Assembly: GCA_003009755.1 (NCBI GenBank)
Contig: PXUB01000030.1
Span: 1-64,000 of the forward strand
Direction: 5' to 3'
Length of the DNA: 64,000 nucleotides
Source: Thermoplasmatales archaeon SW_10_69_26
GTDB taxonomy: Archaea; Thermoplasmatota; SW-10-69-26
Part shown: positions 1 to 64,000 of the stretch, in pieces
Layout of the letters: the number at the start of each line of letters is the position of its first letter
How positions within the stretch are numbered: position 1 is the stretch's first letter
Notes under the pieces: generated by a model
The model's input: the letters and a program-made list of their open reading frames with translations, nothing else
Database searches by the model: none
What the model was told of the DNA's origin: nothing
Position numbers and translations under genes: made by a program

Positions 1-8971: not shown

Positions 8972-9356
8972 ATGAAACGGACGATCGCTGCTTTGGGGAT
9001 CTGTGCGCTGTCTGTTGGCTAGCTTCGCTCCTGCGAGTTCCGCGGCCTCGATGGAGGCAGAGGAGGACTCGGTTACCGTCGAAACGACCACGGCCGTCGG
9101 TGCTCCGCTCGGCATCACTGTCGGTGGATCCGAGGACCGGGTGTCGTTCGAAGTGGTCTACGATGGCGAACGCGCAGCCGTGGGCTGTGACACCATCAGC
9201 GAGTGCGTCGACGAACTGATCGTGATCGGTGGCGACCTCGCCGACATCGTGCTGCAACTCGCGTCCGACATCATCCAGGCGGTCAAGGACGCGTGCGGTC
9301 ACTACTGCGATCGCATCGTCGATCCCCCGCCGGTCGAGCACATCATCGACGTCTAG
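8972..9356 (+). pseudogene. small secreted protein with an apparent one-base frameshift in its signal peptide
   Basis: The ATG at 8972 opens MKRTIAALG and then runs into a stop after 16 codons. Dropping one G from the GGGG run at 8995-8998 joins it to the long frame that ends at 9356. That gives a textbook signal peptide (MKRTIAALGSVRCLLASF, then APASSAAS) and a mature domain of about 100 residues. The mature part is acidic, with four cysteines (GCDTISECV, DACGHYCDR). Without correction, the only start is the GTG at 9003. This is either a sequencing error or a recent mutation. I do not recognise the family. Confidence 0.55.
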
Positions 9357-9460
9357 GTCGTCAAGGCCTAGTTCCTGCTAGGGGCTGGGTAGCCGTCGCG
9401 AGCGGCGGGATCTCCCGCCGCGCTTCCTCTCCTTCTTTCCTACCCTGACCTGAAGATGAG

Positions 9461-9802
9461 ATCCCCCGGTGCGGGGAGTAGTCCCCGTTCTGTTGCCCGA
9501 TCGCGAGGATCGGACGGCGGCATTCGTCTGTGCGTCCCACTTGCCCCTCGCCGCGGACACCTCGACGGGGCGGTTCGGACTTGCTCCGGGGAGCCCGGCA
9601 CGTTTCATCCGTTCCACCGTCGTCGTCGGGGGCTTTCCCCCGTCATCCCGTGACGGTGGCGGTGTCGTTTCTGCTCCGGCTCGCGAGGTCTCCCCCACCC
9701 GGCCTTGTCGCCGGTCCCGGTCCTCGGTGAGCGGGGACCTTCCTCGGTTCGGACCGCGGCGAAGCCGCGGGAACCGTTGGCCGCCCTCCCGCTCCGGGGG
9801 AT
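9461..9802 (-). ncRNA. rnpB: RNase P RNA, archaeal type
   Basis: The catalytic RNA that trims tRNA 5' ends. On the minus strand the conserved blocks appear in order: GAGGAAGGTCCCC (9745-9733), GAGCAAGTCCGAACC-like in the specificity domain, GACGAATGCCGCC (9528-9516), and ACAGAA (9493-9488). Helix P4 forms between GTCCCC (9738-9733) and GGGGAC (9486-9481). The closing helix P1 pairs ATCCCCCGG (9802-9794) with CCGGGGGAT (9469-9461). The length of 342 nt is normal. Long hairpins such as CCGCGGCgaaGCCGCGG near 9757-9773 match P3-like and specificity-domain stems. Ends are set by P1 and may be off by a few bases. Confidence 0.9.
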
Positions 9803-9822
9803 CCCCTGGTAGTCGGACCTGT

Positions 9823-9830
9823 GGTATAGC
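9823..9830 (-). promoter_or_regulatory. TATA box of the RNase P RNA gene
   Basis: GGTATAGC on the plus strand (GCTATACC on the coding strand), preceded by a purine-rich GAAACG as a possible BRE. Its centre lies about 25 nt before the first base of P1. Confidence 0.65.
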
Positions 9831-9897
9831 CGTTTCGTCCCGAACGGGTCAAGGCAGTGCCCCCGAGGATCGAGACGGCGCCTGGCCGTGGGTGTCC

Positions 9898-10401
9898 TCA
9901 GGCGAGCTCTCGCCGGTACCGCAGCCAGGCCAGCTCGCTCTCGCGCGCCCAGTCGTACGGTGCCGGTCCCTCCGCCTCGAACCCCAGCGAGGACAGCATC
10001 CCGCGCGAGGCCTCGTTCTTCGCCCACGTGACGGCGACGACCTCGCGCGCCCCGTCCTCCGCTGCCCGGTCGATCAACCGACGCCCGATCGCCTTGCCGA
10101 GCCCCTGGCCGCGCTCGAGCAGGTAAACGGCCCACCAGGCCCGGCCCTCCTCGATCGGGCCCAGACCGGCGAGACCGATCGTCTCACCCGTCCGTTGCAC
10201 GTCGAAGATGGACCAACCCTCGTCCAGCCGACGGTGCCAGAGGCCGCCGATGGTCTCCATGGCCTCCTCGGGATCGTCCCGCTCGGTCCAGCCCATGCCT
10301 CGGCGCGTCTGCGGGTCACAGAACACGGTCGAGACGAGCGCCTCGAGCTCGGTCTCACCGGCGACGGGGGCCAGCGTCAGCTCGCCTTCGTCTTCCGGCA
10401 T
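9898..10401 (-). CDS. GNAT family N-acetyltransferase
   Basis: 167 residues with the GNAT fold. Motif A, the acetyl-CoA pyrophosphate loop, is ERGQGLGKAIGRRLID, following AWWAVYLL on strand 4. The C-terminal part has the usual AKNEASRGMLSSLGFEAEG. This places it in the RimJ/RimL-like group that acetylates protein N-termini or small amines; the acceptor is unknown. Its ATG lies 25 nt inside the 3' end of the upstream gene at 10377, so the two are translationally coupled. Confidence 0.85.
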   Translation of the reverse strand: MPEDEGELTLAPVAGETELEALVSTVFCDPQTRRGMGWTERDDPEEAMETIGGLWHRRLDEGWSIFDVQRTGETIGLAGLGPIEEGRAWWAVYLLERGQGLGKAIGRRLIDRAAEDGAREVVAVTWAKNEASRGMLSSLGFEAEGPAPYDWARESELAWLRYRRELA

Positions 10402-11144
10402 TGACGGCGCACGGCCTCCGCCAGCGTCAGCGCCCCCGTCGCGACCTTGCCCGCCAGCGTGCTGGAGATCGTGACGGCGCCGTCGGACTGCTTGCGGGAG
10501 CGGCGCTGGATCTCGCGGATCTCGCCCGGCGGCACGTCGATCGGCTGCTGGGTCTCCACGAGCTCGCCGGCGGTCATCGCGATTACGCGCGCGGCGACCT
10601 TGTCGCGCTCGCCAGCGACCCGCTGCCGCGGCGGCGAGCTGCTCGTCTCGTCCACGAGCTCGACCAGGTGGCCGGCCTCGAGCACGCCGTTCACGATGCG
10701 GTCGCGCAGCGTCTGGGCTCCGTGCCCGACGCGCACGACGACCTCGGCATCCTCGTACCGATCGGCCAGGGCCTTCACCTCGTCCACGACCCTCTCGGGG
10801 TCGGCGGTGGAGCGCGTGGAGATCACGTGCCCGTCGGCGATCACGGCCAGCCCGGGCCGTTCCCCGGGATCGATCCCGATGACCAGCCGACCCACGTCCT
10901 CCAGGCCCCGCAAGAGACGGATCGTCTCCTCGACCGTCGCCTGCGGCGTCGAGTGAACCACGATCCGGTCGTGGCGGACGTCACCGCGTTCCTCTGCTGT
11001 CGTGATGACGACGTCCACCTCGTCGGGGATCGGAGACCCCGGCGAGATGCTCTCGAACGCCAGCTCCTCGGCTTGGAGGCGCTGGGAGAGGTCGTGGTAG
11101 GCGGCGAAGTCCTCCGTCATCAGCGCGATGGGGGGATGCGCCAC
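10377..11144 (-). CDS. archaeal RNase H-fold (RuvC-like) protein
   Basis: 255 residues. A segment near residue 90 (VIGIDPGERPGLAVI) has the first-strand signature of RNase H/RuvC-like nucleases, with the aspartate of IDPG as metal ligand. A second acidic strand (EDAEVVVRVGHGAQTLRDRI) and a C-terminal VAARVIAMTAGE helix follow. The N-terminal 80 residues resemble a small alpha/beta domain. It resembles conserved archaeal proteins of unknown role; nuclease activity is inferred. It is divergent from radB across a 128-bp shared promoter region and coupled to the GNAT gene downstream. Confidence 0.6.
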   Translation of the reverse strand: MAHPPIALMTEDFAAYHDLSQRLQAEELAFESISPGSPIPDEVDVVITTAEERGDVRHDRIVVHSTPQATVEETIRLLRGLEDVGRLVIGIDPGERPGLAVIADGHVISTRSTADPERVVDEVKALADRYEDAEVVVRVGHGAQTLRDRIVNGVLEAGHLVELVDETSSSPPRQRVAGERDKVAARVIAMTAGELVETQQPIDVPPGEIREIQRRSRKQSDGAVTISSTLAGKVATGALTLAEAVRRQCRKTKAS

Positions 11145-11209
11145 GGTACCACGATGGGTGCCCCCCTACCAAAAACCCCCTGGTCCAGGTCCCGTTCTGA
11201 CGTGCATCC

Positions 11210-11219
11210 GTATATAAGC
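11210..11219 (+). promoter_or_regulatory. TATA box of radB
   Basis: GTATATAAGC, the best TATA match in the window. Its centre is about 58 nt before the radB start codon, so unlike most genes here radB should have a leader of about 30 nt. That leader can fold into the hairpin at 11227-11256. Confidence 0.75.
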
Positions 11220-11226
11220 GGTCGGC

Positions 11227-11256
11227 GTGGCTGCCGGAGAGGCTTCTTCCGGCCAC
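11227..11256 (+). promoter_or_regulatory. hairpin at or near the start of the radB leader
   Basis: GTGG-CTG-CCGG pairs with CCGG-CCAC around an 11-nt loop, with a three-base bulge. The predicted transcript start near 11241 falls inside the hairpin, so it may act as DNA (an operator) rather than as RNA. Confidence 0.35.
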
Positions 11257-11272
11257 GCCGCCAGCTCCAGCC

Positions 11273-11896
11273 GTGGCCGTGATCGAAACCGGGATCGAGG
11301 CCCTCGACGAGCGCCTGGACGGGCTGCCGGCCGGCACCCTCGCGCAAGTCTACGGGCCCGCGGGTTCGGGCAAGTCCTCGCTCGCCCTAACGATCGCCCG
11401 CGAGGTGACGCCCTGCTGCCTCGTCCTCGCCGAGCGGCTGCACCGTCGGCGGGTCATCGAGGTGATCGAGCCGGTGGCCGAGGAGGTGCTCGTGGCGCGG
11501 CCCGGCGACCTGGCTGCCCAGGACGAGGCCCTGCAGAAGGCCAGCGACCTGCTCGCCGCAGGGCGCGTGCGAGCCGTCGTGCTCGACAGCCTCACCTTCC
11601 TCTACCGCTTCGCTCGCGGCTCGTCGACGGACGCGCTCGCGCGGTTGTTCGACGAGCTCGGCTGGCTGCACGAGGCGGCCCGCGAGGGCGGGGGTCTGGC
11701 CCTCGTCACCAACCAGGTCAAGGGCGGCCAGGACCCCCAGCCGATCGGCGGTCCGGGGGTGCGCCACGTCAGCGACGTCATCCTGCGCCTCGAGCAAAGC
11801 GAGGGGGCCTGGCGACGACTGGAGCTGGAGAAGCACCCGTTCGAGGCGGCCGGGTGCGCCTTCGACGTCAAGGTCACGCGGAACGGGCTACGGTGA
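11273..11896 (+). CDS. radB: DNA repair and recombination protein RadB
   Basis: A RadA paralogue found in euryarchaea, thought to help load or regulate RadA filaments. Walker A is GPAGSGKSS (about residues 29-37), Walker B is VRAVVLDSLTFLYR (about 101-114), and the TNQVK of the L2 region follows. The protein is 207 residues, lacking RadA's N-terminal DNA-binding domain, as RadB does. The GTG start has no clear ribosome site. It is divergent from the RNase H-fold gene. Confidence 0.92.
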   Translation: MAVIETGIEALDERLDGLPAGTLAQVYGPAGSGKSSLALTIAREVTPCCLVLAERLHRRRVIEVIEPVAEEVLVARPGDLAAQDEALQKASDLLAAGRVRAVVLDSLTFLYRFARGSSTDALARLFDELGWLHEAAREGGGLALVTNQVKGGQDPQPIGGPGVRHVSDVILRLEQSEGAWRRLELEKHPFEAAGCAFDVKVTRNGLR

Positions 11897-12046
11897 GGCT
11901 ACCGTGCGGTATCCTCCTCTCGCTGCCGCTCTGTGGAGGCTTTGTGTCTCGGTGGTTGGCTGCGTGTCCTCTGCCCATCTCTGTGCACTGCCGATTTCAC
12001 GTCGTGACGGGAACACTGATACGGGGCCCTGCCAACGGTTCACACG

Positions 12047-12730
12047 ATGCACGGGTTGGCGGTGTGGTTCGGAACGCTTGTCGCGGATGGCCCACTCGAT
12101 CGCGTCACCGAGGTCCTCGGGAGCCTCGCCGGGGGCAGCCCCGGAGGCACTACGCCTGCTCCCCCGACCGGGACCGAGGTCGTGCCCGAGCTATCGGCTG
12201 GGATCGCGCTGGCTTCGTTCGCGATGACGGCGGCGAAGAACGTGCTCGAACACGACACACGCCAGAAGATGTTCGAGTACATCTGGGAAGCCGGGGCCGT
12301 CCACCTCCGCCAGCTGGCCCAGACCCTCGATCTGTCGACGACCAACGCCACCTGGCATCTCGACAAGCTCGTCGACGCGGACCTGATCGGCGAGGTCAAG
12401 GTCAACGGCTACCGCATGTACTACCCGCGCGGAGCCGGTCGCCTGCTCCGCGAGCAGTGCCTCGTCGCCGGGCAGATCCAAAGCGAGAACGCCCGGGCCA
12501 TCATCGACTACGTCGCCGACAATCCCGGCAGCCACCAGCGCGCCATCGCTCGCGCGCTCGACGTCAACCACGGCACCGCCCGCTGGCATCTGTCCCGTCT
12601 CGAGGAGGCCGACCTGCTCGAGTCCCGTCAAGAGGGCCGCGTGACCGCCTACCGCCTCACGTCCCACGCCGAGCGCGTCCTCGACGAGCTTCCCCCCCGC
12701 CAGCTGCAAGAGGGCGTCCCGCTGGCCTGA
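12047..12730 (+). CDS. two-domain winged-helix regulator with hydrophobic N-terminus
   Basis: Two tandem winged-helix domains: one near residues 70-125 (LAQTLDLSTTNATWHLDKL) and one near 145-205 (IARALDVNHGTARWHLSRL). The first 65 residues are hydrophobic or proline/glycine rich with a weak membrane segment (ELSAGIALASFAMTAAK). It may be membrane-tethered like its relative at 13385-14143, which shares the layout and the 'LDVNHGT' recognition helix. Regulated genes are unknown. CTGATACG at 12016-12023 lies 27 nt before the ATG, so it is probably leaderless. Confidence 0.75.
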   Translation: MHGLAVWFGTLVADGPLDRVTEVLGSLAGGSPGGTTPAPPTGTEVVPELSAGIALASFAMTAAKNVLEHDTRQKMFEYIWEAGAVHLRQLAQTLDLSTTNATWHLDKLVDADLIGEVKVNGYRMYYPRGAGRLLREQCLVAGQIQSENARAIIDYVADNPGSHQRAIARALDVNHGTARWHLSRLEEADLLESRQEGRVTAYRLTSHAERVLDELPPRQLQEGVPLA

Positions 12731-13165
12731 TCACTCGGGGCTGCCGTCCGCCGAGAGGTCGTCGCCGATCACGTGCCGCAGCCGCGAGCCCAGGCTGTCC
12801 CCGTGCGGGTCCGCGCAAGCGTCCTTCACCCAGTCGAAGATCGGCAACCGCTGGCTGTGCGCCTCGCCCTCCAGCTCGACCGCCAGGTTCTCGTCGCCCT
12901 CGACCCACTCGCCGCCCACCGACCGGATCAGGGTCTCGCCGACGTAGCCGCCGATCGACAGGTACAGGCTCGGGGTCAGGTCGTGGTCCTGCCTGTGGAC
13001 CTCCGTGAGGAACACGTCCATGAGGGGGATCGAGCCCGGATCGAAGTCCAGGTGGAGGTCGAAATCGGCCTCGACCTTGGCCACGAACAGCGACACGACC
13101 TTCCCTAGCTGGTCCACCCGGTCCTCGACGCTCGGGAGTCCCCCGCCCTGGCCCCGTTGGCTCAT
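12731..13165 (-). CDS. hypothetical acidic protein
   Basis: 144 residues, no signal peptide or membrane segment. The sequence looks folded, with a predicted helix (VEDRVDQLGKVVSLFVAKVE), a strand-rich centre (SLYLSIGGYVGETLIRSVGG) and a motif PIFDWVKDAC near the end. I do not recognise the family. The ATG at 13165 is chosen over upstream starts because GTACTAAGG at 13188-13196 reads as a TATA box 27 nt away. It is tail-to-tail with the winged-helix gene, stops adjacent. Confidence 0.65.
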   Translation of the reverse strand: MSQRGQGGGLPSVEDRVDQLGKVVSLFVAKVEADFDLHLDFDPGSIPLMDVFLTEVHRQDHDLTPSLYLSIGGYVGETLIRSVGGEWVEGDENLAVELEGEAHSQRLPIFDWVKDACADPHGDSLGSRLRHVIGDDLSADGSPE

Positions 13166-13384
13166 CGAGAGGGACTCTCCAGGTTCCGTACTAAGGTCCT
13201 TGGTCACCTCCCCTCGGGGGCCGGTGACGTCCGTACGCAAGGGGGAGGAGGGTACCGGCCATCGGCCAGCGAGCAGAGCCCGGTCCGGGCGGCGCCGTCG
13301 CTGCCGCTGGGCGGGGGATCGACGCCGGAGGGAGGAGAGGAAGACGCGGGGCCGGCCCCCGCGTGCAGGACGGATGGACCCCGA

Positions 13385-14143
13385 TCAGGCCGCCGCGGCC
13401 CCGGTCTCGGCGCCGTCGGGGACGGCCTCGGCATCCGGCTTCCCGATCACGTTGGCGCCCAGGTCCGTCAGGTAGTACTGGTTGGAGTTCTCGCGCTTGA
13501 TCTCCATCAGCAGATCCGTCTTCAGCATCTTGCGCAAGTGCCAGCGGACCGTCCCGTGGTTCACATCGAGGGCACGGGCGATCTGGCGCTGGTGGGCGCC
13601 CGGCTCGGTGGCCACGTACTCGAGGACCGCCTGGGCGTTGTCGTTGCGCAGCACCGCGCTGGCCATCGCCTCACGCTTGGAGTCCTGACCGCCCTCGACC
13701 GGGTAGAACACCTTGTAGCCCTCCAGCTTCTTGCCGCGGACGAGATCGGCGTCCTCCAGCTTACGCAGGTGCCATAGCACGTTCGTCGTCGACAGATCCA
13801 GCTCGTCGGCGATCGCCCGCAAGTGCAGCCCCGGTTTGTCGTTCAACAGCTCGAAGATCCCGTTGCGGGTCTCGTTCTCGAGGACGTTCTCCCGCGTGAC
13901 GAACTTCGCTCCCCCGCGGAACGCCAACCACGCCCCCAACCCGGCGACGGCGGCGCCCGCGAGGGCGCCCATGCCGAAGGCCGGATCGGACACCACATCC
14001 ACTGGATCGGCCGGCAGCGGACCGGGTCCGTCGCTGCCGACACCGCCGTCGACTCCGGTGTCCGTCCCCGGTTCCGCGACCGCGACCGTCGCGAGTCCCA
14101 CGACCGCCAAGATGACCATTACCGACGCGAGCCTGCGCATCAT
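13385..14143 (-). CDS. membrane-anchored regulator with two winged-helix domains
   Basis: An N-terminal signal-anchor (LASVMVILAVVGLATVAVA) is followed by a short glycine/proline segment and a second hydrophobic stretch (FGMGALAGAAVAGLGAWLAF). A first winged helix (about 95-150, ADELDLSTTNVLWHLRKL) and a second (about 175-235, IARALDVNHGTVRWHLRKM) follow. The two hydrophobic segments would place a short loop outside and the DNA-binding part in the cytoplasm. It is a paralogue of 12047-12730. The ATG at 14143 lies 27 nt from CTTAAG at 14167-14172; a GTG at 14149 also exists. A GC-rich hairpin downstream (GCGGGG/CCCCGC near 13354-13370) may end transcription. Confidence 0.75.
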   Translation of the reverse strand: MMRRLASVMVILAVVGLATVAVAEPGTDTGVDGGVGSDGPGPLPADPVDVVSDPAFGMGALAGAAVAGLGAWLAFRGGAKFVTRENVLENETRNGIFELLNDKPGLHLRAIADELDLSTTNVLWHLRKLEDADLVRGKKLEGYKVFYPVEGGQDSKREAMASAVLRNDNAQAVLEYVATEPGAHQRQIARALDVNHGTVRWHLRKMLKTDLLMEIKRENSNQYYLTDLGANVIGKPDAEAVPDGAETGAAAA

Positions 14144-14310
14144 CCACACTCCCCCACCCCCCCTTTCTTAAGGCTTGCCGCACCGCACGGATGCCCAGTT
14201 CCGCGACCGAGGATCGGCCTGCGTCGGCTCGGCCCGCCCCCGGGGCCCTGGGGTCGGTTCGGGGCTTCTCGACGCAGCCTTTAGAACCCCCTCCCCCTTA
14301 ACGCGAGACG

Positions 14311-16497
14311 GTGCGGATCGCAGACCTTCCCCTGGACCCCGAGATCCAGGACGTCTTCCAGACGGCCGGCTTCGACGAGCTGTACCCCAGCCAGGTCGAG
14401 GCCGCCCCGCTCGCGTGCGAGGGGAACAGCGTCGTGTGCGCTGTCCCGACGGCCAGCGGCAAGACGCTGGTCGCCCAGATGGCGCTGTTGCAGCAAGCCA
14501 TGCAGGGCCGCAAAGGCATCTACATCGTGCCGCTGCGCGCCCTCGCCAGCGAGAAGCACCGCGAGCTGGAGGAGCTGGCCGAGCCGCTGGGCCTGAACGT
14601 CCGCCTGGCGATGGGCGACCTCGACGGTCCCACGCCCGACCTGGGCGACTTCGACGTCCTCGTGTGCACGAGCGAGAAGGCCGACTCGCTGCTGCGCTCG
14701 CGCTCGCACTGGCTCGACAAGCTCGGCTGCGTTGTAGCCGACGAGGTCCACCTGTTGCACGACCCCTCGCGCGGCCCGACGCTCGAGGTCCTGTTGACCC
14801 GGTTCCGCCACCTGATGCCCGACGCCCAGATCGTGGCCCTGTCCGCGACGGTCGAGAACAGCGTCGAGATCGCCGAGTGGCTCGACGCCGAGCACGTCAA
14901 ATCCGACTGGCGGCCCGTCGACCTCAAAGAGGGCGTGCTGCACGACGGCGAGATCTGGTTCACCGACGACAGCACGCGCGAGGTCCCCGCGAAGACCGAC
15001 CAGCTCGACGCCCTCGTCCAGGACACGCTCGACGAGGGCGGCCAGATCATCACGTTCGTCAACTCGCGCAAGCGCGCCGAGAGCGTCGCCGAACGCATCG
15101 GACCCCTCGTCCAAGAGCACCTCGACGCCGACAACGTGCAGGAGCTCACGGACGCGGCGGGCCGGCTGCGCGCCGGCCGCACCGATCCCGGCCAGGAACG
15201 CCTGGCCGAGATGATCGGCCAAGGCTCGGCCTTCCACCACGCCGGCCTCGACAACGACGACCGCACGCTCGTCGAGGATCGGTTCCTCGACCAGCACCTG
15301 CGCTTCGTCGCCGCCACGCCGACGCTGGCGGCCGGCCTCAACATGCCCGCCCGTCGCGTCGTCATCCTGGATCTGGACCGCTACGAGTCCAACCGCGGCC
15401 GCGTGCCGATCCCGGTGCTCGAGTACAAGCAGATGGCCGGCCGCGCCGGACGGCCCCAGTACGACCCCTACGGCGAGGCCGTCACGGTCGCCGACACGAT
15501 GGACCGCCGCGAGGAGATCCAGTTCCGCTACCTGTTGGCCGACCCCGAGGCGATCGAGTCCAAGCTCGCCCAGGACTGGGCGCTGCGCGTCCACATCCTG
15601 GCCACGATCGCCAGCGGGTACGCCAGCACCGAGCAGGGCGTCCACGAGTTCGTCAAACGCACCTTCTACGCGCAGCAATCCGAGTCCTGGACCATCGAGC
15701 ACCGCGTCGAGAAGACGCTGGACTTCCTGCGGGAGGAGAGCTTCGTCGAGGAGGACGACGGCCTCGAGGCCACCCGCTTCGGCTCGCTCACCTCCGAGCT
15801 GTACATCGACCCGGCCAGCGCCGTCATCCTGCGCCAGGGCGTCGAAGCCGCCCCCGTCGACCCGCATCCGATGCAGCTGTTGCACACCGTGTGCGCCACG
15901 CCCGACATGAACAACCTCTACATGCGGCGCTCGGACGTCGGTATCGAGGAGCGAGCCGTCGAGCTCGAGGACAAGGTGCTCGTGCCCTACCACGAGCGCG
16001 CCAGCTTCGAGGAGTATTGCTCGGAGGTCAAGACGGCGATGCTCCTCCACGACTGGATCGAGGAGAAGACCAACGAGCAGCTGTACGAGCGCTACGGCGC
16101 CTACAGCGGCGACGTCAACTACCGCGTCCAGGACACGCGCTGGCTGCTGCAGGCTGCTCAGGACCTGGCTCGGTTGTTCAACGACGACGCCGAGCGCCCG
16201 ATCCACAAGCTCTCCTTGCGGGTCCGCCACGGCGCCAAGCAACAGCTGCTCCCGCTGCTCGAGCTCGAGGGCCTGGGGCGCTACCGCGCCCGGCAACTGT
16301 ACAAACACGGCGTCAAGGACAAGGCCGACCTCACGGAGGCCGAGGCCCAACAGCTCGTCAACATCCGAGGCCTGGGGCCCAAGATCGTCGAACGCATCAA
16401 ACGCCAGCTCGGCGAGGACGTCGGCGAGATGCCCGAACCCGACCGCGAACAGCCCGAGATGGAGGGGCAGATGCACCTTGGCCACTACGACGAGTGA
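14311..16497 (+). CDS. hel308: ATP-dependent DNA helicase Hel308
   Basis: A Ski2-type superfamily 2 helicase that unwinds lagging strands at stalled forks. It carries the Q motif (FDELYPSQVEA), Walker A PTASGKT (about 46-52), DEVH (about 143-146), SATVEN, the motif V-VI region (TPTLAAGLNMPARRVV, then QMAGRAGRPQYD), and a C-terminal helix-hairpin-helix (LVNIRGLGPKIVERIKRQL). 728 residues is typical. The GTG start lies 28 nt after a TATA-like CCTTTAGAA (14278-14286). cgi121 follows, a pairing known from other euryarchaea. Confidence 0.95.
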   Translation: MRIADLPLDPEIQDVFQTAGFDELYPSQVEAAPLACEGNSVVCAVPTASGKTLVAQMALLQQAMQGRKGIYIVPLRALASEKHRELEELAEPLGLNVRLAMGDLDGPTPDLGDFDVLVCTSEKADSLLRSRSHWLDKLGCVVADEVHLLHDPSRGPTLEVLLTRFRHLMPDAQIVALSATVENSVEIAEWLDAEHVKSDWRPVDLKEGVLHDGEIWFTDDSTREVPAKTDQLDALVQDTLDEGGQIITFVNSRKRAESVAERIGPLVQEHLDADNVQELTDAAGRLRAGRTDPGQERLAEMIGQGSAFHHAGLDNDDRTLVEDRFLDQHLRFVAATPTLAAGLNMPARRVVILDLDRYESNRGRVPIPVLEYKQMAGRAGRPQYDPYGEAVTVADTMDRREEIQFRYLLADPEAIESKLAQDWALRVHILATIASGYASTEQGVHEFVKRTFYAQQSESWTIEHRVEKTLDFLREESFVEEDDGLEATRFGSLTSELYIDPASAVILRQGVEAAPVDPHPMQLLHTVCATPDMNNLYMRRSDVGIEERAVELEDKVLVPYHERASFEEYCSEVKTAMLLHDWIEEKTNEQLYERYGAYSGDVNYRVQDTRWLLQAAQDLARLFNDDAERPIHKLSLRVRHGAKQQLLPLLELEGLGRYRARQLYKHGVKDKADLTEAEAQQLVNIRGLGPKIVERIKRQLGEDVGEMPEPDREQPEMEGQMHLGHYDE

Positions 16498-16601
16498 CCC
16501 TCGCGCTGGCCGCCCGAGGAAGGAAAGGGACGACGATCAGCGAGGGACGAACGCGTTCGAGGGGGAGGACGACAGCGCCGGCCAGCCCTTCGGGCGCCGA
16601 C

Positions 16602-16683
16602 CTGAGGCGGGCGATCTCGGTGTCGCCGTCCGTCGGCAACCTGGGGTTGCCTTCCTCCGCCTCCTTGAGCTCACCTCGCTCAG
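16602..16683 (-). ncRNA. candidate structured RNA, copy B (short form)
   Basis: The minus strand reads CTGAGCGAGG, GGAGGAAGG, the hairpin GGCAACC-CCA-GGTTGCC, CGACGGAC, then ATCGCCCGCCTCAG. Every block matches copy A at 70-279 in order, while the hairpin arms differ from copy A in paired positions. It sits in the 255-bp gap between hel308 and cgi121. No TATA box is evident on either side, so it could be a cis element in that transcript on the plus strand or an independent RNA on the minus strand. Confidence 0.45.
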
Positions 16684-16752
16684 CCCGCCGCGCGGAGGTC
16701 ACTCGGCTGTGAGGGACGCGGCCGCCAACGGAACGCTCGACGCAGGAGGACG

Positions 16753-17310
16753 ATGGAGATGACGGTGGAACCGATGGGCCAACTCGATCCGCTCGCCGAC
16801 GAGATCGACACCCCGATCGTCGTCCAAGGTGCCCGCGGCACCGTCGAGCGCCCAGATCTCATCGATGCGCTGGCTCGCGCCAGCGGCGAGCACGCGGCCG
16901 ACCTGCAGGCGTTCGCGCCCGAGACCGTGTACGGCGCCGCCCACCTGGAAGCCGCCGCACGGCGCGCTCTGCGAGCCCACGAGCAGGACCGCGCGATCGC
17001 CCGCGATCTGGCCGTCGAGGTGGCCTGCTATGCTGCCGGCACCGACCAGATCGACGACGCCCTCGCCGCCGTCGGCGTGCCGGCCGAGGCTCGAGCGGTG
17101 GCGATCTGCAGCCTCGGCCAGGCGGCCGAGCCGGCGCTCGAGCAAGCCCTCGCCGAGCTCGGACTCGAACGCGACGACAGCGTCGTCCAGCGCGAGGAGC
17201 AGGCCCTGGCCACGATCGGCATCAGCGAGCCCATGCGCGAGCACGTGCCAGAGGACGAATGGGGAGATCTGGCAATCGAGCAGGTGGCGCTGCTCGACGC
17301 CGAGCGGTGA
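16753..17310 (+). CDS. cgi121: KEOPS complex subunit Cgi121
   Basis: KEOPS makes the N6-threonylcarbamoyl modification of A37 in ANN-decoding tRNAs; Cgi121 binds Bud32 and the tRNA tail. At 185 residues the protein has the family's layout: an N-terminal alpha/beta half with DLQAFAPETVYGAAHLEAA, the ARDLAVEVACYAAGTDQIDDAL segment, and a C-terminal domain. The ATG at 16753 has AGGAGG 7 nt upstream. The position after hel308 agrees with other euryarchaea. Kae1 and Bud32 are not in this window. Confidence 0.8.
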   Translation: MEMTVEPMGQLDPLADEIDTPIVVQGARGTVERPDLIDALARASGEHAADLQAFAPETVYGAAHLEAAARRALRAHEQDRAIARDLAVEVACYAAGTDQIDDALAAVGVPAEARAVAICSLGQAAEPALEQALAELGLERDDSVVQREEQALATIGISEPMREHVPEDEWGDLAIEQVALLDAER

Positions 17311-17715
17311 CGCTGGCGCGGGCACGGTGGACGCTGGGCACACACAGCCACAGCGGCTCGCAGGCACAGAGGAGGAAGGAACCCAGGGAAGACTGGGCAG
17401 ATGGAGGCCAGATCGGGGCCCGTCGAGAGGGACGTCCAGCAGGTCGTGGTAGGGCTCAGGGGCCCCTCGCTTGCCCCCCCGGGGCTGGCCGACGCAGGCC
17501 TGTCCGTTCAGCCGCTGGCTCCCGCGCCGATCCGTCGAGCTGTCCTCTCCTCCTCTCGCCCGGCCTCCTTCCCCCGCGAAGCTTTCGGCTTCCCTCGGAT
17601 CGCCGGGCGGGGTCCTCTGTCGCCGTGCTCGCTTCCCCGTTGCCCTTCCCGCATCTGCGCCTCAGGGTCGCTCTGGGCCTCTGTGAGCTCTAACCGTCAG
17701 CGCCCGTGGCGGGGC
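17311..17715. other. 405-bp non-coding stretch with hairpins
   Basis: No frame looks coding. A closed hairpin is visible: GCCCGGC and GCCGGGC enclosing GCGAAGC-TTTC-GGCTTC, around 17556-17607. A smaller one, CCCAG/CTGGG, lies near 17381-17396. TATA-like GGTTAGAGC on the minus strand (around 17688-17696) follows the stop of the gene at 17716, so a separate minus-strand RNA is possible. I could not match it to a known RNA. Confidence 0.35.
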
Positions 17716-18159
17716 CTATTCCTCGCGGATGTCGCCGAAGCCGTCCTCGATCTCGTCCCCGGCGACGTCACCGACCGTGGCCTCGCCGGTGTCTTCACCA
17801 CCGTCGGGCGGCCACGAGCTGGGCACGTCGCCTTCGGTGTCGGCCTCGTCGGGCTCCGTGAGCGTGTACCGCAGGCCGAACCAGAACAGCTTGGTGCTGC
17901 CGAGGGCGTCGGTGAACTCCAGCTCCTCACCCTCGGCGTCCCGCCAGGCGCGGGCGGCCTTCGTCAACAGCTTGTTGTCCTCGGCCGGAGCCACGTGCAC
18001 GGGTTCGACCCGATCCACGTTGCCCTCTCCGATCTGGGCGAGCACCCGCTCGGTCACGACCTGCCGGATCTCCGGGATGTCGAGGACGTGCGTGTGGTTG
18101 ACGATCTTGCCGATCTCGAGGTCCGGCTCGGTGGTCACGCCGGGGACGTGAGCCGGCAT
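17716..18159 (-). CDS. hypothetical acidic protein
   Basis: 147 residues without signal peptide or membrane segments. The first 100 look like a compact alpha/beta domain (IGKIVNHTHVLDIPEIRQVV and STKLFWFGLRYTLTEPD); the last 45 are almost only acidic and small residues. The family is not recognised. The ATG at 18159 is preferred over a TTG one codon upstream. It lies 66 bp downstream of the subtilase stop at 18226, so it could share its transcript, though CCTTTTGC just upstream of the start might be a weak promoter. Confidence 0.55.
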   Translation of the reverse strand: MPAHVPGVTTEPDLEIGKIVNHTHVLDIPEIRQVVTERVLAQIGEGNVDRVEPVHVAPAEDNKLLTKAARAWRDAEGEELEFTDALGSTKLFWFGLRYTLTEPDEADTEGDVPSSWPPDGGEDTGEATVGDVAGDEIEDGFGDIREE

Positions 18160-18225
18160 CAAGCAAAAGGGTTCGGGTGCCCCGGGACGTGGGCCCGGGG
18201 CCCGAGGGCCGATCGGCCCCTCGGT

Positions 18226-19881
18226 CTACGTGCCGGGGTCCTGCACGGCGTCGCGAGCCGTCTTCTCCGTGGCGAAGTACTCGTCCACGTCGCTTCGGTC
18301 CGGCTCGGCCGCCTTGCCCTCCAGCACGGCGAGGGCATCCTGCAGCGCGGCCGGCGTCGCGCCGCCGTAACCGACGACCGGGTACGCGGGCGCGTCGTCG
18401 GGCAGCTCCTTCCACGTGACCGGCGAGGTCACGCAGCCGGGGCAGTACGGGTTGCCGGCCGGGCCCCAGCGCTCGGATTCCCGTTGGCCCTCCTCGGTCG
18501 AGGCCTCGCCCGTCCAGTGGGTGTCGCCGTCGTGGCGGCCCTCGCTCGGGCGCGGCTCGGCGGTGTGCTTCACCAGCTTGCGGAGCTCGTCCAGGGTCAG
18601 GTCCCCGTCCTCGATCGGGCCGTCGACCGCCGCGCCGACGGAGCCCTCCGCGATCACGCCGTCCTCGACGCCGAGGCTCGCGTCGTCGAGCACGGTGCGC
18701 GCCTCCTGGACGAGGCGAGCGCCGATCCCGGCGGCGTACGGGGACGAGGCCGACGTGCAGCAAGCAAACGGCGTCGGGCCCGCGCCCTCGAGCTCGGTCG
18801 GACCGGCGGCGAGGCCGCGGTAGCCGTCGGCGACGAGGTGCGGGGGCGTGCCCTGCCAGTGGGCGACGTGCCCGTTGTCGTGAGCGCCGACCCAGACCAC
18901 GTTCTCGCGCAGCGTCGGCTGGATCTGCGTCGGCCAGGGCGTGAACCCGAAGAAGCCGCCGGCGCCGTTGCCGGAGGCGAAGTAGACGAGGTGCTCGTCG
19001 GCCGCCTGCTCGATCTGCTCGGCCCCCTCCGAGCTGCGCGCGCTGTTCACCGGTTCGGGGACGAGCGAGCCCCAAGAGTTGGTCTGGACGTCGATCCAGT
19101 CCTGCTCGGCGGCCCACGCGACCTGCTCGCCGCCGGAGCTCTCGACCGAGACGATCCGGCAGTCCGGGCAAAGCGAGGTCCCCTCGCCAGCGAGGCGCGA
19201 GGCCGTCATCGTCCCGTGGCCGTGATCGTCGAGGATCGGCGTCTCCTCGCAGCGAGGTCCGTCGCCGCCCTGCGGATCGTTCACGTACGAAGCCGGCGCG
19301 GGCTCCACCGGCGGGCAGAACGTGCCGCCGTCGCCGGCCGAGATGGCGCCCACGATGCGCGTGCCCGGCACCCAGTACAACTGGTCCTCGGTCACGTTCT
19401 CCCAGACGTCGCTGTCGGCCTCGACGGCCTCCTCCCACGAGTCGGCGTCCAGCGTCAGGTTCAACGCCTGCGCGTCCTCGGGGTAGCCATCGATGTACTC
19501 GCTGGGGTGCGTGTACGCCAGCTCGGAGTCCTCGCGGAAGACCTCGTGGTAGGGGTTGATGCCCGTGTCGATGTGAGCCGCGACCGCCAGCGGTCGAGCC
19601 GCCGGGCCCTCGTCGGCGCCGGCCACCGAGCCGGTCCCGTTGCCACCATCGCCAGCCGTCTGCTCGTCGGTCTCGTTGCCGCTTGCCTGCGAGGGCGAGC
19701 CCTCGTCGGCGTCTCCGTCGTCGGAGCCGCTGTCGGCCTCGCCACCGTCGTCGGCGGCGTCCGATGCAGGATCGACGTCGTCCGAGGCTTGAGGGTCGAG
19801 CTGCTCGCCACCGTCGATGCAACCGGCCATCAGGCCGGCGCCGGCGACCAACGCGACCGCGAGGAGGAGTTCCGGGCGCAC
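18226..19881 (-). CDS. exported subtilisin-family (S8) serine protease, lipoprotein
   Basis: An extracellular protease of 551 residues. The signal MRPELLLAVALVAGAGLMAGC ends in a lipobox cysteine, then 60 residues of Asp/Ser/Glu linker. The catalytic triad can be assigned: Asp in AAHIDTGIN (about 108), His in DDHGHGTMTAS (about 218), and Ser in CCTSASSPYAAG (about 377), where the usual GTSMA is altered to CTSAS. Between them a CPPVEPAPASY loop and paired cysteines suggest disulfides. TATA-like CGTTTACG (19906-19913) lies 28 nt before the GTG at 19881, which fixes the start; the frame continues further upstream without a plausible signal. Confidence 0.85.
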   Translation of the reverse strand: MRPELLLAVALVAGAGLMAGCIDGGEQLDPQASDDVDPASDAADDGGEADSGSDDGDADEGSPSQASGNETDEQTAGDGGNGTGSVAGADEGPAARPLAVAAHIDTGINPYHEVFREDSELAYTHPSEYIDGYPEDAQALNLTLDADSWEEAVEADSDVWENVTEDQLYWVPGTRIVGAISAGDGGTFCPPVEPAPASYVNDPQGGDGPRCEETPILDDHGHGTMTASRLAGEGTSLCPDCRIVSVESSGGEQVAWAAEQDWIDVQTNSWGSLVPEPVNSARSSEGAEQIEQAADEHLVYFASGNGAGGFFGFTPWPTQIQPTLRENVVWVGAHDNGHVAHWQGTPPHLVADGYRGLAAGPTELEGAGPTPFACCTSASSPYAAGIGARLVQEARTVLDDASLGVEDGVIAEGSVGAAVDGPIEDGDLTLDELRKLVKHTAEPRPSEGRHDGDTHWTGEASTEEGQRESERWGPAGNPYCPGCVTSPVTWKELPDDAPAYPVVGYGGATPAALQDALAVLEGKAAEPDRSDVDEYFATEKTARDAVQDPGT

Positions 19882-20061
19882 GCCCCCGAAGCGGAACCAG
19901 GGCCTCGTAAACGTTTGCCTCCCCCGGTGGGTGAACGAACGGTCGACGGGGGAGGGGAGGAGGGCAGCGGGCGGGCGAGGTGAGCGCCGGGGCGCGGTCG
20001 TGGGAGGGGACGAGAGGTGGAGGAAACGAGGGAACAGAGGTGGCACCAACGTGAGGCTGAG

Positions 20062-20755
20062 GCGAGCATCCGACCGTGCGGTATCCCCCGGCCAAGGATG
20101 CTCGCAGTTCGGGCGGATCGGAGATCCGCCTTCCTTCGAGGGTCGGACCCGTGTGGTCGCCGCCGGGTCAGCGACCCTCGAAGTTCGCCAGAATCGTGTG
20201 CTCGGTGTCGGTTCGGGCTTCTGCGAGCATCGGACCGCACGGTGGGCACCGGTCAACGATGCTCGCAGTTCGCACGGCCTCGGCGGTGGGCGTGGTCGGC
20301 CGTGCTCTCCCGAGAGACCGCCTTCTGCGGACGCGAGGTGCCCGAGGGGCTGCGGTCTCTCGGGATTCGTACCCCCGGCTACATCCTATCCTCTGTGGAC
20401 GATGGCTGTGAGGATAGGATGTACGCGAGCATCCGACCGTGTGGTATCCCCCGGCCAAGGATGCTCGCAGTTCGCACGAACGCCCGGGCAAGTGGCACCC
20501 GGCGTTCGTGCTCTCCTCAGCTCCAGCTGTCGCTCTGTCGACCTGCTGGAGCTGAGGACGGTGGTTACCGGTGGTCGCTCGGGGTCTTCACATCAGGCCT
20601 CTGCGAGCATCGGACCGCACGGTGGGCACCGGTCAACGATGCTCGCAGTTCGTACGAACGTCGGCTCTCTCTCCACGAGGTCTGCAGAGCAGACGTTCGT
20701 ACTCCCGCTACATCCTATCCTCTGTGAGGCTGTGGCTGTGAGGATAGGATGTAGC
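20062..20755. repeat. modular stem-loop array downstream of tRNA-Arg(GCG)
   Basis: About 700 bp made almost wholly of perfect stem-loops. A 'hub' stem with arms GAGCATC/GATGCTC occurs four times (20062-20105, 20222-20267, 20425-20468, 20602-20647), each followed by AGTTCG. After the last three comes a hairpin starting CACG or TACG (for example CACGAACGCC/GGCGTTCGTG), then CTC, then a second hairpin: CCCGAGAGACCGC, CCTCAGCTCCAGC (20514-20558) or GCTACATCCTATCCTC (20707-20755). The last of these, 16 bp of perfect pairing, abuts the tRNA 3' end. An extra copy of it lies at 20378-20423. Hub copies 2 and 4 are identical over about 50 bp. Homologous units lie at 26052-26271 and 49140-49375. Confidence 0.85.
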
Positions 20756-20828
20756 GGGCGCGCCGTGATTTGAACACGGGTCCTGGCCTCCGCAAGGCCG
20801 GAGGATATCCAAACTACCCTACGCGCCC
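20756..20828 (-). tRNA. tRNA-Arg, anticodon GCG
   Basis: Folds as a 73-nt cloverleaf on the minus strand: acceptor GGGCGCG/CGCGCCC, T arm CCGTG-TTCAAAT-CACGG, and anticodon loop TTGCGGA with GCG at 34-36. It has no intron. The discriminator (20755) would be G and is the last base of the adjoining hairpin. Pair 27-43 is C-A. A TATA-like CTTCTTAGCC at 20859-20868 suggests a leader of about 8 nt. It reads CGC and CGU codons. Confidence 0.92.
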
Positions 20829-20899
20829 GGGCTGCATCCGCCGAAGAGAAGGGACCCCTTCTTAGCCCTTTGCACGGCTCGGGTGAGCCTCGCACGGCG

Positions 20900-21037
20900 C
20901 TACAGCTCGTCGCGGATCAGGCCGACGACGAGGAGCAGCGAGGCCAGGGCCAGCAACGCCACGAGCAGGCCGACGGCGGCCACCCAGCCGGTCTGGTCGA
21001 CCAGCGTCCCGGTCACGACGCTGCCGGAGGCTACCAC
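20900..21037 (-). CDS. 45-residue single-pass membrane protein
   Basis: A GTG at 21037 opens a short frame with one strong hydrophobic segment (AAVGLLVALLALASLLLVVG) and a charged IRDEL end. A TATA-like AGCATACGG centred near 21062 is 25 nt upstream, the leaderless spacing used throughout the window. This is the main reason to call it. The sequence resembles the last helix of a major-facilitator transporter, so it may be a remnant. The function is unknown. Confidence 0.45.
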   Translation of the reverse strand: MVASGSVVTGTLVDQTGWVAAVGLLVALLALASLLLVVGLIRDEL

Positions 21038-21107
21038 GAGCCGGACGCGAGAGGGTCCCGTATGCTTTCCCCAGGGACCCAGCGCAGGGCCGACGAGCCT
21101 TCCGCCC

Positions 21108-21515
21108 TCAGCCGTCGGTGACCGGGTGGGCGACCGTGCTCGACAGCGCGTTCTCGGCCTGGCGGGAGTCCAGGCGGGTGTGCTGGACGACGACCGGGTG
21201 GTCGGCCTCGACGACGCTGGCGAAGGGCGTGGCCCTCGGGACCGGCTCGGGATCTCGCGCTCGTCGAACCGCAGGTGGCGGGTCCGATCGGCCCGCACCG
21301 TGGCCTCGTCGGGGCCCACCGGTTCGCGGTCGGGGAAGGGGATCGTCAGCTCGACCGAAGCATCCCGGTCGCCAGCGTCGAGGGGCAACGGTCTCGTGGC
21401 TGATCATCTCGGGTTCGGGCCCGTGGCTGCCCTCGGGGATGTAGCCTTCGGCGATCGCCCAGCGACGCTTGCCGATCACGGGATCCGACCCGAGGGCCCG
21501 CGGGGGCTTTGACAA
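21108..21515 (-). pseudogene. sensory rhodopsin transducer (ASRT-like) homologue with two indels
   Basis: Reading through three frames recovers a full ASRT-family protein: WAIAEGYIPEGSHGPEPEMI and SHETV in the first frame, then DAGDRDASVELTIPFPDREP and RTRHLRFDE in the second. The first frame resumes with RDPEPVPRATPFASVVEADH and VVQHTRLDSRQAENAL. The shifts lie near 21390 (about two bases missing) and near 21257 (one base missing), so together they restore the frame. In Anabaena the small soluble homologue is proposed to bind sensory rhodopsin and DNA; many homologues occur without rhodopsin. Start is TTG 21515 or GTG 21479, the latter matching family length. Real decay and sequencing error are both possible. 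Confidence 0.75.
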
Positions 21516-21597
21516 CCGACCGAGGCATACCTGTCGGCCCTCGCGAAGATGTCGGCCTGGCGTGATCTCAATACCCGATGCCTTGTGAGGGTTGGTC

Positions 21598-23451
21598 GTG
21601 GCCTATCGTCCGATCGCCGAGTACACCGCCATCGGGAATGACGACCGATGCGCGCTGGTCGATCGCCACGGCTCGATCGACTGGTGCTGTTTCCCCACCG
21701 TCGCCTCCCCGAGCGTGTTCGCTCGCATCCTCGACGACGAGGAGGGCGGCCACTTCTCGGTGCATCCCACGGCCACCTACGAGAGCGACCAGACCTACCT
21801 CGACTGGACCAACGTCCTCCAGACGGTGTTCCAGACCCGGACCGGCCGAGCCACCTTGACCGACTTCATGCCCGTCGGCGAACGCGGGAGCGTCCAGCGA
21901 TCGATCTACCGCCAACTTCGCTGCGACGAAGGCCGGCTGGGGTTCGAGGCCGAGTTCAAGCCCCGCCCCGACTACGGCCGCGCCGAGACCAAGGTCAAAC
22001 GACGACGCAACAGCATCGTCGCCGTCGGCGACGGGGACCGGCTGCACCTGCAGACGTGCGGCCCGATCCACCTCACCACCAGGGGCGACCGCGCCGTCGG
22101 GACCGGGACGATCGCCGAAGGCGAATCCGTCTGGTTCGTCGCCCAGCACGGACACTTCCAGAAGGTCACCGCCGAGGAATGCCACGAGCGCGAGGAGGCG
22201 ACCGTCGAGCACTGGCGCGAGTGGACCGAGGGCCTGAAGCCGCGTGTCGACCAGATCGTCGGCGACGAGCCCTGGCAGGAGGAGATCGTGCGCTCGGCGC
22301 TCGTGCTCAAGCTGTTGATCCACGAGTCCAGCGGTGCGATCTACGCCGCGCCCACGACCTCCCTCCCGGAGGCCTACGGCGGCACGCGCAACTGGGACTA
22401 CCGCTACAACTGGATCCGCGACGCGAAGTTCACCGTGCAGGTGCTCTACAACCTCGGCGAGACGAAGGAGGTCCAGGACTACTTCGACTGGTTCCGCGAG
22501 GTCAGCCACGAGGACCCCGAGCACATCCAGCCCGTCTACGGCGTGCACGGCGAACACGACCTGCCCGAGCACCAGCTCGACGACCTGGCCGGTCACCGGC
22601 ACTCGCAACCGGTCCGCGTCGGCAACGAAGCCGCCAACCAGCACCAGCTCGACGTCTACGGCGCGATCGTGCAGGGCCTGTACGAGACGCTGATCCACGA
22701 CGGCGGGCTCGACGGCGACGACTGGCGGTCGATCCGGTCGATCCTCAACCACGTCTGCAAGGTCTGGACGGAGCCCGACGAGGGGATCTGGGAGTTCCGC
22801 AAAGGGCCTCGCCACTACGTCCACTCCAAGCTGCTTTGCTGGGTGGCCCTCGACCGCGGCATCCGCATGGGCCGCCGCTACGACAAAGACGCCCCCTTGG
22901 GGCGATGGAGCAAGGAGAAGACCGAGATCCGCGAGGCGATCCTCGAGCACGGCTACAGCGAGGAAGCGAACACGTTCGTGCAGCACTTCGAGACCGACGA
23001 CCTGCTCGACGCCACGGGGCTTTTGATCCCGATCTACGGCTTCCTCCCGACGAAGGACGAGCGCGTACAGAACACCATCCAGCGCGTCATCAGCCGGTTG
23101 CTGACCCCCGAGGGCCTCGTCTACCGGACACGGCAAGAGGCCGAGGCCGACGGCCGCGGCGCCTTCCTGATGTGCTCGTTCTGGCTGGTCAACGCGCTCG
23201 TCCTCGACGGCCGCGAAGAGAAGGCGCGCGAGATCTTCCAGGGGATCCTCAGCCACGTCGACCGGCCGACCCTGTTGGCCGAACGCATCGACCCCGACAC
23301 GAGCGAGTTCCTCGGCAACTACCCGCAAGCGTTCAGCCACATCGGCCTGATCAACAGCGCGATCTACCTCTCCAGCGCCTCCAACGAGCGCAACCCCGAG
23401 CACGACCCCGTCGAGGACGGGCCCGACCTCACGCCCCTGTTCCGGATCTAA
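21598..23451 (+). CDS. glycoside hydrolase family 15 protein (glucoamylase/trehalase type)
   Basis: 617 residues of the two-domain GH15 type. The N-terminal beta domain opens with YRPIAEYTAIGNDDRCALVD and GSIDWCCFP, and the (alpha/alpha)6 barrel has GGTRNWDYRYNWIRDAKFT near residue 262-280, the family's substrate-binding signature. GNEAANQHQLDVYGAI follows. Archaeal members are either glucoamylases or, in Thermoplasma, trehalases; the sequence alone does not decide which. There is no signal peptide, so it should act inside the cell. CAATACCC at 21569-21576 lies 26 nt before the GTG at 21598, which is preferred over the TTG at 21592. It overlaps the convergent gene by 4 nt. Confidence 0.9.
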   Translation: MAYRPIAEYTAIGNDDRCALVDRHGSIDWCCFPTVASPSVFARILDDEEGGHFSVHPTATYESDQTYLDWTNVLQTVFQTRTGRATLTDFMPVGERGSVQRSIYRQLRCDEGRLGFEAEFKPRPDYGRAETKVKRRRNSIVAVGDGDRLHLQTCGPIHLTTRGDRAVGTGTIAEGESVWFVAQHGHFQKVTAEECHEREEATVEHWREWTEGLKPRVDQIVGDEPWQEEIVRSALVLKLLIHESSGAIYAAPTTSLPEAYGGTRNWDYRYNWIRDAKFTVQVLYNLGETKEVQDYFDWFREVSHEDPEHIQPVYGVHGEHDLPEHQLDDLAGHRHSQPVRVGNEAANQHQLDVYGAIVQGLYETLIHDGGLDGDDWRSIRSILNHVCKVWTEPDEGIWEFRKGPRHYVHSKLLCWVALDRGIRMGRRYDKDAPLGRWSKEKTEIREAILEHGYSEEANTFVQHFETDDLLDATGLLIPIYGFLPTKDERVQNTIQRVISRLLTPEGLVYRTRQEAEADGRGAFLMCSFWLVNALVLDGREEKAREIFQGILSHVDRPTLLAERIDPDTSEFLGNYPQAFSHIGLINSAIYLSSASNERNPEHDPVEDGPDLTPLFRI

Positions 23452-25016
23452 GGCTGCACGGCCTCGCCGGGCCGCTGCAGACAGGTCGTCATGACGTCGG
23501 CCTTCTCGTTCCGTGTGTCGACCCAGGCCGGCCAGGCGCACTCGACCGAGCTGTCGATCTCGATGTAGTCGCCGAGGAACGTGAACCCGCCCTGGTGCTT
23601 GCTGTAGGAGGGGTCGCTGGAGACGTCGGTCACCCGGGACTCCATCGACCAGGACTCGCCTCCGTCCACGCTGTAGCGGTGGTAGACGTCCAGCAGACGG
23701 TTGTCCTCGTCGTGGCGGCGGTCGTACCAGGACACGTCGACCACACCGTTGGGGTTGACGCTGATCGTCGGCAGGAACTGGTCGTTCTCGGTCGCGTCCT
23801 CGTTCAACGGGATCGGATCGCTCCACGTCTCGCCGCCGTCGCTGCTGCGCGTGAAGAACACGTCACGGTGCCCGTCAGGCGTGGCCGCGTACACCATGTA
23901 CACGTTCCCGTCGTGGGGGCCTCCGGTCTCGTCGGCCTCCACCATGCAGATCTGCCCGCTGCGGTACTCGGCCTCCATGCCCTCGTCGACGGCGTGCACG
24001 ACCTTCTCCCAGTCCCCGAAGCTCTCGCCGCCGTCGGTGCTCTTCGCCAGGTAGGGCCCCTCGCTCGTGCAACCGCTCACGTAGACGGTGCTCTGGGAGC
24101 CGGTGGCGACGAACAGCTGGCTCGGACTCGTGCTCTCGGCGGGCGTGTTGTTGAGCGCCTCGGGCGTGCTCAGGGACGTCGGGAGGTTGTCGAGCAGGAC
24201 CGGGCCCTCCCAGGTCTCGCCCTGGTCGTTGGACTTGTAGACGAGGTTGCCGGGCGTGAAGATGCCGTCCCAGGCGACGTAGACGGTGCCGGTCTCCTGG
24301 TCGGCGGCGATCCACTGCCGGTCGTGGAAGTTGACGGGGAACGTGCCCGAATCGATGAGGGTGACGTCGCTGATCGTCTCGCCGCCGTCGTGGCTGACCA
24401 TGACGCCGATGCTCACCCGGTTGAACGCGACGTCGTTCAGCCCGCTGCAGGGGACCGCGCCCGTTTCGTTGTTCACCGCGCACGTCGCCGTCTCGCCCAA
24501 CGCGCTGCCCGTGACCGGGTCGCCCTGGTAGGCCAGGAAGGTGTAGTACATCGTGCCCTCGGGCCCGAACTCGACCACCGGATCGGACATGCACCAGTAC
24601 TGGCTGGCCTCGTTGGCCTCGAAGGCCGAGCGGTTGTTCATCGCCAACCACGGCGAACCGGGCAGGTTGCGGCTGTCGAAGGTCTCCCCGCCGTCCTGCG
24701 TCACATAGATGCCGTCCCAGACGCAGTCGCCGGCCGACTCGGGGTAGTAGTCCTTGGCGCCGGCGACGACGTTGTCCGCGTCGGCCGGGTTGACGGCGAC
24801 CGTGACCTCGTTGCCCTCGCGATCGGGCTCGTTCAGCGTGTCGTAGTTGCAGGACTGGTTCCCGCCGCGCTCGACGCACCGAGGTTCGGCGGCCACCAGC
24901 TCCTCGTCCTCGAGGACCGAGGCCTCCTCGAGGCTCTCGTCCTCGGCTCCGATGCAGCCAGCCAGCATCGGGGACACCAGAGCCAGCGCGAGCGCGACAG
25001 CGACGGTCGAACGCAT
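23448..25016 (-). CDS. lipoprotein with BNR/Asp-box repeats
   Basis: 522 residues with signal MRSTVAVALALALVSPMLAGC (lipobox Cys 21), then an acidic linker. Asp-box turns include TQDGGETF, SHDGGETI, SNDQGETW, STDGGESF, SSDGGETW and SVDGGESW, so a full six-bladed propeller is likely. Unlike a typical sialidase no catalytic set is assigned. Several cysteine pairs (WCMSDP, GQICMV, VECAWP) suggest disulfides outside the cell. CTTTGAAAG at 25040-25048 lies 28 nt from the ATG, so it is leaderless. It is a paralogue of 7302-8783 and closer to 39721-41073 (shared DRQWIA/DRQWID blade). Confidence 0.8.
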   Translation of the reverse strand: MRSTVAVALALALVSPMLAGCIGAEDESLEEASVLEDEELVAAEPRCVERGGNQSCNYDTLNEPDREGNEVTVAVNPADADNVVAGAKDYYPESAGDCVWDGIYVTQDGGETFDSRNLPGSPWLAMNNRSAFEANEASQYWCMSDPVVEFGPEGTMYYTFLAYQGDPVTGSALGETATCAVNNETGAVPCSGLNDVAFNRVSIGVMVSHDGGETISDVTLIDSGTFPVNFHDRQWIAADQETGTVYVAWDGIFTPGNLVYKSNDQGETWEGPVLLDNLPTSLSTPEALNNTPAESTSPSQLFVATGSQSTVYVSGCTSEGPYLAKSTDGGESFGDWEKVVHAVDEGMEAEYRSGQICMVEADETGGPHDGNVYMVYAATPDGHRDVFFTRSSDGGETWSDPIPLNEDATENDQFLPTISVNPNGVVDVSWYDRRHDEDNRLLDVYHRYSVDGGESWSMESRVTDVSSDPSYSKHQGGFTFLGDYIEIDSSVECAWPAWVDTRNEKADVMTTCLQRPGEAVQP

Positions 25017-25146
25017 CGGCCCTCCATCGCCGGGCAGCCCTTTGAAAGCTGCTGTGCAACAGGTCTCCGGGTCGTCCCATCGAGCCTGTGGTTTGTCCCT
25101 CAAACGCTTCACCCCACGTCCGGTCTCCCCTCGGTGAGTGATCCCG

Positions 25147-25836
25147 ATGGCTTCGAAGACGCGCGCGATCCTCCTGGCTGTCGTGTTGTTGGGCGCCGGG
25201 CTGGCCGGGTGTGCAGAGACCGACGACACCGGCACCGACGACACGACCGATGACGAAGACACCGGGGACCGAGATACCGGCGACCGCGACACCGGGGAGC
25301 GGGACACGGGTGAGCGCGACATCGGTGACCAGAACCAGACCGATCGCAACGATACCGGTACCCAAGACGCCCAGATGCAGGACTACAACGAGACCTTCGA
25401 GGGCACGATCGACGGTGAGAACCACGAGGAGAACTTCACGTTCCCGGTCAACGACTCCCAGGCCAACCTCACGGTCGAAGCCAACCTGCAGGGTGACGCG
25501 GTCGACGACTTCGAGGCCACCGTCTGGGACGCCGAGATGGAAGAGGTCTGCACGGTCTCCGACAGCGGCACCGACGTGGGAACCGGCATGGGTGACGACG
25601 AAAGCCGCTGCGAAGAGGCGACCCAGAACATGGGGAACTACACCCTGCAGGTCTGGGGCAACTCCACCACCGAGGACGCCGACTACACGCTCAACGTGAC
25701 CGTGGAGTACGGCGACCAGCAGACCACGACCGACGACACCGGCAACGGCGGCGACGATCGCCAGACCGATCCGCGGCAGACCGACGAGCGGCGGACCGGC
25801 GACGCGGACGGGTCCGACGACGGTATCTACAACTGA
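25147..25836 (+). CDS. acidic lipoprotein with DTGDR pentapeptide repeats
   Basis: 229 residues from the ATG at 25147 (a GTG at 25138 adds three). The signal RAILLAVVLLGAGLAGC has a lipobox. Residues about 38-62 are five copies of Asp-Thr/Ile-Gly-Asp/Glu-Arg/Gln, encoded by a 15-bp tandem repeat. The following domain of about 110 residues (NETFEGTIDGENHEENFTFP, NLTVEANLQGDAVDDFEATV) looks like a pre-peptidase C-terminal (PPC)-type beta-sandwich with many N-glycosylation sequons. The tail is polar. It is probably an anchored surface protein of unknown role. Confidence 0.65.
   Translation: MASKTRAILLAVVLLGAGLAGCAETDDTGTDDTTDDEDTGDRDTGDRDTGERDTGERDIGDQNQTDRNDTGTQDAQMQDYNETFEGTIDGENHEENFTFPVNDSQANLTVEANLQGDAVDDFEATVWDAEMEEVCTVSDSGTDVGTGMGDDESRCEEATQNMGNYTLQVWGNSTTEDADYTLNVTVEYGDQQTTTDDTGNGGDDRQTDPRQTDERRTGDADGSDDGIYN
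25258..25332 (+). repeat. 15-bp tandem repeat, five units, within a coding region
   Basis: Units of the form GACACCGGGGACCGN repeat five times without gaps, each differing at one to four positions. They encode the DTGDR-type pentapeptides of the surrounding lipoprotein. Being a multiple of three, changes in copy number would keep the frame. Confidence 0.85.
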
Positions 25837-26051
25837 GCTCTCGGTCGGGCCGCCGTCGACACCCGACCCGGGCCGGGGCCCCAGGGGCCAGGGTCTGTCT
25901 TGCCCTCTGTTCTCATCGGCGACGGAGCGAGGGACACCGTCGCGCCGAGGCCACGCTGAGGCCGGATCGTCCACGGTCAGATGTTCGGGACGTCCACGCA
26001 GCGATCCCCGCGTGCGCTCGAGCCCGCTCGGCGAAGGAGACGTTCTTCCAT

Positions 26052-26271
26052 CGAGGGTTGGACCCAAGCGATGGGAGCCGGGTCAACAACCCTCGAAGTT
26101 CGCCCGAACCGGGCGCTAGATGTCGGTTCGGGCTCCCGCGAGCGTCAGACCGTGTGGTATCCTCCGGCCAAGGATGCTCGCAGCTCGCACGAACGCCCGG
26201 GCAAGTGGCGCCGGGCGTTCGTGCTCTCCTCAGCTCCAGCTGTCGCTCTGTCGACCTGCTGGAGCTGAGGA
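26052..26271. repeat. modular stem-loop array downstream of tRNA-Arg(CCG)
   Basis: Stem-loops in order: TCGAGGGTTG/CAACCCTCGA, then GTTCG, GCCCGAACC/GGTTCGGGC, the hub GCGAGCGTC/GATGCTCGC (26138-26181), AGCTCG, CACGAACGCCCGG/CCGGGCGTTCGTG, CTC, and CCTCAGCTCCAGC/GCTGGAGCTGAGG (26227-26271). The last ends one base before the tRNA discriminator. Bases 26138-26271 align without gaps to 20425-20558 (134 bp, about seven differences). Relative to array 1 the first stem changes TCG...CGA to TTG...CAA, keeping the pair. Confidence 0.85.
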
Positions 26272-26272
26272 C

Positions 26273-26345
26273 GGGCGCGACGAGATTCGAACTCGTGTCC
26301 AAGGCTCCGGAAGCCCTAAGGATATCCAGACTACCCTACGCGCCC
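26273..26345 (-). tRNA. tRNA-Arg, anticodon CCG
   Basis: 73-nt cloverleaf on the minus strand: acceptor GGGCGCG/CGCGCCC identical to the other tRNA-Arg, T arm ACGAG-TTCGAAT-CTCGT, and anticodon loop TTCCGGA with CCG at 34-36. It has no intron. The discriminator at 26272 gives G. CTCGTATGAAAAC around 26368-26380 is the TATA region, 28-29 nt upstream of the mature 5' end. It reads CGG. Confidence 0.92.
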
Positions 26346-26522
26346 GAGCTGGCGAGCCATCGGGCCCTCGTATGAAAACGTGATGGCCGAGCTCAGAAGG
26401 CCCATCGCTCGGGAGGGCCGTCAGCACCCTCCGGCCGCGCCCGCTCTGGTCGGCCCGCCGTCCGGTTCCGGTGCCGCCCGGTTCACGCTGTGGCTGCCCG
26501 AGCGGGAGCCGCGCCCCGTCGA

Positions 26523-27674
26523 CTAGGCCCGACCGGCAGCGTCGATGGCCCGATCGAGATCCTCGAGAAGGTCGTCGATGCTCTCGATGCCGACGCTCAA
26601 CCGGATCAGCCCGTCCGTGATGCCAAGCTCGCGGCGGACGTCGGCCGGCACGCTGGCGTGCGTCATCTCGGCCGGGTGGTTGGCCAGCGACTCGACGGCG
26701 CCCAGCGACTCGGCGCAGTGGAACACCTCGACGAGCTCGAAGAACGCCTGCGCCCCGTCGAACCCGTTGGGCACCTCGAAGCTCACCATGCCACCGTAGC
26801 CGTCCATCTGGTCGGCGGCGACGTCGTGGTTGGGATGATCCTCGAAGCCCGGCCACAGCACCCGGTCGACATCGTCGCGCTCGCGCAGGTGCTCGGCGAC
26901 GGCGCGCGCGTTCTCGCAGTGGCGATCCATGCGGACGCCCAACGTCTTGAGCCCACGCAGCACCTGGTAGCAATCGAACGGGCTCGGCACCGGCCCCATC
27001 GAGTTCTGGTCGAAGTGGATCTGCTCGCTGAGGGACTCGTCGTCCCACACGAGCGCCCCCCCGACCACGTCGCTGTGCCCACCCAGGTACTTGGTGGCGC
27101 TGTGCCAGACGATGTCGGCCCCCAGCTCGAGCGGGCTCTGCAGGTGCGGGCTGGCGAACGTGTTGTCGATCACGCTCACCGCGCCCACCCGATCGGCCTG
27201 CTCGGTCACCCGCTCGATGTCCACGATCTTCAACAGCGGGTTCGTCGGCGTCTCCGCGACGACGAGATCCGTGTCGTCCGTGATCGCCTGCCGGGCCGCC
27301 TTCGGATCGGCGAGGTCGGCGAACTCGACCTCGACGCCGAACGGGGCCAGGTTCTTCGTCAGATAGCGCCGGGTTCCGCCGTAGCAGTCCTCCTCGCACA
27401 CGAGCCGGTCGCCGGCTTCCAGCAGGTGGCCCAACGCCGTGCACGCGGCCATGCCGCTGGCGTAGGCCGCCGCATCCACGCCGCCCTCCAGCTCCGCTAG
27501 CGCGTCCTCGAGCCGGGACCGCGTCGGGTTGTCGGTGCGTGAGTACTCGAACCCGCGATCCTCGCCCGGACCGTCTTGAGCGAACGTCGTCGACAGGTGG
27601 ATCGGTGGCACCACAGCCCCGGTCTCGGGGTCGGGCTCGCTCCCGGCGTGCACGTAGCGGGTGGGCTTCCGCAT
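26523..27674 (-). CDS. cystathionine gamma-synthase/lyase family PLP enzyme
   Basis: A trans-sulfuration enzyme of 383 residues, working on homoserine esters or cystathionine in methionine/cysteine metabolism. It shows FEYSRTDNPTRSRLEDALAE, the cofactor loop YASGMAA, VIDNTFASPHLQSPLELGAD, and the PLP lysine in SATKYLGGHSD (about residue 200). The end has SLGAVESLANHPAEMTHA and RLSVGIESIDDLLEDL. It cannot be split into synthase or lyase from sequence alone. The ATG at 27674 lies 27 nt after a TATA-like CATGAAAGG (27697-27705), excluding an 18-residue extension. Confidence 0.9.
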   Translation of the reverse strand: MRKPTRYVHAGSEPDPETGAVVPPIHLSTTFAQDGPGEDRGFEYSRTDNPTRSRLEDALAELEGGVDAAAYASGMAACTALGHLLEAGDRLVCEEDCYGGTRRYLTKNLAPFGVEVEFADLADPKAARQAITDDTDLVVAETPTNPLLKIVDIERVTEQADRVGAVSVIDNTFASPHLQSPLELGADIVWHSATKYLGGHSDVVGGALVWDDESLSEQIHFDQNSMGPVPSPFDCYQVLRGLKTLGVRMDRHCENARAVAEHLRERDDVDRVLWPGFEDHPNHDVAADQMDGYGGMVSFEVPNGFDGAQAFFELVEVFHCAESLGAVESLANHPAEMTHASVPADVRRELGITDGLIRLSVGIESIDDLLEDLDRAIDAAGRA

Positions 27675-27778
27675 GCAGCCCGAATGGGCCTCTGGGCATG
27701 AAAGGCGCGGTCCGACGGTGTGTGTCACAGGCCGAGGTGACCCAGGGTTTAGGGACCGCCAGGGACCCCATCTCGACG

Positions 27779-29455
27779 ATGGAGAGCTTGGTCTGCCGGC
27801 TCCTGGCTGGAGCTGCCGTCGTCGCGGTGCTGGTCGTCGCCTCGCCTGCGAGCGCCGAGGAGGGGCCGAGCTTCGAGGATACCGTCATCCTGGAGGGTTC
27901 GCAGCTCGCGGACTGGGCCAGCGAGCACGGCCTCGAGGGCGAGGGCTCGGCCTCGGACCCCTATCGGCTCTCGCGCTGCTCCTTCGCCGCAGGCTTCGGC
28001 CTGGTCGACACCGAGGCTCACCTCCTGGTCGAGGATTGCACCATCGAAGGCCAGGGGGAGCTCGGGAACCGGTCGGAGGTCTGCGAGAGCTCTCGCTGCG
28101 GCGAGAACAGCGCCCTCCTCCTGGCCGGGGTCTCGAACGTGACCGTGCGCTCCAGCACGATGACCCACGACGGGTGGGAGGCCGTCGCGCTCGTCGGGGC
28201 CAGCGGCGTCGTGCTCGAGGGCAACACACTGCAGTCCCCGCGACTAGGCCTCCTCGCCGTCGAGAGCGCGAACAACACCGTCGAAGGCAACGTCCTCGAC
28301 GGGAGCTTCCGCCTCGTGCGTTCCCAAGCGTCCCTCTTCACGGCCAACACCGTCCGATCCGACGGCCTCAAGGCGTCCGTGAAACACGGCGCGGGGAACA
28401 CCTTGCAAGCGAACACAATCGCGGGCGAAACCCCCCTCGAGGTCCAGGGATCCCGAGCAACCGTGCTTCAGGGGAACGAGTTCGACGGCGGTGAGGTCGA
28501 GGTCCGTGTCGAGACAGGTCTCGGCGCAGGGATCTTCGCCCTCCCGACCGACGTCGAGCGACCGTCCGCCCCGGCCATCCCTGACCGGAGCAACCGCCTG
28601 GCCGACAATACGTTCACAGAGACGAGCGACCTGGAGTGCTCGCACGCCGACACCTGGCGGATCGTCGGGAACCGTTTCCTGGGAGCCGACGGTCCCTCGG
28701 TCACCCTTGCATGGGACTGCTCGATCGTTCTGGCTGACAACACGTTCGAGGCGGGCGACATCGGGGTCGAGGCGAAGGACACCCCCGGTCGGGTCGTCCT
28801 CGAGAACAACACGTTCCGCGACCAGGCCGAGCGGGGCGTCGTCCTCCGCCAAGGAGCCGACGGCGCGAGGGTCGCCAACAACACGTTCCACGGGCACCCC
28901 TCGGCCGGCCTGAGGGTCGAGAACGGCGACGACGTCGTCGTCGACGGGAACGAGTTCGAGGCCACCGACACCGCGATCCTCCTCCGGGGATCCAGGGGCA
29001 CGGAGATCACCGGCAACGAGGTGAACGCGACCAGCGTCGGGCTCCACCTCGGCGATCGGACGTCCGGGATCGAGGTGACCGGCAACCACCTCTTCGCCGG
29101 GGCCAACGGCAGGTCGGGCTCCGCGATCGTCATCGACGAGGACGGCGCAGACGAGACGTTGGTCTACGACAACGTGATCGGTGACGGTGGCATCGGCGGG
29201 CAGCCGGGGCCGCGCGTGGAATGGAACGTCTCCGCGAGGGACGAGACCAACGTGATCGGCGGCCCCTCGGTCGGCGGCAACCACTGGTGCGCTCCAGGCA
29301 ACTTCGACGCCGACCTCGACGGGTTCGGCGAGATCCCGGTCGGCCCCGACCTCGCCGACACCCTCCCGCTCGTCCCCTACCCCACGGTGACGCCGAAGTC
29401 TTGGCTGGTGTTCAGCTCCTTGGTGCTCCGCCCGACCGAGATCTGCCAGCCCTGA
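27779..29455 (+). CDS. secreted right-handed beta-helix repeat protein
   Basis: 558 residues with signal LAGAAVVAVLVVASPASA. The body is a run of beta-helix coils with the pattern 'GNTF/NNTF' every 22-25 residues (LEGNTLQSP, VEGNVLDGS, LADNTFTE, LENNTFRD, VANNTFHG, VDGNEFEA, ITGNEVNA), as in NosD/PbH1 carbohydrate-binding proteins. No catalytic residues can be named. The C-terminus (WLVFSSLVLRPTEICQP) has a moderately hydrophobic end but no clear anchor. TATA-like GTTTAGGG (27747-27754) is 28 nt before the ATG. It is divergent from the PLP enzyme. Confidence 0.75.
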   Translation: MESLVCRLLAGAAVVAVLVVASPASAEEGPSFEDTVILEGSQLADWASEHGLEGEGSASDPYRLSRCSFAAGFGLVDTEAHLLVEDCTIEGQGELGNRSEVCESSRCGENSALLLAGVSNVTVRSSTMTHDGWEAVALVGASGVVLEGNTLQSPRLGLLAVESANNTVEGNVLDGSFRLVRSQASLFTANTVRSDGLKASVKHGAGNTLQANTIAGETPLEVQGSRATVLQGNEFDGGEVEVRVETGLGAGIFALPTDVERPSAPAIPDRSNRLADNTFTETSDLECSHADTWRIVGNRFLGADGPSVTLAWDCSIVLADNTFEAGDIGVEAKDTPGRVVLENNTFRDQAERGVVLRQGADGARVANNTFHGHPSAGLRVENGDDVVVDGNEFEATDTAILLRGSRGTEITGNEVNATSVGLHLGDRTSGIEVTGNHLFAGANGRSGSAIVIDEDGADETLVYDNVIGDGGIGGQPGPRVEWNVSARDETNVIGGPSVGGNHWCAPGNFDADLDGFGEIPVGPDLADTLPLVPYPTVTPKSWLVFSSLVLRPTEICQP

Positions 29456-29502
29456 TCGCGGGATCTACGAGCCTCTCGCATGCGGCTGCGGCCAGGCACA
29501 AC

Positions 29503-29510
29503 GCTTTAAC
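29503..29510 (+). promoter_or_regulatory. promoter of the cobalamin-capture operon
   Basis: GCTTTAAC, centred about 55 nt before the first ATG. It predicts a leader of about 28 nt carrying the ribosome site AAGGAGG at 29548-29554, 7 nt from the start. I see no cobalamin riboswitch box in the leader. Confidence 0.6.
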
Positions 29511-29561
29511 GCCGACGCCCCATGCTCAAGTCCCCTTTCGGGTACTCAAGGAGGCTTGACC

Positions 29562-30068
29562 ATGAAGCGTGTCCTCACCGCGACCGTCCTGGCGGCGCTC
29601 GTGGCCCTGATGGGCCTGACCCCAACCGTCGCCTCCGCCGCCGAGACCAGTTCCACGACCGAGATCACCCTCCGCGCCGCCCCCGCCGGCCCCGTCGTGC
29701 CCAGCGTGTTCTTCGTGAACAACGAGGCCCAGTGGATCCACGACCCCGCCGAGGACGGCTCGCTCGACGACATCGACGGCGTGGCCGGTTGCCAGCTGTC
29801 CGTCACCGACGCGAACGGCAACGGCGCCGTCGACGGCGCCGACGTCCTCGACCGCGCCGAGGCGACCGGCTGCATCACCAGCTGGGACGGCCGCGACGAC
29901 GCCAGTTGCACCGACGGCACCCCCGTCTTCGTCGCCGAGGTCGACGGCCTCGAGGAGGTCTTCCCCGCCACGTTCTGGGCCCTGCACCTCAACGGGCAGG
30001 CCGCCAGCGTCGGCGTCTGCGACCTCGCCCTCCAGGACGGCGACTCGCTCGGCTTCGTCTACGAGTGA
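29562..30068 (+). CDS. secreted DUF4430-like (transcobalamin beta-domain) protein
   Basis: 168 residues with a cleavable signal (LTATVLAALVALMGLTPTVASA). The mature part ends in FWALHLNGQAASVGVCDLAL and QDGDSLGFVYE, the pattern of DUF4430, the small beta-domain that closes over cobalamin in transcobalamin and intrinsic factor. Four cysteines could form disulfides. First gene of a seven-gene run on one strand. By context it should help bind a corrinoid outside the cell. Family assignment rests on the C-terminal motif and the neighbours. Confidence 0.65.
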   Translation: MKRVLTATVLAALVALMGLTPTVASAAETSSTTEITLRAAPAGPVVPSVFFVNNEAQWIHDPAEDGSLDDIDGVAGCQLSVTDANGNGAVDGADVLDRAEATGCITSWDGRDDASCTDGTPVFVAEVDGLEEVFPATFWALHLNGQAASVGVCDLALQDGDSLGFVYE

Positions 30069-30070
30069 CG

Positions 30071-32617
30071 ATGCGGCTCGCCTCGGTCGCGGTCCCCTTG
30101 GCTCTGCTCGCCCTCGCGGGGACAGCCGCAGCCTCGCACGCTCCTTTGTCGATCCCCCAGATAGCCGACGACGACCCCGTCGATCCCGCGTTACAGCGGC
30201 TGGCGGGCAACGTCTCCGCCGACGGCTGCGTCGACCAAGAGGGCTGCGTGACCGAGAAGACGAAGTGGGTCGCCACCACGGCGGCCCACCTGGGCGTCGA
30301 TCCCAACGACTGGCCCGCCGACGGGGCCGCGATCGGCGGCTGGCTGCGCGCCAACGCCGACGACCTGGCCGACGAGCGGATGACGAACTGCCACGAGGAC
30401 GAGAACCGCTCCCGCAGCGACTGCGCTCACCTGCGCGTGTTCAGCCGCGTCAAATCGATCCTCGCTTTCGAAGCCCTCGGCGAGGACGCCCGCAAGGTCC
30501 CCACGCCCGACGGTGGCCAACGCGACCTCGTGGCCGAGCTCCTGGAAGAGCACGACGGCAGCGAGTTCGGCCGCTCGGACTTGGCCAACGACGACGTCTG
30601 GGCGCTGATCGCCCTCAACGACGCCGGCTACGACGGGCCCGAGGTCGACGACGCCATCGACCGCATCGAGAGGGCCCAATCCGTCGACGGCGGCGTACCT
30701 CACGGCGAAGGCTCGCTGGCCACCGTCGACGTGACCGCCTCGGCCATCATGGCGTTGGCTGCCCACGACCGCACCGACACGATCGAGGCCGCGCTCGGCT
30801 ACCTCGCCGACGAACGGATCGACGAGGGTGTCCGACGCGCCTGCTGGCCGCTCTCCTCAGCGTTCGGGGGCGACCCCAACGTCGAGAGCACCGCCCGCGT
30901 CGTCCAGGCCCTGCGAGCCGCCGGCGAGGACCCGCTCGCCTGGGGCGTCGACGGCCAGACGCCGACCGAGTGCCTGCTCACGTTCCAGACCGGATCGGGC
31001 GATTTCAAGCACGCCGGGAACAGCCGGACCACGATCATGTCGACCCAACAGGCGCTGGGCGGGCTCTCATGGCGGCCCTGGGGCACCCTCGAGGGCCCGG
31101 CCGAGCCCCTGACCGTCACCGACGAGGCCACCGTCGGCGAGGAGCACACCGCCACCGTGCCCGACGCGCAGCTGCGACTCGGCACCGACGCCACCGCTCA
31201 GCACACCTGGACGCCCGAGGAACCCGGCCAGAGCGTCTTCCACGGCTTCACCAGCGACCACCGCCCGCTCGAGCTCGTCGTCGACGTGCAGGAGGCCTCC
31301 GACGACGGCGCGAGCAGCTCCTCGACATCCTCGTCGGGCTCGTCCAGCCCCGACGACGACGGCTCCACCGGATCCACCGAGGGATCGGCCCCCACGGCCC
31401 ACCTCGAAGCGCCCGCTCGGGCCGAGCGCAACGTCACCCTCACGGTGAACGTCAGTGCCGACCCCGCCCAAGCCGCCGTCACCGGGTTCCGCCTCGAGAT
31501 CCCTGGCTACACCTCCACCGACTGGCGGCCCAACGGAAGCTTCCAGGTCACGCTCACCGACCTCGGCGAACACGCCCTCCGAGCGTGGGCTCGCGATGCC
31601 GACGGCCACGTCTCCGACCCCGCCGAAGCCACGATTACCGCCCGGGACGCCCAGCCCCGCCTGTCCCTCGAGGGTCCCACCGTCGTGAACCGCTCGACCC
31701 GGGCGACCCTCACCGCCCACGCCCACGACCCCGACGGACCGACCCCGAACGTCACCTGGACCGGCCCCGGGGGCGACCACCAGCAGGGCGCCCAGGCCAC
31801 CATCTCGTTCGCAGATCCGGGCCGACACGCGGTCCACGCCCAGGCCCGCGACGAGGCCAACAACACTGCCAACGCGACCTGGACCGTGCACGCCCGCAAC
31901 CGAGCCCCGACGAACCTCACCGTCACCCCAGCCGGGCTCGAAGCCAACACGACCGCCGTCCTCGAGGCCGACGCCATCGACCCCGACGGTGACGCCATCG
32001 AGATCGCCTGGCGTCTGGCCGACGAAGACGAGCCCTCATCCTGGGGCGGCCAACGCCACCTCGAGACCGGTCCGCCCGGCGAACGCGAACTCGTCGTCAA
32101 CGTCTCGGACGCCCACGGCGGCTGGACGCGGGCCCGCCTAAAACTGCCCGTCCGCGAACAACCTGGCGACGAGCCCCGCTCGCCGATCACCAACCTGACC
32201 ACCGACGCCCCCACACCCGACCCCTCGCCGGCCCTGGCCACCGAGTCCGACCCGGCCACCGTCTCCCTCCCCGATCGGATCACCCTGCCCGCCAACACCA
32301 GCCGCGTGCTGCACCTCGAGGCCCACAGCCCGACCCAGGACGTCGTGAACGTCACCGTCCGACTCGAGGAGTCCCTGCCCGTCCGCGGCACAGACGAAGC
32401 GAGGGCCCTGATCCCCGAGCTTTCGCCGGGCACCTACGAGCTCACCGCCCGCGCCGCCGACCCCGCCGGCTGGGGTCCCTGGACGAACGCGACCCTCGTC
32501 GTCGAACCCACCCCCCGGGAACCGATCGAACCCACCCGCTCGACCCCGGCCGAGACCTCGCTCGGGCTCGTTGCCACGCTGGTCGCGCTGCTCCTCGCCG
32601 GGAGGCGACGACCGTGA
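30071..32617 (+). CDS. transcobalamin-like alpha-barrel surface protein with Ig/PKD-like domains and C-terminal anchor
   Basis: 848 residues. The signal (VAVPLALLALAGTAAASHA) is followed by an (alpha/alpha) toroid at about 25-355 with NDDVWALIALNDAGYDGPEV, VDVTASAIMALAAHD, ESTARVVQALRAAGEDP and STQQALGGLSW. These are the helix-pair repeats shared by transcobalamin and prenyltransferase-like barrels. A Ser/Asp linker (about 415-440) then leads to three to four Ig/PKD-like domains (about 445-800). It ends with a membrane helix (LGLVATLVALLLA) and RRRP. It lies 2 nt after the DUF4430-like gene and overlaps the next gene by 4 nt. It probably holds the cobalamin-binding barrel on a stalk; ligand inferred. 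Confidence 0.7.
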   Translation: MRLASVAVPLALLALAGTAAASHAPLSIPQIADDDPVDPALQRLAGNVSADGCVDQEGCVTEKTKWVATTAAHLGVDPNDWPADGAAIGGWLRANADDLADERMTNCHEDENRSRSDCAHLRVFSRVKSILAFEALGEDARKVPTPDGGQRDLVAELLEEHDGSEFGRSDLANDDVWALIALNDAGYDGPEVDDAIDRIERAQSVDGGVPHGEGSLATVDVTASAIMALAAHDRTDTIEAALGYLADERIDEGVRRACWPLSSAFGGDPNVESTARVVQALRAAGEDPLAWGVDGQTPTECLLTFQTGSGDFKHAGNSRTTIMSTQQALGGLSWRPWGTLEGPAEPLTVTDEATVGEEHTATVPDAQLRLGTDATAQHTWTPEEPGQSVFHGFTSDHRPLELVVDVQEASDDGASSSSTSSSGSSSPDDDGSTGSTEGSAPTAHLEAPARAERNVTLTVNVSADPAQAAVTGFRLEIPGYTSTDWRPNGSFQVTLTDLGEHALRAWARDADGHVSDPAEATITARDAQPRLSLEGPTVVNRSTRATLTAHAHDPDGPTPNVTWTGPGGDHQQGAQATISFADPGRHAVHAQARDEANNTANATWTVHARNRAPTNLTVTPAGLEANTTAVLEADAIDPDGDAIEIAWRLADEDEPSSWGGQRHLETGPPGERELVVNVSDAHGGWTRARLKLPVREQPGDEPRSPITNLTTDAPTPDPSPALATESDPATVSLPDRITLPANTSRVLHLEAHSPTQDVVNVTVRLEESLPVRGTDEARALIPELSPGTYELTARAADPAGWGPWTNATLVVEPTPREPIEPTRSTPAETSLGLVATLVALLLAGRRRP

Positions 32618-33360
32618 GCACGGCCCGCCTGGCCCTGACGATCGCGCTCGCCACCCTCGTTCTGGCCCCCGGCTGCATCACGTTCGACGGTGAGGCCGAG
32701 ATCCAAGCCCGCGTCCTCGTCACCGAGGACGTGGGCACCCAGCCCCTCCACGACGAGAACCTCACCCTCCGTCAGGGCGCCTCGGCCATGGACGCGCTGC
32801 GCCAGGTCGCCCAGACCGAGACCAGCCACGGCGGCGGCTTCGTCGAAGCCATCGACGGCAAGGCCAGCCAGTACCCGGACGAGAAGGTCGACTGGTTCTA
32901 CCACGTGAACACGAAGCTGGCCGGCGTCGGCGCCGCCCAGTACACCCTCGAGGACGGTGACGCGGTCGTCTTCGACTACCGCCACTGGGAGCGCACCATG
33001 CACCTCCCGCACCTGCTCACCGGGCTCGACGACTGGCCCGCCGACCTCACCGAGCCCCGCTTCGACCGCGAGGCTTTCACCGAGCGCCAGAACGACGCGG
33101 ACCAGCGCGCGAACCTCTACGCCCACGTCAACGGCACCTCCGTCACCGTCCTCGATCCCACAGGCGAGCCCGCTCGCACGCTCGAGGCGCCCTGGCTGCT
33201 CGCCCACGCCGTCGCCGGTCCCACCGACCAACCCCGCGTCCTGCTCGTCGCCAGCGGGGATGCCGGCCGCGCCCTCGTCGACGAGCTCGCCCAGACCCGA
33301 CCCACCGGGGTCGGCGCCGTCGTCACCCCCAACGCCACCCAGGAGGTGCCCGCCGGATGA
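32614..33360 (+). CDS. DUF4430 lipoprotein (cobalamin-binding beta-domain)
   Basis: 248 residues. The signal ALTIALATLVLAPGC has a lipobox cysteine. A DUF4430 domain covers about 25-135: NLTLRQGASAMDALRQVAQ, then KVDWFYHVNTKLAGVGAAQY and LEDGDAVVFDYRHW, the 'W-Y-N-G-DGD-Y' layout of transcobalamin C-domains. The remainder is a small alpha/beta domain (APWLLAHAVAGPTDQPRVLL). GTGA start overlaps the upstream stop. It is a likely membrane-anchored partner that delivers substrate to the ECF transporter encoded next. Confidence 0.75.
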   Translation: MSTARLALTIALATLVLAPGCITFDGEAEIQARVLVTEDVGTQPLHDENLTLRQGASAMDALRQVAQTETSHGGGFVEAIDGKASQYPDEKVDWFYHVNTKLAGVGAAQYTLEDGDAVVFDYRHWERTMHLPHLLTGLDDWPADLTEPRFDREAFTERQNDADQRANLYAHVNGTSVTVLDPTGEPARTLEAPWLLAHAVAGPTDQPRVLLVASGDAGRALVDELAQTRPTGVGAVVTPNATQEVPAG

Positions 33361-34190
33361 AGCTCGGCTCGGCCAACGCCCTCCGATTGACCGCCGGCGT
33401 GGCCCTCGCCGCCACCGCGATGCTTCTCACGCATCCCGCCTCCGTCGTCGCCAGCCTCCTACTGGCGCTCGTGCTCGCCTGGCGCGTGGATCTCTTCGCC
33501 CGAGCCCGCGCGCTCGCCGTCGCCGCGGGCACGATCGGACTCGCCGTCCTCGCCTTAAACGCCGCCTTCGCCTGGCAAGGCGCGAGGGTCCTCTGGGAAG
33601 CCCCGTTCCGCATCACCTGGCTGGGCCGACCCCGGCTCACGCTCGAGGCGATGGCCTGGGGCGCCACGGCCGGCGTCCAGCTGACCACCACCGTGCTCGC
33701 CCTCGCCGCCGCCACCGTCGCCGTCCCCCCCGAGGCCCTCAACCGCGCCATGGAGCGGCTGGGCCTGCCACCCAGCCTGGCCCGCGCCGGCGGCCTGGCC
33801 CTGCGCCTGGTCCCCGACACGGCTCAGGATGCCCGCTCCATGCGCGAGGCCCTGCGGACCCGCGGCGTCGACACGTCCACGATCCGCGGCGCCACGCAGA
33901 CCCTCGTCCCGCTGACCGCCCGCTCGCTCGACCGCGCCGCCGTCGCCGAGGAGGCCCTGCTCGTGCGCGGCTACGACGCCGACGACCGCCGCACCGGCTG
34001 GCCGCCGGCCGCCTACCTCGCCCTCGCCGCCGCCACCGTCGCCGGCCTCGTCGCCTTCCTCGGCCCGGGGCGGCCGAGCTTCTACCCCACCGTGAGCCTC
34101 CCGCTCGATCCCGCCAGCCTCGCCCTCGTCGGCCTCGCGCTGGCGATCCCCGTGTTCCTCGTCGGGAGGGTGCCCCGATGCTCGAACTAG
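33357..34190 (+). CDS. ecfT: ECF transporter transmembrane (T) subunit
   Basis: 277 residues with about six membrane segments. The coupling helices carry the family's alanine-arginine signatures: GLPPSLARAGGLALRLVPD and AVAEEALLVRGYD, corresponding to the Ala-Arg-Gly motifs that dock on the ATPases. It overlaps the upstream gene by 4 nt and the ATPase gene by 13 nt. It forms the scaffold between the S component and the two ATPase domains. Confidence 0.85.
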   Translation: MKLGSANALRLTAGVALAATAMLLTHPASVVASLLLALVLAWRVDLFARARALAVAAGTIGLAVLALNAAFAWQGARVLWEAPFRITWLGRPRLTLEAMAWGATAGVQLTTTVLALAAATVAVPPEALNRAMERLGLPPSLARAGGLALRLVPDTAQDARSMREALRTRGVDTSTIRGATQTLVPLTARSLDRAAVAEEALLVRGYDADDRRTGWPPAAYLALAAATVAGLVAFLGPGRPSFYPTVSLPLDPASLALVGLALAIPVFLVGRVPRCSN

Positions 34191-35482
34191 GCGACCTTCG
34201 CTTCGCCCACCACGGCCGCGAGCCCGTCGTCGACGGGTTCGATCTCGCCGTGCCCGCCGGCGAAACCCACCTGCTCGAGGGCCCCTCCGGCTCCGGCAAA
34301 TCCACCCTGCTGCGCATCGCCGCCGGCCTCATCCCCCGCATCCAGGGCGGCCGCATCGCCGGCCAGGCCCGCCTCGGGGGGCGACCTGTCAGGCAGATCC
34401 CGCCCGCCGAGATGCCCGAGACGATCGGCTGGGTGCCCCAGGACCCCGAGGAGAGCTTCGCCGCCCGCACCGTCGACCGCGAGCTCGCCCAGCTGGCGCG
34501 CAACCTCGACCTCGCCGACCCCCGCGCCGCGATCGATCGCGCCCTCGCGGTCCTCGACGCCGCGCACCTCGTCGACCGCGAGATCGAGCAGCTCTCCGGC
34601 GGCGAAGCGGCCCGCGTGAGCCTCGCCGCCGCCGGCCTCGGTTCGCCCCAGGCCCTCGTCCTCGACGAGCCCACCGCCCAACTGGACTCCGAGGGCCGCA
34701 AGCGAGCCCGCGCCTGGATCGACGACCACCGCGCCCGCGGCGCCAGCGTGCTCGCCGCCGAGCACGCTCCCCACCCCCTCGACCCCGACCGGGTTCACCG
34801 CCTGGGGGCCGGAGCCGAGCCCGACCCGGCCACGTGGCTGCCCGAGGCGCCCCGAGGCCCCGCACAGGCCCGCCTCGACGGCGCCACTGCCTGCTTCGAC
34901 GACGCTCGCGTGGGCCCACTGGACCTGGCCGTCCATCCTGGGGAGGTCGTCTGCCTGACCGGTCCCAACGGCGCCGGCAAGACGACCGCGCTCCACCTGC
35001 TGTGCGGGCTCGAGGAACCCGACCGCGGCCAGGCGCGCCTGGGCGAACACCGACCGGCCGATCTCTCGGCCGAACAGCTGGCCCGCTCGGTCGGCATCGC
35101 CTTCCAACACCCCGCCTGGCACATCACCCAAGACACCGTCCGCCAGGAGGTCGCCCTCACCGCCGACACCCTCGAGATCGCCCTGGCCCCGCAGGAAAAG
35201 CTAACGCGCCTGGGCCTGGCCGGTTACGCCGAGGAACACCCCTGGGATCTCTCCGGCGGCGAACGCCAACGCCTGGCCGTCGCCACCGCCAGCGCCCACG
35301 ACCCCCCGGTCCTGCTGCTCGACGAACCGACCCGCGGGCTCGATCGAGCCAGTCTCGGCGACCTCGCCGACCTGCTGGCCGCCCGCGTCGAAGCCGGCGC
35401 CGCCACGATCGTCGCCAGCCACCACTCCTGGATGCACGAGCTCGCCCACCGCACCGTCCCGCTCGAGGGAGGGTCCGCGTGA
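34178..35482 (+). CDS. ecfA: ECF transporter ATPase with two fused ABC domains
   Basis: 434 residues in which both energy-coupling ATPases are one chain. Domain 1 (about 1-205) has GPSGSGKST, the VPQDPE Q-loop, LSGGEAAR and LVLDEPTAQLD. Domain 2 (about 228-434) has GPNGAGKTT, the AFQHP Q-loop, LSGGERQR and LLLDEPTRGLD. The 'AFQHPAWHITQDTV' segment is the Q-helix region typical of ECF ATPases. The ATG at 34178 is inside the end of ecfT. The next gene starts with GTGA overlap. Confidence 0.92.
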   Translation: MLELGDLRFAHHGREPVVDGFDLAVPAGETHLLEGPSGSGKSTLLRIAAGLIPRIQGGRIAGQARLGGRPVRQIPPAEMPETIGWVPQDPEESFAARTVDRELAQLARNLDLADPRAAIDRALAVLDAAHLVDREIEQLSGGEAARVSLAAAGLGSPQALVLDEPTAQLDSEGRKRARAWIDDHRARGASVLAAEHAPHPLDPDRVHRLGAGAEPDPATWLPEAPRGPAQARLDGATACFDDARVGPLDLAVHPGEVVCLTGPNGAGKTTALHLLCGLEEPDRGQARLGEHRPADLSAEQLARSVGIAFQHPAWHITQDTVRQEVALTADTLEIALAPQEKLTRLGLAGYAEEHPWDLSGGERQRLAVATASAHDPPVLLLDEPTRGLDRASLGDLADLLAARVEAGAATIVASHHSWMHELAHRTVPLEGGSA

Positions 35483-36030
35483 GCCGGCTGCACCGCGTCG
35501 CGCTCGGCGCCACGATCGGGACGCTGGCCGCTCTCTCCCGCATCCCCTTCGCCGTCATCCCCAACGTCCAGCCCGCCTCGGCCCTCGTCATCCTCGCCGG
35601 CGCCGTGCTCGGCTGGCGCGTGGGCCTGTTGGCCGGCGTCGTCGTCCCGCTCGTCTCCAACGCCGTGCTCGGCCACGGGCCCTGGACCCTCTTCCAGGCG
35701 ATCGGCTGGGGCGGCATGGGCGCCCTCGCTGCCCTGCTCGGCGACCGACCGCGGCGCTGGCCGCTGGCCGCCTTCGGCATCGTGGCGGGCCTCGCCTACG
35801 GCGTCCTCATGGACGCCTGGGTCTGGCTGGCCGGCGTCCGCCCGCTGGCCTGGCGCACCCTGTTGCCCGTGCTGGCCCGCGGGGTCCCGATGAACCTCGC
35901 CCACGCCGGCGGCAACGCCCTCATCCTGTGGATCGTCGGCCCGCGGCTGGCGACCCTGTTCCGCCGCGCCCGCAACCGTCGACGCGTGGTCGCCTTCGAC
36001 GCCGACCCCGACGACGTGGAGGTCTCCTGA
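35479..36030 (+). CDS. ECF transporter substrate-binding (S) component
   Basis: 183 residues with five to six membrane helices. The N-terminal part (ALSRIPFAVIPNVQPASALV) and VGLLAGVVVPLVSNAVLGHG match S components of the DUF6580/CbrT-like group, which bind a vitamin in the membrane. The C-terminal tail is basic then acidic. In this operon, next to DUF4430 and transcobalamin-like proteins, cobalamin or a precursor is the likely substrate. Substrate cannot be read from sequence alone. Confidence 0.75.
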   Translation: MSRLHRVALGATIGTLAALSRIPFAVIPNVQPASALVILAGAVLGWRVGLLAGVVVPLVSNAVLGHGPWTLFQAIGWGGMGALAALLGDRPRRWPLAAFGIVAGLAYGVLMDAWVWLAGVRPLAWRTLLPVLARGVPMNLAHAGGNALILWIVGPRLATLFRRARNRRRVVAFDADPDDVEVS

Positions 36031-36713
36031 TGGCCCTCGTGCCGACCACCGACGAACCCGATCGCGACCGGCCGTCGCCGCGAGCGCCCGCCCGTCTCCC
36101 CGCCGAGGGACGCCGCGGCCTCCGGCAGGCCCTCGAGGACGCGCTCGGCCGATCGGCCGACCGGGTGCTGTTGGCGGGGACCGTGACCGACGCCATCGCC
36201 GCCCTCGGTGCCGGGCTGTGGACGCCCGCCCACGCCACCCCATCCCTACCGAGGGCGCCCAGGCCCGGCTGGGTCGGGGACGAGCTGGGCCTCACCTTGC
36301 ACGCCATCCCCTCCTGGCATCTCGCGGAGGGCCGAGCCGTCGCCGACGAGGAGCTGGTCGACCCTTCGCCGCGCCGACGGGAACGAGCCGCGCGCTTGGC
36401 CGCGGCCGCCGCTGGGGCCCGCCGCCACGGCGCCCGGACGGTGCTCGCCGGCGCCGGAGCCGCCCCGATCCACGCCGCTGGCCTCACCCTGGACCAGGCC
36501 CGCGCCTGCATCGAGCGCTACGATCTCGAGCTCGTCACCCCGCTTGCCGACCCAACCGTCCAGACCCGCCTTCACGAGGCGGCGGTCGCCTCGGCCCGCT
36601 GGCTGGGTCTCTCGTGGCCGGCATGGCCGCTGCGGGAAGCCATGGTCGACCACCTGGGCGCACGGCTGGCGTGGCCGAGGGCCGGCCTGGGCCAAGCTGG
36701 GCCTGGAAAGTGA
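36030..36713 (+). CDS. unrecognised protein, last gene of the cobalamin-capture operon
   Basis: 227 residues, no signal or membrane segment; rich in Ala and Arg. Segments that look structured are RQALEDALGRSADRVLLAGT, LGLTLHAIPSWHLAEGRA, ARTVLAGAGAAPIHAAGLTL and a helix ending in WPLREAMVDHLGARLA. The start overlaps the S-component stop as TGATG, so expression is coupled. I do not recognise the fold. By position it may act on the imported corrinoid or regulate uptake. Confidence 0.6.
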   Translation: MALVPTTDEPDRDRPSPRAPARLPAEGRRGLRQALEDALGRSADRVLLAGTVTDAIAALGAGLWTPAHATPSLPRAPRPGWVGDELGLTLHAIPSWHLAEGRAVADEELVDPSPRRRERAARLAAAAAGARRHGARTVLAGAGAAPIHAAGLTLDQARACIERYDLELVTPLADPTVQTRLHEAAVASARWLGLSWPAWPLREAMVDHLGARLAWPRAGLGQAGPGK

Positions 36714-36804
36714 GTCACCGTGACAAGGAGATCGGGGAAGCCGCAGGCGGCGGGGCCGATCCGCGGTGGGGGTCGGAGGGACCGAGGCGATCGGTGAGCC
36801 GGGC

Positions 36805-37212
36805 TCAGAAGCCGTGCTCGGGGGCAGGCGTGGCGCCGGCCGGGGCGGCGGTCTCGTGGGTCACGTTCTCCGGCTTGGAGACGTTCTCCGGTTCCCAAGC
36901 CCACAGGCGAAGGACCTCGTCGAGGCTGACCAAGCCCTCCTCGAGCGTGACCAGACGGCCACCCTCCTGCTCCGTGTAAACGCCCTTCTCGGTGAAGCGC
37001 TTGGAGATCTCGCCGGTGTTGATCGTGACCTCGGCCCAGCCGCGGTCGTTCATCGTCGTCTTCATCGTGACGGAAGAGAGCTTGAGCCAGCTGTCGTCGA
37101 AATCCTCGACGACGCCCTTCAGCGAACGCTCGTCGTTCATCACGACGATGACGCGCTCGCCTTCGAGCTCCTCGAGCTCCTCCATCATCAAGTCCGAGCT
37201 GTCTCGGGCCAT
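36805..37212 (-). CDS. Sm-like protein with C-terminal extension
   Basis: 135 residues. The first 55 match an LSm fold: LEELEGERVIVVMNDERSLK, then GVVEDFDDSWLKLSSVTM, corresponding to Sm1's beta strands and a variant turn. The Sm2 'RG' signature is not clear; instead the protein continues with WAEVTINTGEISKRFTEKGV and a disordered tail. It probably binds RNA as a ring, but the extension is unusual. CTGATAACC at 37236-37244 lies 28 nt before the ATG (leaderless). It is convergent with the cobalamin operon. Confidence 0.65.
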   Translation of the reverse strand: MARDSSDLMMEELEELEGERVIVVMNDERSLKGVVEDFDDSWLKLSSVTMKTTMNDRGWAEVTINTGEISKRFTEKGVYTEQEGGRLVTLEEGLVSLDEVLRLWAWEPENVSKPENVTHETAAPAGATPAPEHGF

Positions 37213-37285
37213 CGAACGGTCCCATCGCCGGTCCTCTGATAACCGTTTCCCCGGTCCTCTCCGGGGTTCTCACCGGTTCTCGGGA

Positions 37286-37711
37286 TCAGTAGTGGCCGAC
37301 GTACTCGAACAGGAACACGATCTCGCCGGACAACAGCGACACCATCCACAGCCCGGCGAACGCGGCCGTCCACCGCTGGTGCTCGGCGAAGACGTTCCGG
37401 CCCTGGCGATGCCCTCGCCAGGCGAGGAAGCTGAACACCAGCAGGCCGACGAACATCGCAAGCGACAGCGCTCCGTGCCCCGCCAGCGTGGCCACCATCC
37501 AATCCGCGTGGTGGGTGCCGTGGTCGTGGGTGAACAGCCGCGAGGTCATGTAGGAGATGTTGAACAGGACCTCGTAGGCGATCGCCGCGCCCAGCACGCG
37601 GCCGGCGAACTCGCCGTATTCGATCGCCCGGTGGAAGACGTAGAACACGGCGGCCGTCACCGCCAGCTCGGTCAAGGCGGTGAACGTCGAGAACCACGGG
37701 ATGGCATCCAT
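37286..37711 (-). CDS. hypothetical four-helix membrane protein
   Basis: 141 residues from the ATG at 37711 (a GTG at 37720 adds three). Four membrane segments: FTALTELAVTAAVFYVFHRA, VLGAAIAYEVLFNISYM, LAGHGALSLAMFVGLLVFSF and FAGLWMVSLLSGEIVFLFEY. Histidines near the second and third helices (FTHDHGTHHADW, GHGAL, GHRQG) could bind metal or heme. It does not match a family I know. Confidence 0.6.
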   Translation of the reverse strand: MDAIPWFSTFTALTELAVTAAVFYVFHRAIEYGEFAGRVLGAAIAYEVLFNISYMTSRLFTHDHGTHHADWMVATLAGHGALSLAMFVGLLVFSFLAWRGHRQGRNVFAEHQRWTAAFAGLWMVSLLSGEIVFLFEYVGHY

Positions 37712-37831
37712 CGCGGCCACCCACGCGGCCCCCCCACCTCAAGGTTGCACGACCCCCTCGACATGTCTACCTGACGGGGTGGATGGCGCTGACGCCGTTG
37801 CTTTAAGGGAAGCCTGTCTTGCGCCACCGCG

Positions 37832-39004
37832 ATGAAGGGCGAGTTCACGATCGGCCACGTCCGGTCGATCCCGATCAAGATCCACTGGACGCTCATCCTG
37901 TTCCTCCCGGTCCTGGCGTTCATCCTCTCCTCGCAGCTCGAGAACGTGCGCGAGTTGCCGCTCGTCGGTCTCGATCCTACCCCTCTGTTGACGCCCGAGG
38001 GCCGCATCTACGCCGGCATCGTCGTCGCCATCGGGCTCTTCGTCAGCGTCCTCTTGCACGAGCTCGGCCACGCCGTCGTCGCCATGGCCGAGGGCGTCGA
38101 GGTCCAGCAGATCACCCTGTGGATCCTCGGCGGCCTCGCGATGCTGAAAGGCATCACGAAGGACCCCAAGGCCGAGGCCAAGATCGCGCTCGCCGGCCCG
38201 GCCGTCTCGCTGGCTCTCGGCGCGATCCCCCTGACCGTGTTCGCGTTCGTCGACCCTGGCCCCTTCATCACGTTCCCCGCCCTCTACCTGGGCTACCTGA
38301 ACGTCACGCTGGCCGTATTCAACATGCTGCCCGCGTTCCCGCTCGACGGCGGGCGCGTGCTGCGAGCCCTGCTCGGCTTCCGCATGAGCTTCGCCAAGGC
38401 CACCAACGTCGCCTCGACCGTCGGCAAAGGCATGGCCGTGCTCATGGGCCTGGGCGGGCTCTTCGGCGGCAGCTTCCTGCTCATCTTCGTCGCCCTGTTC
38501 GTCTACATGGCGGCCAGCCAGGAGGCCAAGGGCGTCGAGCTCTTCGACGCGCTCGAGCGCGTCGCCGTCCGCCAGATCATGGACACCGAGGTCCCGGCCG
38601 TCCGCCCCGACGCCCACGTCGACGACCTCGTGGCCATGATGCTGCAGACCCAGGCCACCGGCTTCCCCGTCGTCGCCGACGACACCGTGCTCGGCGTCGT
38701 CACGCTCGAGGACATCCAGTCGGTCCCCGAGGCCGAGCGCTCGCTGACCCGGATCGAGGACGTCATGACCACCGACGTCGACACCGTCACGCCGGCCGAG
38801 CGCGCCTCCAACGCCATGCGCAAGATGATGGACGAGGATCTGGGCCGGTTGCTCGTCGTCGAGAACGGGCGCCTGGCCGGCGTGCTCACCCGCCGCAGCC
38901 TCATGCAGGCCTTCGAGATCCTGCAGATCCTCCCCCAGCGGGACCCCGACCTCGAGCGCCCGATGCCCCGCGGAACCGAGACCTCTGGCCCGTTCCGTTG
39001 GTAG
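37832..39004 (+). CDS. site-2 protease (M50) with two CBS domains
   Basis: A membrane metalloprotease of 390 residues. HELGHAVV (about 76-83) and NMLPAFPLDGGRVLRALLGF (about 165-184) supply the two His, Glu and Asp of the zinc site. Five to six membrane segments precede a pair of CBS domains (about 245-365; VRQIMDTEVPAVRPDAHVDD and IEDVMTTDVDTVTPAERASN), which in related archaeal proteins bind nucleotides and may gate activity. Substrates are unknown. CTTTAAGG (37801-37808) is 28 nt before the ATG, so leaderless. A hairpin at 39096-39121 may be its terminator. Confidence 0.9.
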   Translation: MKGEFTIGHVRSIPIKIHWTLILFLPVLAFILSSQLENVRELPLVGLDPTPLLTPEGRIYAGIVVAIGLFVSVLLHELGHAVVAMAEGVEVQQITLWILGGLAMLKGITKDPKAEAKIALAGPAVSLALGAIPLTVFAFVDPGPFITFPALYLGYLNVTLAVFNMLPAFPLDGGRVLRALLGFRMSFAKATNVASTVGKGMAVLMGLGGLFGGSFLLIFVALFVYMAASQEAKGVELFDALERVAVRQIMDTEVPAVRPDAHVDDLVAMMLQTQATGFPVVADDTVLGVVTLEDIQSVPEAERSLTRIEDVMTTDVDTVTPAERASNAMRKMMDEDLGRLLVVENGRLAGVLTRRSLMQAFEILQILPQRDPDLERPMPRGTETSGPFRW

Positions 39005-39095
39005 GGCGGCATCAACGGGTTGTGGCGCGAGGTCGAGGCCTTCGCCGTCGGAGGTCAGGCGTCGAGACCCCATAGAAAGACGGAGAGTCGAACCT

Positions 39096-39121
39096 TTCAA
39101 CGAAGGCGTCCGAACGTTGAA
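39096..39121. terminator. 7-bp stem hairpin downstream of the M50 gene
   Basis: TTCAACG pairs with CGTTGAA around a 12-nt loop, about 90 nt after the stop. No U-run follows, so its role in termination is only a guess. Confidence 0.3.
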
Positions 39122-39233
39122 GGAGGCGTCGCGAGCCCGCGCCAGCCCGGGGTGGCCAACGGATGGCCAAGGCAGCGGGCAAGACGTGTTCGTGAACGCT
39201 TGATGACAACCCTGCAGGGAGGGGGTTGTTGCG

Positions 39234-39714
39234 ATGAAGCTGATCCCCTCGATCCCGCTGACGATCCTCGTGGTCGTCGGGGGGAGCGCTGACCGCGGGC
39301 CTGGCGGCCGAAGCCAGCTCGCTCGACCAGCGCATCGAGGGCTTCGTCCCCGTCGACGACACCACCCTCCCCGAGGCCACGCAGGCCACCGGCCAAGCCG
39401 CCAACGGGACGATCGAGACCGTGGACCTGGCGATCGAGCCCGCCGGCCCCGGCACCGTGGACCTCGCCCAGCTTTCCACCGCCGGCGACGCCCACGCGGA
39501 GACGCTGGAGCCCCTCCGCGACGAGGACGGCTCGCTGGCGGAGGACCGTCTCACCGAGAGCGACCTCGCCCGCCTCACCGTCCACCTCGGCTCACCGATG
39601 CCGGGCGGCGAGGAGCGCACGATCGTCCTCGACCTCGGGTCGTCGACGGCCGAGATCACGGTCGGGGCGCCGAGGGCGATCGAGGACGGCTACACGCAGA
39701 TGAGCATCGAGTGA
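39234..39714 (+). pseudogene. small exported protein with an apparent one-base frameshift
   Basis: The ATG at 39234 starts MKLIPSIPLTILVVVGG and then loses frame in the GGGGGG run at 39279-39284. Removing one G gives ALTAGLAAEASSLDQRIEGF and joins the frame ending at 39714, a protein of 159 residues with a signal or single anchor. The mature part is acidic and Thr/Glu rich (VDLAIEPAGPGTVDLAQL, RTIVLDLGSSTAEITVG). A GGGAGGG precedes the start. This may be a type IV pilin-like or other surface protein; I do not recognise it. A homopolymer sequencing error is the simplest cause. Confidence 0.55.
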
Positions 39715-39720
39715 GCGCGC

Positions 39721-41073
39721 TCAGGGCGACGGCGCGAACCCCTCGACCGAGCCGTCCCCCGCCAACGGCGCCCCGTCGATCTGGCGCGCGTACTGCGTCA
39801 CCGTGTCCTCCCCGTCGGCCGGGAGCGAGGGCCAGGCGGCGTGGACGGCGCCGTCCGGTCCGATCGCCAGCTCGTTGACCTCCCGCAGCGAGTAGTCGCC
39901 CTCGTCGATCGGTTCGTCGTTGAGCTGGTGCACGGTGACACTGGGGTCCGAGGAGAGGCCATTTGTGATCGTCGCCAGCTCGTAGTCCCACCGTTGGGGA
40001 TCCCCTTCGGTCGAGGCCTCCCGCCACGACACCGCGAGCTCACCGGCGTCGCCCGCGACGACCCACGGGATGATCTGCTCCTCGCCCGGATCGGGATCGA
40101 CGACTTCGGGGGTGGTCCACGTCCGGCCGCCGTCCCCGCTGGTCGAGAGCACGATGCGATCGTCGAGCGTCGTGACCAGGTACAGGTTCCCCGCGTTGTC
40201 GTCGGCGATCACGGGGAAGACCGTCGTCTGCTCGTCGATCCCCGGGATGGAGGTGTGCTCCCAGGTGTCGCCCTCGTCCGGGGTGACCGACACGGCCACG
40301 CCCTGGCCTCCCGACGAGGTGCTGTAGGGGATCGCGATCTCGTCGCGGGCCTCGTTGACCACGAGCGGTCCCGAGGGGGAGATGAGGTTGCGTTCCTCGG
40401 TCCCGATCGGTCGCTCGACGGAGAAGGTCTCGCCGCCGTCCTCGCTCTTCGCGAGCACGAGGTTGCTGTCGGTGTTGGCCACCTCGCGGACGGCGCCGGT
40501 CGACAGCGACTGGGCGCTCACGTAGATCGCGCCCGTGTCGGCGTGCGTGTCGATCCACTGACGGTCGATCCCGGGGAAGGTGAAGATCGCCGGCGTCGAG
40601 GTCGGCCACGTCTCGCCGTGGTCCCCGCTGGCGACGAAGCCCGCGTTGCCCGCCCACAGGTCCGTCATGTACACCTCGTCGGCCGAACCAAGGGCGAGGT
40701 CGACGTCCCCGCCGCCGAAGCTGGCCCCATAGAGACCGCTCGGCAACGGATCGATCAGCTCGAAGCTCTGGCCACCGTCGAGGGAACCGAAGATCTGCGA
40801 GGCTCCGGTCGTGTCCTCCTGGCCATCGCTGACCGAGCCGGTGACACCGGGGATGCCGGCCACGTACACGCGACCCTCGCTGTCCACCTCGACCGCGGGC
40901 TCGGTCAGATCCCGCTCGTCGTCCACGACGATCGGATCGCTGAACACGGGATCTTGCCGCTCCTCGGTCGTCTGCCCTTCCAGCTCCCGGGCCGGGTCTT
41001 CGGCCGCGAGGCCCGCCACGCAACCGGCGGAGACCATCGCCAAGGCTACGAACGCCACGCCTCCCAAGCGCAT
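39721..41073 (-). CDS. lipoprotein with BNR/Asp-box repeats
   Basis: 450 residues; signal MRLGGVAFVALAMVSAGC with lipobox Cys 18. Asp-box turns: SLDGGQSF, SGDHGETW, SEDGGETF, TPDEGDTW and SGDGGRTW. The FPGIDRQWIDTHADTGAIYV blade resembles that of the 23448-25016 paralogue. Outside-facing, anchored; no catalytic assignment. GCAAAAGAG (41096-41104) is 27 nt before the ATG. Its stop is 7 nt from the stop of the frameshifted gene upstream in the window. Confidence 0.78.
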   Translation of the reverse strand: MRLGGVAFVALAMVSAGCVAGLAAEDPARELEGQTTEERQDPVFSDPIVVDDERDLTEPAVEVDSEGRVYVAGIPGVTGSVSDGQEDTTGASQIFGSLDGGQSFELIDPLPSGLYGASFGGGDVDLALGSADEVYMTDLWAGNAGFVASGDHGETWPTSTPAIFTFPGIDRQWIDTHADTGAIYVSAQSLSTGAVREVANTDSNLVLAKSEDGGETFSVERPIGTEERNLISPSGPLVVNEARDEIAIPYSTSSGGQGVAVSVTPDEGDTWEHTSIPGIDEQTTVFPVIADDNAGNLYLVTTLDDRIVLSTSGDGGRTWTTPEVVDPDPGEEQIIPWVVAGDAGELAVSWREASTEGDPQRWDYELATITNGLSSDPSVTVHQLNDEPIDEGDYSLREVNELAIGPDGAVHAAWPSLPADGEDTVTQYARQIDGAPLAGDGSVEGFAPSP

Positions 41074-41187
41074 ACCGACCGACCACTCCTCGAACGCAAA
41101 AGAGTTGCCTCTGCGGGGGTGGGCGGGTGACGGATCCCGGGACCGGCCGCACTCGCTGGAGCGTCCACCTTGGACCCACAGCGCGCG

Positions 41188-41952
41188 TCAGGCCTCCATG
41201 CGGTTGAAGCTCCAGCCCCCGACGAGCGTGGCCAGCGCCGTGTAGCCGGCGAGCACGCCGAAGCTGGTGAGGTAGCTGAAGGCCTGCTGGCCGCCGACGA
41301 GCAGCGACCGCAGCGCGTCCACGCTGTAGGTCAGCGGGTTCACGTGCGTGAACCAGGTCAGCCACGTCGGCAGGTCGACGACCGGGAACAGGGCCCCCGA
41401 GAGGAAGAACATCGGGAACGCGATGAACGTGCTCGTGATGCGGAACCCCTCGAAGCTCTCGTAGAAGCTGCCCAGCGCCAGCCCGAAGCTCGTGTACAGC
41501 ACGGCGGTCAACAGGATGACGGCGACGGCGGGCACGACGTTCAGCCAGAGGATGTCGACGAAGAACGTCGAGATGATCAACAGCAACGTCCCCTCGACGA
41601 CGGCCTGCGTGGCGCCGCCGACGACCTTCCCCAAGAACACGATCGAGCGCGGCACCGGCGTGACGAGCACCGCCTTGAGGACGTCCATCTTGCGGTCCCA
41701 GACGATGTAGACGCCGTAGAAGATCGTCGTGAACATCAGGGCCTGGGCCACGATGCCCGGCACGATGAAGTCCAGATAGTTCAGCCCCGAGCCCAGGTCC
41801 GGCTTGAGGCCCCGCTCGATGCCGATGCCGACGATCGCGATCCACATGAACGGGGACACGATCGAGGCGACGAGGCGGGACCGTTCGCGGACGTACTGGG
41901 TCGCCTCGCGCCGCCACATGCCGACCAGGGGTCGCAGGTAGGGGATCTTCAC
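41188..41952 (-). CDS. ABC-2 type transporter permease
   Basis: 254 residues with six membrane segments. It has the ABC-2 pattern: YVRERSRLVASIVSPFMWIA, DRKMDVLKAVLVTPVPRS, and the signature region FPMFFLSGALFPVVDLPTWL followed by HVNPLTYSVDALRS. It is in one operon with its ATPase (41957-42940), 4 nt apart. It forms a drug or lipid exporter of the DrrAB/NodJ type; substrate unknown. Confidence 0.9.
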   Translation of the reverse strand: MKIPYLRPLVGMWRREATQYVRERSRLVASIVSPFMWIAIVGIGIERGLKPDLGSGLNYLDFIVPGIVAQALMFTTIFYGVYIVWDRKMDVLKAVLVTPVPRSIVFLGKVVGGATQAVVEGTLLLIISTFFVDILWLNVVPAVAVILLTAVLYTSFGLALGSFYESFEGFRITSTFIAFPMFFLSGALFPVVDLPTWLTWFTHVNPLTYSVDALRSLLVGGQQAFSYLTSFGVLAGYTALATLVGGWSFNRMEA

Positions 41953-41956
41953 GCGA

Positions 41957-42940
41957 TCACTCCGCGCGCTTCATGCGCTGGTAGTCCTCGGTCCATCCGT
42001 CCCCCTCGGCCTCGCCCTGCCGCAGGTGCCGGCCCGTCAGCGACAGGAACACGTCCTGCAGCGTGGGCGTGGTCACCTCCAGGTGGTCGACCTCGTCCAG
42101 CGTGCGCAAGAACGCGGGCAGCTGGGCGACCTCGCCGGCCAGCTGCACGACGAAGGTCCCCTCGCCCTCGGCCTGCACGTCCTCGACGCCGGGCGCCTGA
42201 GCCAGCTCGTCCTCGCTCGTGCCGAGGGCCCTCAGGTGGACCACGGTGCCGCCCAGCTCTCGCTTGAGCGCCTCCGGGTCGTCCAGGGCCTGGATCTGGC
42301 CCTGGTCGATGACGGCGACCCGGTCGCACAGCGCATCGGCCTCGTCCATGTAGTGGGTCGTCATCAGCACGGTCGTCCCCTCCTCGCGCAGGGATCGGAT
42401 GTACGCCCACAGCCGCTCGCGCGTCTGCGGATCCAGGCCCAGCGTCGGCTCGTCGAGGAACAGGACCTCGGGATCGTGCAACAGCCCGCGGGCGATCTCC
42501 AACCGACGCTTCATGCCGCCGCTGTACTGCTTGACCGGATCGTCGCCGCGGCCGGCCAGGTCCATCAGGTCCAGCAGCTCGTCGATGCGCTCGCGCGTCT
42601 GGCGACGGGAGACGTCGTAGAGCGCGGCGGACAGCTCGAGGTTCTCCCGCCCCGTGAGCAGGTTGTCGAGCGAGGGCTCCTGGAACACGAGCCCGATGCG
42701 CTCCCGGACACCCCGGGGGTCCTCGCCCACGTCGACGCCGGCGACCTCGGCCCGGCCGCTGGTCGCCTCCGTCAGGGTCGACAGGATCCGGATCAACGAC
42801 GTCTTGCCGGCTCCGTTGGGGCCCAGCAGACCGAACACCTCGCCCTCGTCGACCGAGAACGAGACCCCGTCCACGGCGACCACGCCCTCCGGCGGGTCAC
42901 CGTACACCTTACGAGCGTCGTCGACGCGGACCGCAGGCAC
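41957..42940 (-). CDS. ABC transporter ATP-binding protein (DrrA type)
   Basis: 327 residues. Walker A GPNGAGKTS (about 40), FQEPSLDNLLTGRENL (Q-loop), YSGGMKRRLEIARGLLHDPE (signature) and VLFLDEPTLGLDP (Walker B), plus TTHYMDEADALCDRV, are all present. The C-terminal 90 residues are the accessory domain common in DrrA-like ATPases. The GTG at 42940 is 27 nt after CTTCAAGC (42964-42971), so the 25-residue upstream extension is excluded. First gene of the exporter operon. Confidence 0.9.
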   Translation of the reverse strand: MPAVRVDDARKVYGDPPEGVVAVDGVSFSVDEGEVFGLLGPNGAGKTSLIRILSTLTEATSGRAEVAGVDVGEDPRGVRERIGLVFQEPSLDNLLTGRENLELSAALYDVSRRQTRERIDELLDLMDLAGRGDDPVKQYSGGMKRRLEIARGLLHDPEVLFLDEPTLGLDPQTRERLWAYIRSLREEGTTVLMTTHYMDEADALCDRVAVIDQGQIQALDDPEALKRELGGTVVHLRALGTSEDELAQAPGVEDVQAEGEGTFVVQLAGEVAQLPAFLRTLDEVDHLEVTTPTLQDVFLSLTGRHLRQGEAEGDGWTEDYQRMKRAE

Positions 42941-43046
42941 GCTTGCGACAAGCCGCGTCGGCCTCTTCAAGCCGCGGGCTGCCGAGGATGCCACCGCCCT
43001 CGCTGGAACCCGCAACGTTCAAGGCCCTGCCGGCGGCCTCGCCACC

Positions 43047-43517
43047 GTGGACGCCCGAGCCGCCCTGCAGCCCGTCGTGTGGCTGTCCTCGTGGGAGTGG
43101 CTGGGGCCGGCGACCGCGGGCGCGGCCCTCGCGGGCCTGCTCGGCTACCTCGGTCTCGCCGGCTCGGCCCCCGGCCTAGCCCTGCTCGTGGCGACCGTGT
43201 CGTGGTTGGCCGCCATGCTGGGCCTCGTGTTGCTTGTCTCGCCGGCCGAGCGCAAGATCACCTTCGAACGGCAGCTCGAGGTCGTCGGCGCCCGCGTCCT
43301 CGCTGCGGTCTTGATCTACTTCGGAGTCGGCTTCCTCGCGCTCTACGGTCTCAACGCGCTGGCGCCCGAGCAAGCCCGCGTGCCGATCGCCTGGGAAGGC
43401 CCCCTCCTGCAACCCTGGGAGAACCCGTTCTTCCGACGGGTCACGTTCTGGCCTTTCTACGCGCTGGTGCTCCTCGGCTGCCAGGATCTGGTGCCGACGC
43501 CGCCCGGGGCGTGCTGA
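43047..43517 (+). CDS. hypothetical membrane protein
   Basis: 156 residues from a GTG, with four hydrophobic segments: LGPATAGAALAGLLGYLGLA, ALLVATVSWLAAMLGLVLLV, VLAAVLIYFGVGFLALYGL, and FWPFYALVLLGCQ. The loop AERKITFERQLEVVGAR is basic and probably inside. The start fits CGTTCAAGG (43015-43023), 27-28 nt upstream. It is divergent from the ABC exporter. The family is not recognised. Confidence 0.6.
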   Translation: MDARAALQPVVWLSSWEWLGPATAGAALAGLLGYLGLAGSAPGLALLVATVSWLAAMLGLVLLVSPAERKITFERQLEVVGARVLAAVLIYFGVGFLALYGLNALAPEQARVPIAWEGPLLQPWENPFFRRVTFWPFYALVLLGCQDLVPTPPGAC

Positions 43518-43691
43518 GCACGCAGACCCCCTCAGACGGCACAGAGACCAACCACAGAGGATAGCCTCCACAGAGAACACACGAGGACGCCCGGCGTGGA
43601 GAGGAGGGGAGTTGGGGATCGAGACGCCGCACAGGACCGGACCAACTCGCGGGGGCGCGCCTCGCGTCGACCGCCCCGAGGCCGCCTGGGG

Positions 43692-44114
43692 CTACGTCGC
43701 GCGGGCGAGGAGGATCGATCCGGCAAGGGCGGCGGCGCCGAAGCCGACGGCGATCCAGGGGATCTCGCCCTTCGCGACGGTGACCTCACCGGTCGCGTTC
43801 ACCGTCGTCGTCTCGTTGCCCTCGCCGCTGGTGACGGACAGCTCGACGTCGTAGGTGCCTGGCTCGGCGAAGTCGTGCTCGACGGGGCTGCCGGTCGCCG
43901 TCGTCCCGTTGGGGCCAAGCGTCCAAGTGATCTCTGTCACGTTGCCGGTCAGCGCCTCCTCCCCCTCGGCCTCGAAGTAGCATCGAAGCTGCTGGCAGGT
44001 CGAGGAGAACGACAGCTCCTCGTCCTCTTGGGCGAGGACCGTCCCGGCCGACCCCAGCAGGGCCGAGCCGGCCAGCAGGGCGACGACGAGCCCGAGCTTC
44101 GCGGCGGAACGCAT
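43692..44114 (-). CDS. small secreted PKD-domain protein with C-terminal anchor
   Basis: 140 residues: signal (LGLVVALLAGSALLGSAGTV LAQ), one PKD-like domain (about 35-110; VEHDFAEPGTYDVELSVTSG), then a C-terminal membrane helix (IPWIAVGFGAAALAGSILLA). Two cysteines (TCQQLRC) may pair. Such proteins are displayed on the surface as adhesion or stalk modules. CCTAAACC (44139-44146) lies 28 nt before the ATG at 44114; a GTG at 44126 is less likely. Confidence 0.7.
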   Translation of the reverse strand: MRSAAKLGLVVALLAGSALLGSAGTVLAQEDEELSFSSTCQQLRCYFEAEGEEALTGNVTEITWTLGPNGTTATGSPVEHDFAEPGTYDVELSVTSGEGNETTTVNATGEVTVAKGEIPWIAVGFGAAALAGSILLARAT

Positions 44115-44201
44115 CGCAGCCCGCACGACCCTCCCCTTCCTAAACCCCCCGGACCCGCGTCGGGCTCAACGCTATAGGAGCCGGCCGCCTCTCGGCTCCC
44201 T

Positions 44202-44564
44202 GTGATCCACTGGATCGCGGTCGGGGTCGCCGTGCTGGCGACGATCCTGGGCCTGAGCCTGTGGCTCAACCGCAAGAAATCCACCGCCCACCTGTCGATC
44301 CGGTTGGCCGAGGCCTATCGCCAGGCCGGCGACTTCGAGACGGCTCGCGAGCTCTACGAGATCGCGCCCGATCTGGATCAAAACGTTGACCAGGCGCGTG
44401 AGGGCCAGCGCCGAGCCCGGGAGGAGGTGCGCCGACCGGTGCTCTCCGAGGCGCTGGTCGCCGCCGCTCGGCGGCGGTTGACCCAGGAGCGGGAGGAGGT
44501 GCAGGCCCACCTCGAGCGGGAGGGCATCGAGGTCGACCTGCCGCCGCTCCAGCGGCGCGGCTAG
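44202..44564 (+). CDS. membrane-anchored TPR-like small protein
   Basis: 120 residues. An N-terminal anchor (WIAVGVAVLATILGLSLWLN) is followed by HLSIRLAEAYRQAGDFETAR ELYEIAPDL, which has the spacing of one or two tetratricopeptide repeats, and a charged helical tail. GCTATAGG (44171-44178) is 28 nt before the GTG. It overlaps the stop of the convergent subtilase by 4 nt. Function unknown. Confidence 0.6.
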   Translation: MIHWIAVGVAVLATILGLSLWLNRKKSTAHLSIRLAEAYRQAGDFETARELYEIAPDLDQNVDQAREGQRRAREEVRRPVLSEALVAAARRRLTQEREEVQAHLEREGIEVDLPPLQRRG

Positions 44565-46522
44565 GAGGCGTCGGCGACGGTCACGTCGTCGACGAACCAG
44601 CCCTCGTAGTCGTTGGCCTGGCTATCCCGGGAGTCGAACACGAACCGCAGCTCGAGCGACGCGTCGGCGGGGAGGTCGTAGCTGGCCGACGTCCAGTTCG
44701 GCTGGTTGTCGTCGAGGCTGGTCCACTCGGCGATCGTCGTCCAGTCGTCGCCGGTGCGCTGCTCGACGCGCATGTGGTCGTAGCCGGAGCAGCTGATCAG
44801 ACCGCAGCTCGTCGACTCCGTCTCCCACCGGTGCTCGAACGCGAGTTGGGGGCTTCGGGCGTCCGAGGTGTCGACCGAGAACGTGGCCGTGCCGTTCGTC
44901 TGGTCGCCGGTATCGTAGGTGCAGGTGTCGTCCTGGGTGTAGGCCAGGTGGTTGGGGCTGCTGTCGGCCGCGTGGCAGGCGTCCGTCACGTGCCACAGGC
45001 CGGAGAGGGCGAAGCTCTGCGCCGCGCCGTCGTCGAAGGTCTCCTCGAGGATCGCCCCCGACGTGGACCCGCTCACGGTGACGTCCGTCGTGGCGTCGTC
45101 CTGGGTGCCCTCGTCGTCGGTCACGGTCAGCGTCACCGTGTAGGTGCCCTCGGCCTCGTAGCTGTGGTCGACGACCTCGCCGGTCGCCGTGGTGCCGTCG
45201 CCCAGATCCCAGTCGTAGCTCGTGAGGTTCCCGTCTGCGTCGGTCGCGTTGCTGGCGTCGAAGGTGCAGTTCAGCTCGGTGCAGTCGGCGGTGAACGAGG
45301 CCTGCGGAGGCTCGTTCGTGTCCCCACCGACGGCGTCGAGCAGCGCGGCCGCGTCGACCTCGCCGTGGCCGAACTCGTTGTCGTGGCCGGCATCGCCGAG
45401 ATCGCGCGCGGTGGTGTTCATCGCATCGCGCAGCTCGGTGTTCGTCAAGGACGGGTCGACGCTGAGCGCGAGCCCGGCGGCCCCGCTGACGTGGGGCGTG
45501 CTCATGCTCGTGCCGTCGAGCTGCGTGTAGCCGCCGTCGTTGTACGTCGACAGGATGTCGTCACCGGGAGCGGCGAGCTCGGCCTCGGGGCCCTGGCTGG
45601 AGAAGCTGCACTGCTGGCGGTCCGAGTCCGTGCAGGTCACGGCTACGACGCGCTCGCGGGCGGCCGGGTAGCCCACGCAGTCGCTGCATTGGCCGTCGTT
45701 GCCGGCCGCGGCGACGAGCAGGACGCCGCGCTCCCAGGCGTAGTCGACGGCCTGGCCGATCGTCGAGCTCGCCGAGCTCGAGCCCAGGCTCATCGAGATC
45801 ACGTCGGCGCCGTTGTCGGTGCTCCAGGTGATCGCGTCCGCGATGTCCGAGGAGCTGCCGGTGCACTGCACGACCAGCGAGTCCGACAGCGCCTTCGCGA
45901 CGAACAGGTTCACGCCGTCGGCGGTGCCGGCCACGCCGATGCCGTTGTCGGTGTTCGCCGACACGGTGCCGGCCACGTGGGTGCCGTGCCCGCAGCGGTC
46001 GTCGGCCGTGCCGTCGTCGCCGACGAAATCGCGCTGCTCGGCGACCGTGTTCTGCAGGTCCTCGTGGTCCTGGTCGATCCCGGTGTCGATCACGCTCACG
46101 TTGACGTCCGCGGATCCCAGCGTCGTGTCCCAGGCGGTGGGCGTCTGGATCTGCGGGAAGCCGTACTGCTCGTCGTAGCGTGGATCGTCGGGGGTGAACA
46201 GGGTGACGTAGGCGGTCGGATCCTCGCGCTCCACGTACTCGACGTTGTCGCGATGGCGATCCTCGAGGTGGAAGCTGGCCGGGTCCTCGAGCTCGACGAC
46301 GGCGAACCCGATCGCGTCGTTGACGTCGAGCACGGTGTGGCCTCGCCATTCGTCGTCGTCGACGTCGGCCGCGGCCAGATCCGCGAAACCGACGATCCAC
46401 CGGTCGCCGGCGGCGACGGGAGGACCTGCCGGGTCGGGTCCGGTGGCGGCGAGGCTGGCCGTCGGTACGAGCAACACGAGGGCGACGAGGAGAGCGGCGC
46501 GTTGGCTGGACAAGGCGGCCAC
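44561..46522 (-). CDS. secreted subtilisin-family serine protease with PKD and jelly-roll domains
   Basis: 653 residues. Signal AALLVALVLLVPTASLA; an inhibitor-like propeptide (about 30-120, RWIVGFADLAAADVDDDEWR); an S8 domain with Asp in VSVIDTGID (about 147), His in CGHGTHVAGT (about 178) and Ser in LDGTSMSTPHVSG (about 339); a PKD domain (about 410-490); and a C-terminal jelly-roll of MAM-like type (about 500-653, FEHRWETESTSCGLISCSGY). The secreted enzyme probably degrades proteins outside the cell. GATTTGAAG (46542-46550) fits the GTG at 46522, leaving out a long upstream frame extension. All catalytic residues are intact, unlike the variant Ser loop of 18226-19881. Confidence 0.92.
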   Translation of the reverse strand: MAALSSQRAALLVALVLLVPTASLAATGPDPAGPPVAAGDRWIVGFADLAAADVDDDEWRGHTVLDVNDAIGFAVVELEDPASFHLEDRHRDNVEYVEREDPTAYVTLFTPDDPRYDEQYGFPQIQTPTAWDTTLGSADVNVSVIDTGIDQDHEDLQNTVAEQRDFVGDDGTADDRCGHGTHVAGTVSANTDNGIGVAGTADGVNLFVAKALSDSLVVQCTGSSSDIADAITWSTDNGADVISMSLGSSSASSTIGQAVDYAWERGVLLVAAAGNDGQCSDCVGYPAARERVVAVTCTDSDRQQCSFSSQGPEAELAAPGDDILSTYNDGGYTQLDGTSMSTPHVSGAAGLALSVDPSLTNTELRDAMNTTARDLGDAGHDNEFGHGEVDAAALLDAVGGDTNEPPQASFTADCTELNCTFDASNATDADGNLTSYDWDLGDGTTATGEVVDHSYEAEGTYTVTLTVTDDEGTQDDATTDVTVSGSTSGAILEETFDDGAAQSFALSGLWHVTDACHAADSSPNHLAYTQDDTCTYDTGDQTNGTATFSVDTSDARSPQLAFEHRWETESTSCGLISCSGYDHMRVEQRTGDDWTTIAEWTSLDDNQPNWTSASYDLPADASLELRFVFDSRDSQANDYEGWFVDDVTVADAS

Positions 46523-46743
46523 GCGTGCAATGACGCCCCGTGATTTGAAGCCTCGTCCGTTCGACGGACGGTCGCAGCAGCGGTCAGAGTCGCAGGTTAT
46601 CGGCGTGAGGGGGTCGGCCCTAGTGGGGGCGAGCTGAACCGTGGGGCTCCTTGCCTCCCGAGAGTCAACCCTCCTGGCCATCCTGGGAACAACGTATTCA
46701 TGGGTGGAGCCTATGAATCAACGCCCTGCGAGGCCGATGAAGC

Positions 46744-47640
46744 ATGGCCAACTTCCGTATCCTTAGGGAGCGCCTACGGATTGACCATACTGGCCCCCGA
46801 GAACGGTCGTTGCAAATTCAGTATGAAATCCAGAACACTAGTGACGAACACGAAGAGGAAGTTTTCCTCATTCTTGATGAGTATCTGCCAGGGTTGCAGG
46901 TGACGACGGGTTCCGGGAAGGAGCTAGCATATCTCCCGGATGAAATGGTCGAGGATCGTGTCGGCGATCAAGAGGAATTTATTCGAGATGCCGTGGGCGA
47001 GGACATCTTCGAAGAGGGGGATTTCGAAGATGCGAGAATCCTGCTAGTCGAGCTTGAGGATCCTCTCCCTCCAAACGAAGTCTTTGTCTTGAAACTCAAC
47101 CACTTGGATGCCGTATCACCGCCTCAGGGCAGAGGATTGATTCGACAACCGCGATTTGAAGTGAGCGAAGCAAAGGGTCACGAAGGCCACGATACTTTCA
47201 TCGAAATCCGGGGGCCGGATAGGAGTTTGATTTCTCCAGATCAGGAACAAGGCGACCCTGATTTCACTGCCCTAGATGGCTACCTACAAGCAAAGGCAGA
47301 AGGAGGGGCGGGGTTGGTCAGCTTCCAATACGAGGTTCGACCAAGGGCTGCAGAGAAGGTTTTGGTCCGTTCTTTCTTCTTGGCTCTGACTCTGTTGCCT
47401 GTTATCGTTCTTACCGCTGCCGGGGTCTTCCAGGGCGGCCCCTGGAAATTCACTCTCCTGGGGGAGCAGATGGGGATTTTCTCCCCTCAGCAACGGTTGA
47501 GGGAGACATTGGGTGCAGTTGGCTTGACCGGAACCATTGCGCTGATGGGGTTGACTCGGCCCCGTTGGGTCCAGCGGCTATACTTCCTCCTGCCGCTTGT
47601 CCTTTATCTAGCGCTCATCCTCTGGCGGTTTTCCCCATGA
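46744..47640 (+). CDS. orphan protein with C-terminal membrane segments, AT-richer than its surroundings
   Basis: 298 residues. About 220 soluble residues (a beta-rich region with IQYEIQNTSDEHEEEVFLIL) are followed by three membrane helices: FFLALTLLPVIVLTAAGVF, AVGLTGTIALMGLT, and YFLLPLVLYLALILW. Codon choice is clearly unlike the neighbours: many third-position A and T, for example 'gaaattc' and 'ttgatt' style codons, in a window that is otherwise strongly G/C at third positions. It lies next to an insertion element and a tRNA with duplicated tails, so horizontal transfer is likely. Family not recognised. Confidence 0.65.
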   Translation: MANFRILRERLRIDHTGPRERSLQIQYEIQNTSDEHEEEVFLILDEYLPGLQVTTGSGKELAYLPDEMVEDRVGDQEEFIRDAVGEDIFEEGDFEDARILLVELEDPLPPNEVFVLKLNHLDAVSPPQGRGLIRQPRFEVSEAKGHEGHDTFIEIRGPDRSLISPDQEQGDPDFTALDGYLQAKAEGGAGLVSFQYEVRPRAAEKVLVRSFFLALTLLPVIVLTAAGVFQGGPWKFTLLGEQMGIFSPQQRLRETLGAVGLTGTIALMGLTRPRWVQRLYFLLPLVLYLALILWRFSP

Positions 47641-47800
47641 GTAAGGTTTATGTTTCAAGCTCCCCCATCTAGTGCCTGTGTCTGGAAGTGACGACCGGGA
47701 AAAGGCGCTGGAATCCACGGTAGTTCTCCGGACGCCCAAGACGCAGGAGCAGGCAGATTAACCGTCAAGCCTGATTTCTTGGCGGTAACGATTCGACGTT

Positions 47801-48844
47801 AGTGCTTCTCGGGGTGTCTCAGTAACCCCCTCTACGCCGCTGCCCCCAACTGCCCCGATCGTTTGAGCCGCTCGTTCGGCCGCGGCAGCATCTCCACAAT
47901 GCCTCGCAACGCTTTGTTGAGGGCCCGCCCGAGGAACGGGCGGTGGTTGAAGCGGAATGTGAACGCGTCCAAGTACGGCTGCACGTTCCAGTCCTCCACG
48001 TAGGCGTGCACCCTATACAGCACGCGTTTGAGGTTGCTGAACACCGTGTGACTCCACGGCAGCACATCGTGCATCTGCTCGCCCTCCTCGCGATCGGGCT
48101 GGCGAACCTCGCGCTCGTAGGCCGCAAGCCCGTTGTAGCCGTCCCCGTTGTCCGTCCACTAACATCGAGCCTTCCTGCACGCGGACTCGCACGGTGGGGG
48201 CCAGGTTCTCGCCGCCGGCGCCGGGCACGCATTGCAGGTGCAGGTTGCCGGCTTCCTCGTCCTTGTTGTCGACGAGGGCGACCACGCACTGCTTGCTGGT
48301 GCCCCGGCCTGAGGAATCGTCCGGGCGCTTGCCGCCCACGTAGGTTTCATCGGCTTCCCCCACGCCGTCTAACGATCGCTGCTGGGCGCGTCTCAGGATG
48401 CGGTAGATCTTCTGGCGGATGTTGTGCGCGGTCTCCGCGTGCACGCCCAACGTGCGGGCGAGCTCGGGCTCCGTGATGCCCTTCTTGGTTTTGATGACGT
48501 GGTAGATGGCCAGGAACCAGGTCTGTAGGTCGAGTTTGGTGTCCTGGAGGATCGTGCCCGCGGTCACGCTGGTTTGCTTGCGGCACGCGTAGCACTCGAA
48601 CACGTGGCGGGTCTGGATGAGGCCCCAGGGCTCGTCCTCGCCGCAATCCGGGCACGTGAAGCCGTCCTTGCCCCAGCGGTGCTCGCGGAGGTATTGCCAG
48701 CAGTCCTCCTCGGTGGGGTGTGTGTTGACGAATTCGGTCAGGCTGGGCAACGCGTCATCGGTCATGCTCCCGAAGATGGGCGATGGAGGGGTGTGGGTTC
48801 AGTCCGGGGTGGCTCGGTACCACTGACACAGGCCGAGAAGCACT
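47801..48844 (-). mobile_element. insertion sequence, IS1595 (ISXO2-like) family, with target duplication
   Basis: A 1,044-bp element. The left end starts AGTGCTTCTCGG then TGTCTCAGT; the right end, reverse complemented, starts AGTGCTTCTCGG then TGTGTCAGT, giving terminal inverted repeats of about 23 bp with three or four mismatches. The flanks carry the direct repeat TTCGACGTT at 47792-47800 and 48845-48853, matching the 8-bp duplications of this family to within a base. The duplication is still exact, so the insertion is recent. The single gene inside is frameshifted. Confidence 0.9.
47832..48765 (-). pseudogene. ISXO2-like transposase, frameshifted
   Basis: The first frame (48765 down to about 48160) carries a zinc ribbon (CPDCGEDEP, then CYACRKQ), a helix-turn-helix (ELARTLGVHAETAHNIRQKI) and the first catalytic block (GEADETYVGGKRP). 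After EGSML the sequence continues one base out of frame: TDNGDGYNGLAAYERE, HDVLPWSHTVFSNLKRVLYR and AYLDAFTFRFNHR-like ending at 47832. The break is at TTAG near 48160, not in a homopolymer, so it is more likely a true mutation. The intact protein would be about 310 residues. Confidence 0.85.
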
Positions 48845-48964
48845 TTCGACGTTTTACCGTCGAAGGTTTGCTCGGGAGACCTTGAATGCGATTAGCCACG
48901 CCGCGCCGCCTCACATCAAACTCTTATACGCCTCCCCCATATATCTGGCCTGCGCGGAAGCGTT

Positions 48965-49037
48965 GCGGGTGTAGTATAGTCTGGTAGTACACGGCCTTGC
49001 CATGGCCGTTGCGCGTGTTCAAATCACGCCACCCGCA
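48965..49037 (+). tRNA. tRNA-Gly, anticodon GCC
   Basis: Cloverleaf: acceptor GCGGGTG/CACCCGC, D arm with GTCTGGTAGTAC, anticodon loop TTGCCAT on stem CGGCC/GGCCG, T arm GCGTG-TTCAAAT-CACGC, discriminator A at 49037. No intron. TATA-like CTTATAC (48923-48929) and CATATATC (48938-48945) lie upstream. Its 3' end is repeated downstream (see 49028-49328). Confidence 0.92.
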
Positions 49038-49328
49038 TCCTCTCTCGCGTTGATTCCTCAGGGACTCCCATCGCCAGGCTCGGCTGAGGGGCCGCTGGCG
49101 GTGTCGCGCTGCATCGGAATCCCTCCGAGGGAGCGTCACGTGCGGGTGGCGTGAGCGGACGGCCGGCCGCAGCCACCGCCGAGGGCGTGCGAATCGAGAG
49201 CATCCGTAGCCGACGCGACCGTGCGGCTCGATGCTCTCGAGTGGCCAGATCTGCGATCTGGTCGAATCTCAGGGCCGACGGCGGAAATCGCCCGTCGGTC
49301 CTGAAGCCACCCGCATCCTCTCTCGCGT
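49028..49328. repeat. duplicated tRNA-Gly 3' ends (possible attachment sites)
   Basis: The last 10 bases of tRNA-Gly plus 13 bases of flank (49028-49050) recur exactly at 49306-49328. The 14 bases TCACGCCACCCGCA (49024-49037) also occur inverted at 49140-49153 (TGCGGGTGGCGTGA). Such copies are what integrating elements leave when they use a tRNA 3' end as attachment site. No integrase gene is present between them; the spacer is 255 bp. Confidence 0.7.
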
Positions 49329-49375
49329 CGAGTCCTCGGTTCGCACGGCCTTCGGCCGTGCTCTCGTGAGGGGGG
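49140..49375. repeat. third stem-loop array, downstream of tRNA-Gly
   Basis: Contains the hub CGAGAGCATC/GATGCTCTCG (49195-49239) with the same GACCGTGCGG loop core as at 20062. After AGT come GGCCAGATC-TGC-GATCTGGTC and CCGACGG/CCGTCGG, then GGTTCG and CACGGCC-TTC-GGCCGTG followed by CTC (49346-49365). The last matches the linker and hairpin order of array 1. So all three tRNA genes in the window are followed by the same kind of array. Confidence 0.7.
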
Positions 49376-49663
49376 TGTGCTCTGCGTGTGAAGAGGAGGC
49401 GGGGGGCCGGGGGAGACGCCACCGGCCCCCGTCGAGGCGCCGACGGGCACAGCTGGGAGGCAAGGTCCGTCGCGGTCGTAGGCGGGTCAGCGGTAGGGAG
49501 TCGCACTGCCCTCCGACGCCAAATCGTGACAACTAGTGTCACAGTATCAAGGTTGCGGTTCGGTCGCCTCGGGCGAGGTGCGTCGACCCGGCCCGCGGGG
49601 GCTGTGGGCCGACACGGAACGACTTAACTCCCGAGGCCCGTTCCCTGCCGCACGAGGGTCACG

Positions 49664-50989
49664 ATGGCTGAGCCGAAGATCACGGTCGAGCCCCCGGGAC
49701 CGGAAGCCAGGAAGGTGCTCGAGCGCGACGACGACGCGATCATCACGAACACGCGCACCACGCCCGTCGTCGCCGAGAGCGCCGACGGCTGGCTCGTCGA
49801 GGACGTCGACGGCAACCGCTTCCTCGACTTCTCCAGCGGGATCGCCGTCGTCAACACCGGCCACTGCCACCCCGGCGTGGTCGACGCCGTGCAGGACCAG
49901 GCCGAGGACCTGATGCACTTCGCCGGCACCGACTTCTACTACGACGCCCAGGTCAGCTACGCCGAGCGTCTGACCGAGCTCGCCCCCGTGCCCGACGGCA
50001 AGGTCTTCTACACCAACTCCGGGACCGAGGGCACCGAGGCCTCGATGAAGCTGGCCCGCCACAACACCGGCCGGCCCGGCTTCCTGGCCTTCCGGCAATG
50101 CTTCCACGGTCGCACGTTCGGCTCGCTGAGCCTGACGGCGAGCAAGGCCGAGCAGCGCCGCGGCTTCCAGCCGTTGCTGGCCGGCGTCTTCCACGTGCCC
50201 TTCCCGAACCCCTACCGCAACCCCTGGGACATCGACGGCTACGCAGAGCCCGACGAGCTCACCAACCGCGTCCTCGACCGCGTCGAGGAGCTGTTCGAGG
50301 GCCTGGCTCCGCCCGAGGACATCGCCGCCTTCTTCGCCGAACCGATCCAGGGCGAAGGCGGCTACGTCATGCCGCCGGAGGGCTTCTTCGGCCGGCTCGC
50401 GTCCCTGCTCGACGAGCACGGGATCTTGCTCGGCATCGACGAGGTGCAGACCGGCTTCGGCCGCACCGGCGAGCTGTTCGCCGCCGACCTCTTCGACGTC
50501 GAACCCGACCTCATCTGGCTGGCCAAGGGCATCGCCTCCGGCCTGCCGATGGGCGCCGTCGTCGCCCGCGAGGAGCTGGACTTCCCCTACAAGGGCGCCC
50601 ACTCCAACACCTACGGCGGCAACCTCGTCGCCCTCTCGGCCGCCGAGGCCACCCTCGACGCCATCGAGGACGAGGACATGCTCGCCAACACCCGCGAGGT
50701 CGGCGACCACATGCGCGAGCGCCTCGAGGAGATCCAGGCCAAACACGAACCCATCGGCGACGTCCGCGGCGTCGGCCTCATGCAGGCCATCGACCTCGTC
50801 CAGGACCACGAGACGAGGGAACCGGCCAACCAGCTGCAAGGCAAGGTCGTGCAGGGCATGTTCAAGCGCGGCGTGCTCGTGCTACCCTGCGGGTCCAGCT
50901 CGATCCGGTTCATCCCACCCCTGAACGTCGACCGGTCCTCGGTGGACGCGGCCGTCGAGGTGCTTGAGGAAACCTTGAAGGCGGTGTGA
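49664..50989 (+). CDS. class III aminotransferase (4-aminobutyrate/broad-specificity type)
   Basis: 441 residues, PLP-dependent. Segments: VEDVDGNRFLDFSSGIAVVN, TNSGTEGTEASMKLAR (cofactor phosphate), FHGRTFGSLSLTASK, the PLP-pocket aspartate in LLGIDEVQTGFGRTG, and the lysine in IWLAKGIASGLPMG (about residue 290). The whole resembles archaeal enzymes annotated as 4-aminobutyrate aminotransferase, some of which are amino-acid racemases. Substrate is not certain. GACTTAACTC (49621-49630) gives a leader of about 10 nt with GAGGG before the ATG. The next gene follows after 12 nt. Confidence 0.88.
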   Translation: MAEPKITVEPPGPEARKVLERDDDAIITNTRTTPVVAESADGWLVEDVDGNRFLDFSSGIAVVNTGHCHPGVVDAVQDQAEDLMHFAGTDFYYDAQVSYAERLTELAPVPDGKVFYTNSGTEGTEASMKLARHNTGRPGFLAFRQCFHGRTFGSLSLTASKAEQRRGFQPLLAGVFHVPFPNPYRNPWDIDGYAEPDELTNRVLDRVEELFEGLAPPEDIAAFFAEPIQGEGGYVMPPEGFFGRLASLLDEHGILLGIDEVQTGFGRTGELFAADLFDVEPDLIWLAKGIASGLPMGAVVAREELDFPYKGAHSNTYGGNLVALSAAEATLDAIEDEDMLANTREVGDHMRERLEEIQAKHEPIGDVRGVGLMQAIDLVQDHETREPANQLQGKVVQGMFKRGVLVLPCGSSSIRFIPPLNVDRSSVDAAVEVLEETLKAV

Positions 50990-51001
50990 GGTCCCCCACC
51001 C

Positions 51002-53608
51002 ATGGTGTCCGTCCCCGCTCGCCGCCTGCTGCTGGTCGTCGCGGTCCTCCTCGTGGTCGTGCCGGCCGTCGACGCCGTGCGCGTGCTCGACAGCCCCGGC
51101 CAGCTGCCGGACCGCGTCCACGGCTACGGCACCGCGCAGATCGACGACGAAAGCTACCTCGTCGGCGGCGGGCGCGGGCAAGGCTACATCGACGAGATCA
51201 CGCTCCTCCGCGCGGACGGGACCGCCGATACGGTCGCCAGCCTGCCCACCGCGCTGAAATCCCCGGCCGCAGCCGCCCACGAGGGCCAGGTGTACGTCTT
51301 CGGCGGCGCCCAAGCCTCCGCCAGCGACGACCTGCCGGAGACGACGAGCGCGATCCACCGCTTCGATCCGCAGACCGGCGAGGCGACCCGGATCACGGGC
51401 GTCTCCCTGCCCGACCCCGTCGCCGCCGCCTCCGCGGTGACGATCGACGACCGGATCTACGTGCTCGGCGGGCTCTCGATCCAACCCAACGAGGACCCGC
51501 AGGTCGACTTCCACCCGTGGGTGGCAGCCTTCGACCCCGAGCAGGAGACGATCACCCAACTCGACGCCGAGCTGCCCACCGGACGGGCCCAGGCCAGCGC
51601 CCTCGCCGTCGACGGCGAGATCGTGTACCTGGGCGGCCACGCGGAGGCCGGCGAGGACACCTGCCCCGGGCAAGCTTCCACCTGCTTCGTGCCCGACGTC
51701 CTCACGCTCGACCCCGAGGCCGACACCCTCACGAAGATCGGCGAGCTGGACGAGCCGCTGCGCTGGACGGCCGCCATCGAGCACGAGGGCACCGCCTACG
51801 TCCTGGGCGGTTGCAGCGCCAACTGCGATCCCCACCGCGGCTCGGCCGCGATCCAGACCGTCGATCCCGCGACGGGCGAGACCGCGACCCTGCCGGTCAC
51901 GATGCCGCTCACCGGCGGCCGCAACGGCGCCTTCCTCCACGGTGACGAAGCCTGGGTCCCCGGCGGCGTGCGCGCCACCCAGAACGGCACCGAGGACCAC
52001 GCCACCGTCCTCCGCGTCGAGCTGGGGCCGACCCGGTCGTGGGCACCCACGAACCTCTCCGCCGAGGCCGTGCCCGGCGGCATCCGCCTCGACTGGGAGC
52101 CCCCCGAGTACGACGGCGGCAGCCCCGTCGAGGGCTACATCGTCGAGCGCTCGCGCGGGGCCCGCGAACCCGTGCGCCTCGACGCTGTCTCCGACACCCG
52201 GTTCCGCGACACCAACGCCAGCCAGGGCACCACCTACACCTACCAGATCCGCGCCGAGAACCCCCACGGGGTCAGCGCCCCCAGCGGCGGCGTGGACGTG
52301 CGAGCCACCCAGACGCCCCAGGCGCCGGCCGTGACCGCCCAAGGGGGCGACGGGAAGCTCGTCGTGCAGTGGAGCCCGCCCGACGACACCGGCGGCCTCG
52401 ACATCGAGTCCTACCGCGTGTTCGCCTACGCCCCCGACAGCGATGCCGACCTCGAACGCTGTGCCTCCGCCTGCTGGGGCACCGTCTCCGAGTCCGCCAC
52501 GCGCGCCTCGATCACCTCCGTCCAGGACGAACCGGTCGAGAACGGCGCCACCTACGAGATCCGGGTCCAAGCCCGCAACGGGAACGGGTGGGGTCAACCC
52601 TCCGATCCCCAGCAGGTCCAACCCCGTCCCGTGCCCGAGGCGCCCACCGAGCTGACGGCGCGGGCCGACGAGGGCTCGGGCCAGGTCGAGCTCGGCTGGC
52701 AACCGCCCGCGGAGGACGTCGACGGCTACGCCGTCTACCGCGGGCCGGCGCTCGACGAGCTCGAGCTGTTGACCCGCTCCAGCGACACCGAGCACACCGA
52801 CGGCGACGGCGTTCCCCGCGGCCAGACGGTCGTGTACGCCGTGGCGGCTCGCAACGGCGACGCCGAGAGCCCGCTCGGCCAGCCCGCGCGCGCCGTGTTC
52901 GCGACGCCGCCGGGCGAGGTGGCCGATCTCTCGGCGCGCTGGACCGGCTCCCACGTCCACGTCTCGTGGTCCCCGCCGAACGAGACCGGCGGCGAACCGC
53001 TGCAGGCCTACGAGGTCGCCCGCACCCGCGGCGCCATGGACCCCGAGGAGGCCGACGCCGAGATCCAGCGCACCGCCGTGGAGCGCTACCGGGACAGCAA
53101 CCCGCCGCGCGGCAAGCCCGTGTCCTACCACGTGCGCGCCGTGACCGACGCCGGCGAGGGGCCCTGGGAGTTCCGCCAGGTCCGCGTCCCGCTGACGCAG
53201 GACAGCCGCCCGCCGGTGCCGGCGCTGGCCGCCCACCCCGGCCAGGTCGACGTCGGCGGCCGGGTCGTGTTCGACGCCAGCGGGAGCCAGGACGACGAGG
53301 GCATCGTCGCCTACAACTTCACGTTCGGCGACGGCGACGGCACCGGCTGGCGCTCGAGCCCCCGCGTGACGTACAACTACGAGGAGCAGGGCGTCTACGA
53401 GGCCACCGTCACCGTGCGGGACGCCAGCGGGCTGCAGGCCGCCAGCCAGGCCACGATCGCCGTCGGCCCGCCGGAGGACGATGGATCCCAGGAGCCCGTC
53501 GGCGGCGACGTCAACCAGACGGTCGGCGAGACCGACGACGCGCCGATCCCGGCGCTGGCGGCGTTGCTCGGCTTGGCCGCGGCCGCGCGGCTGGCTCGCC
53601 GGTCGTGA
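51002..53608 (+). CDS. large surface protein: Kelch propeller, fibronectin III and PKD domains
   Basis: 868 residues. Signal LLLVVAVLLVVVPAVDA; about six Kelch blades (about 35-340; YLVGGGRGQGYIDEI, VYVFGGAQ, IYVLGGLS, YLGGHAE, AYVLGGCSANC, AWVPGG); four Fn3 domains (about 345-725; 'APTNLSAEAVPGGIRLDWEP', VTAQGGDGKLVVQWSPP, 'PTELTARADEGSGQVELGWQ'); one PKD domain (about 735-825; YNFTFGDGDGTGW); and a C-terminal helix (IPALAALLGLAAAARLA) ending RRS, an anchor. It probably binds glycans or proteins at the cell surface. It may be transcribed with the aminotransferase. Confidence 0.85.
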   Translation: MVSVPARRLLLVVAVLLVVVPAVDAVRVLDSPGQLPDRVHGYGTAQIDDESYLVGGGRGQGYIDEITLLRADGTADTVASLPTALKSPAAAAHEGQVYVFGGAQASASDDLPETTSAIHRFDPQTGEATRITGVSLPDPVAAASAVTIDDRIYVLGGLSIQPNEDPQVDFHPWVAAFDPEQETITQLDAELPTGRAQASALAVDGEIVYLGGHAEAGEDTCPGQASTCFVPDVLTLDPEADTLTKIGELDEPLRWTAAIEHEGTAYVLGGCSANCDPHRGSAAIQTVDPATGETATLPVTMPLTGGRNGAFLHGDEAWVPGGVRATQNGTEDHATVLRVELGPTRSWAPTNLSAEAVPGGIRLDWEPPEYDGGSPVEGYIVERSRGAREPVRLDAVSDTRFRDTNASQGTTYTYQIRAENPHGVSAPSGGVDVRATQTPQAPAVTAQGGDGKLVVQWSPPDDTGGLDIESYRVFAYAPDSDADLERCASACWGTVSESATRASITSVQDEPVENGATYEIRVQARNGNGWGQPSDPQQVQPRPVPEAPTELTARADEGSGQVELGWQPPAEDVDGYAVYRGPALDELELLTRSSDTEHTDGDGVPRGQTVVYAVAARNGDAESPLGQPARAVFATPPGEVADLSARWTGSHVHVSWSPPNETGGEPLQAYEVARTRGAMDPEEADAEIQRTAVERYRDSNPPRGKPVSYHVRAVTDAGEGPWEFRQVRVPLTQDSRPPVPALAAHPGQVDVGGRVVFDASGSQDDEGIVAYNFTFGDGDGTGWRSSPRVTYNYEEQGVYEATVTVRDASGLQAASQATIAVGPPEDDGSQEPVGGDVNQTVGETDDAPIPALAALLGLAAAARLARRS

Positions 53609-53617
53609 CCTCGGTCC

Positions 53618-55561
53618 TCAGGCGAGCTCGTCGAAGCCGATCTCGCCCTCGATGTAGGATGCCAGGTTCCCAGCCAGCGCGTCCACCGGCACCCGGACCT
53701 GCTCGGTCGAGTCCCGGTCGCGCACCGTGACCTCGCCCTCCTCGAGCGTCTCGTGGTCCACGGTCACGCACACCGGCGTGCCCGCCTCGTCCATGCGAGC
53801 ATACCGGCGCCCGATCGAGCCGCCCTCGTCGTAGTTGGTGACCAGGCCCGCCCGCTTGAGCTCGGTCTCAATCTCGCGGGCGCGCTCGGGCAGCCCGTCC
53901 TTGCTGACGAGCGGGAACACGCCCACGTCCAAGGGGGACAGCTCGCGCGGCAGGGACAGCGTGTCCACGTCGCCGGTCGTGTCCCAGTTGTGCTCGAGCA
54001 CCGCGTACAGGATCCGGTCGACGCCGTAGGAGGGCTCGATGACGTGCGGGAACACCCACTCGCCCTCCTGGCGATCGGTCTCCTCGACGAGCTCGTAGGC
54101 CTCGGCGGGCACCTCGATGTCCTCGCCGTCGACCTCGACCGTGACGGCCTGGCTGGGGTCCACGCCGTCGGCATCGCGCTTGCGCAGCGCCTCGGCCACG
54201 GTGCCGGCCTGGCCCTTGAACTCGGGGCCGAGCAGGCTCATGTCCGGTTCCAGCCGGGAGATCTCGCGCTCGATCGCCTCCTCGAAGCGGCGGAACACCT
54301 TCATCCGCTCGCCGCTCTCCCGCTCGTGGCTTTCGAGGTCGTAGCAGCCGCGGTCGGCGATGCCGACGCACTCGACCCAGCCGTACCGAGCGGACGCGAA
54401 CTCGGCGTCCCAGCAATCCGTCGCGTAGTGTGCCATCTCGTCGGACTCGTGCTGGCGGAACCGCAGCCGCTCGCGGTCGACGCCGGCGTCGGTGAGCACC
54501 TGCTGGGTGCGACCGACGAAGTAGGCCACCATCTCGTTCGCGATCGTGCCCGCCTCGACGGCCTCCGCCAGCGTCGTCGTCACCGGCTCGCCCTCGGCCG
54601 GCACGAGATCGACCTCCAGGCCCGCCACGTGGTCGAAGTCGTCGTGGGTCTTGTCGTCGGGATCCACGAACACCTCGGCCTCGGCCTGCCAGAACTCCCG
54701 CAGACGGACCAGACCCTGGCGGGGCGAGATCTCGTTCCGGTAGGCCCGACCGATCTGGACGGCGCCGAAGGGCACCTGCTCGCGAGCGTACCGGTACAAC
54801 CACTGCGAGTTGACGAACAGGCCCTGGGCGGTCTCGGGCCGCAGGAAGCCGCTGTCGCCGTCGCCGGGCCCGATCCGGGTGCTGAACATCAGGTTGAACG
54901 GGCCCACCTCGGCCGTGCCGGGGGACACGGTCTCCTCGCAGCCCAGGCAGGTCAACCGCTCGTCGAGAACGATCTCGCCGGCGGCGTCCTCCACGCGGAT
55001 CCCGCCGGGGCGGACGCCGATCTCGTGGTCGTCGGCCTGCCAGGTAAGCTGCTGGGTGCCCTCGTCGAACTGCGGGTGTTCGCCGCTGAGCAGGGCCTCG
55101 ATGTCCTCGGGGCCCGGTTCACGCTCGGCGGCCTCGATGATCGAGTGCACCTTCCGGTGCACCTCCTCGTAGAGCTTGGTCCACCCGTGCTCGTCGGCGA
55201 CGGGCTCGAGCTGCTCGACGACGCGCATCCACTCCTCCTCGAGGTAGTGGTCGCCGCGGAAGGCCGTCCCGCACGACAGGCACTCGACGAGGGTGTCGTC
55301 GAACTGGTCGAGGTGGCCGCTGGCTTCGAACACGGCCTCGGGGGCGACGGTCGGGGTGGAGACCTCGCCGAAGCCCTCCTCGACGACGTAGTACTGCCGC
55401 CAGAGATCCTCGAAGTTGCGCTTGAGGCCCTGGCCGAGGGGACCGTAGTCGTAGAGGCCGGCGACGCCTCCGTACAGGTCGTAGGCGGGCTTGAGGAAGC
55501 CGCGCCGCTTCAGCATCGCCATCAGCTCGACGGTCTCCTCGGGTGGGTCCTCGTCGGCCAT
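53618..55561 (-). CDS. glyS: glycyl-tRNA synthetase, archaeal/eukaryotic type
   Basis: Charges tRNA-Gly; 647 residues, class II alpha2. N-terminal LYGGVAGLYDYGPLGQGLKR, two CxxC pairs (CLSCGTAF, CLGCEETV), the motif 2 region GRAYRNEISPRQGLVRLREF, motif 3 HVIEPSYGVDRILYAVLEHN, and the C-terminal anticodon domain (VGVFPLVSKDGLPERAREI) are present. The ATG at 55561 lies 27 nt from TTGGAAAAAGGG (55582-55593, plus-strand reading), suggesting a leaderless mRNA. It is convergent with the Kelch gene, 9 bp apart. Confidence 0.95.
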   Translation of the reverse strand: MADEDPPEETVELMAMLKRRGFLKPAYDLYGGVAGLYDYGPLGQGLKRNFEDLWRQYYVVEEGFGEVSTPTVAPEAVFEASGHLDQFDDTLVECLSCGTAFRGDHYLEEEWMRVVEQLEPVADEHGWTKLYEEVHRKVHSIIEAAEREPGPEDIEALLSGEHPQFDEGTQQLTWQADDHEIGVRPGGIRVEDAAGEIVLDERLTCLGCEETVSPGTAEVGPFNLMFSTRIGPGDGDSGFLRPETAQGLFVNSQWLYRYAREQVPFGAVQIGRAYRNEISPRQGLVRLREFWQAEAEVFVDPDDKTHDDFDHVAGLEVDLVPAEGEPVTTTLAEAVEAGTIANEMVAYFVGRTQQVLTDAGVDRERLRFRQHESDEMAHYATDCWDAEFASARYGWVECVGIADRGCYDLESHERESGERMKVFRRFEEAIEREISRLEPDMSLLGPEFKGQAGTVAEALRKRDADGVDPSQAVTVEVDGEDIEVPAEAYELVEETDRQEGEWVFPHVIEPSYGVDRILYAVLEHNWDTTGDVDTLSLPRELSPLDVGVFPLVSKDGLPERAREIETELKRAGLVTNYDEGGSIGRRYARMDEAGTPVCVTVDHETLEEGEVTVRDRDSTEQVRVPVDALAGNLASYIEGEIGFDELA

Positions 55562-55725
55562 CGAAGGCGCGATGCGACCGCTTGGAAAAAGGGTTGCGTC
55601 CTCGGCGGGGGGACAAGTGATGGATGGGGGCCGGGCGGGCCACAGGGGTGGTCGGTCGTCGAACCAGGGGTGAGTGGGCTGGGGGCCCGGCGCCCGACCC
55701 CGGGGATGAGCGGGAAGCGGGCGCC

Positions 55726-55830
55726 TCAGTCGAACTTGTAGGCGCTGCCGACGTTCATCGGTTCCTTGGCGATCGTGGACATGATGCTGGCCACGCGGAC
55801 GAGACCTTCGAGGTTCATCTTCTCGGACAC
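55726..55830 (-). CDS. 34-residue protein
   Basis: A GTG start gives MSEKMNLEGLVRVASIMSTI then AKEPMNVGSAYKFD. An ATG at 55818 would give 30 residues. The composition is not that of a shadow frame: it uses Met, Ile, Lys and Asn codons rare in chance GC-rich frames. A TATA-like GGCTGTACC on the minus strand (about 55879-55887) lies about 50 nt upstream, allowing a short leader with GGTAGG. No known family. Confidence 0.45.
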   Translation of the reverse strand: MSEKMNLEGLVRVASIMSTIAKEPMNVGSAYKFD

Positions 55831-55998
55831 GGGGATCGACCTACCCCATGCTCCCTCAGGGGGGTTATGAACGAGATGTGGTACAGCCGTTGAACAGGGG
55901 GAGGCCGGGGCGGAGACGGAGGGCTCTGTGACCTCTCGTTCCTCTCCCCTCCTCTGCTTGGGCGAGGTTTTTAGCCCCGAGCCGGTTAGCTGGCTTCG

Positions 55999-56655
55999 AT
56001 GGCCGGCCAGGAGGACGTCGAGCAGTTCCTCTGGGACCTCGAGCGGGAGCTGGCGCACCTCGACGGGGAGGAGCGACAGGAGCTGGTCAAGGAGGCCGAG
56101 GATCGGCTGCACGAGGTCGCCACGGCGATCGCCGAGGGCGAGGACGCCGACCGCGTCCGCTGGTTCCACTACGTGCAAGCCACGGCCGAGATCGGCCCGC
56201 CCGAGCGCCTGGCGGCCGAGCTCACCGGCGAACCGCTGCCGGACGACAGCCAGCGCCACGTCAAGCTCTGGGCGGCCGCCGGCGCGCTGGTCCTCGCCGT
56301 CGTCGGCATCGCCGCCTTCGCTTGGTTCACCACGGGAACGCTCGTCCCGCTCGACGACTGGAGCGGGCAGGGCGAGGACCTGACCGAGCGCCGGACGTTC
56401 ACGTTCGACGTGGCTCCCGAGGCGGACTCGGTGTTCCTCAGCCTCTCGTTCACGCCCACGCGCGACGGATCTACCGCCCAAATCACGGTGCTGGACGGTG
56501 ACGCCGACGTCGTCTACGAGGCCGAAGCCTCGACCCAGCGCCAGATCCAGGACTCCGAGTTCCTGCAGGGGAGCTCGGGGACGTGGCGCGTGATCGTCGA
56601 CTTCCAGTCCTACCACGGCCCCTGGAGCCTCGAAGCCCAACAGGAGATCGACTGA
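55999..56655 (+). CDS. membrane protein with DUF1700/HAAS-like N-terminus
   Basis: 218 residues. The first 75 (FLWDLERELAHLDGEERQEL VKEAEDRLHE, then IGPPERLAAELTG) match the helical HAAS/DUF1700 domain seen in regulators of membrane stress. One membrane helix (LVLAVVGIAAFAWFTTGTLV) and a C-terminal beta domain of about 110 residues follow. Its last part (GTWRVIVDFQSYHGPWSLEA) resembles a PPC or jelly-roll domain facing outside. GTTTTTAGC (55967-55975) is 28 nt before the ATG. Function unknown. Confidence 0.65.
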   Translation: MAGQEDVEQFLWDLERELAHLDGEERQELVKEAEDRLHEVATAIAEGEDADRVRWFHYVQATAEIGPPERLAAELTGEPLPDDSQRHVKLWAAAGALVLAVVGIAAFAWFTTGTLVPLDDWSGQGEDLTERRTFTFDVAPEADSVFLSLSFTPTRDGSTAQITVLDGDADVVYEAEASTQRQIQDSEFLQGSSGTWRVIVDFQSYHGPWSLEAQQEID

Positions 56656-56793
56656 TCTGGGGGGACTGGGGGAGCCCGGGACCGGGGGGAGCGGGGGAGC
56701 CTCCCCGGGGCGACAACCTAGGCCGTGGGCAACGCTTAATAGGGGGGACTTGGAGAGCTACGTTCGTCGCCGAAGGGGCGGCGGTGAGCGGCC

Positions 56794-56991
56794 ATGTACA
56801 TCGAACCAGAGAAAGACGAGGACGAACAAGAGATCCGCGAGATGAAGGTCCGTATCCCCAGTGACTTCTACATGAAGCTTCACTCGCTGAAGCTTCTGAC
56901 TGGGAAACAGATCTCCGAGGCGGTGACCGAAGCTCTCGACATGTACTTCACCGAGGAGAGCTTCAACAAGCGGGTCGAGAAGAACTCCTAG
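56794..56991 (+). CDS. small ribbon-helix-helix-like protein
   Basis: 65 residues: an acidic start, then EIREMKVRIPSDFYMKLHSL, LLTGKQISEAVTEALDMYF. This is a beta strand of alternating residues (MKVRIP) followed by two helices, the layout of MetJ/Arc (ribbon-helix-helix) DNA-binding proteins. It likely acts as a dimeric repressor or a nucleoid protein. A TATA box CGCTTAATAGG (56735-56745) predicts a leader of about 27 nt with GGTGAG before the ATG. Not in a toxin-antitoxin pair that I can see. Confidence 0.65.
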   Translation: MYIEPEKDEDEQEIREMKVRIPSDFYMKLHSLKLLTGKQISEAVTEALDMYFTEESFNKRVEKNS

Positions 56992-57020
56992 CTCCGGGTG
57001 CAGCATGGGCTCCGGCAGGG

Positions 57021-58100
57021 GTGGCGGAGCCGACCACGGCGATCCGGGGACGAGACCGAACGCGTGACGCCGGTCCCCAGGGGCCGCGTCCTGTTCCTTT
57101 CCTCTTCCGAGCCGCGGCAAGCCACGGCTCAATCGCTGGCAGCGTCGGCGTCCACTTCGACGGTGAGCGTCGCGTTGCCGGGTGCATCGTGCCCGAGGAC
57201 ATGCCAGCCTTGCGTGAGGAGCTGGGCTATGCCTCCGTCGACCAGCCCGATCTCGTCGTCAAGGCTCGGGCATCCACGCAGACGCCCACCGTCGACGAAG
57301 CGGTCGAGCTCACGGCCGAGACCGAGGGCCTGCCGATCGATGCCGCCGAGATCACATGGGACGTCAATGGGACCACGCACGAGGGCCCCGCCGTCGAGAC
57401 GAGCTTCGCCGACGCCGGCGCGCACCCGGTCACCGTGGAGGCCTCGGGCCCTAACGGGACGCAGGCGACCGACGCCATCGAGATCCAGGTCCAAGCCAAC
57501 CAGCCGCCCGAGGCCGCCGTGAGCATCGACGCCGAGCAGCTGCAAGCCGGGGAGACCGTCGCGATCCGCGCCGAGGCGTCCACCGATCCCGACGGCGACG
57601 AGCTCACCTACGAGTGGCGGGTCGACGACGAACCCGTCGACGCCGGCCCGGTCCTCGAGACCAAGCTCCGCGCCGGCCCCCACATCGTAGCGGTGACGGT
57701 CACCGACGGCTACGCCGAGGACACCGCCGAGCGAACGTTCGCCGTCGACGATCGGTTCCGCCACCAGGCCAACCTGTCGCTGACGGACAGCTCCACGCAG
57801 TTCCCCGTCTCCGTCGCCGACGGTCTCGCCGAGGCCGAGATCACCCTCACCCACTCGACGACGCAGGGGGCGGACACCGTCAACCTCACGCTGCAGGACG
57901 ACGACGGGGCGGCGATCGCCAACGTCGTCACCGATCCCGAACCCGGCAGCGACGAGGCCCGGGCCCAGCTCGTGCTCGATGGGGGCCAGCTCGCCGCCGA
58001 ACCGCACACCCTGATCGTCGAGCTCGACCAGGGCTCGGAAACGATGGCCACCATCGAAGGAGTTTTCACCTACTCGCCGTTACCCTCGACTCCCGGATAG
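57021..58100 (+). CDS. PKD-domain protein, start uncertain
   Basis: The frame gives 359 residues, but the first 55 look unnatural and lack a signal. Candidate later starts are GTG 57189 and ATG 57201. Two Ig/PKD-like domains follow (about 85-165 and 170-250; VRVD-type PDGDELTYEWRVDDEPVD), then a beta domain (LSLTDSSTQFPVSVADGLAE). If exported, the signal peptide may be hidden by a frameshift. A hairpin at 57108-57129 (GAGCCG/CGGCTC) sits in this unclear part and may be a terminator of the gene before. The next gene starts 12 nt after the stop. Confidence 0.5.
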   Translation: MAEPTTAIRGRDRTRDAGPQGPRPVPFLFRAAASHGSIAGSVGVHFDGERRVAGCIVPEDMPALREELGYASVDQPDLVVKARASTQTPTVDEAVELTAETEGLPIDAAEITWDVNGTTHEGPAVETSFADAGAHPVTVEASGPNGTQATDAIEIQVQANQPPEAAVSIDAEQLQAGETVAIRAEASTDPDGDELTYEWRVDDEPVDAGPVLETKLRAGPHIVAVTVTDGYAEDTAERTFAVDDRFRHQANLSLTDSSTQFPVSVADGLAEAEITLTHSTTQGADTVNLTLQDDDGAAIANVVTDPEPGSDEARAQLVLDGGQLAAEPHTLIVELDQGSETMATIEGVFTYSPLPSTPG

Positions 58101-58112
58101 GCAGGTGGCCTC

Positions 58113-60152
58113 TTGGCCTCCGACGAGGACGAGGACATCGACGACGTCGACGAGGAGCTCGCCCGCATCGAGGAGCAACTGCAGGAGCTCGATCGGAAGG
58201 CGAGCCCGGAGGCTCCGGACCCCGAGCCCGAGGACGTCGACGCTCCCGCCCCCGAGGAAGCCTTCGAGGGCGAACCCGACGTCGACGAGGACGACGGCCG
58301 CCTGTCCCAGCTTTTCGACCGCTTCCGCGCCGACGACGACGAGCCCACCGACGAGACGTCGGGGGACGCCGACGAGGGGGATGGCGGCGGGCTCGGTTTC
58401 TTCTCCGACGACGAGGACACCGACCCCGACGAGACCGACGACTCGCCCACCGACGAGGCCTCCCCGGCCGACACCGACACGGTGCCCGACGAGGACGGCT
58501 CCCGGCAGACCGAGGACCCGGTCGTCGACGACGATCCCCGCGGGGACGCCAGCGAGGAGCCTGTCGACGAACCCGACGAGGAGCCGGGCTCCGCGGACGA
58601 GATCGACGAGGCCGACGACACCGGGACCGACGAGGAGGACGCCGACGACGACGGCTTCCTCGGTGGCCTGACCTCCCGCTTCGCCTCGGACGAGGAACCC
58701 GAGGACGAGCAAGCCGAGGTCGAAGACGCCGAAGCCGACGGGACCGACGCCGACGACGAAGCGGACGATGGGTCCACCGGCCCCTTCGGCCTCCTCTCCG
58801 GCTCCGACGACGAGAACGAGGACGAGGAGACCGAACGCGACGAGCCGGCCGAGAACCCCGAGCCGTCCGACGACGCCAACGAAGACGACGAGGCGACCGT
58901 GGCCCCCGCGGCCGCCACGGCCGGCGACGCCGAGGACGACCCAACCGACGATGGTGCCGACCCCCCCGAGGAGCCGGCCACCGCCGCCTCCGAGGACGAG
59001 GAGGACGAGAAGCCACGGGCCTCCGCCCTCCTGGCTCGCTTCCAAGGCGGCTCGGGCGACCCCGACGATCCCGCGGCCGAGGACGAGGACGACGACGATG
59101 GTGGCGGGATCCTCGTCCCCGCCCTGATCGCCATCCTGCTGCTGGCCGGCTTGGCCGCCGGCGCCTACTTCCTGGTTCCCGGATCCTCGACCGGCGACGA
59201 CCTCGACGCCGCGCTGGTCGCCGACTCCTTCACCGACGACGGCGGCAGCTACGTCGCCACCACCGGCGAGCCGATCACGCTCGACGCCACCGCCAGCACA
59301 GGCTCGATCGACAGCTACGTCTGGAGCTTCGGCGACGGCAGCGAGGAGACGACGAACGAGCCCACCGTCGAACACACCTACCGGGAGCGCGGCACGTACA
59401 CGGTCGAGCTCGCCGTCGAGAACGGCGACGGTCAGGCCGAGACCACGATCGAGGTGACGGTCGTCGACCCGCCGAGCGCCACGGCCAGCGCCCGCCTCGG
59501 CGGCGAGGCCGTCGCCGAGCCCGGCACGGTCGGCAACAACGTGTTCGTCGGCGACGGCCTCACCCTCGATGCCAGCGCCTCCAGCGCCGATCCCGACCGG
59601 TCGCTGTCCGGCTACGAGTGGGACGTCGACGGCGACGGCGAGACCGACGCCAACGGCCCCAACGTCGAAGTCACCCTGGACGATGTGGGCCGCTGGACGC
59701 CGACCCTCACCGTCCGCGACGACCTCGGCAACGAGGACACGACGAGCCTGCCGGTGCACGTCTCCGACCGACGCACCCTCGAGGACACGCTGGGCCCCAG
59801 CTCCACCGAGGCCGACACCGACTCCTACCCCCTCCAGGTCGATCTCGGCCGGCAACAGGCCCGCCCGATCCAGCTCGGGCTCGAGCTCACCTACAACGCC
59901 TCCGGCAACGACACCGGCGACGTCCCCGTCCAACCGATGGTCGAGCCGGATCTGGACCTCAACGTCACCGACCCCGAGGGGACCGTCTTCCAGGCCGACG
60001 ACGACGAGGGCGAGGGCGCCGAGTCCCTGACCGTCGCCGGCGAGGATCTGGCCAACCTCGGCGAGTGGAACGTCACCGTCGCCCAAGACAGCCAGAACGC
60101 CGGCACGGCCAGCGAGGCCGAGTACGAGCTGACGATCCGCCGCCTGTACTGA
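58113..60152 (+). CDS. membrane protein with 300-residue acidic N-terminus and PKD domains
   Basis: 679 residues from a TTG. Residues 1-325 are almost entirely Asp, Glu, Pro, Ala, Thr and Gly (DEDEDIDDVDEELA to the end), with short conserved-looking helices (RLSQLFDRF, GFLGGLTSRFAS, ASALLARFQGG) about 100-150 apart. One membrane helix (ILVPALIAILLLAGLAAGAY, about 331-350), two PKD domains (about 375-545; SYVWSFGDGSEETTNE, GYEWDVDGDGETDAN) and a C-terminal beta domain with 'PSSTEADTDSYPLQVDLGRQ' follow. The acidic half should be cytoplasmic and the PKD part outside. Role unknown. Confidence 0.7.
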   Translation: MASDEDEDIDDVDEELARIEEQLQELDRKASPEAPDPEPEDVDAPAPEEAFEGEPDVDEDDGRLSQLFDRFRADDDEPTDETSGDADEGDGGGLGFFSDDEDTDPDETDDSPTDEASPADTDTVPDEDGSRQTEDPVVDDDPRGDASEEPVDEPDEEPGSADEIDEADDTGTDEEDADDDGFLGGLTSRFASDEEPEDEQAEVEDAEADGTDADDEADDGSTGPFGLLSGSDDENEDEETERDEPAENPEPSDDANEDDEATVAPAAATAGDAEDDPTDDGADPPEEPATAASEDEEDEKPRASALLARFQGGSGDPDDPAAEDEDDDDGGGILVPALIAILLLAGLAAGAYFLVPGSSTGDDLDAALVADSFTDDGGSYVATTGEPITLDATASTGSIDSYVWSFGDGSEETTNEPTVEHTYRERGTYTVELAVENGDGQAETTIEVTVVDPPSATASARLGGEAVAEPGTVGNNVFVGDGLTLDASASSADPDRSLSGYEWDVDGDGETDANGPNVEVTLDDVGRWTPTLTVRDDLGNEDTTSLPVHVSDRRTLEDTLGPSSTEADTDSYPLQVDLGRQQARPIQLGLELTYNASGNDTGDVPVQPMVEPDLDLNVTDPEGTVFQADDDEGEGAESLTVAGEDLANLGEWNVTVAQDSQNAGTASEAEYELTIRRLY

Positions 60153-60213
60153 GCGGGCCGACGGTCGGCCCTGGCAGTCACCTTCATAGGTGGGGAGTCC
60201 GTGGCCTACCTAG

Positions 60214-61545
60214 ATGAGCGAGGACCGCAGCTGGCTGGACTACTACACCAGCCCGTGGCTGGGGTTGGCCCTGCTGCTGACGGGCTTGTCGCTCGGAACC
60301 TGGGCTTCCGGGCTCGTCACTCCCGTGCAGGACACTGTGGACTACCTGATCACCGGACTGAACACAGCTGCTCCGTACATCATCCTCTTCACCGTTCTCC
60401 CCGCGCTCGTCGACCTCTTCGATACGGCGGGCGGACGGGCTCCGCTCATCGTGCTCCTCCTCTTCCTCGGCTCGTCGGTGACCGCTGGCCTCTTCGGGCT
60501 TGCCGTCTCCGGCTTGGCCTTCCAGCTCCCGCTGGCGGGTGGCAGCGGAGGGGGCTTCCTGAGCGTTCTCGTCGAGAACCTGACGCAGCTGTCGGCGGCT
60601 CCTGCGATCATCGCCGTCTTCTGGGCCTTCGCCAGCGCGATCGTCCTCCACCTCCTGATCGTGGTCGACCGGAAGACCGCTGACGATGGGCTGTTGGCCG
60701 GCGTCGTCGGGCCGCTGGGGTACTTCGCCCGTCAGACGCGACGGATCTTCTTGATCATCTTCGAAAAGGGAGTGGATCGCTTGGGGGGCCTGCTCGAGTA
60801 CACGATCCCGATCCTCCTCTTCTCGATCGGGACCTACGTCCCCGTCTCCGTCCAAGATGCATCACAACGGGCCGCCGAGGCCAGCGAGGGTTTCAACGCC
60901 GTCGCCTGGTACCTGGGAACGGCCGCGCTGGTCGCCGGGGCCACCCTCGTGTTCCTGGCGCTCGTCGGCGTCCTGGCCATCAAGCTCGCCGGTCGTGACC
61001 CCGGCAGGGCGTTCCGCGAGTACGTGGTCCCCGTCTACGCCTTCGCCTGGTCGTCGGTCTCCAGCACCGCCACGATCCCGATCAACCTCGAGAAGGCCGA
61101 CGAGGGGCTCGACGCCCGGGAGTCCACGCGCGGGTTCGTCATCCCGCTTGGCGCCACGATCAACCTCGACGGCACGCTCATCGCTTCGATGCTCATCACG
61201 CCCGTCGTCGCGGAAGCGATCGGACTGGGCCTCACCTTCCCCGAGCTGGCCGCCACGCTGCTCCCGCTGCTCGTCATGACCGTCGGCGCCCCCGGGCTCC
61301 CCGCCGGCATGTCGTTCCTCGCGCCACCCGTCATCGCGGCCGTGCTCGGCCTCTCCGGCGCCGTCGAAGAGGCCTTCATCGGGGTCTGGTTCGCGTTCAG
61401 CCTCGGCCTGGCCGACCAGTTCCGCACCGGCGTCAACAGCGTCAACAACGGCTTCATCACGCTGATCGCCGAGCGCATCCTCTACGGCCCGCCCAGCGAG
61501 GTCGACACGACGACCGCCGAGGACCCCGAGCCGACGCCGGCGTGA
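60214..61545 (+). CDS. dicarboxylate/amino acid:cation symporter (DAACS family)
   Basis: 443 residues, eight membrane helices and two re-entrant loops. The signature elements are SSTATIPINLE (HP1 serine-rich tip), PLGATINLDGT (the NMDGT motif), VGAPGLPAGM (HP2) and DQFRTGVNSVNNGF (substrate-binding helix 8). Family members take up glutamate, aspartate or C4-dicarboxylates with sodium or protons. CTTCATAGG (60182-60190) lies 28 nt before the ATG, so the mRNA is probably leaderless. Confidence 0.93.
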   Translation: MSEDRSWLDYYTSPWLGLALLLTGLSLGTWASGLVTPVQDTVDYLITGLNTAAPYIILFTVLPALVDLFDTAGGRAPLIVLLLFLGSSVTAGLFGLAVSGLAFQLPLAGGSGGGFLSVLVENLTQLSAAPAIIAVFWAFASAIVLHLLIVVDRKTADDGLLAGVVGPLGYFARQTRRIFLIIFEKGVDRLGGLLEYTIPILLFSIGTYVPVSVQDASQRAAEASEGFNAVAWYLGTAALVAGATLVFLALVGVLAIKLAGRDPGRAFREYVVPVYAFAWSSVSSTATIPINLEKADEGLDARESTRGFVIPLGATINLDGTLIASMLITPVVAEAIGLGLTFPELAATLLPLLVMTVGAPGLPAGMSFLAPPVIAAVLGLSGAVEEAFIGVWFAFSLGLADQFRTGVNSVNNGFITLIAERILYGPPSEVDTTTAEDPEPTPA

Positions 61546-61657
61546 GGCGGGGTTCGCGGCGGACGACCCAGAGGCACCCTTGGGGTATCCCGATGCAGAC
61601 CAAGGCAGCTGACGTCCGCCGATCGGGCCAACCCGGTGGTGGGGGAACCCAGGCGAG

Positions 61658-62137
61658 CTACCCGTCGAGGAACTTCTCCATCGTCCACTCGGCGTGCTCG
61701 AGGCCGGCGTCCTCGTACATCTGTTCGACCTCGGGCAGCCACGAGAGGACGTCCACGCGGTAGTAGGGGAGGTCCTTGCCCTCGAACCAGGCTTCGGCAG
61801 CCTGCAACAGCATGCGGCCCACGCCCTTGCCGCGGTGACCCTCCTTGACGAAGTGGCCGTAGACGTGGCCGTGCTTGGAGACCTTGAACACCGGGTGACC
61901 GCCGGTGATGCGGGCTTCGATCACGCCGACGAGCTCCTCGTCGTCCTCGGCGACGAACAGGGTGGCGTGCTCGGCGTCGACCATCCGGTTCAGGAAGTAG
62001 TCCCGCCACTTCCCGTAGGCGCCCTCGCGGGCCTCGTAGCGGTCGTCTGTGGGCGCCAGGAAGCCGACGAAGCTCTTCCAGAGGTCCACGATATCGTCGG
62101 CGTCTGCTTCCTCGGCGGGACGGACGATGACCGACAC
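61658..62137 (-). CDS. GNAT family N-acetyltransferase
   Basis: 159 residues. N-terminal VRPAEEADADDIVDLWKSFV, strand pair ATLFVAEDDEELVGVIEARI, and motif A FVKEGHRGKGVGRMLLQAAE for acetyl-CoA. The ending is FEGKDLPYYRVDVLSWLPEV and MEKFLDG. Acceptor unknown. The GTG at 62137 excludes an arginine-rich upstream extension. The structured RNA at 62270-62467 is on the same strand about 130 nt upstream, so it could be a leader for this gene. Confidence 0.8.
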   Translation of the reverse strand: MSVIVRPAEEADADDIVDLWKSFVGFLAPTDDRYEAREGAYGKWRDYFLNRMVDAEHATLFVAEDDEELVGVIEARITGGHPVFKVSKHGHVYGHFVKEGHRGKGVGRMLLQAAEAWFEGKDLPYYRVDVLSWLPEVEQMYEDAGLEHAEWTMEKFLDG

Positions 62138-62269
62138 GCCGTCGGCAACCGGACGCCCCGTCAAGAGGTTACCGGAGCTTCGACGTGCCCGTCGACGGCG
62201 ACCGCGCCGACACGGGCCCGGCGACGGTAGCTCTGCGCGAGGATTCAACCGCGCCTAAGATCGGTAACA

Positions 62270-62467
62270 CTGGGGCCTAGGCCGCTGGCGAGGGGGGTTT
62301 CTTTCTTCGCGACCGTTTTTCTTTGTCCCCCTCGCCAGGCGAGAAGGCCCCGTAGAAAGAAAGAGGGTCGAAGAGAGGAAGAACGAGCGGACGAGGGGGC
62401 GAGGATCCGATGAAGAGGTGTTGCCGAGGTGTTGCCGAACCCACACACGCCCGGCCTCGTCCGCTTC
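62270..62467 (-). ncRNA. candidate structured RNA, about 200 nt, promoter-driven
   Basis: Minus-strand order: AGCGGACGAGG (62465-62455) pairs with CCTCGTCCGCT (62396-62386), 11 bp. GGGGCCT and AGGCCCC (62351-62345 with 62278-62272) pair 7 bp. CTGGCGAGGGGG (62338-62327) pairs with CCCCCTCGCCAG (62296-62285), 12 bp. The loop of that last stem holds a purine run at 62306-62298 complementary over 9 bases (plus-strand TTTCTTTCT to AGAAAGAAA) to 62362-62354, a pseudoknot. TATA-like CATATCAA (62490-62497) is centred 27 nt from 62467, two bases before the first stem. No frame in it looks coding. It does not match an RNA I know. Confidence 0.6.
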
Positions 62468-62489
62468 ACGCCCAACGTCCCCGCGGGCC

Positions 62490-62497
62490 CATATCAA
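62490..62497 (-). promoter_or_regulatory. TATA box of the structured RNA
   Basis: TTGATATG on the minus strand. The predicted start at about 62467 coincides with the base of the 11-bp stem, which supports a real transcript boundary. Confidence 0.6.
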
Positions 62498-62725
62498 TCG
62501 TCTCGTGAAGCCGTATTCGCGTCGTCGAACAGGCGTTGGTCGGGCCTGTCAGGCGATGTGGCGGGTCGCCTGCGGGTCGGCGGCACGCGTACCCGACGGC
62601 TGCCCCGTCGAGGCGGACAGAGGGAGCTCGCGGGCGGGGCCGGCTCCCTCAGCGCGTGGGTCCGACGGACTGACGGGTCCCGTGAAAGATAAGCCTCTTA
62701 TCAACCGGCACCGGTAGTTGGCCTG

Positions 62726-64000
62726 ATGACAGGCCCGGGGGTGCGGATGCCCGACGCGGGGGACGAGCCGGCGTTGCGGAAGACGATCCGGCAGCGGCTC
62801 GCCGACACGCGATCGCGGACGCTGGCGTTCCTGGACGCGATGCAGGACGAGCACCTCCACGGGCAACCCGAGCCCACGATGGGGGTCCCTGCCTGGGACG
62901 TCGGCCACATCGGCTGCTTCGAGCACCGCTGGCTCGTCGACGAGCTCGGCGGCGAGGAGGTCGAGCCCGAGCTGCTGGCGCTGTTCGATCCCATCGAGCA
63001 TCCCCGCAGCGAGCGTGGCGGGATCGAGATCGGCTCCCGGGAGGAACTGTTGGGCTTCCTGGCGGACGTGCGCTCGGCCAGCCTCGCCAGGCTGGAGGAG
63101 ACACAGCTCGACGGGAGCCAGCGGCTGACCCGCGACGGGTTCGTGCACGACATGGTCGTCCGCCACGAGGACCAGCACCGCGAGACGGTGCTGGCGACCC
63201 TCCAGATGTTCGGCGGATCCGACACCGAGCCCTACGAGCTGCCCGACCCACGCGAGCTGCCCGAGGCCTCGCGGGACGTCGACGGCATGGTCGAGGTGCC
63301 CGAGACGACGTTCACGCTGGGCGCCCAGCCCCAGGTGGGCACCTACGATGCCGAGTGGCCCGTCCAGGAGGTCGACCTCGACGCCTTCGCGATCGATCGC
63401 GCCCCGGTGACGAACGCCGAGTTCCTCGCCTTCGTCGAGGACGGCGGTTACGACGATCCCGAGCACTGGAGCGAGGATGGCTGGATGATCCGGGAAGCCC
63501 TCGACCGGGAGCACCCCAAGTACTGGACGCACACCGGCGAGGGTTGGCGCGTGCGCCGCTACGACCGGACCCAACCCCTCCCACCCGAGGAACCCGTCGT
63601 GCACGTCAGCTACTACGAGGCCGAGGCCTACGCGAACTGGGCCGGCAAGCGTCTGCCCACGGAGGCCGAGTGGGAGGCAGCCGCCGGCGTCGACCCCGAC
63701 ACCGGCACCAAGCACCGGTTCCCGTGGGGCGAGGAGGCCTGGACGGCCGGCAAGGCCAACCTCGGGCAGCGCTCGGGCCGCCCGGCGCCGGTCGGCGCCT
63801 ATCCCGAGGGGGTCTCCCCGGCCGGCTGCCACCAGATGGTCGGCGACGTCTGGGAGTGGACCTCGACCGAGTTCACCGGCTACCCCGGGTTCGAGGCGTT
63901 CCCCTACCCCGAGTACGCCGCCGAGCACGTAGACCACGGGTTCCAAGTGTTGCGCGGCGGCTCGTGGGCTACGATGCCGTCCTGCGCGCACGTCACCTTC
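62726..64000 (+). CDS. egtB: EgtB-like iron-dependent sulfoxide synthase, truncated by the window edge
   Basis: 425 codons with no stop before the end. The N-terminal DinB_2 domain (about 15-165) carries the likely iron ligands: His in GHIGCFEHRW and the pair in RHEDQHRETVL. The C-terminal FGE-sulfatase domain begins about residue 195 with VEVPETTFTLGAQPQ, continues with IDRAPVTNAEFLAFVEDGGY, SYYEAEAYANWAGKRLPTEA and GDVWEWTSTEF, and stops in the conserved LRGGSWAT. EgtB joins cysteine to hercynine in ergothioneine synthesis; relatives make ovothiol. CTCTTATCA (62696-62704) lies 27 nt before the ATG. Confidence 0.88.
   Translation, partial: MTGPGVRMPDAGDEPALRKTIRQRLADTRSRTLAFLDAMQDEHLHGQPEPTMGVPAWDVGHIGCFEHRWLVDELGGEEVEPELLALFDPIEHPRSERGGIEIGSREELLGFLADVRSASLARLEETQLDGSQRLTRDGFVHDMVVRHEDQHRETVLATLQMFGGSDTEPYELPDPRELPEASRDVDGMVEVPETTFTLGAQPQVGTYDAEWPVQEVDLDAFAIDRAPVTNAEFLAFVEDGGYDDPEHWSEDGWMIREALDREHPKYWTHTGEGWRVRRYDRTQPLPPEEPVVHVSYYEAEAYANWAGKRLPTEAEWEAAAGVDPDTGTKHRFPWGEEAWTAGKANLGQRSGRPAPVGAYPEGVSPAGCHQMVGDVWEWTSTEFTGYPGFEAFPYPEYAAEHVDHGFQVLRGGSWATMPSCAHVTF

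Follow-up and report, generated by a model that had tools for sequence, protein, structure and literature searches.

Chains of hairpin cassettes at tRNA and protein gene ends of an archaeon appear to be miniature DNA elements of a new type that enter gene ends and leave the gene unbroken

Behind the tRNA-Arg(GCG) gene of Thermoplasmatales archaeon SW_10_69_26, we examined a chain of hairpin cassettes. To all appearance these are miniature DNA elements of a new type, which enter gene ends and leave the gene unbroken. The chain lies within a stretch of 64,000 nucleotides, which is called the window here. With a probability of roughly 0.6, we believe that the array is a stack of small non-coding integrative cassettes that restore the gene end and are mobilised in trans by a recombinase. 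We show that the arrays have a common position, orientation and grammar, that their stems covary, that gene ends are copied in direct and inverted orientation, that the nearest relative has no arrays, and that attachment points are held in common with tyrosine-integrase islands. An earlier note, made from the letters of the window, had proposed a cassette-like element, and this idea proved largely right.

Anatomy of the arrays in the window

The hairpin array is real and spans positions 20062-20758, about 700 nt. Since tRNA-Arg(GCG) is encoded on the minus strand, the array is the 3' flank of this tRNA. The hub-linker-hairpin grammar read by the earlier note was recovered, with four GAGCATC/GATGCTC hubs and the linkers AGTTCG and CTC, which read CGAACT and GAG on the sense strand. 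Over about 50 nt, the hub at 20221 matches the one at 20601 without a difference; over 64 nt, their identity is 95%. A fifth hub-type hairpin has a different stem (CGAGGGTC). The hairpins downstream of the hubs have perfect stems of 11-15 bp, and the hairpin adjoining the tRNA has 19 perfect pairs, with its arm starting in and taking in the last ~4 nt of the tRNA. Coordinates of all features are collected in Table 1.

Table 1. Hairpin features and tRNA of the array behind tRNA-Arg(GCG), and the other arrays in the window
Feature	Positions	Strand	Remarks
tRNA-Arg(GCG)	20755..20828	-	ARAGORN gives 20754-20828; 19-bp inverted repeat including CCCG
T hairpin 1, gene-end hairpin, 19 bp, loop 17	20708..20758	-	
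B hairpin between linkers GAG and CGAAC	20652..20702	-	
Hub hairpin and CGAAC linker; 11 bp, 2-nt bulge, 5 bp	20600..20655 (hub 20601-20648)	-	CM R1, 78.5 bits
T hairpin; unit also found behind tRNA-Arg(CCG)	20514..20558	-	
B hairpin	20474..20511	-	
Hub hairpin and linker	20422..20477 (hub 20424-20469)	-	CM R1, 77 bits
T hairpin, near-copy of T hairpin 1 (20708..20758)	20380..20423	-	
X-type T hairpin, 14 bp, conserved ~30-nt loop	20308..20365	-	
Y-type B hairpin, loop GACCACGCCCACCGCCGA	20272..20305	-	
Hub hairpin and linker	20220..20275 (hub 20221-20268)	-	CM R1, 80.2 bits
Hub-type hairpin, different covarying stem (CGAGGGTC)	20133..20190 (hairpin 20134-20183)	-	CM R1, 67.9 bits
B-type triloop hairpin GGCGGATC-TCC-GATCCGCC	20112..20130	-	
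Hub hairpin and linker, distal end of the array	20059..20114 (hub 20062-20105)	-	CM R1, 73 bits
Second array, behind tRNA-Arg(CCG); order T, B, hub, B, hub	26048..26271	-	
Third array, behind tRNA-Gly(GCC)	49041..49327	+	
Hub hairpin of the third array	49187..49241	+	CM R1, 47 bits
Lone B hairpin, linkers GAG and CGAAC; faces the third array from the opposite strand	49343..49361	-	

The array is not a CRISPR, as the earlier note had already said: in place of regular identical repeats with unique spacers, the hubs are spaced 161, 202 and 178 nt apart and other hairpins stand between them. No terminator-like site (a hairpin followed by a T run) was found within 20059-20758, in agreement with the remark that the hairpins lack the U-run of terminators. 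Rfam gave no match of the array above a family cut-off; only tRNA, SRP RNA and RNase P RNA reached theirs.

Read in the direction of the tRNA, T hairpins alternate with B hairpins (T-GA-B-GAA-T and so on), where the T hairpins are the long stems and include the hub. The short linker GA(G) precedes each B hairpin and CGAA(Y) comes after it. The hub itself is built of an 11-bp stem, a 2-nt bulge (CT or TT), a stem of 5-6 bp and a 12-nt loop ending in ACCRY. Across the array loci and the tRNA 3' flanks, a parse made blind to the linkers returned 107 pairs of hairpins abutting with linkers of at most 5 nt, versus 0-2 in shuffled sequence, and GA was present in 80 of these 107 linkers.

We then considered pairing in a 49-row alignment of hubs. 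Standard pairs filled 96.5% of the pair cells, and 15 of the 16 pairs had changed on both sides; this level of pairing was matched by 0 of 500 shuffles, with slides equally far off, although the alignment was fitted to the model and its pairing statistics therefore lean towards structure. Stem variants can be seen by eye (GAGCATC, CAGCATC, GAGGGTC, GACCATC and GGGGTCG). Across unlinked loci the stems covary, while the loops and linkers stay conserved. Non-Watson-Crick pairs are few, and about half of them are G-U.

In the third array, the 3' end of tRNA-Gly(GCC) recurs as an inverted copy at 49141-49154 and as a direct copy at 49306-49327. The lone B hairpin that faces this array has both linkers and is possibly the remnant array of a convergent gene.

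Hosts and distribution

A covariance-model search of the genome and its relatives had been suggested in the earlier note, with hits expected at tRNA 3' ends. Searching with the hub model, we obtained about 40 copies at about 26 sites in the 2.8-Mb genome. At 25 of 25 clear sites the array stood directly 3' of a gene in sense orientation (P = 3e-8), a count that omits four weak, unclear matches (C17:33522, C43:68373, C43:29099 and C9:32738). Five of the hub sites belong to tRNAs and one to the SRP RNA; the remainder, about 20, are protein genes. By Pfam, the latter include Spt5, FttA, TFB, a class II aminoacyl-tRNA synthetase, ribosomal S7 and S2, FBPase, COX3, Cdc6, Cdc48, MCM, GMP synthase, transketolase, aldehyde dehydrogenase and others. 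An IS1595-family transposase gene (L045:2690-3735) also has an array, a Y hairpin and a hub, directly behind its stop codon.

The claim that units are gained at tRNA 3' ends held for the tRNAs themselves. At least 24 of the 42 tRNA genes have a cassette-type 3' flank, and several (C32, C14, C3) have units in tandem, with a copy of the tRNA 3' end closing every unit; tRNAs are, however, not the sole hosts. In all, there are about 45 distinct targets in the genome. Hub-less arrays with Y-type loops were also seen (L095, C45:29950-30350; L099, C4:10040-10180), and because such arrays were surveyed within the fetched regions, the number of protein hosts given here is a minimum. Two matches of a Y-loop pattern (C28:21703 and C33:13538) look like coding sequence.

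The census covers one metagenome-like assembly with gaps in some arrays. Runs of N fall inside three arrays. Several contigs end (C3:1, C6:331 and the ends of C46 and C47) within or beside an array or a tRNA flank that bears one, which suggests that the arrays broke the assembly.

Outside this genome, the hub covariance model found no match above background in 60 relatives, and a looser search of the six nearest gave a best E value of 0.06, which we took as background. The nearest relative, a 75% complete genome of the same family compared with the single genome of the species itself, has an FttA orthologue (80% identical protein) with no array behind it. A DNA-pattern scan of GTDB contigs returned 4 matches in unrelated bacteria, one of which alone exceeded 15 bits by the model (19.6 bits); these were taken as chance. 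Viral contigs (searched with three patterns), phages and plasmids gave no match.

Gene-end copies and integrase islands

The 5' arm of the first hairpin is often the gene end itself, either the stop codon or the tRNA 3' end, and a matching inverted copy lies downstream. For Spt5, FBPase, Cdc6, Cdc48, MCM and aldehyde dehydrogenase, this arm spans the stop codon with 14-15 bp. At the stop codon, 7 of 19 array genes had a perfect inverted repeat of 10 bp or more; among the control genes (n = 174), one reached 11 bp and the others no more than 8 bp. Three tRNA-Gly genes have first-hairpin loops that are homologous where they can be compared (CCC and TCC), and the returning arm fits its own tRNA in each (TGCGGGTGGCGTG, TGCGGGTGCCGGG and TGCGGCCGCCGGG). 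This implies that the stem follows the host gene.

Copies of a tRNA's own 3' end, direct and/or inverted, were found downstream of 21 of the 42 tRNAs here versus 0 of 30 in the same-family genome (P = 8e-7). A direct copy of at least 11 nt was found at 15 of the 41 tRNAs with enough flank. These direct copies mostly begin in the T-loop and reach the discriminator or run past it; a B hairpin and GAA directly precede them. At many tRNAs, the 3' flank has a sense-antisense-sense order.

In seven protein genes, the last 12-51 nt of the coding sequence are copied beyond the array, reaching back to -51 in TFB, -45 in a Cys/Met enzyme, -30 in rhodanese, -28 in COX3, -17 in M48, -13 in FBPase and -12 in S7. 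All seven copies retain a stop codon, a different one in 4 of the 7. By a hand count with small numbers, 9 of 13 differing codons were silent or stop-for-stop (P about 0.001). Among the control genes, 1-2 of 174 had such a copy. The regenerated gene end together with a displaced copy in direct orientation is the pattern of gene-end-restoring integration, and the far copy in protein genes looks like a displaced, formerly used gene end. Several arrays, e.g., those of Spt5, Cdc48 and tRNA-Arg, have no gene-end copy.

The earlier note's link to site-specific recombination was strengthened by gene islands. Islands that restore a tRNA and leave a displaced fragment are a recognised signature of site-specific integration (PMC4383910), and mycobacteriophage Ms6 integrates within a tRNA T-loop (PMC1762012). 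Phage_integrase (PF00589) matched three times in the genome, each time adjoining a tRNA gene; the C1 match falls short of the Pfam cut-off. The island on C19 encodes integrase, primase, methylase, restriction helicase and a HerA-SIR2 pair; behind it come two hairpin units and, after them, the tRNA end that was displaced. Islands and gene-free units take turns on C1 at copies of one tRNA end, and a 97-bp gene-free unit at another tRNA (C41:4194) is homologous to a unit of this stack. On C2, a 4.4-kb integrase element (integrase at 33474-33929) is flanked by a 97-bp, 96% repeat that consists of a tRNA-Gly end and the first hairpins. Taken together, the alternation on C1, the tandem order on C19, the homology between C41 and C1, and the flanking repeat on C2 indicate that islands and cargo-less hairpin units share attachment points. 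No hairpin cassette belongs to the right ends of the C1 islands themselves, and we therefore dropped the idea that the cassettes are simply where islands end.

Two further observations concern these loci. In the C19 island (L170, C19:58800-78799), a SIR2-like gene lies beside a HerA-type helicase at 10057-13069, together with a ResIII helicase and a methylase, and this island is likely an anti-phage defence island. Downstream of tRNA C1:122935 (L172/L173), a 102-bp gene-free, hub-less unit has 3 repeats at copies of the same tRNA end, about 8352, 8677 and 15217 nt away.

Competing readings and known systems

In our model, a non-coding cassette of about 90-230 bp would insert at the 3' end of a gene and carry a replacement gene end, so that the gene stays whole and its former end comes to lie beyond the cassette. 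The replaced part would run from the T-loop to the discriminator base in tRNA genes and comprise the last few codons and the stop in protein genes. The body would be the fixed hairpin series (T-GA-B-GAA-T) closed by the conserved hub, and a stack would gain units through insertions or duplications that recur at one point and keep one orientation. The cassettes presumably move, with a tyrosine recombinase, either an island integrase or the host's own, acting on them in trans; crossover may occur at the GAA of the T-loop and the GAA of the linker, and the hairpins could serve as folded attachment sites or integrase arm sites. Several points weigh against this cassette reading. The units hold no gene, integrase included, and no dedicated recombinase was identified in the genome, where about 45 targets stand against three Phage_integrase genes. 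Tandem duplication by host recombination could also yield gene-end copies, some arrays lack such copies, and the C1 island right ends are without cassettes. Somewhat short of even odds, we place the bolder proposal of a wholly new system, in which non-coding, hairpin-coded cassettes home to the 3' ends of many conserved genes, are re-templated for each host and swap gene ends in growing structured arrays. A tyrosine recombinase might read such cassettes in the form of folded single strands of DNA, or they might also act as 3' RNA elements or as decoys that occupy the sites where larger islands attach.

The main competing reading, which does not exclude cassettes, is that of a 3' RNA element that duplication has spread. 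Here the arrays would be structured 3' UTRs or trailers, co-transcribed and active in termination or in 3'-end processing or protection, with the gene-end copies as by-products of tandem duplication. The strict sense orientation right behind stop codons and RNA 3' ends fits this, as do the housekeeping hosts (the termination factor FttA, Spt5, TFB, tRNAs and SRP RNA among them), the covarying stems with conserved loops, the share of G-U among the few non-Watson-Crick pairs, and the GA...GAA linkers, which could form sheared G-A pairs beneath each B hairpin. However, the nearest relative does without arrays, at FttA too, the array has no terminator-like site, and RNA function alone leaves unexplained the T-loop-to-discriminator copies, the stop-for-stop differences and the attachment points common with integrase islands; we consider it unlikely. 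Replication error could build and perfect gene-end hairpins through template switching that recurs at palindromes (quasipalindrome correction, inverted triplication), with neither mobility nor selection. It would account for the sense-antisense-sense order, for stems rewritten to fit the host gene end as in the three tRNA-Gly genes, and for near-perfect Watson-Crick stems, yet loops and linkers conserved across unlinked loci, fixed alternation and orientation, restriction to gene 3' ends and absence from the same-family relative make it quite improbable. That the arrays are an artefact of assembling a metagenome-derived genome is scarcely credible: despite the N runs and the contig ends at arrays, they occur on dozens of independent contigs with their own stem sequences joined to their own gene end, and their stems covary, whereas collapsed reads would homogenise rather than diversify them.

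If the cassette reading is true, gene-free mobile cassettes cap half of an archaeon's tRNA genes as well as many of its most conserved genes and replace the ends of these genes, and integration at gene 3' ends runs on hairpin units of about 100 bp for dozens of unlike targets. To our knowledge, no single integrase has a target breadth of dozens of unlike gene ends. The arrays would be a natural parallel to C-terminus swapping in fungal mitochondria, the choice of gene ends by hairpins of folded DNA or RNA would become testable, and hairpin cassettes may bear on the competition between cell and islands for attachment sites.

Some known elements were rejected. An IS200/IS605-type mobiliser was dropped, as no Y1 transposase (PF01797) was found in the 95% complete genome. 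A group II intron or retroelement was likewise dropped, as the genome showed no reverse transcriptase (PF00078) and Rfam no intron family match; the antisense bulge geometry resembles group II domain V, yet the AGC triad is lost in the CGAGGGTC hubs. Nor is the inverted copy a tRNA primer-binding site, since it pairs with the gene and the first trailer base and not with the CCA end.

Other systems share individual traits with the arrays. Like integron cassette arrays (attC), they have hairpin-forming sites directly 3' of genes in a single orientation and are modular; unlike them, they have no ORF cassettes, no paired R boxes that we could see and no identified IntI, with the three PF00589 matches assigned at the level of the Pfam family. 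By inspection, the inverse core boxes of attC, RYYYAAC...GTTRRRY, are absent, and CGAAY is one-sided with no inverted partner. We know of no gene-end restoration and no alternating linker grammar in the hairpin elements of organelles. Those elements (double-hairpin elements, and RHE in sponge mtDNA) resemble the units here as mobile short hairpins between genes (PMC2800124). REP/REPIN sequences with RAYT are also dispersed, short, imperfect palindromes with a one-sided conserved tag and an internal bulge, but our arrays stand in one orientation only and come with gene-end copies. REP/RAYT is defined by a GTAG (or CGTC) tag beside the palindrome (PMC3733652), and the hub tag is CGAAY.

Two further parallels replace gene ends. 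Mobile ORFs of fungal mitochondria replace gene C-termini (Allomyces, and Glomus atp6/atp9/cox2/nad3), and there too insertion at the gene end brings a new C-terminus, pushes the old end downstream and leaves copies whose differences are largely silent (PMC3630166). Those elements carry a homing endonuclease gene, whereas the units here are gene-free. In tRNA- and tmRNA-targeted islands of the Islander type, mobilised by tyrosine integrases, a carried-in copy likewise restores the target and a displaced fragment marks the far end, with an identity block from T-loop to 3' end and tandem stacking. Unlike these islands, the units here are about 100-200 bp long, gene-free and built of hairpins, and they are present at half of all tRNAs as well as at about 20 protein genes.

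Follow-up and report, generated by a model that had tools for sequence, protein, structure and literature searches.

The window, that is, the whole 64,000-nt stretch of DNA that was analysed, comes from contig C30 of G000, an archaeal genome of 2.8 Mb that is 95% complete. It carries a tRNA-Gly (GCC) gene on the forward strand at 48964-49040 (ARAGORN), which Rfam places at 48965-49037 with 64.8 bits. At its 3′ end the gene holds the first, functional copy of a tail sequence, which also supplies the first fold-back helix with its 5′ arm. An earlier note on this DNA had reported an exact 23-nt direct repeat of that end 278 bp further on. The repeat, GCCACCCGCATCCTCTCTCGCGT, is indeed present at 49028-49050 and 49306-49328 with a spacing of 278, and it widens to 32 nt at 94% identity (49028-49059 versus 49306-49337, direct repeat D1). 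Tail copy 1, at 49028-49059 on the forward strand, comprises the tRNA-Gly end and its flank. Just upstream of the tRNA, at 48013-48765 on the reverse strand, lies an ISXO2-like (IS1595) transposase that appears truncated (81 of 153 positions of the DDE domain), and its DNA is 87-88% identical to C25:22672 and C32:101764. The archaeal RNase P RNA gene is found at 9467-9796 on the reverse strand (Rfam, 139.8 bits). Scanning the contigs of genomes with the aminotransferase that neighbours the locus returned distant genomes only and no array information.

The array behind the tRNA consists of modules that all lie on the forward strand. Hub A (GATTCCTCAGGGACTCCC...GGAATCCC) occupies 49048-49126; a DNA search of the same genome also finds it at C47:53651, C43:7548, C42:19653 and elsewhere. 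It is followed at 49141-49154 by an inverted copy of the tRNA-Gly tail (TGCGGGTGGCGTGA; inverted repeat I3), which pairs with 49024-49037 at 14 of 14 positions; the earlier note had placed this copy at 49140-49153, one base off. The next element, at 49157-49190, is a linker hairpin of the HpB type with CAGCCACCGCCGAGG, then CGAA, recognised from its sequence and from a 77% match to the tRNA-Gly(CCC) array at C2:33158. Hub B, at 49194-49240, is a two-part hairpin that has a bulge of 2 nt and a loop containing ACC, defined by covariation and by covariance model R1, which recovers it at 49196-49238 with an E-value of 4.8e-8. The sequence and predicted fold further give a linker hairpin GGCCAGATC..GATCTGGTC, then GAA (49243-49263), a long hairpin TCAGGGCCGACGG..CCGTCGGTCCTGA (49269-49304) that precedes tail copy 2 (the direct copy, 49306-49337), and a terminal hairpin GCACGGCC..GGCCGTGC (49343-49361). 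The hub and linker hairpins previously claimed between and after the tails are therefore present. Hub A itself seems to form the core of a larger conserved module (TCCCRTCGCCAG..CTGACGGTGTCGCKCTGC..CTCCTTGTCAG), with sites at C48:19875, C9:20364, C42:19653, C43:7548, C47:53651 and 49048-49126 of the window. This longer module lies partly at tRNAs without tail copies and may be a separate RNA.

When the genome is searched with the tRNA-Gly locus and the tRNA-Arg(GCG) array, matches appear at many unlinked places. In the array after tRNA-Arg(GCG), at 20062-20755 on the reverse strand, hub B occurs five times and alternates with linker hairpins. The one after tRNA-Arg(CCG), at 26045-26271 on the reverse strand, starts at the tRNA 3′ end and has two hub B copies; its first 138 nt are 96% identical to part of the tRNA-Arg(GCG) array. 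The tRNA genes of G000 were listed with Rfam and ARAGORN, and the DNA examined comprises the stretches around the search matches and around the tRNAs. Own-tail copies of at least 11 nt, counted by a fixed rule up to 250 nt downstream if inverted and up to 400 nt if direct, occur at 21 of 42 tRNA genes, versus a mean of 0.45 and a maximum of 3 when tails are swapped among tRNAs. Tail copies are in excess of chance expectation. By eye, a hairpin array stands directly downstream of about 28 of 43 tRNA genes. A T-run within 700 nt, which would correspond to the U-tract of an archaeal intrinsic terminator, follows only 3 of 27 array-bearing tRNAs, and most arrays, to judge from their sequence, end without such a tract. 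At about 10 tRNAs in G000, the acceptor end is immediately followed by the motif ACTTCTC, which often belongs to the first stem and is a possible 3′-end signal.

The arrays are not confined to tRNA genes. One lies behind the archaeal SRP RNA (Rfam), and at least twenty protein genes, about 20 in all and mostly housekeeping, bear arrays on their 3′ side. They include the genes for an M48 peptidase, Spt5, TFB, cytochrome oxidase III, ribosomal protein S7, a double-AAA ATPase, a class II aminoacyl-tRNA synthetase, a rhodanese, a 4Fe-4S ferredoxin-like protein, Cdc6, a transketolase-type subunit, a beta-CASP nuclease and others, apparently also ribosomal protein S2 (by eye). In 14 of 20 of these array-bearing protein genes, the coding end or the stop codon makes the first hairpin with an inverted copy, 11-18 nt long, that stands close behind it. 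Among the controls, which are long open frames of the window rather than curated genes, 3 of 87 ORF ends have such a first hairpin. The coding tail also recurs in direct orientation further downstream: 35 and 14 nt of its end at TFB, further copies at the cytochrome oxidase III gene, and at C1:90788 a copy of about 60 nt that comprises tail plus hairpin. Copying of the gene that an array follows is the general rule, of which the tRNA tails are a special case. The beta-CASP nuclease, which belongs to the family of archaeal termination factors, has an array (C41:56441-56727) in which two units of 226 bp are nearly identical and the assembly has a gap.

The protein-gene arrays bear directly on the earlier note's suggestion that the arrays are, or were carried by, small elements that insert at tRNA 3′ ends. 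Spelled out, the arrays would be remnants of elements integrated there by a tyrosine recombinase (or a casposase), with the direct repeats as attL and attR. A direct repeat of the tRNA 3′ end does bound the insert, with 32 nt at 94% identity here and at least 11 nt at 15 tRNAs of G000. Units are bounded by direct tail copies, each beginning in the T loop. A tyrosine recombinase gene (C2:33474) also follows the tRNA-Gly(CCC) array. The proposed search for such an enzyme gave three genes in the genome (C2:33474-33929, C19:59113-59667 and C1:122312-122803), all adjoining tRNA genes (Gly-CCC, Phe and Glu-CTC), of which only Gly-CCC has an array while the other two are array-free; contig C30 carries none. 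No single target sequence common to the arrays was found, each having the tail of its own gene. Own-gene tails, the lack of a shared target and the lack of a nearby tyrosine recombinase leave a tRNA-specific integrating element unsupported, and a recombinase of fixed specificity is disfavoured because the targets are many and unrelated in sequence. Casposons are marked by a Cas1 integrase, terminal inverted repeats and a target duplication of 14-15 bp, and common terminal repeats were not seen among the arrays. Inverted tail copies do not result from conservative site-specific recombination, and many arrays have no direct copy. The arrays at SRP RNA and at many unrelated coding sequences, mostly with copies of their own tails, speak against tRNA 3′ ends as the target. 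Those at protein genes largely refute the recombinase-remnant reading, which is considered very improbable. What survives of it is the gain and loss of whole units at gene 3′ ends; the targeting of tRNAs does not.

Structural conservation was studied in an alignment of 27 copies of the hub B hairpin, with its bulge of 2 nt and its loop containing ACC. Two-sided changes occur in 13 of 15 pairs, and 99.2% of cells pair, compared with 30-37% in slid controls. Since the sequences had been selected by their outer stem, independent evidence comes from the inner pairs alone (columns 11 and 14-18). These inner-stem pairs covary, and the bulge and the ACC loop are kept despite the stem changes. At many tRNAs, the unit has the order inverted T-arm copy, GAACC..GGTTC, hairpin 1, GAG, hairpin 2, GAA and direct tail copy, which gives a cloverleaf of four arms, namely a tail helix, a short GAACC..GGTTC arm and two long hairpins. 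Under a strict test (an outer stem of at least 7 bp plus three branches), 11 of 15 units have a four-arm cloverleaf as their minimum-energy fold, versus 5% of shuffles, with z-scores of about -4 to -8. Because the units were cut between inverted and direct copies, the outer stem is expected in this test and the three inner branches are not. In the cloverleaf sequence alignment, compensatory changes affect 16 of 23 consensus pairs. In tRNAs with a direct copy, the inverted copy is predicted to pair either with the gene tail or with the direct copy, in two mutually exclusive folds. Mismatches within stems on the gene-sense strand of G000 comprise 16 G:T and 4 A:C, versus 23:24 in the coding control; over all genomes the G:T excess has a p-value of 0.02-0.05 depending on the stem threshold. 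This excess points, modestly, to selection on sense RNA. Searched against Rfam 15, the arrays have no match above the gathering score, the matches being tRNA, SRP RNA and RNase P only.

These structures can be set against a purely mutational origin, in which replication or repair would switch strands at the ends of highly transcribed genes and leave fold-back copies, tandem duplications and, through quasi-palindrome correction, perfect stems. The inverted and direct copies are gene-specific and stand at unrelated, mostly housekeeping genes, as such a process would have it, and template switching is known to homogenise the arms of inverted repeats (PMC8604942). It does not account for a 2-nt bulge and an ACC loop that are kept in the hub while the stems change, for the G:T excess on the sense strand, or for one cloverleaf plan in separate families. 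A by-product of this kind is judged improbable.

Across the phylum, hub B is a feature of one genome. Model R1 finds about 37 sense copies in G000 and, among 388 other genomes, one weak match in G305 (E 0.0035), which was rejected as being at chance level over 389 genomes. The hub pattern has 0 matches in viral contigs, and 23 viral-contig matches of the linker-hairpin pattern were judged to be chance, since model R1 reaches at best 22 bits at those loci; the one that was read through, L196, resembles phage coding DNA. The sister genus (G001) has an own-tail copy at 1 of 29 tRNAs under the fixed rule. Confinement of the hub to G000 and the nearly array-free sister genus mean that empty sites, which the earlier note had proposed to look for, exist at tRNAs. 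The arrays are dispensable, as the sister genus does without them.

The plan of the arrays reaches further than their sequences. G004, from another family, and G006, from a third, have direct or inverted tail copies and hairpins at about 6-7 tRNAs each, a count that includes some short matches that are not arrays, such as a neighbouring tRNA at G006:C20. In G004, tRNA-Gly(GCC) has a 19-nt tail copy at +139. Most of the array-bearing isoacceptors of G004 and G006 bear arrays in G000 as well. Model R2, a cloverleaf covariance model made from G000 sequences only, detects the G004 arrays at tRNA-Leu(CAA) and tRNA-Leu(GAG) with E-values of 1.4e-6 and 2.6e-6, on the sense strand and directly downstream. 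These two are the only G004 arrays that R2 finds; none is recovered in G006, and the matches in G001 are weak and below the G004 level. The presence of the architecture in other families with differing sequences indicates that the plan predates the species and that the sequences turn over fast. Arrays are both gained and lost. The arrangement is thus conserved among distant relatives, which had been named as evidence against insertion, yet it is accompanied by empty sites. G004 has a module of its own, [GAC]GAGCGA-hairpin-AGCGAA[GTC], in which the stems differ and the internal loop is fixed (L244, L256, L260, L156, L300 and L304); its pattern gives six exact matches in G004 and none in the other genomes of the class.

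Several arrays at contig ends or with runs of N might suggest an assembly or amplification artefact of a short-read genome. The same architecture in the independent assemblies of G004 and G006, the covarying modules and the gene-specific copies at dozens of loci make this hardly credible. A further reading is that of selfish hairpin repeats comparable to mitochondrial double-hairpin elements or GC clusters. They would have spread to gene 3′ ends and duplicated there with no host role, and tails would have been caught in tandem duplications. Modules are common to unlinked arrays and shuffled among them, units are in tandem with gaps and contig ends inside arrays, dialects are specific to lineages, and the sister genus has no arrays. 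Selfish repeats alone leave unexplained the first helix made of the gene's own tail, the mostly identical isoacceptors across families, and the conserved bulge and loops. A retroelement-derived repeat would call for a reverse transcriptase (PF00078), which has no match in the 95% complete genome. Hairpins derived from REP/RAYT or IS200/IS605 would call for a Y1 (HUH) transposase (PF01797), which has no match either; the positive controls of that search are detected. Selfish repeats are considered rather unlikely. Ends of IS1595-type elements appear to abut or lie within hairpin arrays at C47:44640 (L012/L120), C6:160 (L021) and C39:54577 (L031), and look as if the arrays were their insertion targets.

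The reading preferred here, tentatively and at a little below even confidence, takes the arrays for structured RNA 3′ extensions that are transcribed, evolve rapidly, belong to tRNA, SRP RNA and housekeeping protein genes, and are built from the tail of the gene itself. The first helix would usually join the last 11-18 nt of the gene to an inverted copy that follows closely. Many tRNAs have a second, direct tail copy, which could pair with the inverted copy instead and close the four-arm cloverleaf. More hairpin modules would be strung behind and amplified as tandem units. The arrays would be co-transcribed with the gene and may act at RNA 3′ ends in termination, protection or processing. The tail copies fit best with local templated duplication and subsequent tandem amplification rather than with a tail-specific recombinase. 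What the sequences show is the architecture, positions, strand, gene-specific tail copies, covariation and spread across families. Against RNA extensions speak the fold-back helix, which in tRNAs would compete with the T and acceptor stems of the tRNA itself, the modest size of the G:T excess, the hub sequence in 1 of 389 genomes, the lack of a U-tract at the end of most arrays, the recovery by R2 of just two G004 arrays and no G006 array, and the dispensability of the arrays in the sister genus. Much could also be accounted for by selfish repeats or a by-product of replication.

A bolder version extends the RNA extensions to a class-wide archaeal system, in which the gene 3′ end, copied in inverted and direct form, would make a switchable cloverleaf that controls the maturation or stability of tRNAs and housekeeping mRNAs in cis. 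The inverted copy would lock the gene tail (the T/acceptor strand of a tRNA or the stop-codon region) or be titrated by the downstream copy. This version is speculative and rather unlikely. If the arrays are functional, an archaeal class would have a general 3′-end device that acts in cis, and its tRNAs a 3′ extension of a new kind. If they are not, a repeat process copies gene tails repeatedly in both orientations, and its mutational or mobility mechanism can be tested from sequence alone. To our knowledge, no RNA or repeat family builds itself from the 3′ end of whichever gene precedes it, be it tRNA, SRP RNA or mRNA. No description of such arrays was found in the open-access literature. The evidence favours a gene-end RNA module over a tRNA-targeting mobile element, and the module is undescribed as far as Rfam and the open-access literature show.

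Archaeal integrative elements at tRNA genes share the direct repeat of the tRNA 3′ end (PMC8371274). The arrays differ from them in having no integrase near the locus, gene-free units of about 100-300 bp, protein-gene targets and inverted copies. Bacterial hairpin clusters that serve as intrinsic terminators likewise form runs of adjacent hairpins past stop codons (PMC8355165), whereas the arrays have conserved internal loops, a cloverleaf, own-tail pairing into the CDS or tRNA, and no U-tract. In fungal mitochondria, gene-tail duplications by mobile ORFs similarly place a second C-terminal copy behind the host gene (PMC3630166). The fungal case involves a mobile ORF and a diverged tail copy, with 64-81% identity in the duplicated part; in contrast, the arrays have no ORF, their tail copies hardly differ from the gene's own tail, and there is also an inverted one. 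The nearest in kind are the repetitive or double hairpin-forming elements of mitochondria, which are likewise short, dispersed hairpin modules that diverge structurally between related taxa, and for which an RNA intermediate has been suggested in Allomyces (PMC2800124). The arrays share with this class, which is defined by likeness only, the dispersed hairpin repeats and common modules. Unlike the mitochondrial elements (PMC2800124), these archaeal arrays lie at gene 3′ ends. The gene's own tail, in inverted form, often opens the array, and arrays behind tRNAs form a conserved cloverleaf. Own-tail inverted copying together with a cloverleaf belongs to the arrays and to none of the mitochondrial, fungal and archaeal-integration relatives compared.

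Follow-up and report, generated by a model that had tools for sequence, protein, structure and literature searches.

Core element and its neighborhood

Positions 62206-62369 (+) of the window, that is, the whole 64,000-nucleotide stretch of Thermoplasmatales archaeon SW_10_69_26 analyzed here, are one copy of a dispersed non-coding element, which is probably mobile. It comprises a 5' domain (62206-62264, +) and a core RNA (62265-62369, +). The 5' domain, provisionally placed from alignments and from the match of a covariance model (R1, see below) to 62206-62369, is common only to the SW_10_69_26 copies and absent from those of other archaea; a coding function for it was rejected by eye, given changes at all codon positions. 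The core, matched by a second model (R2) at 62265-62368, contains two helices, two U-rich strands and a 3' purine tract.

Both helices of the core had been pointed out in the original prediction and are confirmed by direct reading of the + strand. P2 is formed by GGGGCCT (62272-62278) and AGGCCCC (62345-62351), 7 bp in all, and P3 by CTGGCGAGGGGG (62285-62296) and CCCCCTCGCCAG (62327-62338), with 12 of 12 positions in Watson-Crick pairs. The first U-rich strand, Y3 (TTTCTTTCT, 62298-62306, +), is the proposed Hoogsteen strand and follows the purine tract at 8/8 positions here. The second, Y2 (GACCGTTTTTCTTT, 62311-62324, +), is the Watson-Crick partner of the purine tract R (AAAGAAAGAGGGTC, 62356-62369, +), and their 14 positions include 12 Watson-Crick pairs, one G-U pair and one mismatch. 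In other copies, R marks the precise end of the element, at stop codons, tRNA 3' ends and gene-end duplicates.

The order of the parts on the + strand is P2 - P3 - Y3 - distal loop - Y2 - P3' - P2' - R, where the U-rich strands are enclosed by P2 and P3, Y2 pairs with R, and Y3 tracks R with U over A and C over G. The topology is probably that of an H-type pseudoknot with a putative triple helix, as in the ENE of MALAT1 and PAN. The pyrimidine-motif triple helix, with U matched to A and C to G, is that of MALAT1, the PAN ENE and telomerase RNA. The pseudoknot had been proposed from a 9-bp complementarity between 62298-62306 and 62354-62362, which is real in the sequence but amounts to Y3 against R, that is, to the third strand; the partner of R that is conserved family-wide is 62311-62324. 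An HDV-like ribozyme, which the topology might recall, was rejected for want of a separate P3 hairpin with an active-site loop.

Next to the core, an 11-bp perfect stem (62386-62396/62455-62465) encloses an 11-bp tandem duplication (GAGGTGTTGCC twice, 62415-62436), and a putative TATA-like box, TTGATATGG, is present at 62489-62497 (-). All of these had been noticed before, and the stem and the box had been assigned to the same RNA, read from the minus strand with a start near 62467. However, the region at about 62389-62531 resembles C17:82628-82772 (L005) with about 75% identity, its sole other copy in the genome. The stem is invariant between both copies, the C17 counterpart of the box is only loosely similar, and a core copy is adjoined both times, on opposite sides. 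The stem, duplication and box (62386-62465 and 62489-62497) are an element distinct from the core. The data do not support the stem as part of the core RNA, the box as its promoter or a start near 62467.

Searches of Rfam at gathering and permissive thresholds gave no family matches at the locus. Elsewhere in the window, an archaeal RNase P RNA lies at 9467-9796 (-) (Rfam RF00373, 139.8 bits).

Copies in the genome and in other archaea

About a dozen relatives of the core were found in the SW_10_69_26 genome by blastn. R1, which was built on 11 SW_10_69_26 copies, gave 39 matches there at E<=1, of which about 20 are near-complete and the rest are fragments or tandem partners. The core is a dispersed repeat rather than a single-copy gene. 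A minus-strand leader for the downstream acetyltransferase gene was also rejected, because the remaining copies sit next to unrelated genes. Core copies occur in both gene orientations, as well as in tandem and inverted pairs, and in some SW_10_69_26 copies the loop or the P3-P2 interval contains additional hairpins. Two copies near contig ends, C17:82932-83087 (L065) and C36:65046-65207 (L068), are without the P2/P3/R side and have CTCAATCGCC in common at the break point.

In the class to which SW_10_69_26 belongs, R1 found 0 copies in six further genomes, and a DNA similarity search in 60 relatives returned nothing beyond chance level outside the SW_10_69_26 genome; a sequence pattern for the 5' domain had no match in genome and viral collections. 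Across the phylum, R1 matched two distant genomes, weakly but with exact agreement in structure. A sequence pattern then located copies in Thermoplasmata MAG RS_9_71, Methanomassiliicoccales MAG CSMAG_1135 and archaeon Dive96_bin4.290, the last of which is apparently one and the same as the RS_9_71 or the CSMAG_1135 genome, with identical match places. R2 was built from the copies of these other archaea only, and its top match in the SW_10_69_26 genome is the window copy on the + strand (E=1.5e-4). Since R2 holds no SW_10_69_26 sequences, this is an independent confirmation of homology. The predicted new structured RNA with a pseudoknot is thereby borne out: it has no Rfam match, and the covariance-model search of archaeal genomes recovered relatives that retain the pairing.

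In the sampled phylum, which is probably Thermoplasmatota judging from the named records, R2 matched 6 of 389 genomes, with 31, 24, 14 and 9 copies in four of the carriers. It should be noted that the carrier genomes all appear to be draft assemblies.

Conserved pairing, strand and third strand

Ten sequences from the other archaea have 90.6% of their cells paired, vs. 67.7+-2.5 in shuffles and 25-45% in slid-structure controls, and changes on both sides were seen in 13/18 pairs. For the SW_10_69_26 copies, 89.6% are paired vs. 82.4+-1.1 after shuffling (0/500 shuffles); P3 shows both-side changes at 7/12 pairs, including repeated G-C to C-G flips, and the Y2-R pairing is kept, with a mismatch near the outer end. 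An ordinary intergenic sequence whose chance stems and purine tracts mimic a pseudoknot, to which the modest folding z on the + strand might lend some color, is scarcely credible, being contradicted by the copy family and cross-genome detection and already refuted because the pairing covaries.

The wobbles of P3, read on the + strand, stand at G-U:A-C ratios of 12:1 for the other archaea and of 10:5 for the SW_10_69_26 copies, or 22:6 when summed over G-U vs. A-C (combined p=0.004). The excess of G-U over A-C therefore favors a + strand RNA, and the functional strand is most likely +, not the minus strand that had been proposed. The 5' domain may contain a 4-bp hairpin, and the G-U pairs of that hairpin fall on minus. 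Compared with shuffles, the folding energy gave z -2.4 for the region on minus, and z -1.42 on + and -3.36 on - for the core; such single-sequence folding energy is modest evidence only.

Over 24 sequences, Y3 runs parallel to R (U with A, C with G) at 159/192 positions vs. 145.8+-3.8 expected (5/20000 permutations), a test weakened because the tracts are of low complexity and the copies are related. With a fixed register, the tracking in other archaea is 69/72 vs. 58.3 (27/20000 permutations); in the SW_10_69_26 copies alone it is weak (z 0.24 for the fixed and z 2.0 for the free register).

Placement at gene ends

In 10 of 22 SW_10_69_26 copies, an intact convergent gene has its stop codon directly at the R end, either overlapping or touching it. 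The chance of this is roughly estimated at about 4e-14, given about 1.2% qualifying intergenic positions. By eye, the ten genes look like a set that includes cyclophilin, archease, RtcB, NMD3, PheRS alpha, an Lhr-like helicase and ribosomal protein S27ae. In genome G322, four copies are separated from the 3' end of a tRNA by 0-1 nt (ARAGORN), further contacts of R with tRNA 3' ends were seen by eye in other archaea, and many copies in the latter come after stop codons in the + sense.

At about 10 loci in other archaea, a fragment of a gene terminus lies outside R, beginning 0-3 nt from it, with a full copy of the gene on the inner side. The differences between the duplicates are mostly synonymous (about 66 synonymous vs. 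12 non-synonymous). Among SW_10_69_26 copies, a recoded gene-end duplicate occurs at C9 only. There, C9:35396 and C9:39169 (L081), 3.8 kb apart, both contain about 20 nt from the 3' terminus of an Lhr-like helicase gene, as if this had been copied along with the element. At G389:C337:6100-8230 (L288), a full gene, read by eye as ABCE1/Rli1-like, lies between two inverted element copies, and its N- and C-terminal fragments, with partly synonymous changes, lie outside. This bracketed pattern looks like an insertion with a long duplication, and it may also reflect replacement by a gene copy from a diverged relative or an assembly error.

A proposed mobile triple-helix RNA and competing explanations

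The copy family, the covarying pairs, the strand sense, the third-strand tracking, the precise R-side end at gene ends and the patchy multicopy spread can all be read from the sequences themselves. Among mechanisms, a mobile element whose RNA forms a triple helix is the best supported. We lean, at slightly better than even confidence, toward 62206-62369 (+) being a mobile, ENE-like pseudoknot/triple-helix RNA element that protects 3' ends and is placed at gene termini. The + strand of the element would be transcribed; P2 and P3 would hold the internal loop, in which R pairs with Y2 and Y3 overlies them as a U.A-U / C+.G-C triple helix. Like the ENEs of eukaryotic transposon RNAs, this structure would guard the 3' end of the RNA against decay and so help the element, or a gene upstream of it, to persist. 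Some enzyme would insert the element at stop codons, at gene termini and at the 3' ends of tRNAs.

It is unlikely that the functional molecule is instead a minus-strand RNA, namely a 3' UTR or terminator element with a U-rich tract at the stop codon and an H-type pseudoknot whose A-rich loop lies in the minor groove. Archaeal terminators are U-rich, the 10/22 SW_10_69_26 copies, read in the direction of the adjoining gene, start at its stop codon and continue with UUUUUCUUU, the four G322 copies come after tRNA 3' ends, and the folding z is better on minus. However, the wobble counts favor +, the copies of other archaea often lie behind stop codons in the + sense, and a terminator would neither need an exact junction nor be expected to form a patchy multicopy family.

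We are likewise doubtful of a purely DNA-level miniature transposon that folds as single-stranded DNA for some recombinase, the RNA being incidental. The precise end at gene ends, both gene orientations and the tandem and inverted pairs would suit it, and pyrimidine-purine mirror tracts form triplexes in DNA too; yet one strand has the G-U excess over A-C and the tandem G-A mismatches, which indicates that selection acts at the RNA level, and no enzyme common to the carriers was found. TnpB (PF07282) is absent from the SW_10_69_26 genome and above cut-off in 1/8 carriers, tyrosine integrase (PF00589) is missing in both the 31-copy and the 24-copy genome, and reverse transcriptase (PF00078) is present in only 2/8 carriers. 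Consequently, these three were rejected as the mover, being absent or uncorrelated with the copies.

The gene-terminus duplicates might also suggest an RNA-guided or homing element, in which the terminus sequence 3' of the scaffold is a guide and the synonymous full gene copy inside escapes cutting. Their position just outside R and their mostly synonymous differences fit this; nevertheless, 7/8 genomes are without TnpB above cut-off, the SW_10_69_26 copies except C9 have no recoded duplicate, and replacement of the gene by a relative's version accounts for this pattern too, so that we hold this explanation to be quite improbable. A bolder version, with a horizontally spreading homing element made of a triple-helix scaffold and a terminus guide, whose neighboring host gene would have been exchanged for a synonymously altered, cut-immune version, making it a natural cleave-and-rescue system, is a long shot.

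Comparison with known systems

The favored reading of a mobile triple-helix RNA invites comparison with the ENE and MALAT1/MENbeta RNAs, including PAN and plant and fungal transposon RNAs. To our knowledge, ENE-type RNA triple helices have been described only from eukaryotes and their viruses. As in those RNAs, an internal loop between G-C rich helices contains two U-rich strands, one of which pairs with an A-rich tract located downstream, U.A-U would be combined with C+.G-C, and there is a link to mobile elements; the second U-rich strand is in register with the A-rich tract according to the permutation test, which is based on sequence only and weak for the SW_10_69_26 copies alone. Unlike them, the archaeal element has no sequence relation, its R is genomically encoded and purine-mixed, it has an extra 3-4 bp past the mismatch, and it sits at gene ends. 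It is therefore ENE-like by sequence, and membership is not claimed because 3'-end protection is predicted only.

The ENE of transposon RNA consists of a U-rich internal loop and an A-rich tract; the triple helices of this type hold the A-rich tract and make the 3' end of the RNA decay more slowly, and a retrotransposon ENE in Arabidopsis raises RNA stability and mobility (PMC12501189). If the archaeal element is a multicopy counterpart, prokaryotes would have the same solution for the 3' end, probably of independent origin and, once more, in mobile elements. That copies sit exactly at stop codons and tRNA ends, together with the recoded terminus duplicates, points to an insertion or gene-replacement process with no known enzyme match here.

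Other systems share part of these features. The telomerase-RNA H-pseudoknot with its major-groove triples and the SAM-II/SAM-V riboswitches also have a U-rich loop 1 over an A-U rich stem 2, whereas the archaeal element has neither ligand gene context nor reverse transcriptase and is multicopy and dispersed. REP, ERIC and MITEs are likewise short, structured, non-coding, dispersed and intergenic, but they differ from the archaeal element in its covarying pseudoknot and exact stop-codon/tRNA-end placement. As regards the hallmarks of MITEs, no terminal inverted repeats were seen in the copies read by eye, and what might correspond to target-site duplications are the duplicated gene ends at about 10 loci elsewhere and, in SW_10_69_26, at C9 only. 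TnpB/IscB guide RNAs (omega-RNA, HEARO) resemble the element as pseudoknotted RNAs adjoining a precise element end, whereas for the latter the search for TnpB gave no matching nuclease and Rfam gave no match. The core element appears to be undescribed; no archaeal ENE-like family was found in the literature, of which coverage was partial, so that this is weak evidence.

The sequence pattern also matched bacterial genomes, and these matches were excluded from the family because the pattern picks any pyrimidine-purine-purine run. In Selenomonadaceae MAGs (L165, L146, L141, L198 and L201), and also at L158, runs of about 24 pyrimidines occur together with the reverse complement and with a purine copy that mirrors them exactly; these loci are candidates for intramolecular triplexes in bacteria. 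In an Oscillospiraceae MAG (L127, two places), as well as at L188 and L168 (Gastranaerophilales), a small U-rich/U-rich/A-rich pseudoknot with a short GC stem lies within hairpin-rich sequence, and more loci of these MAGs were matched by the pattern.
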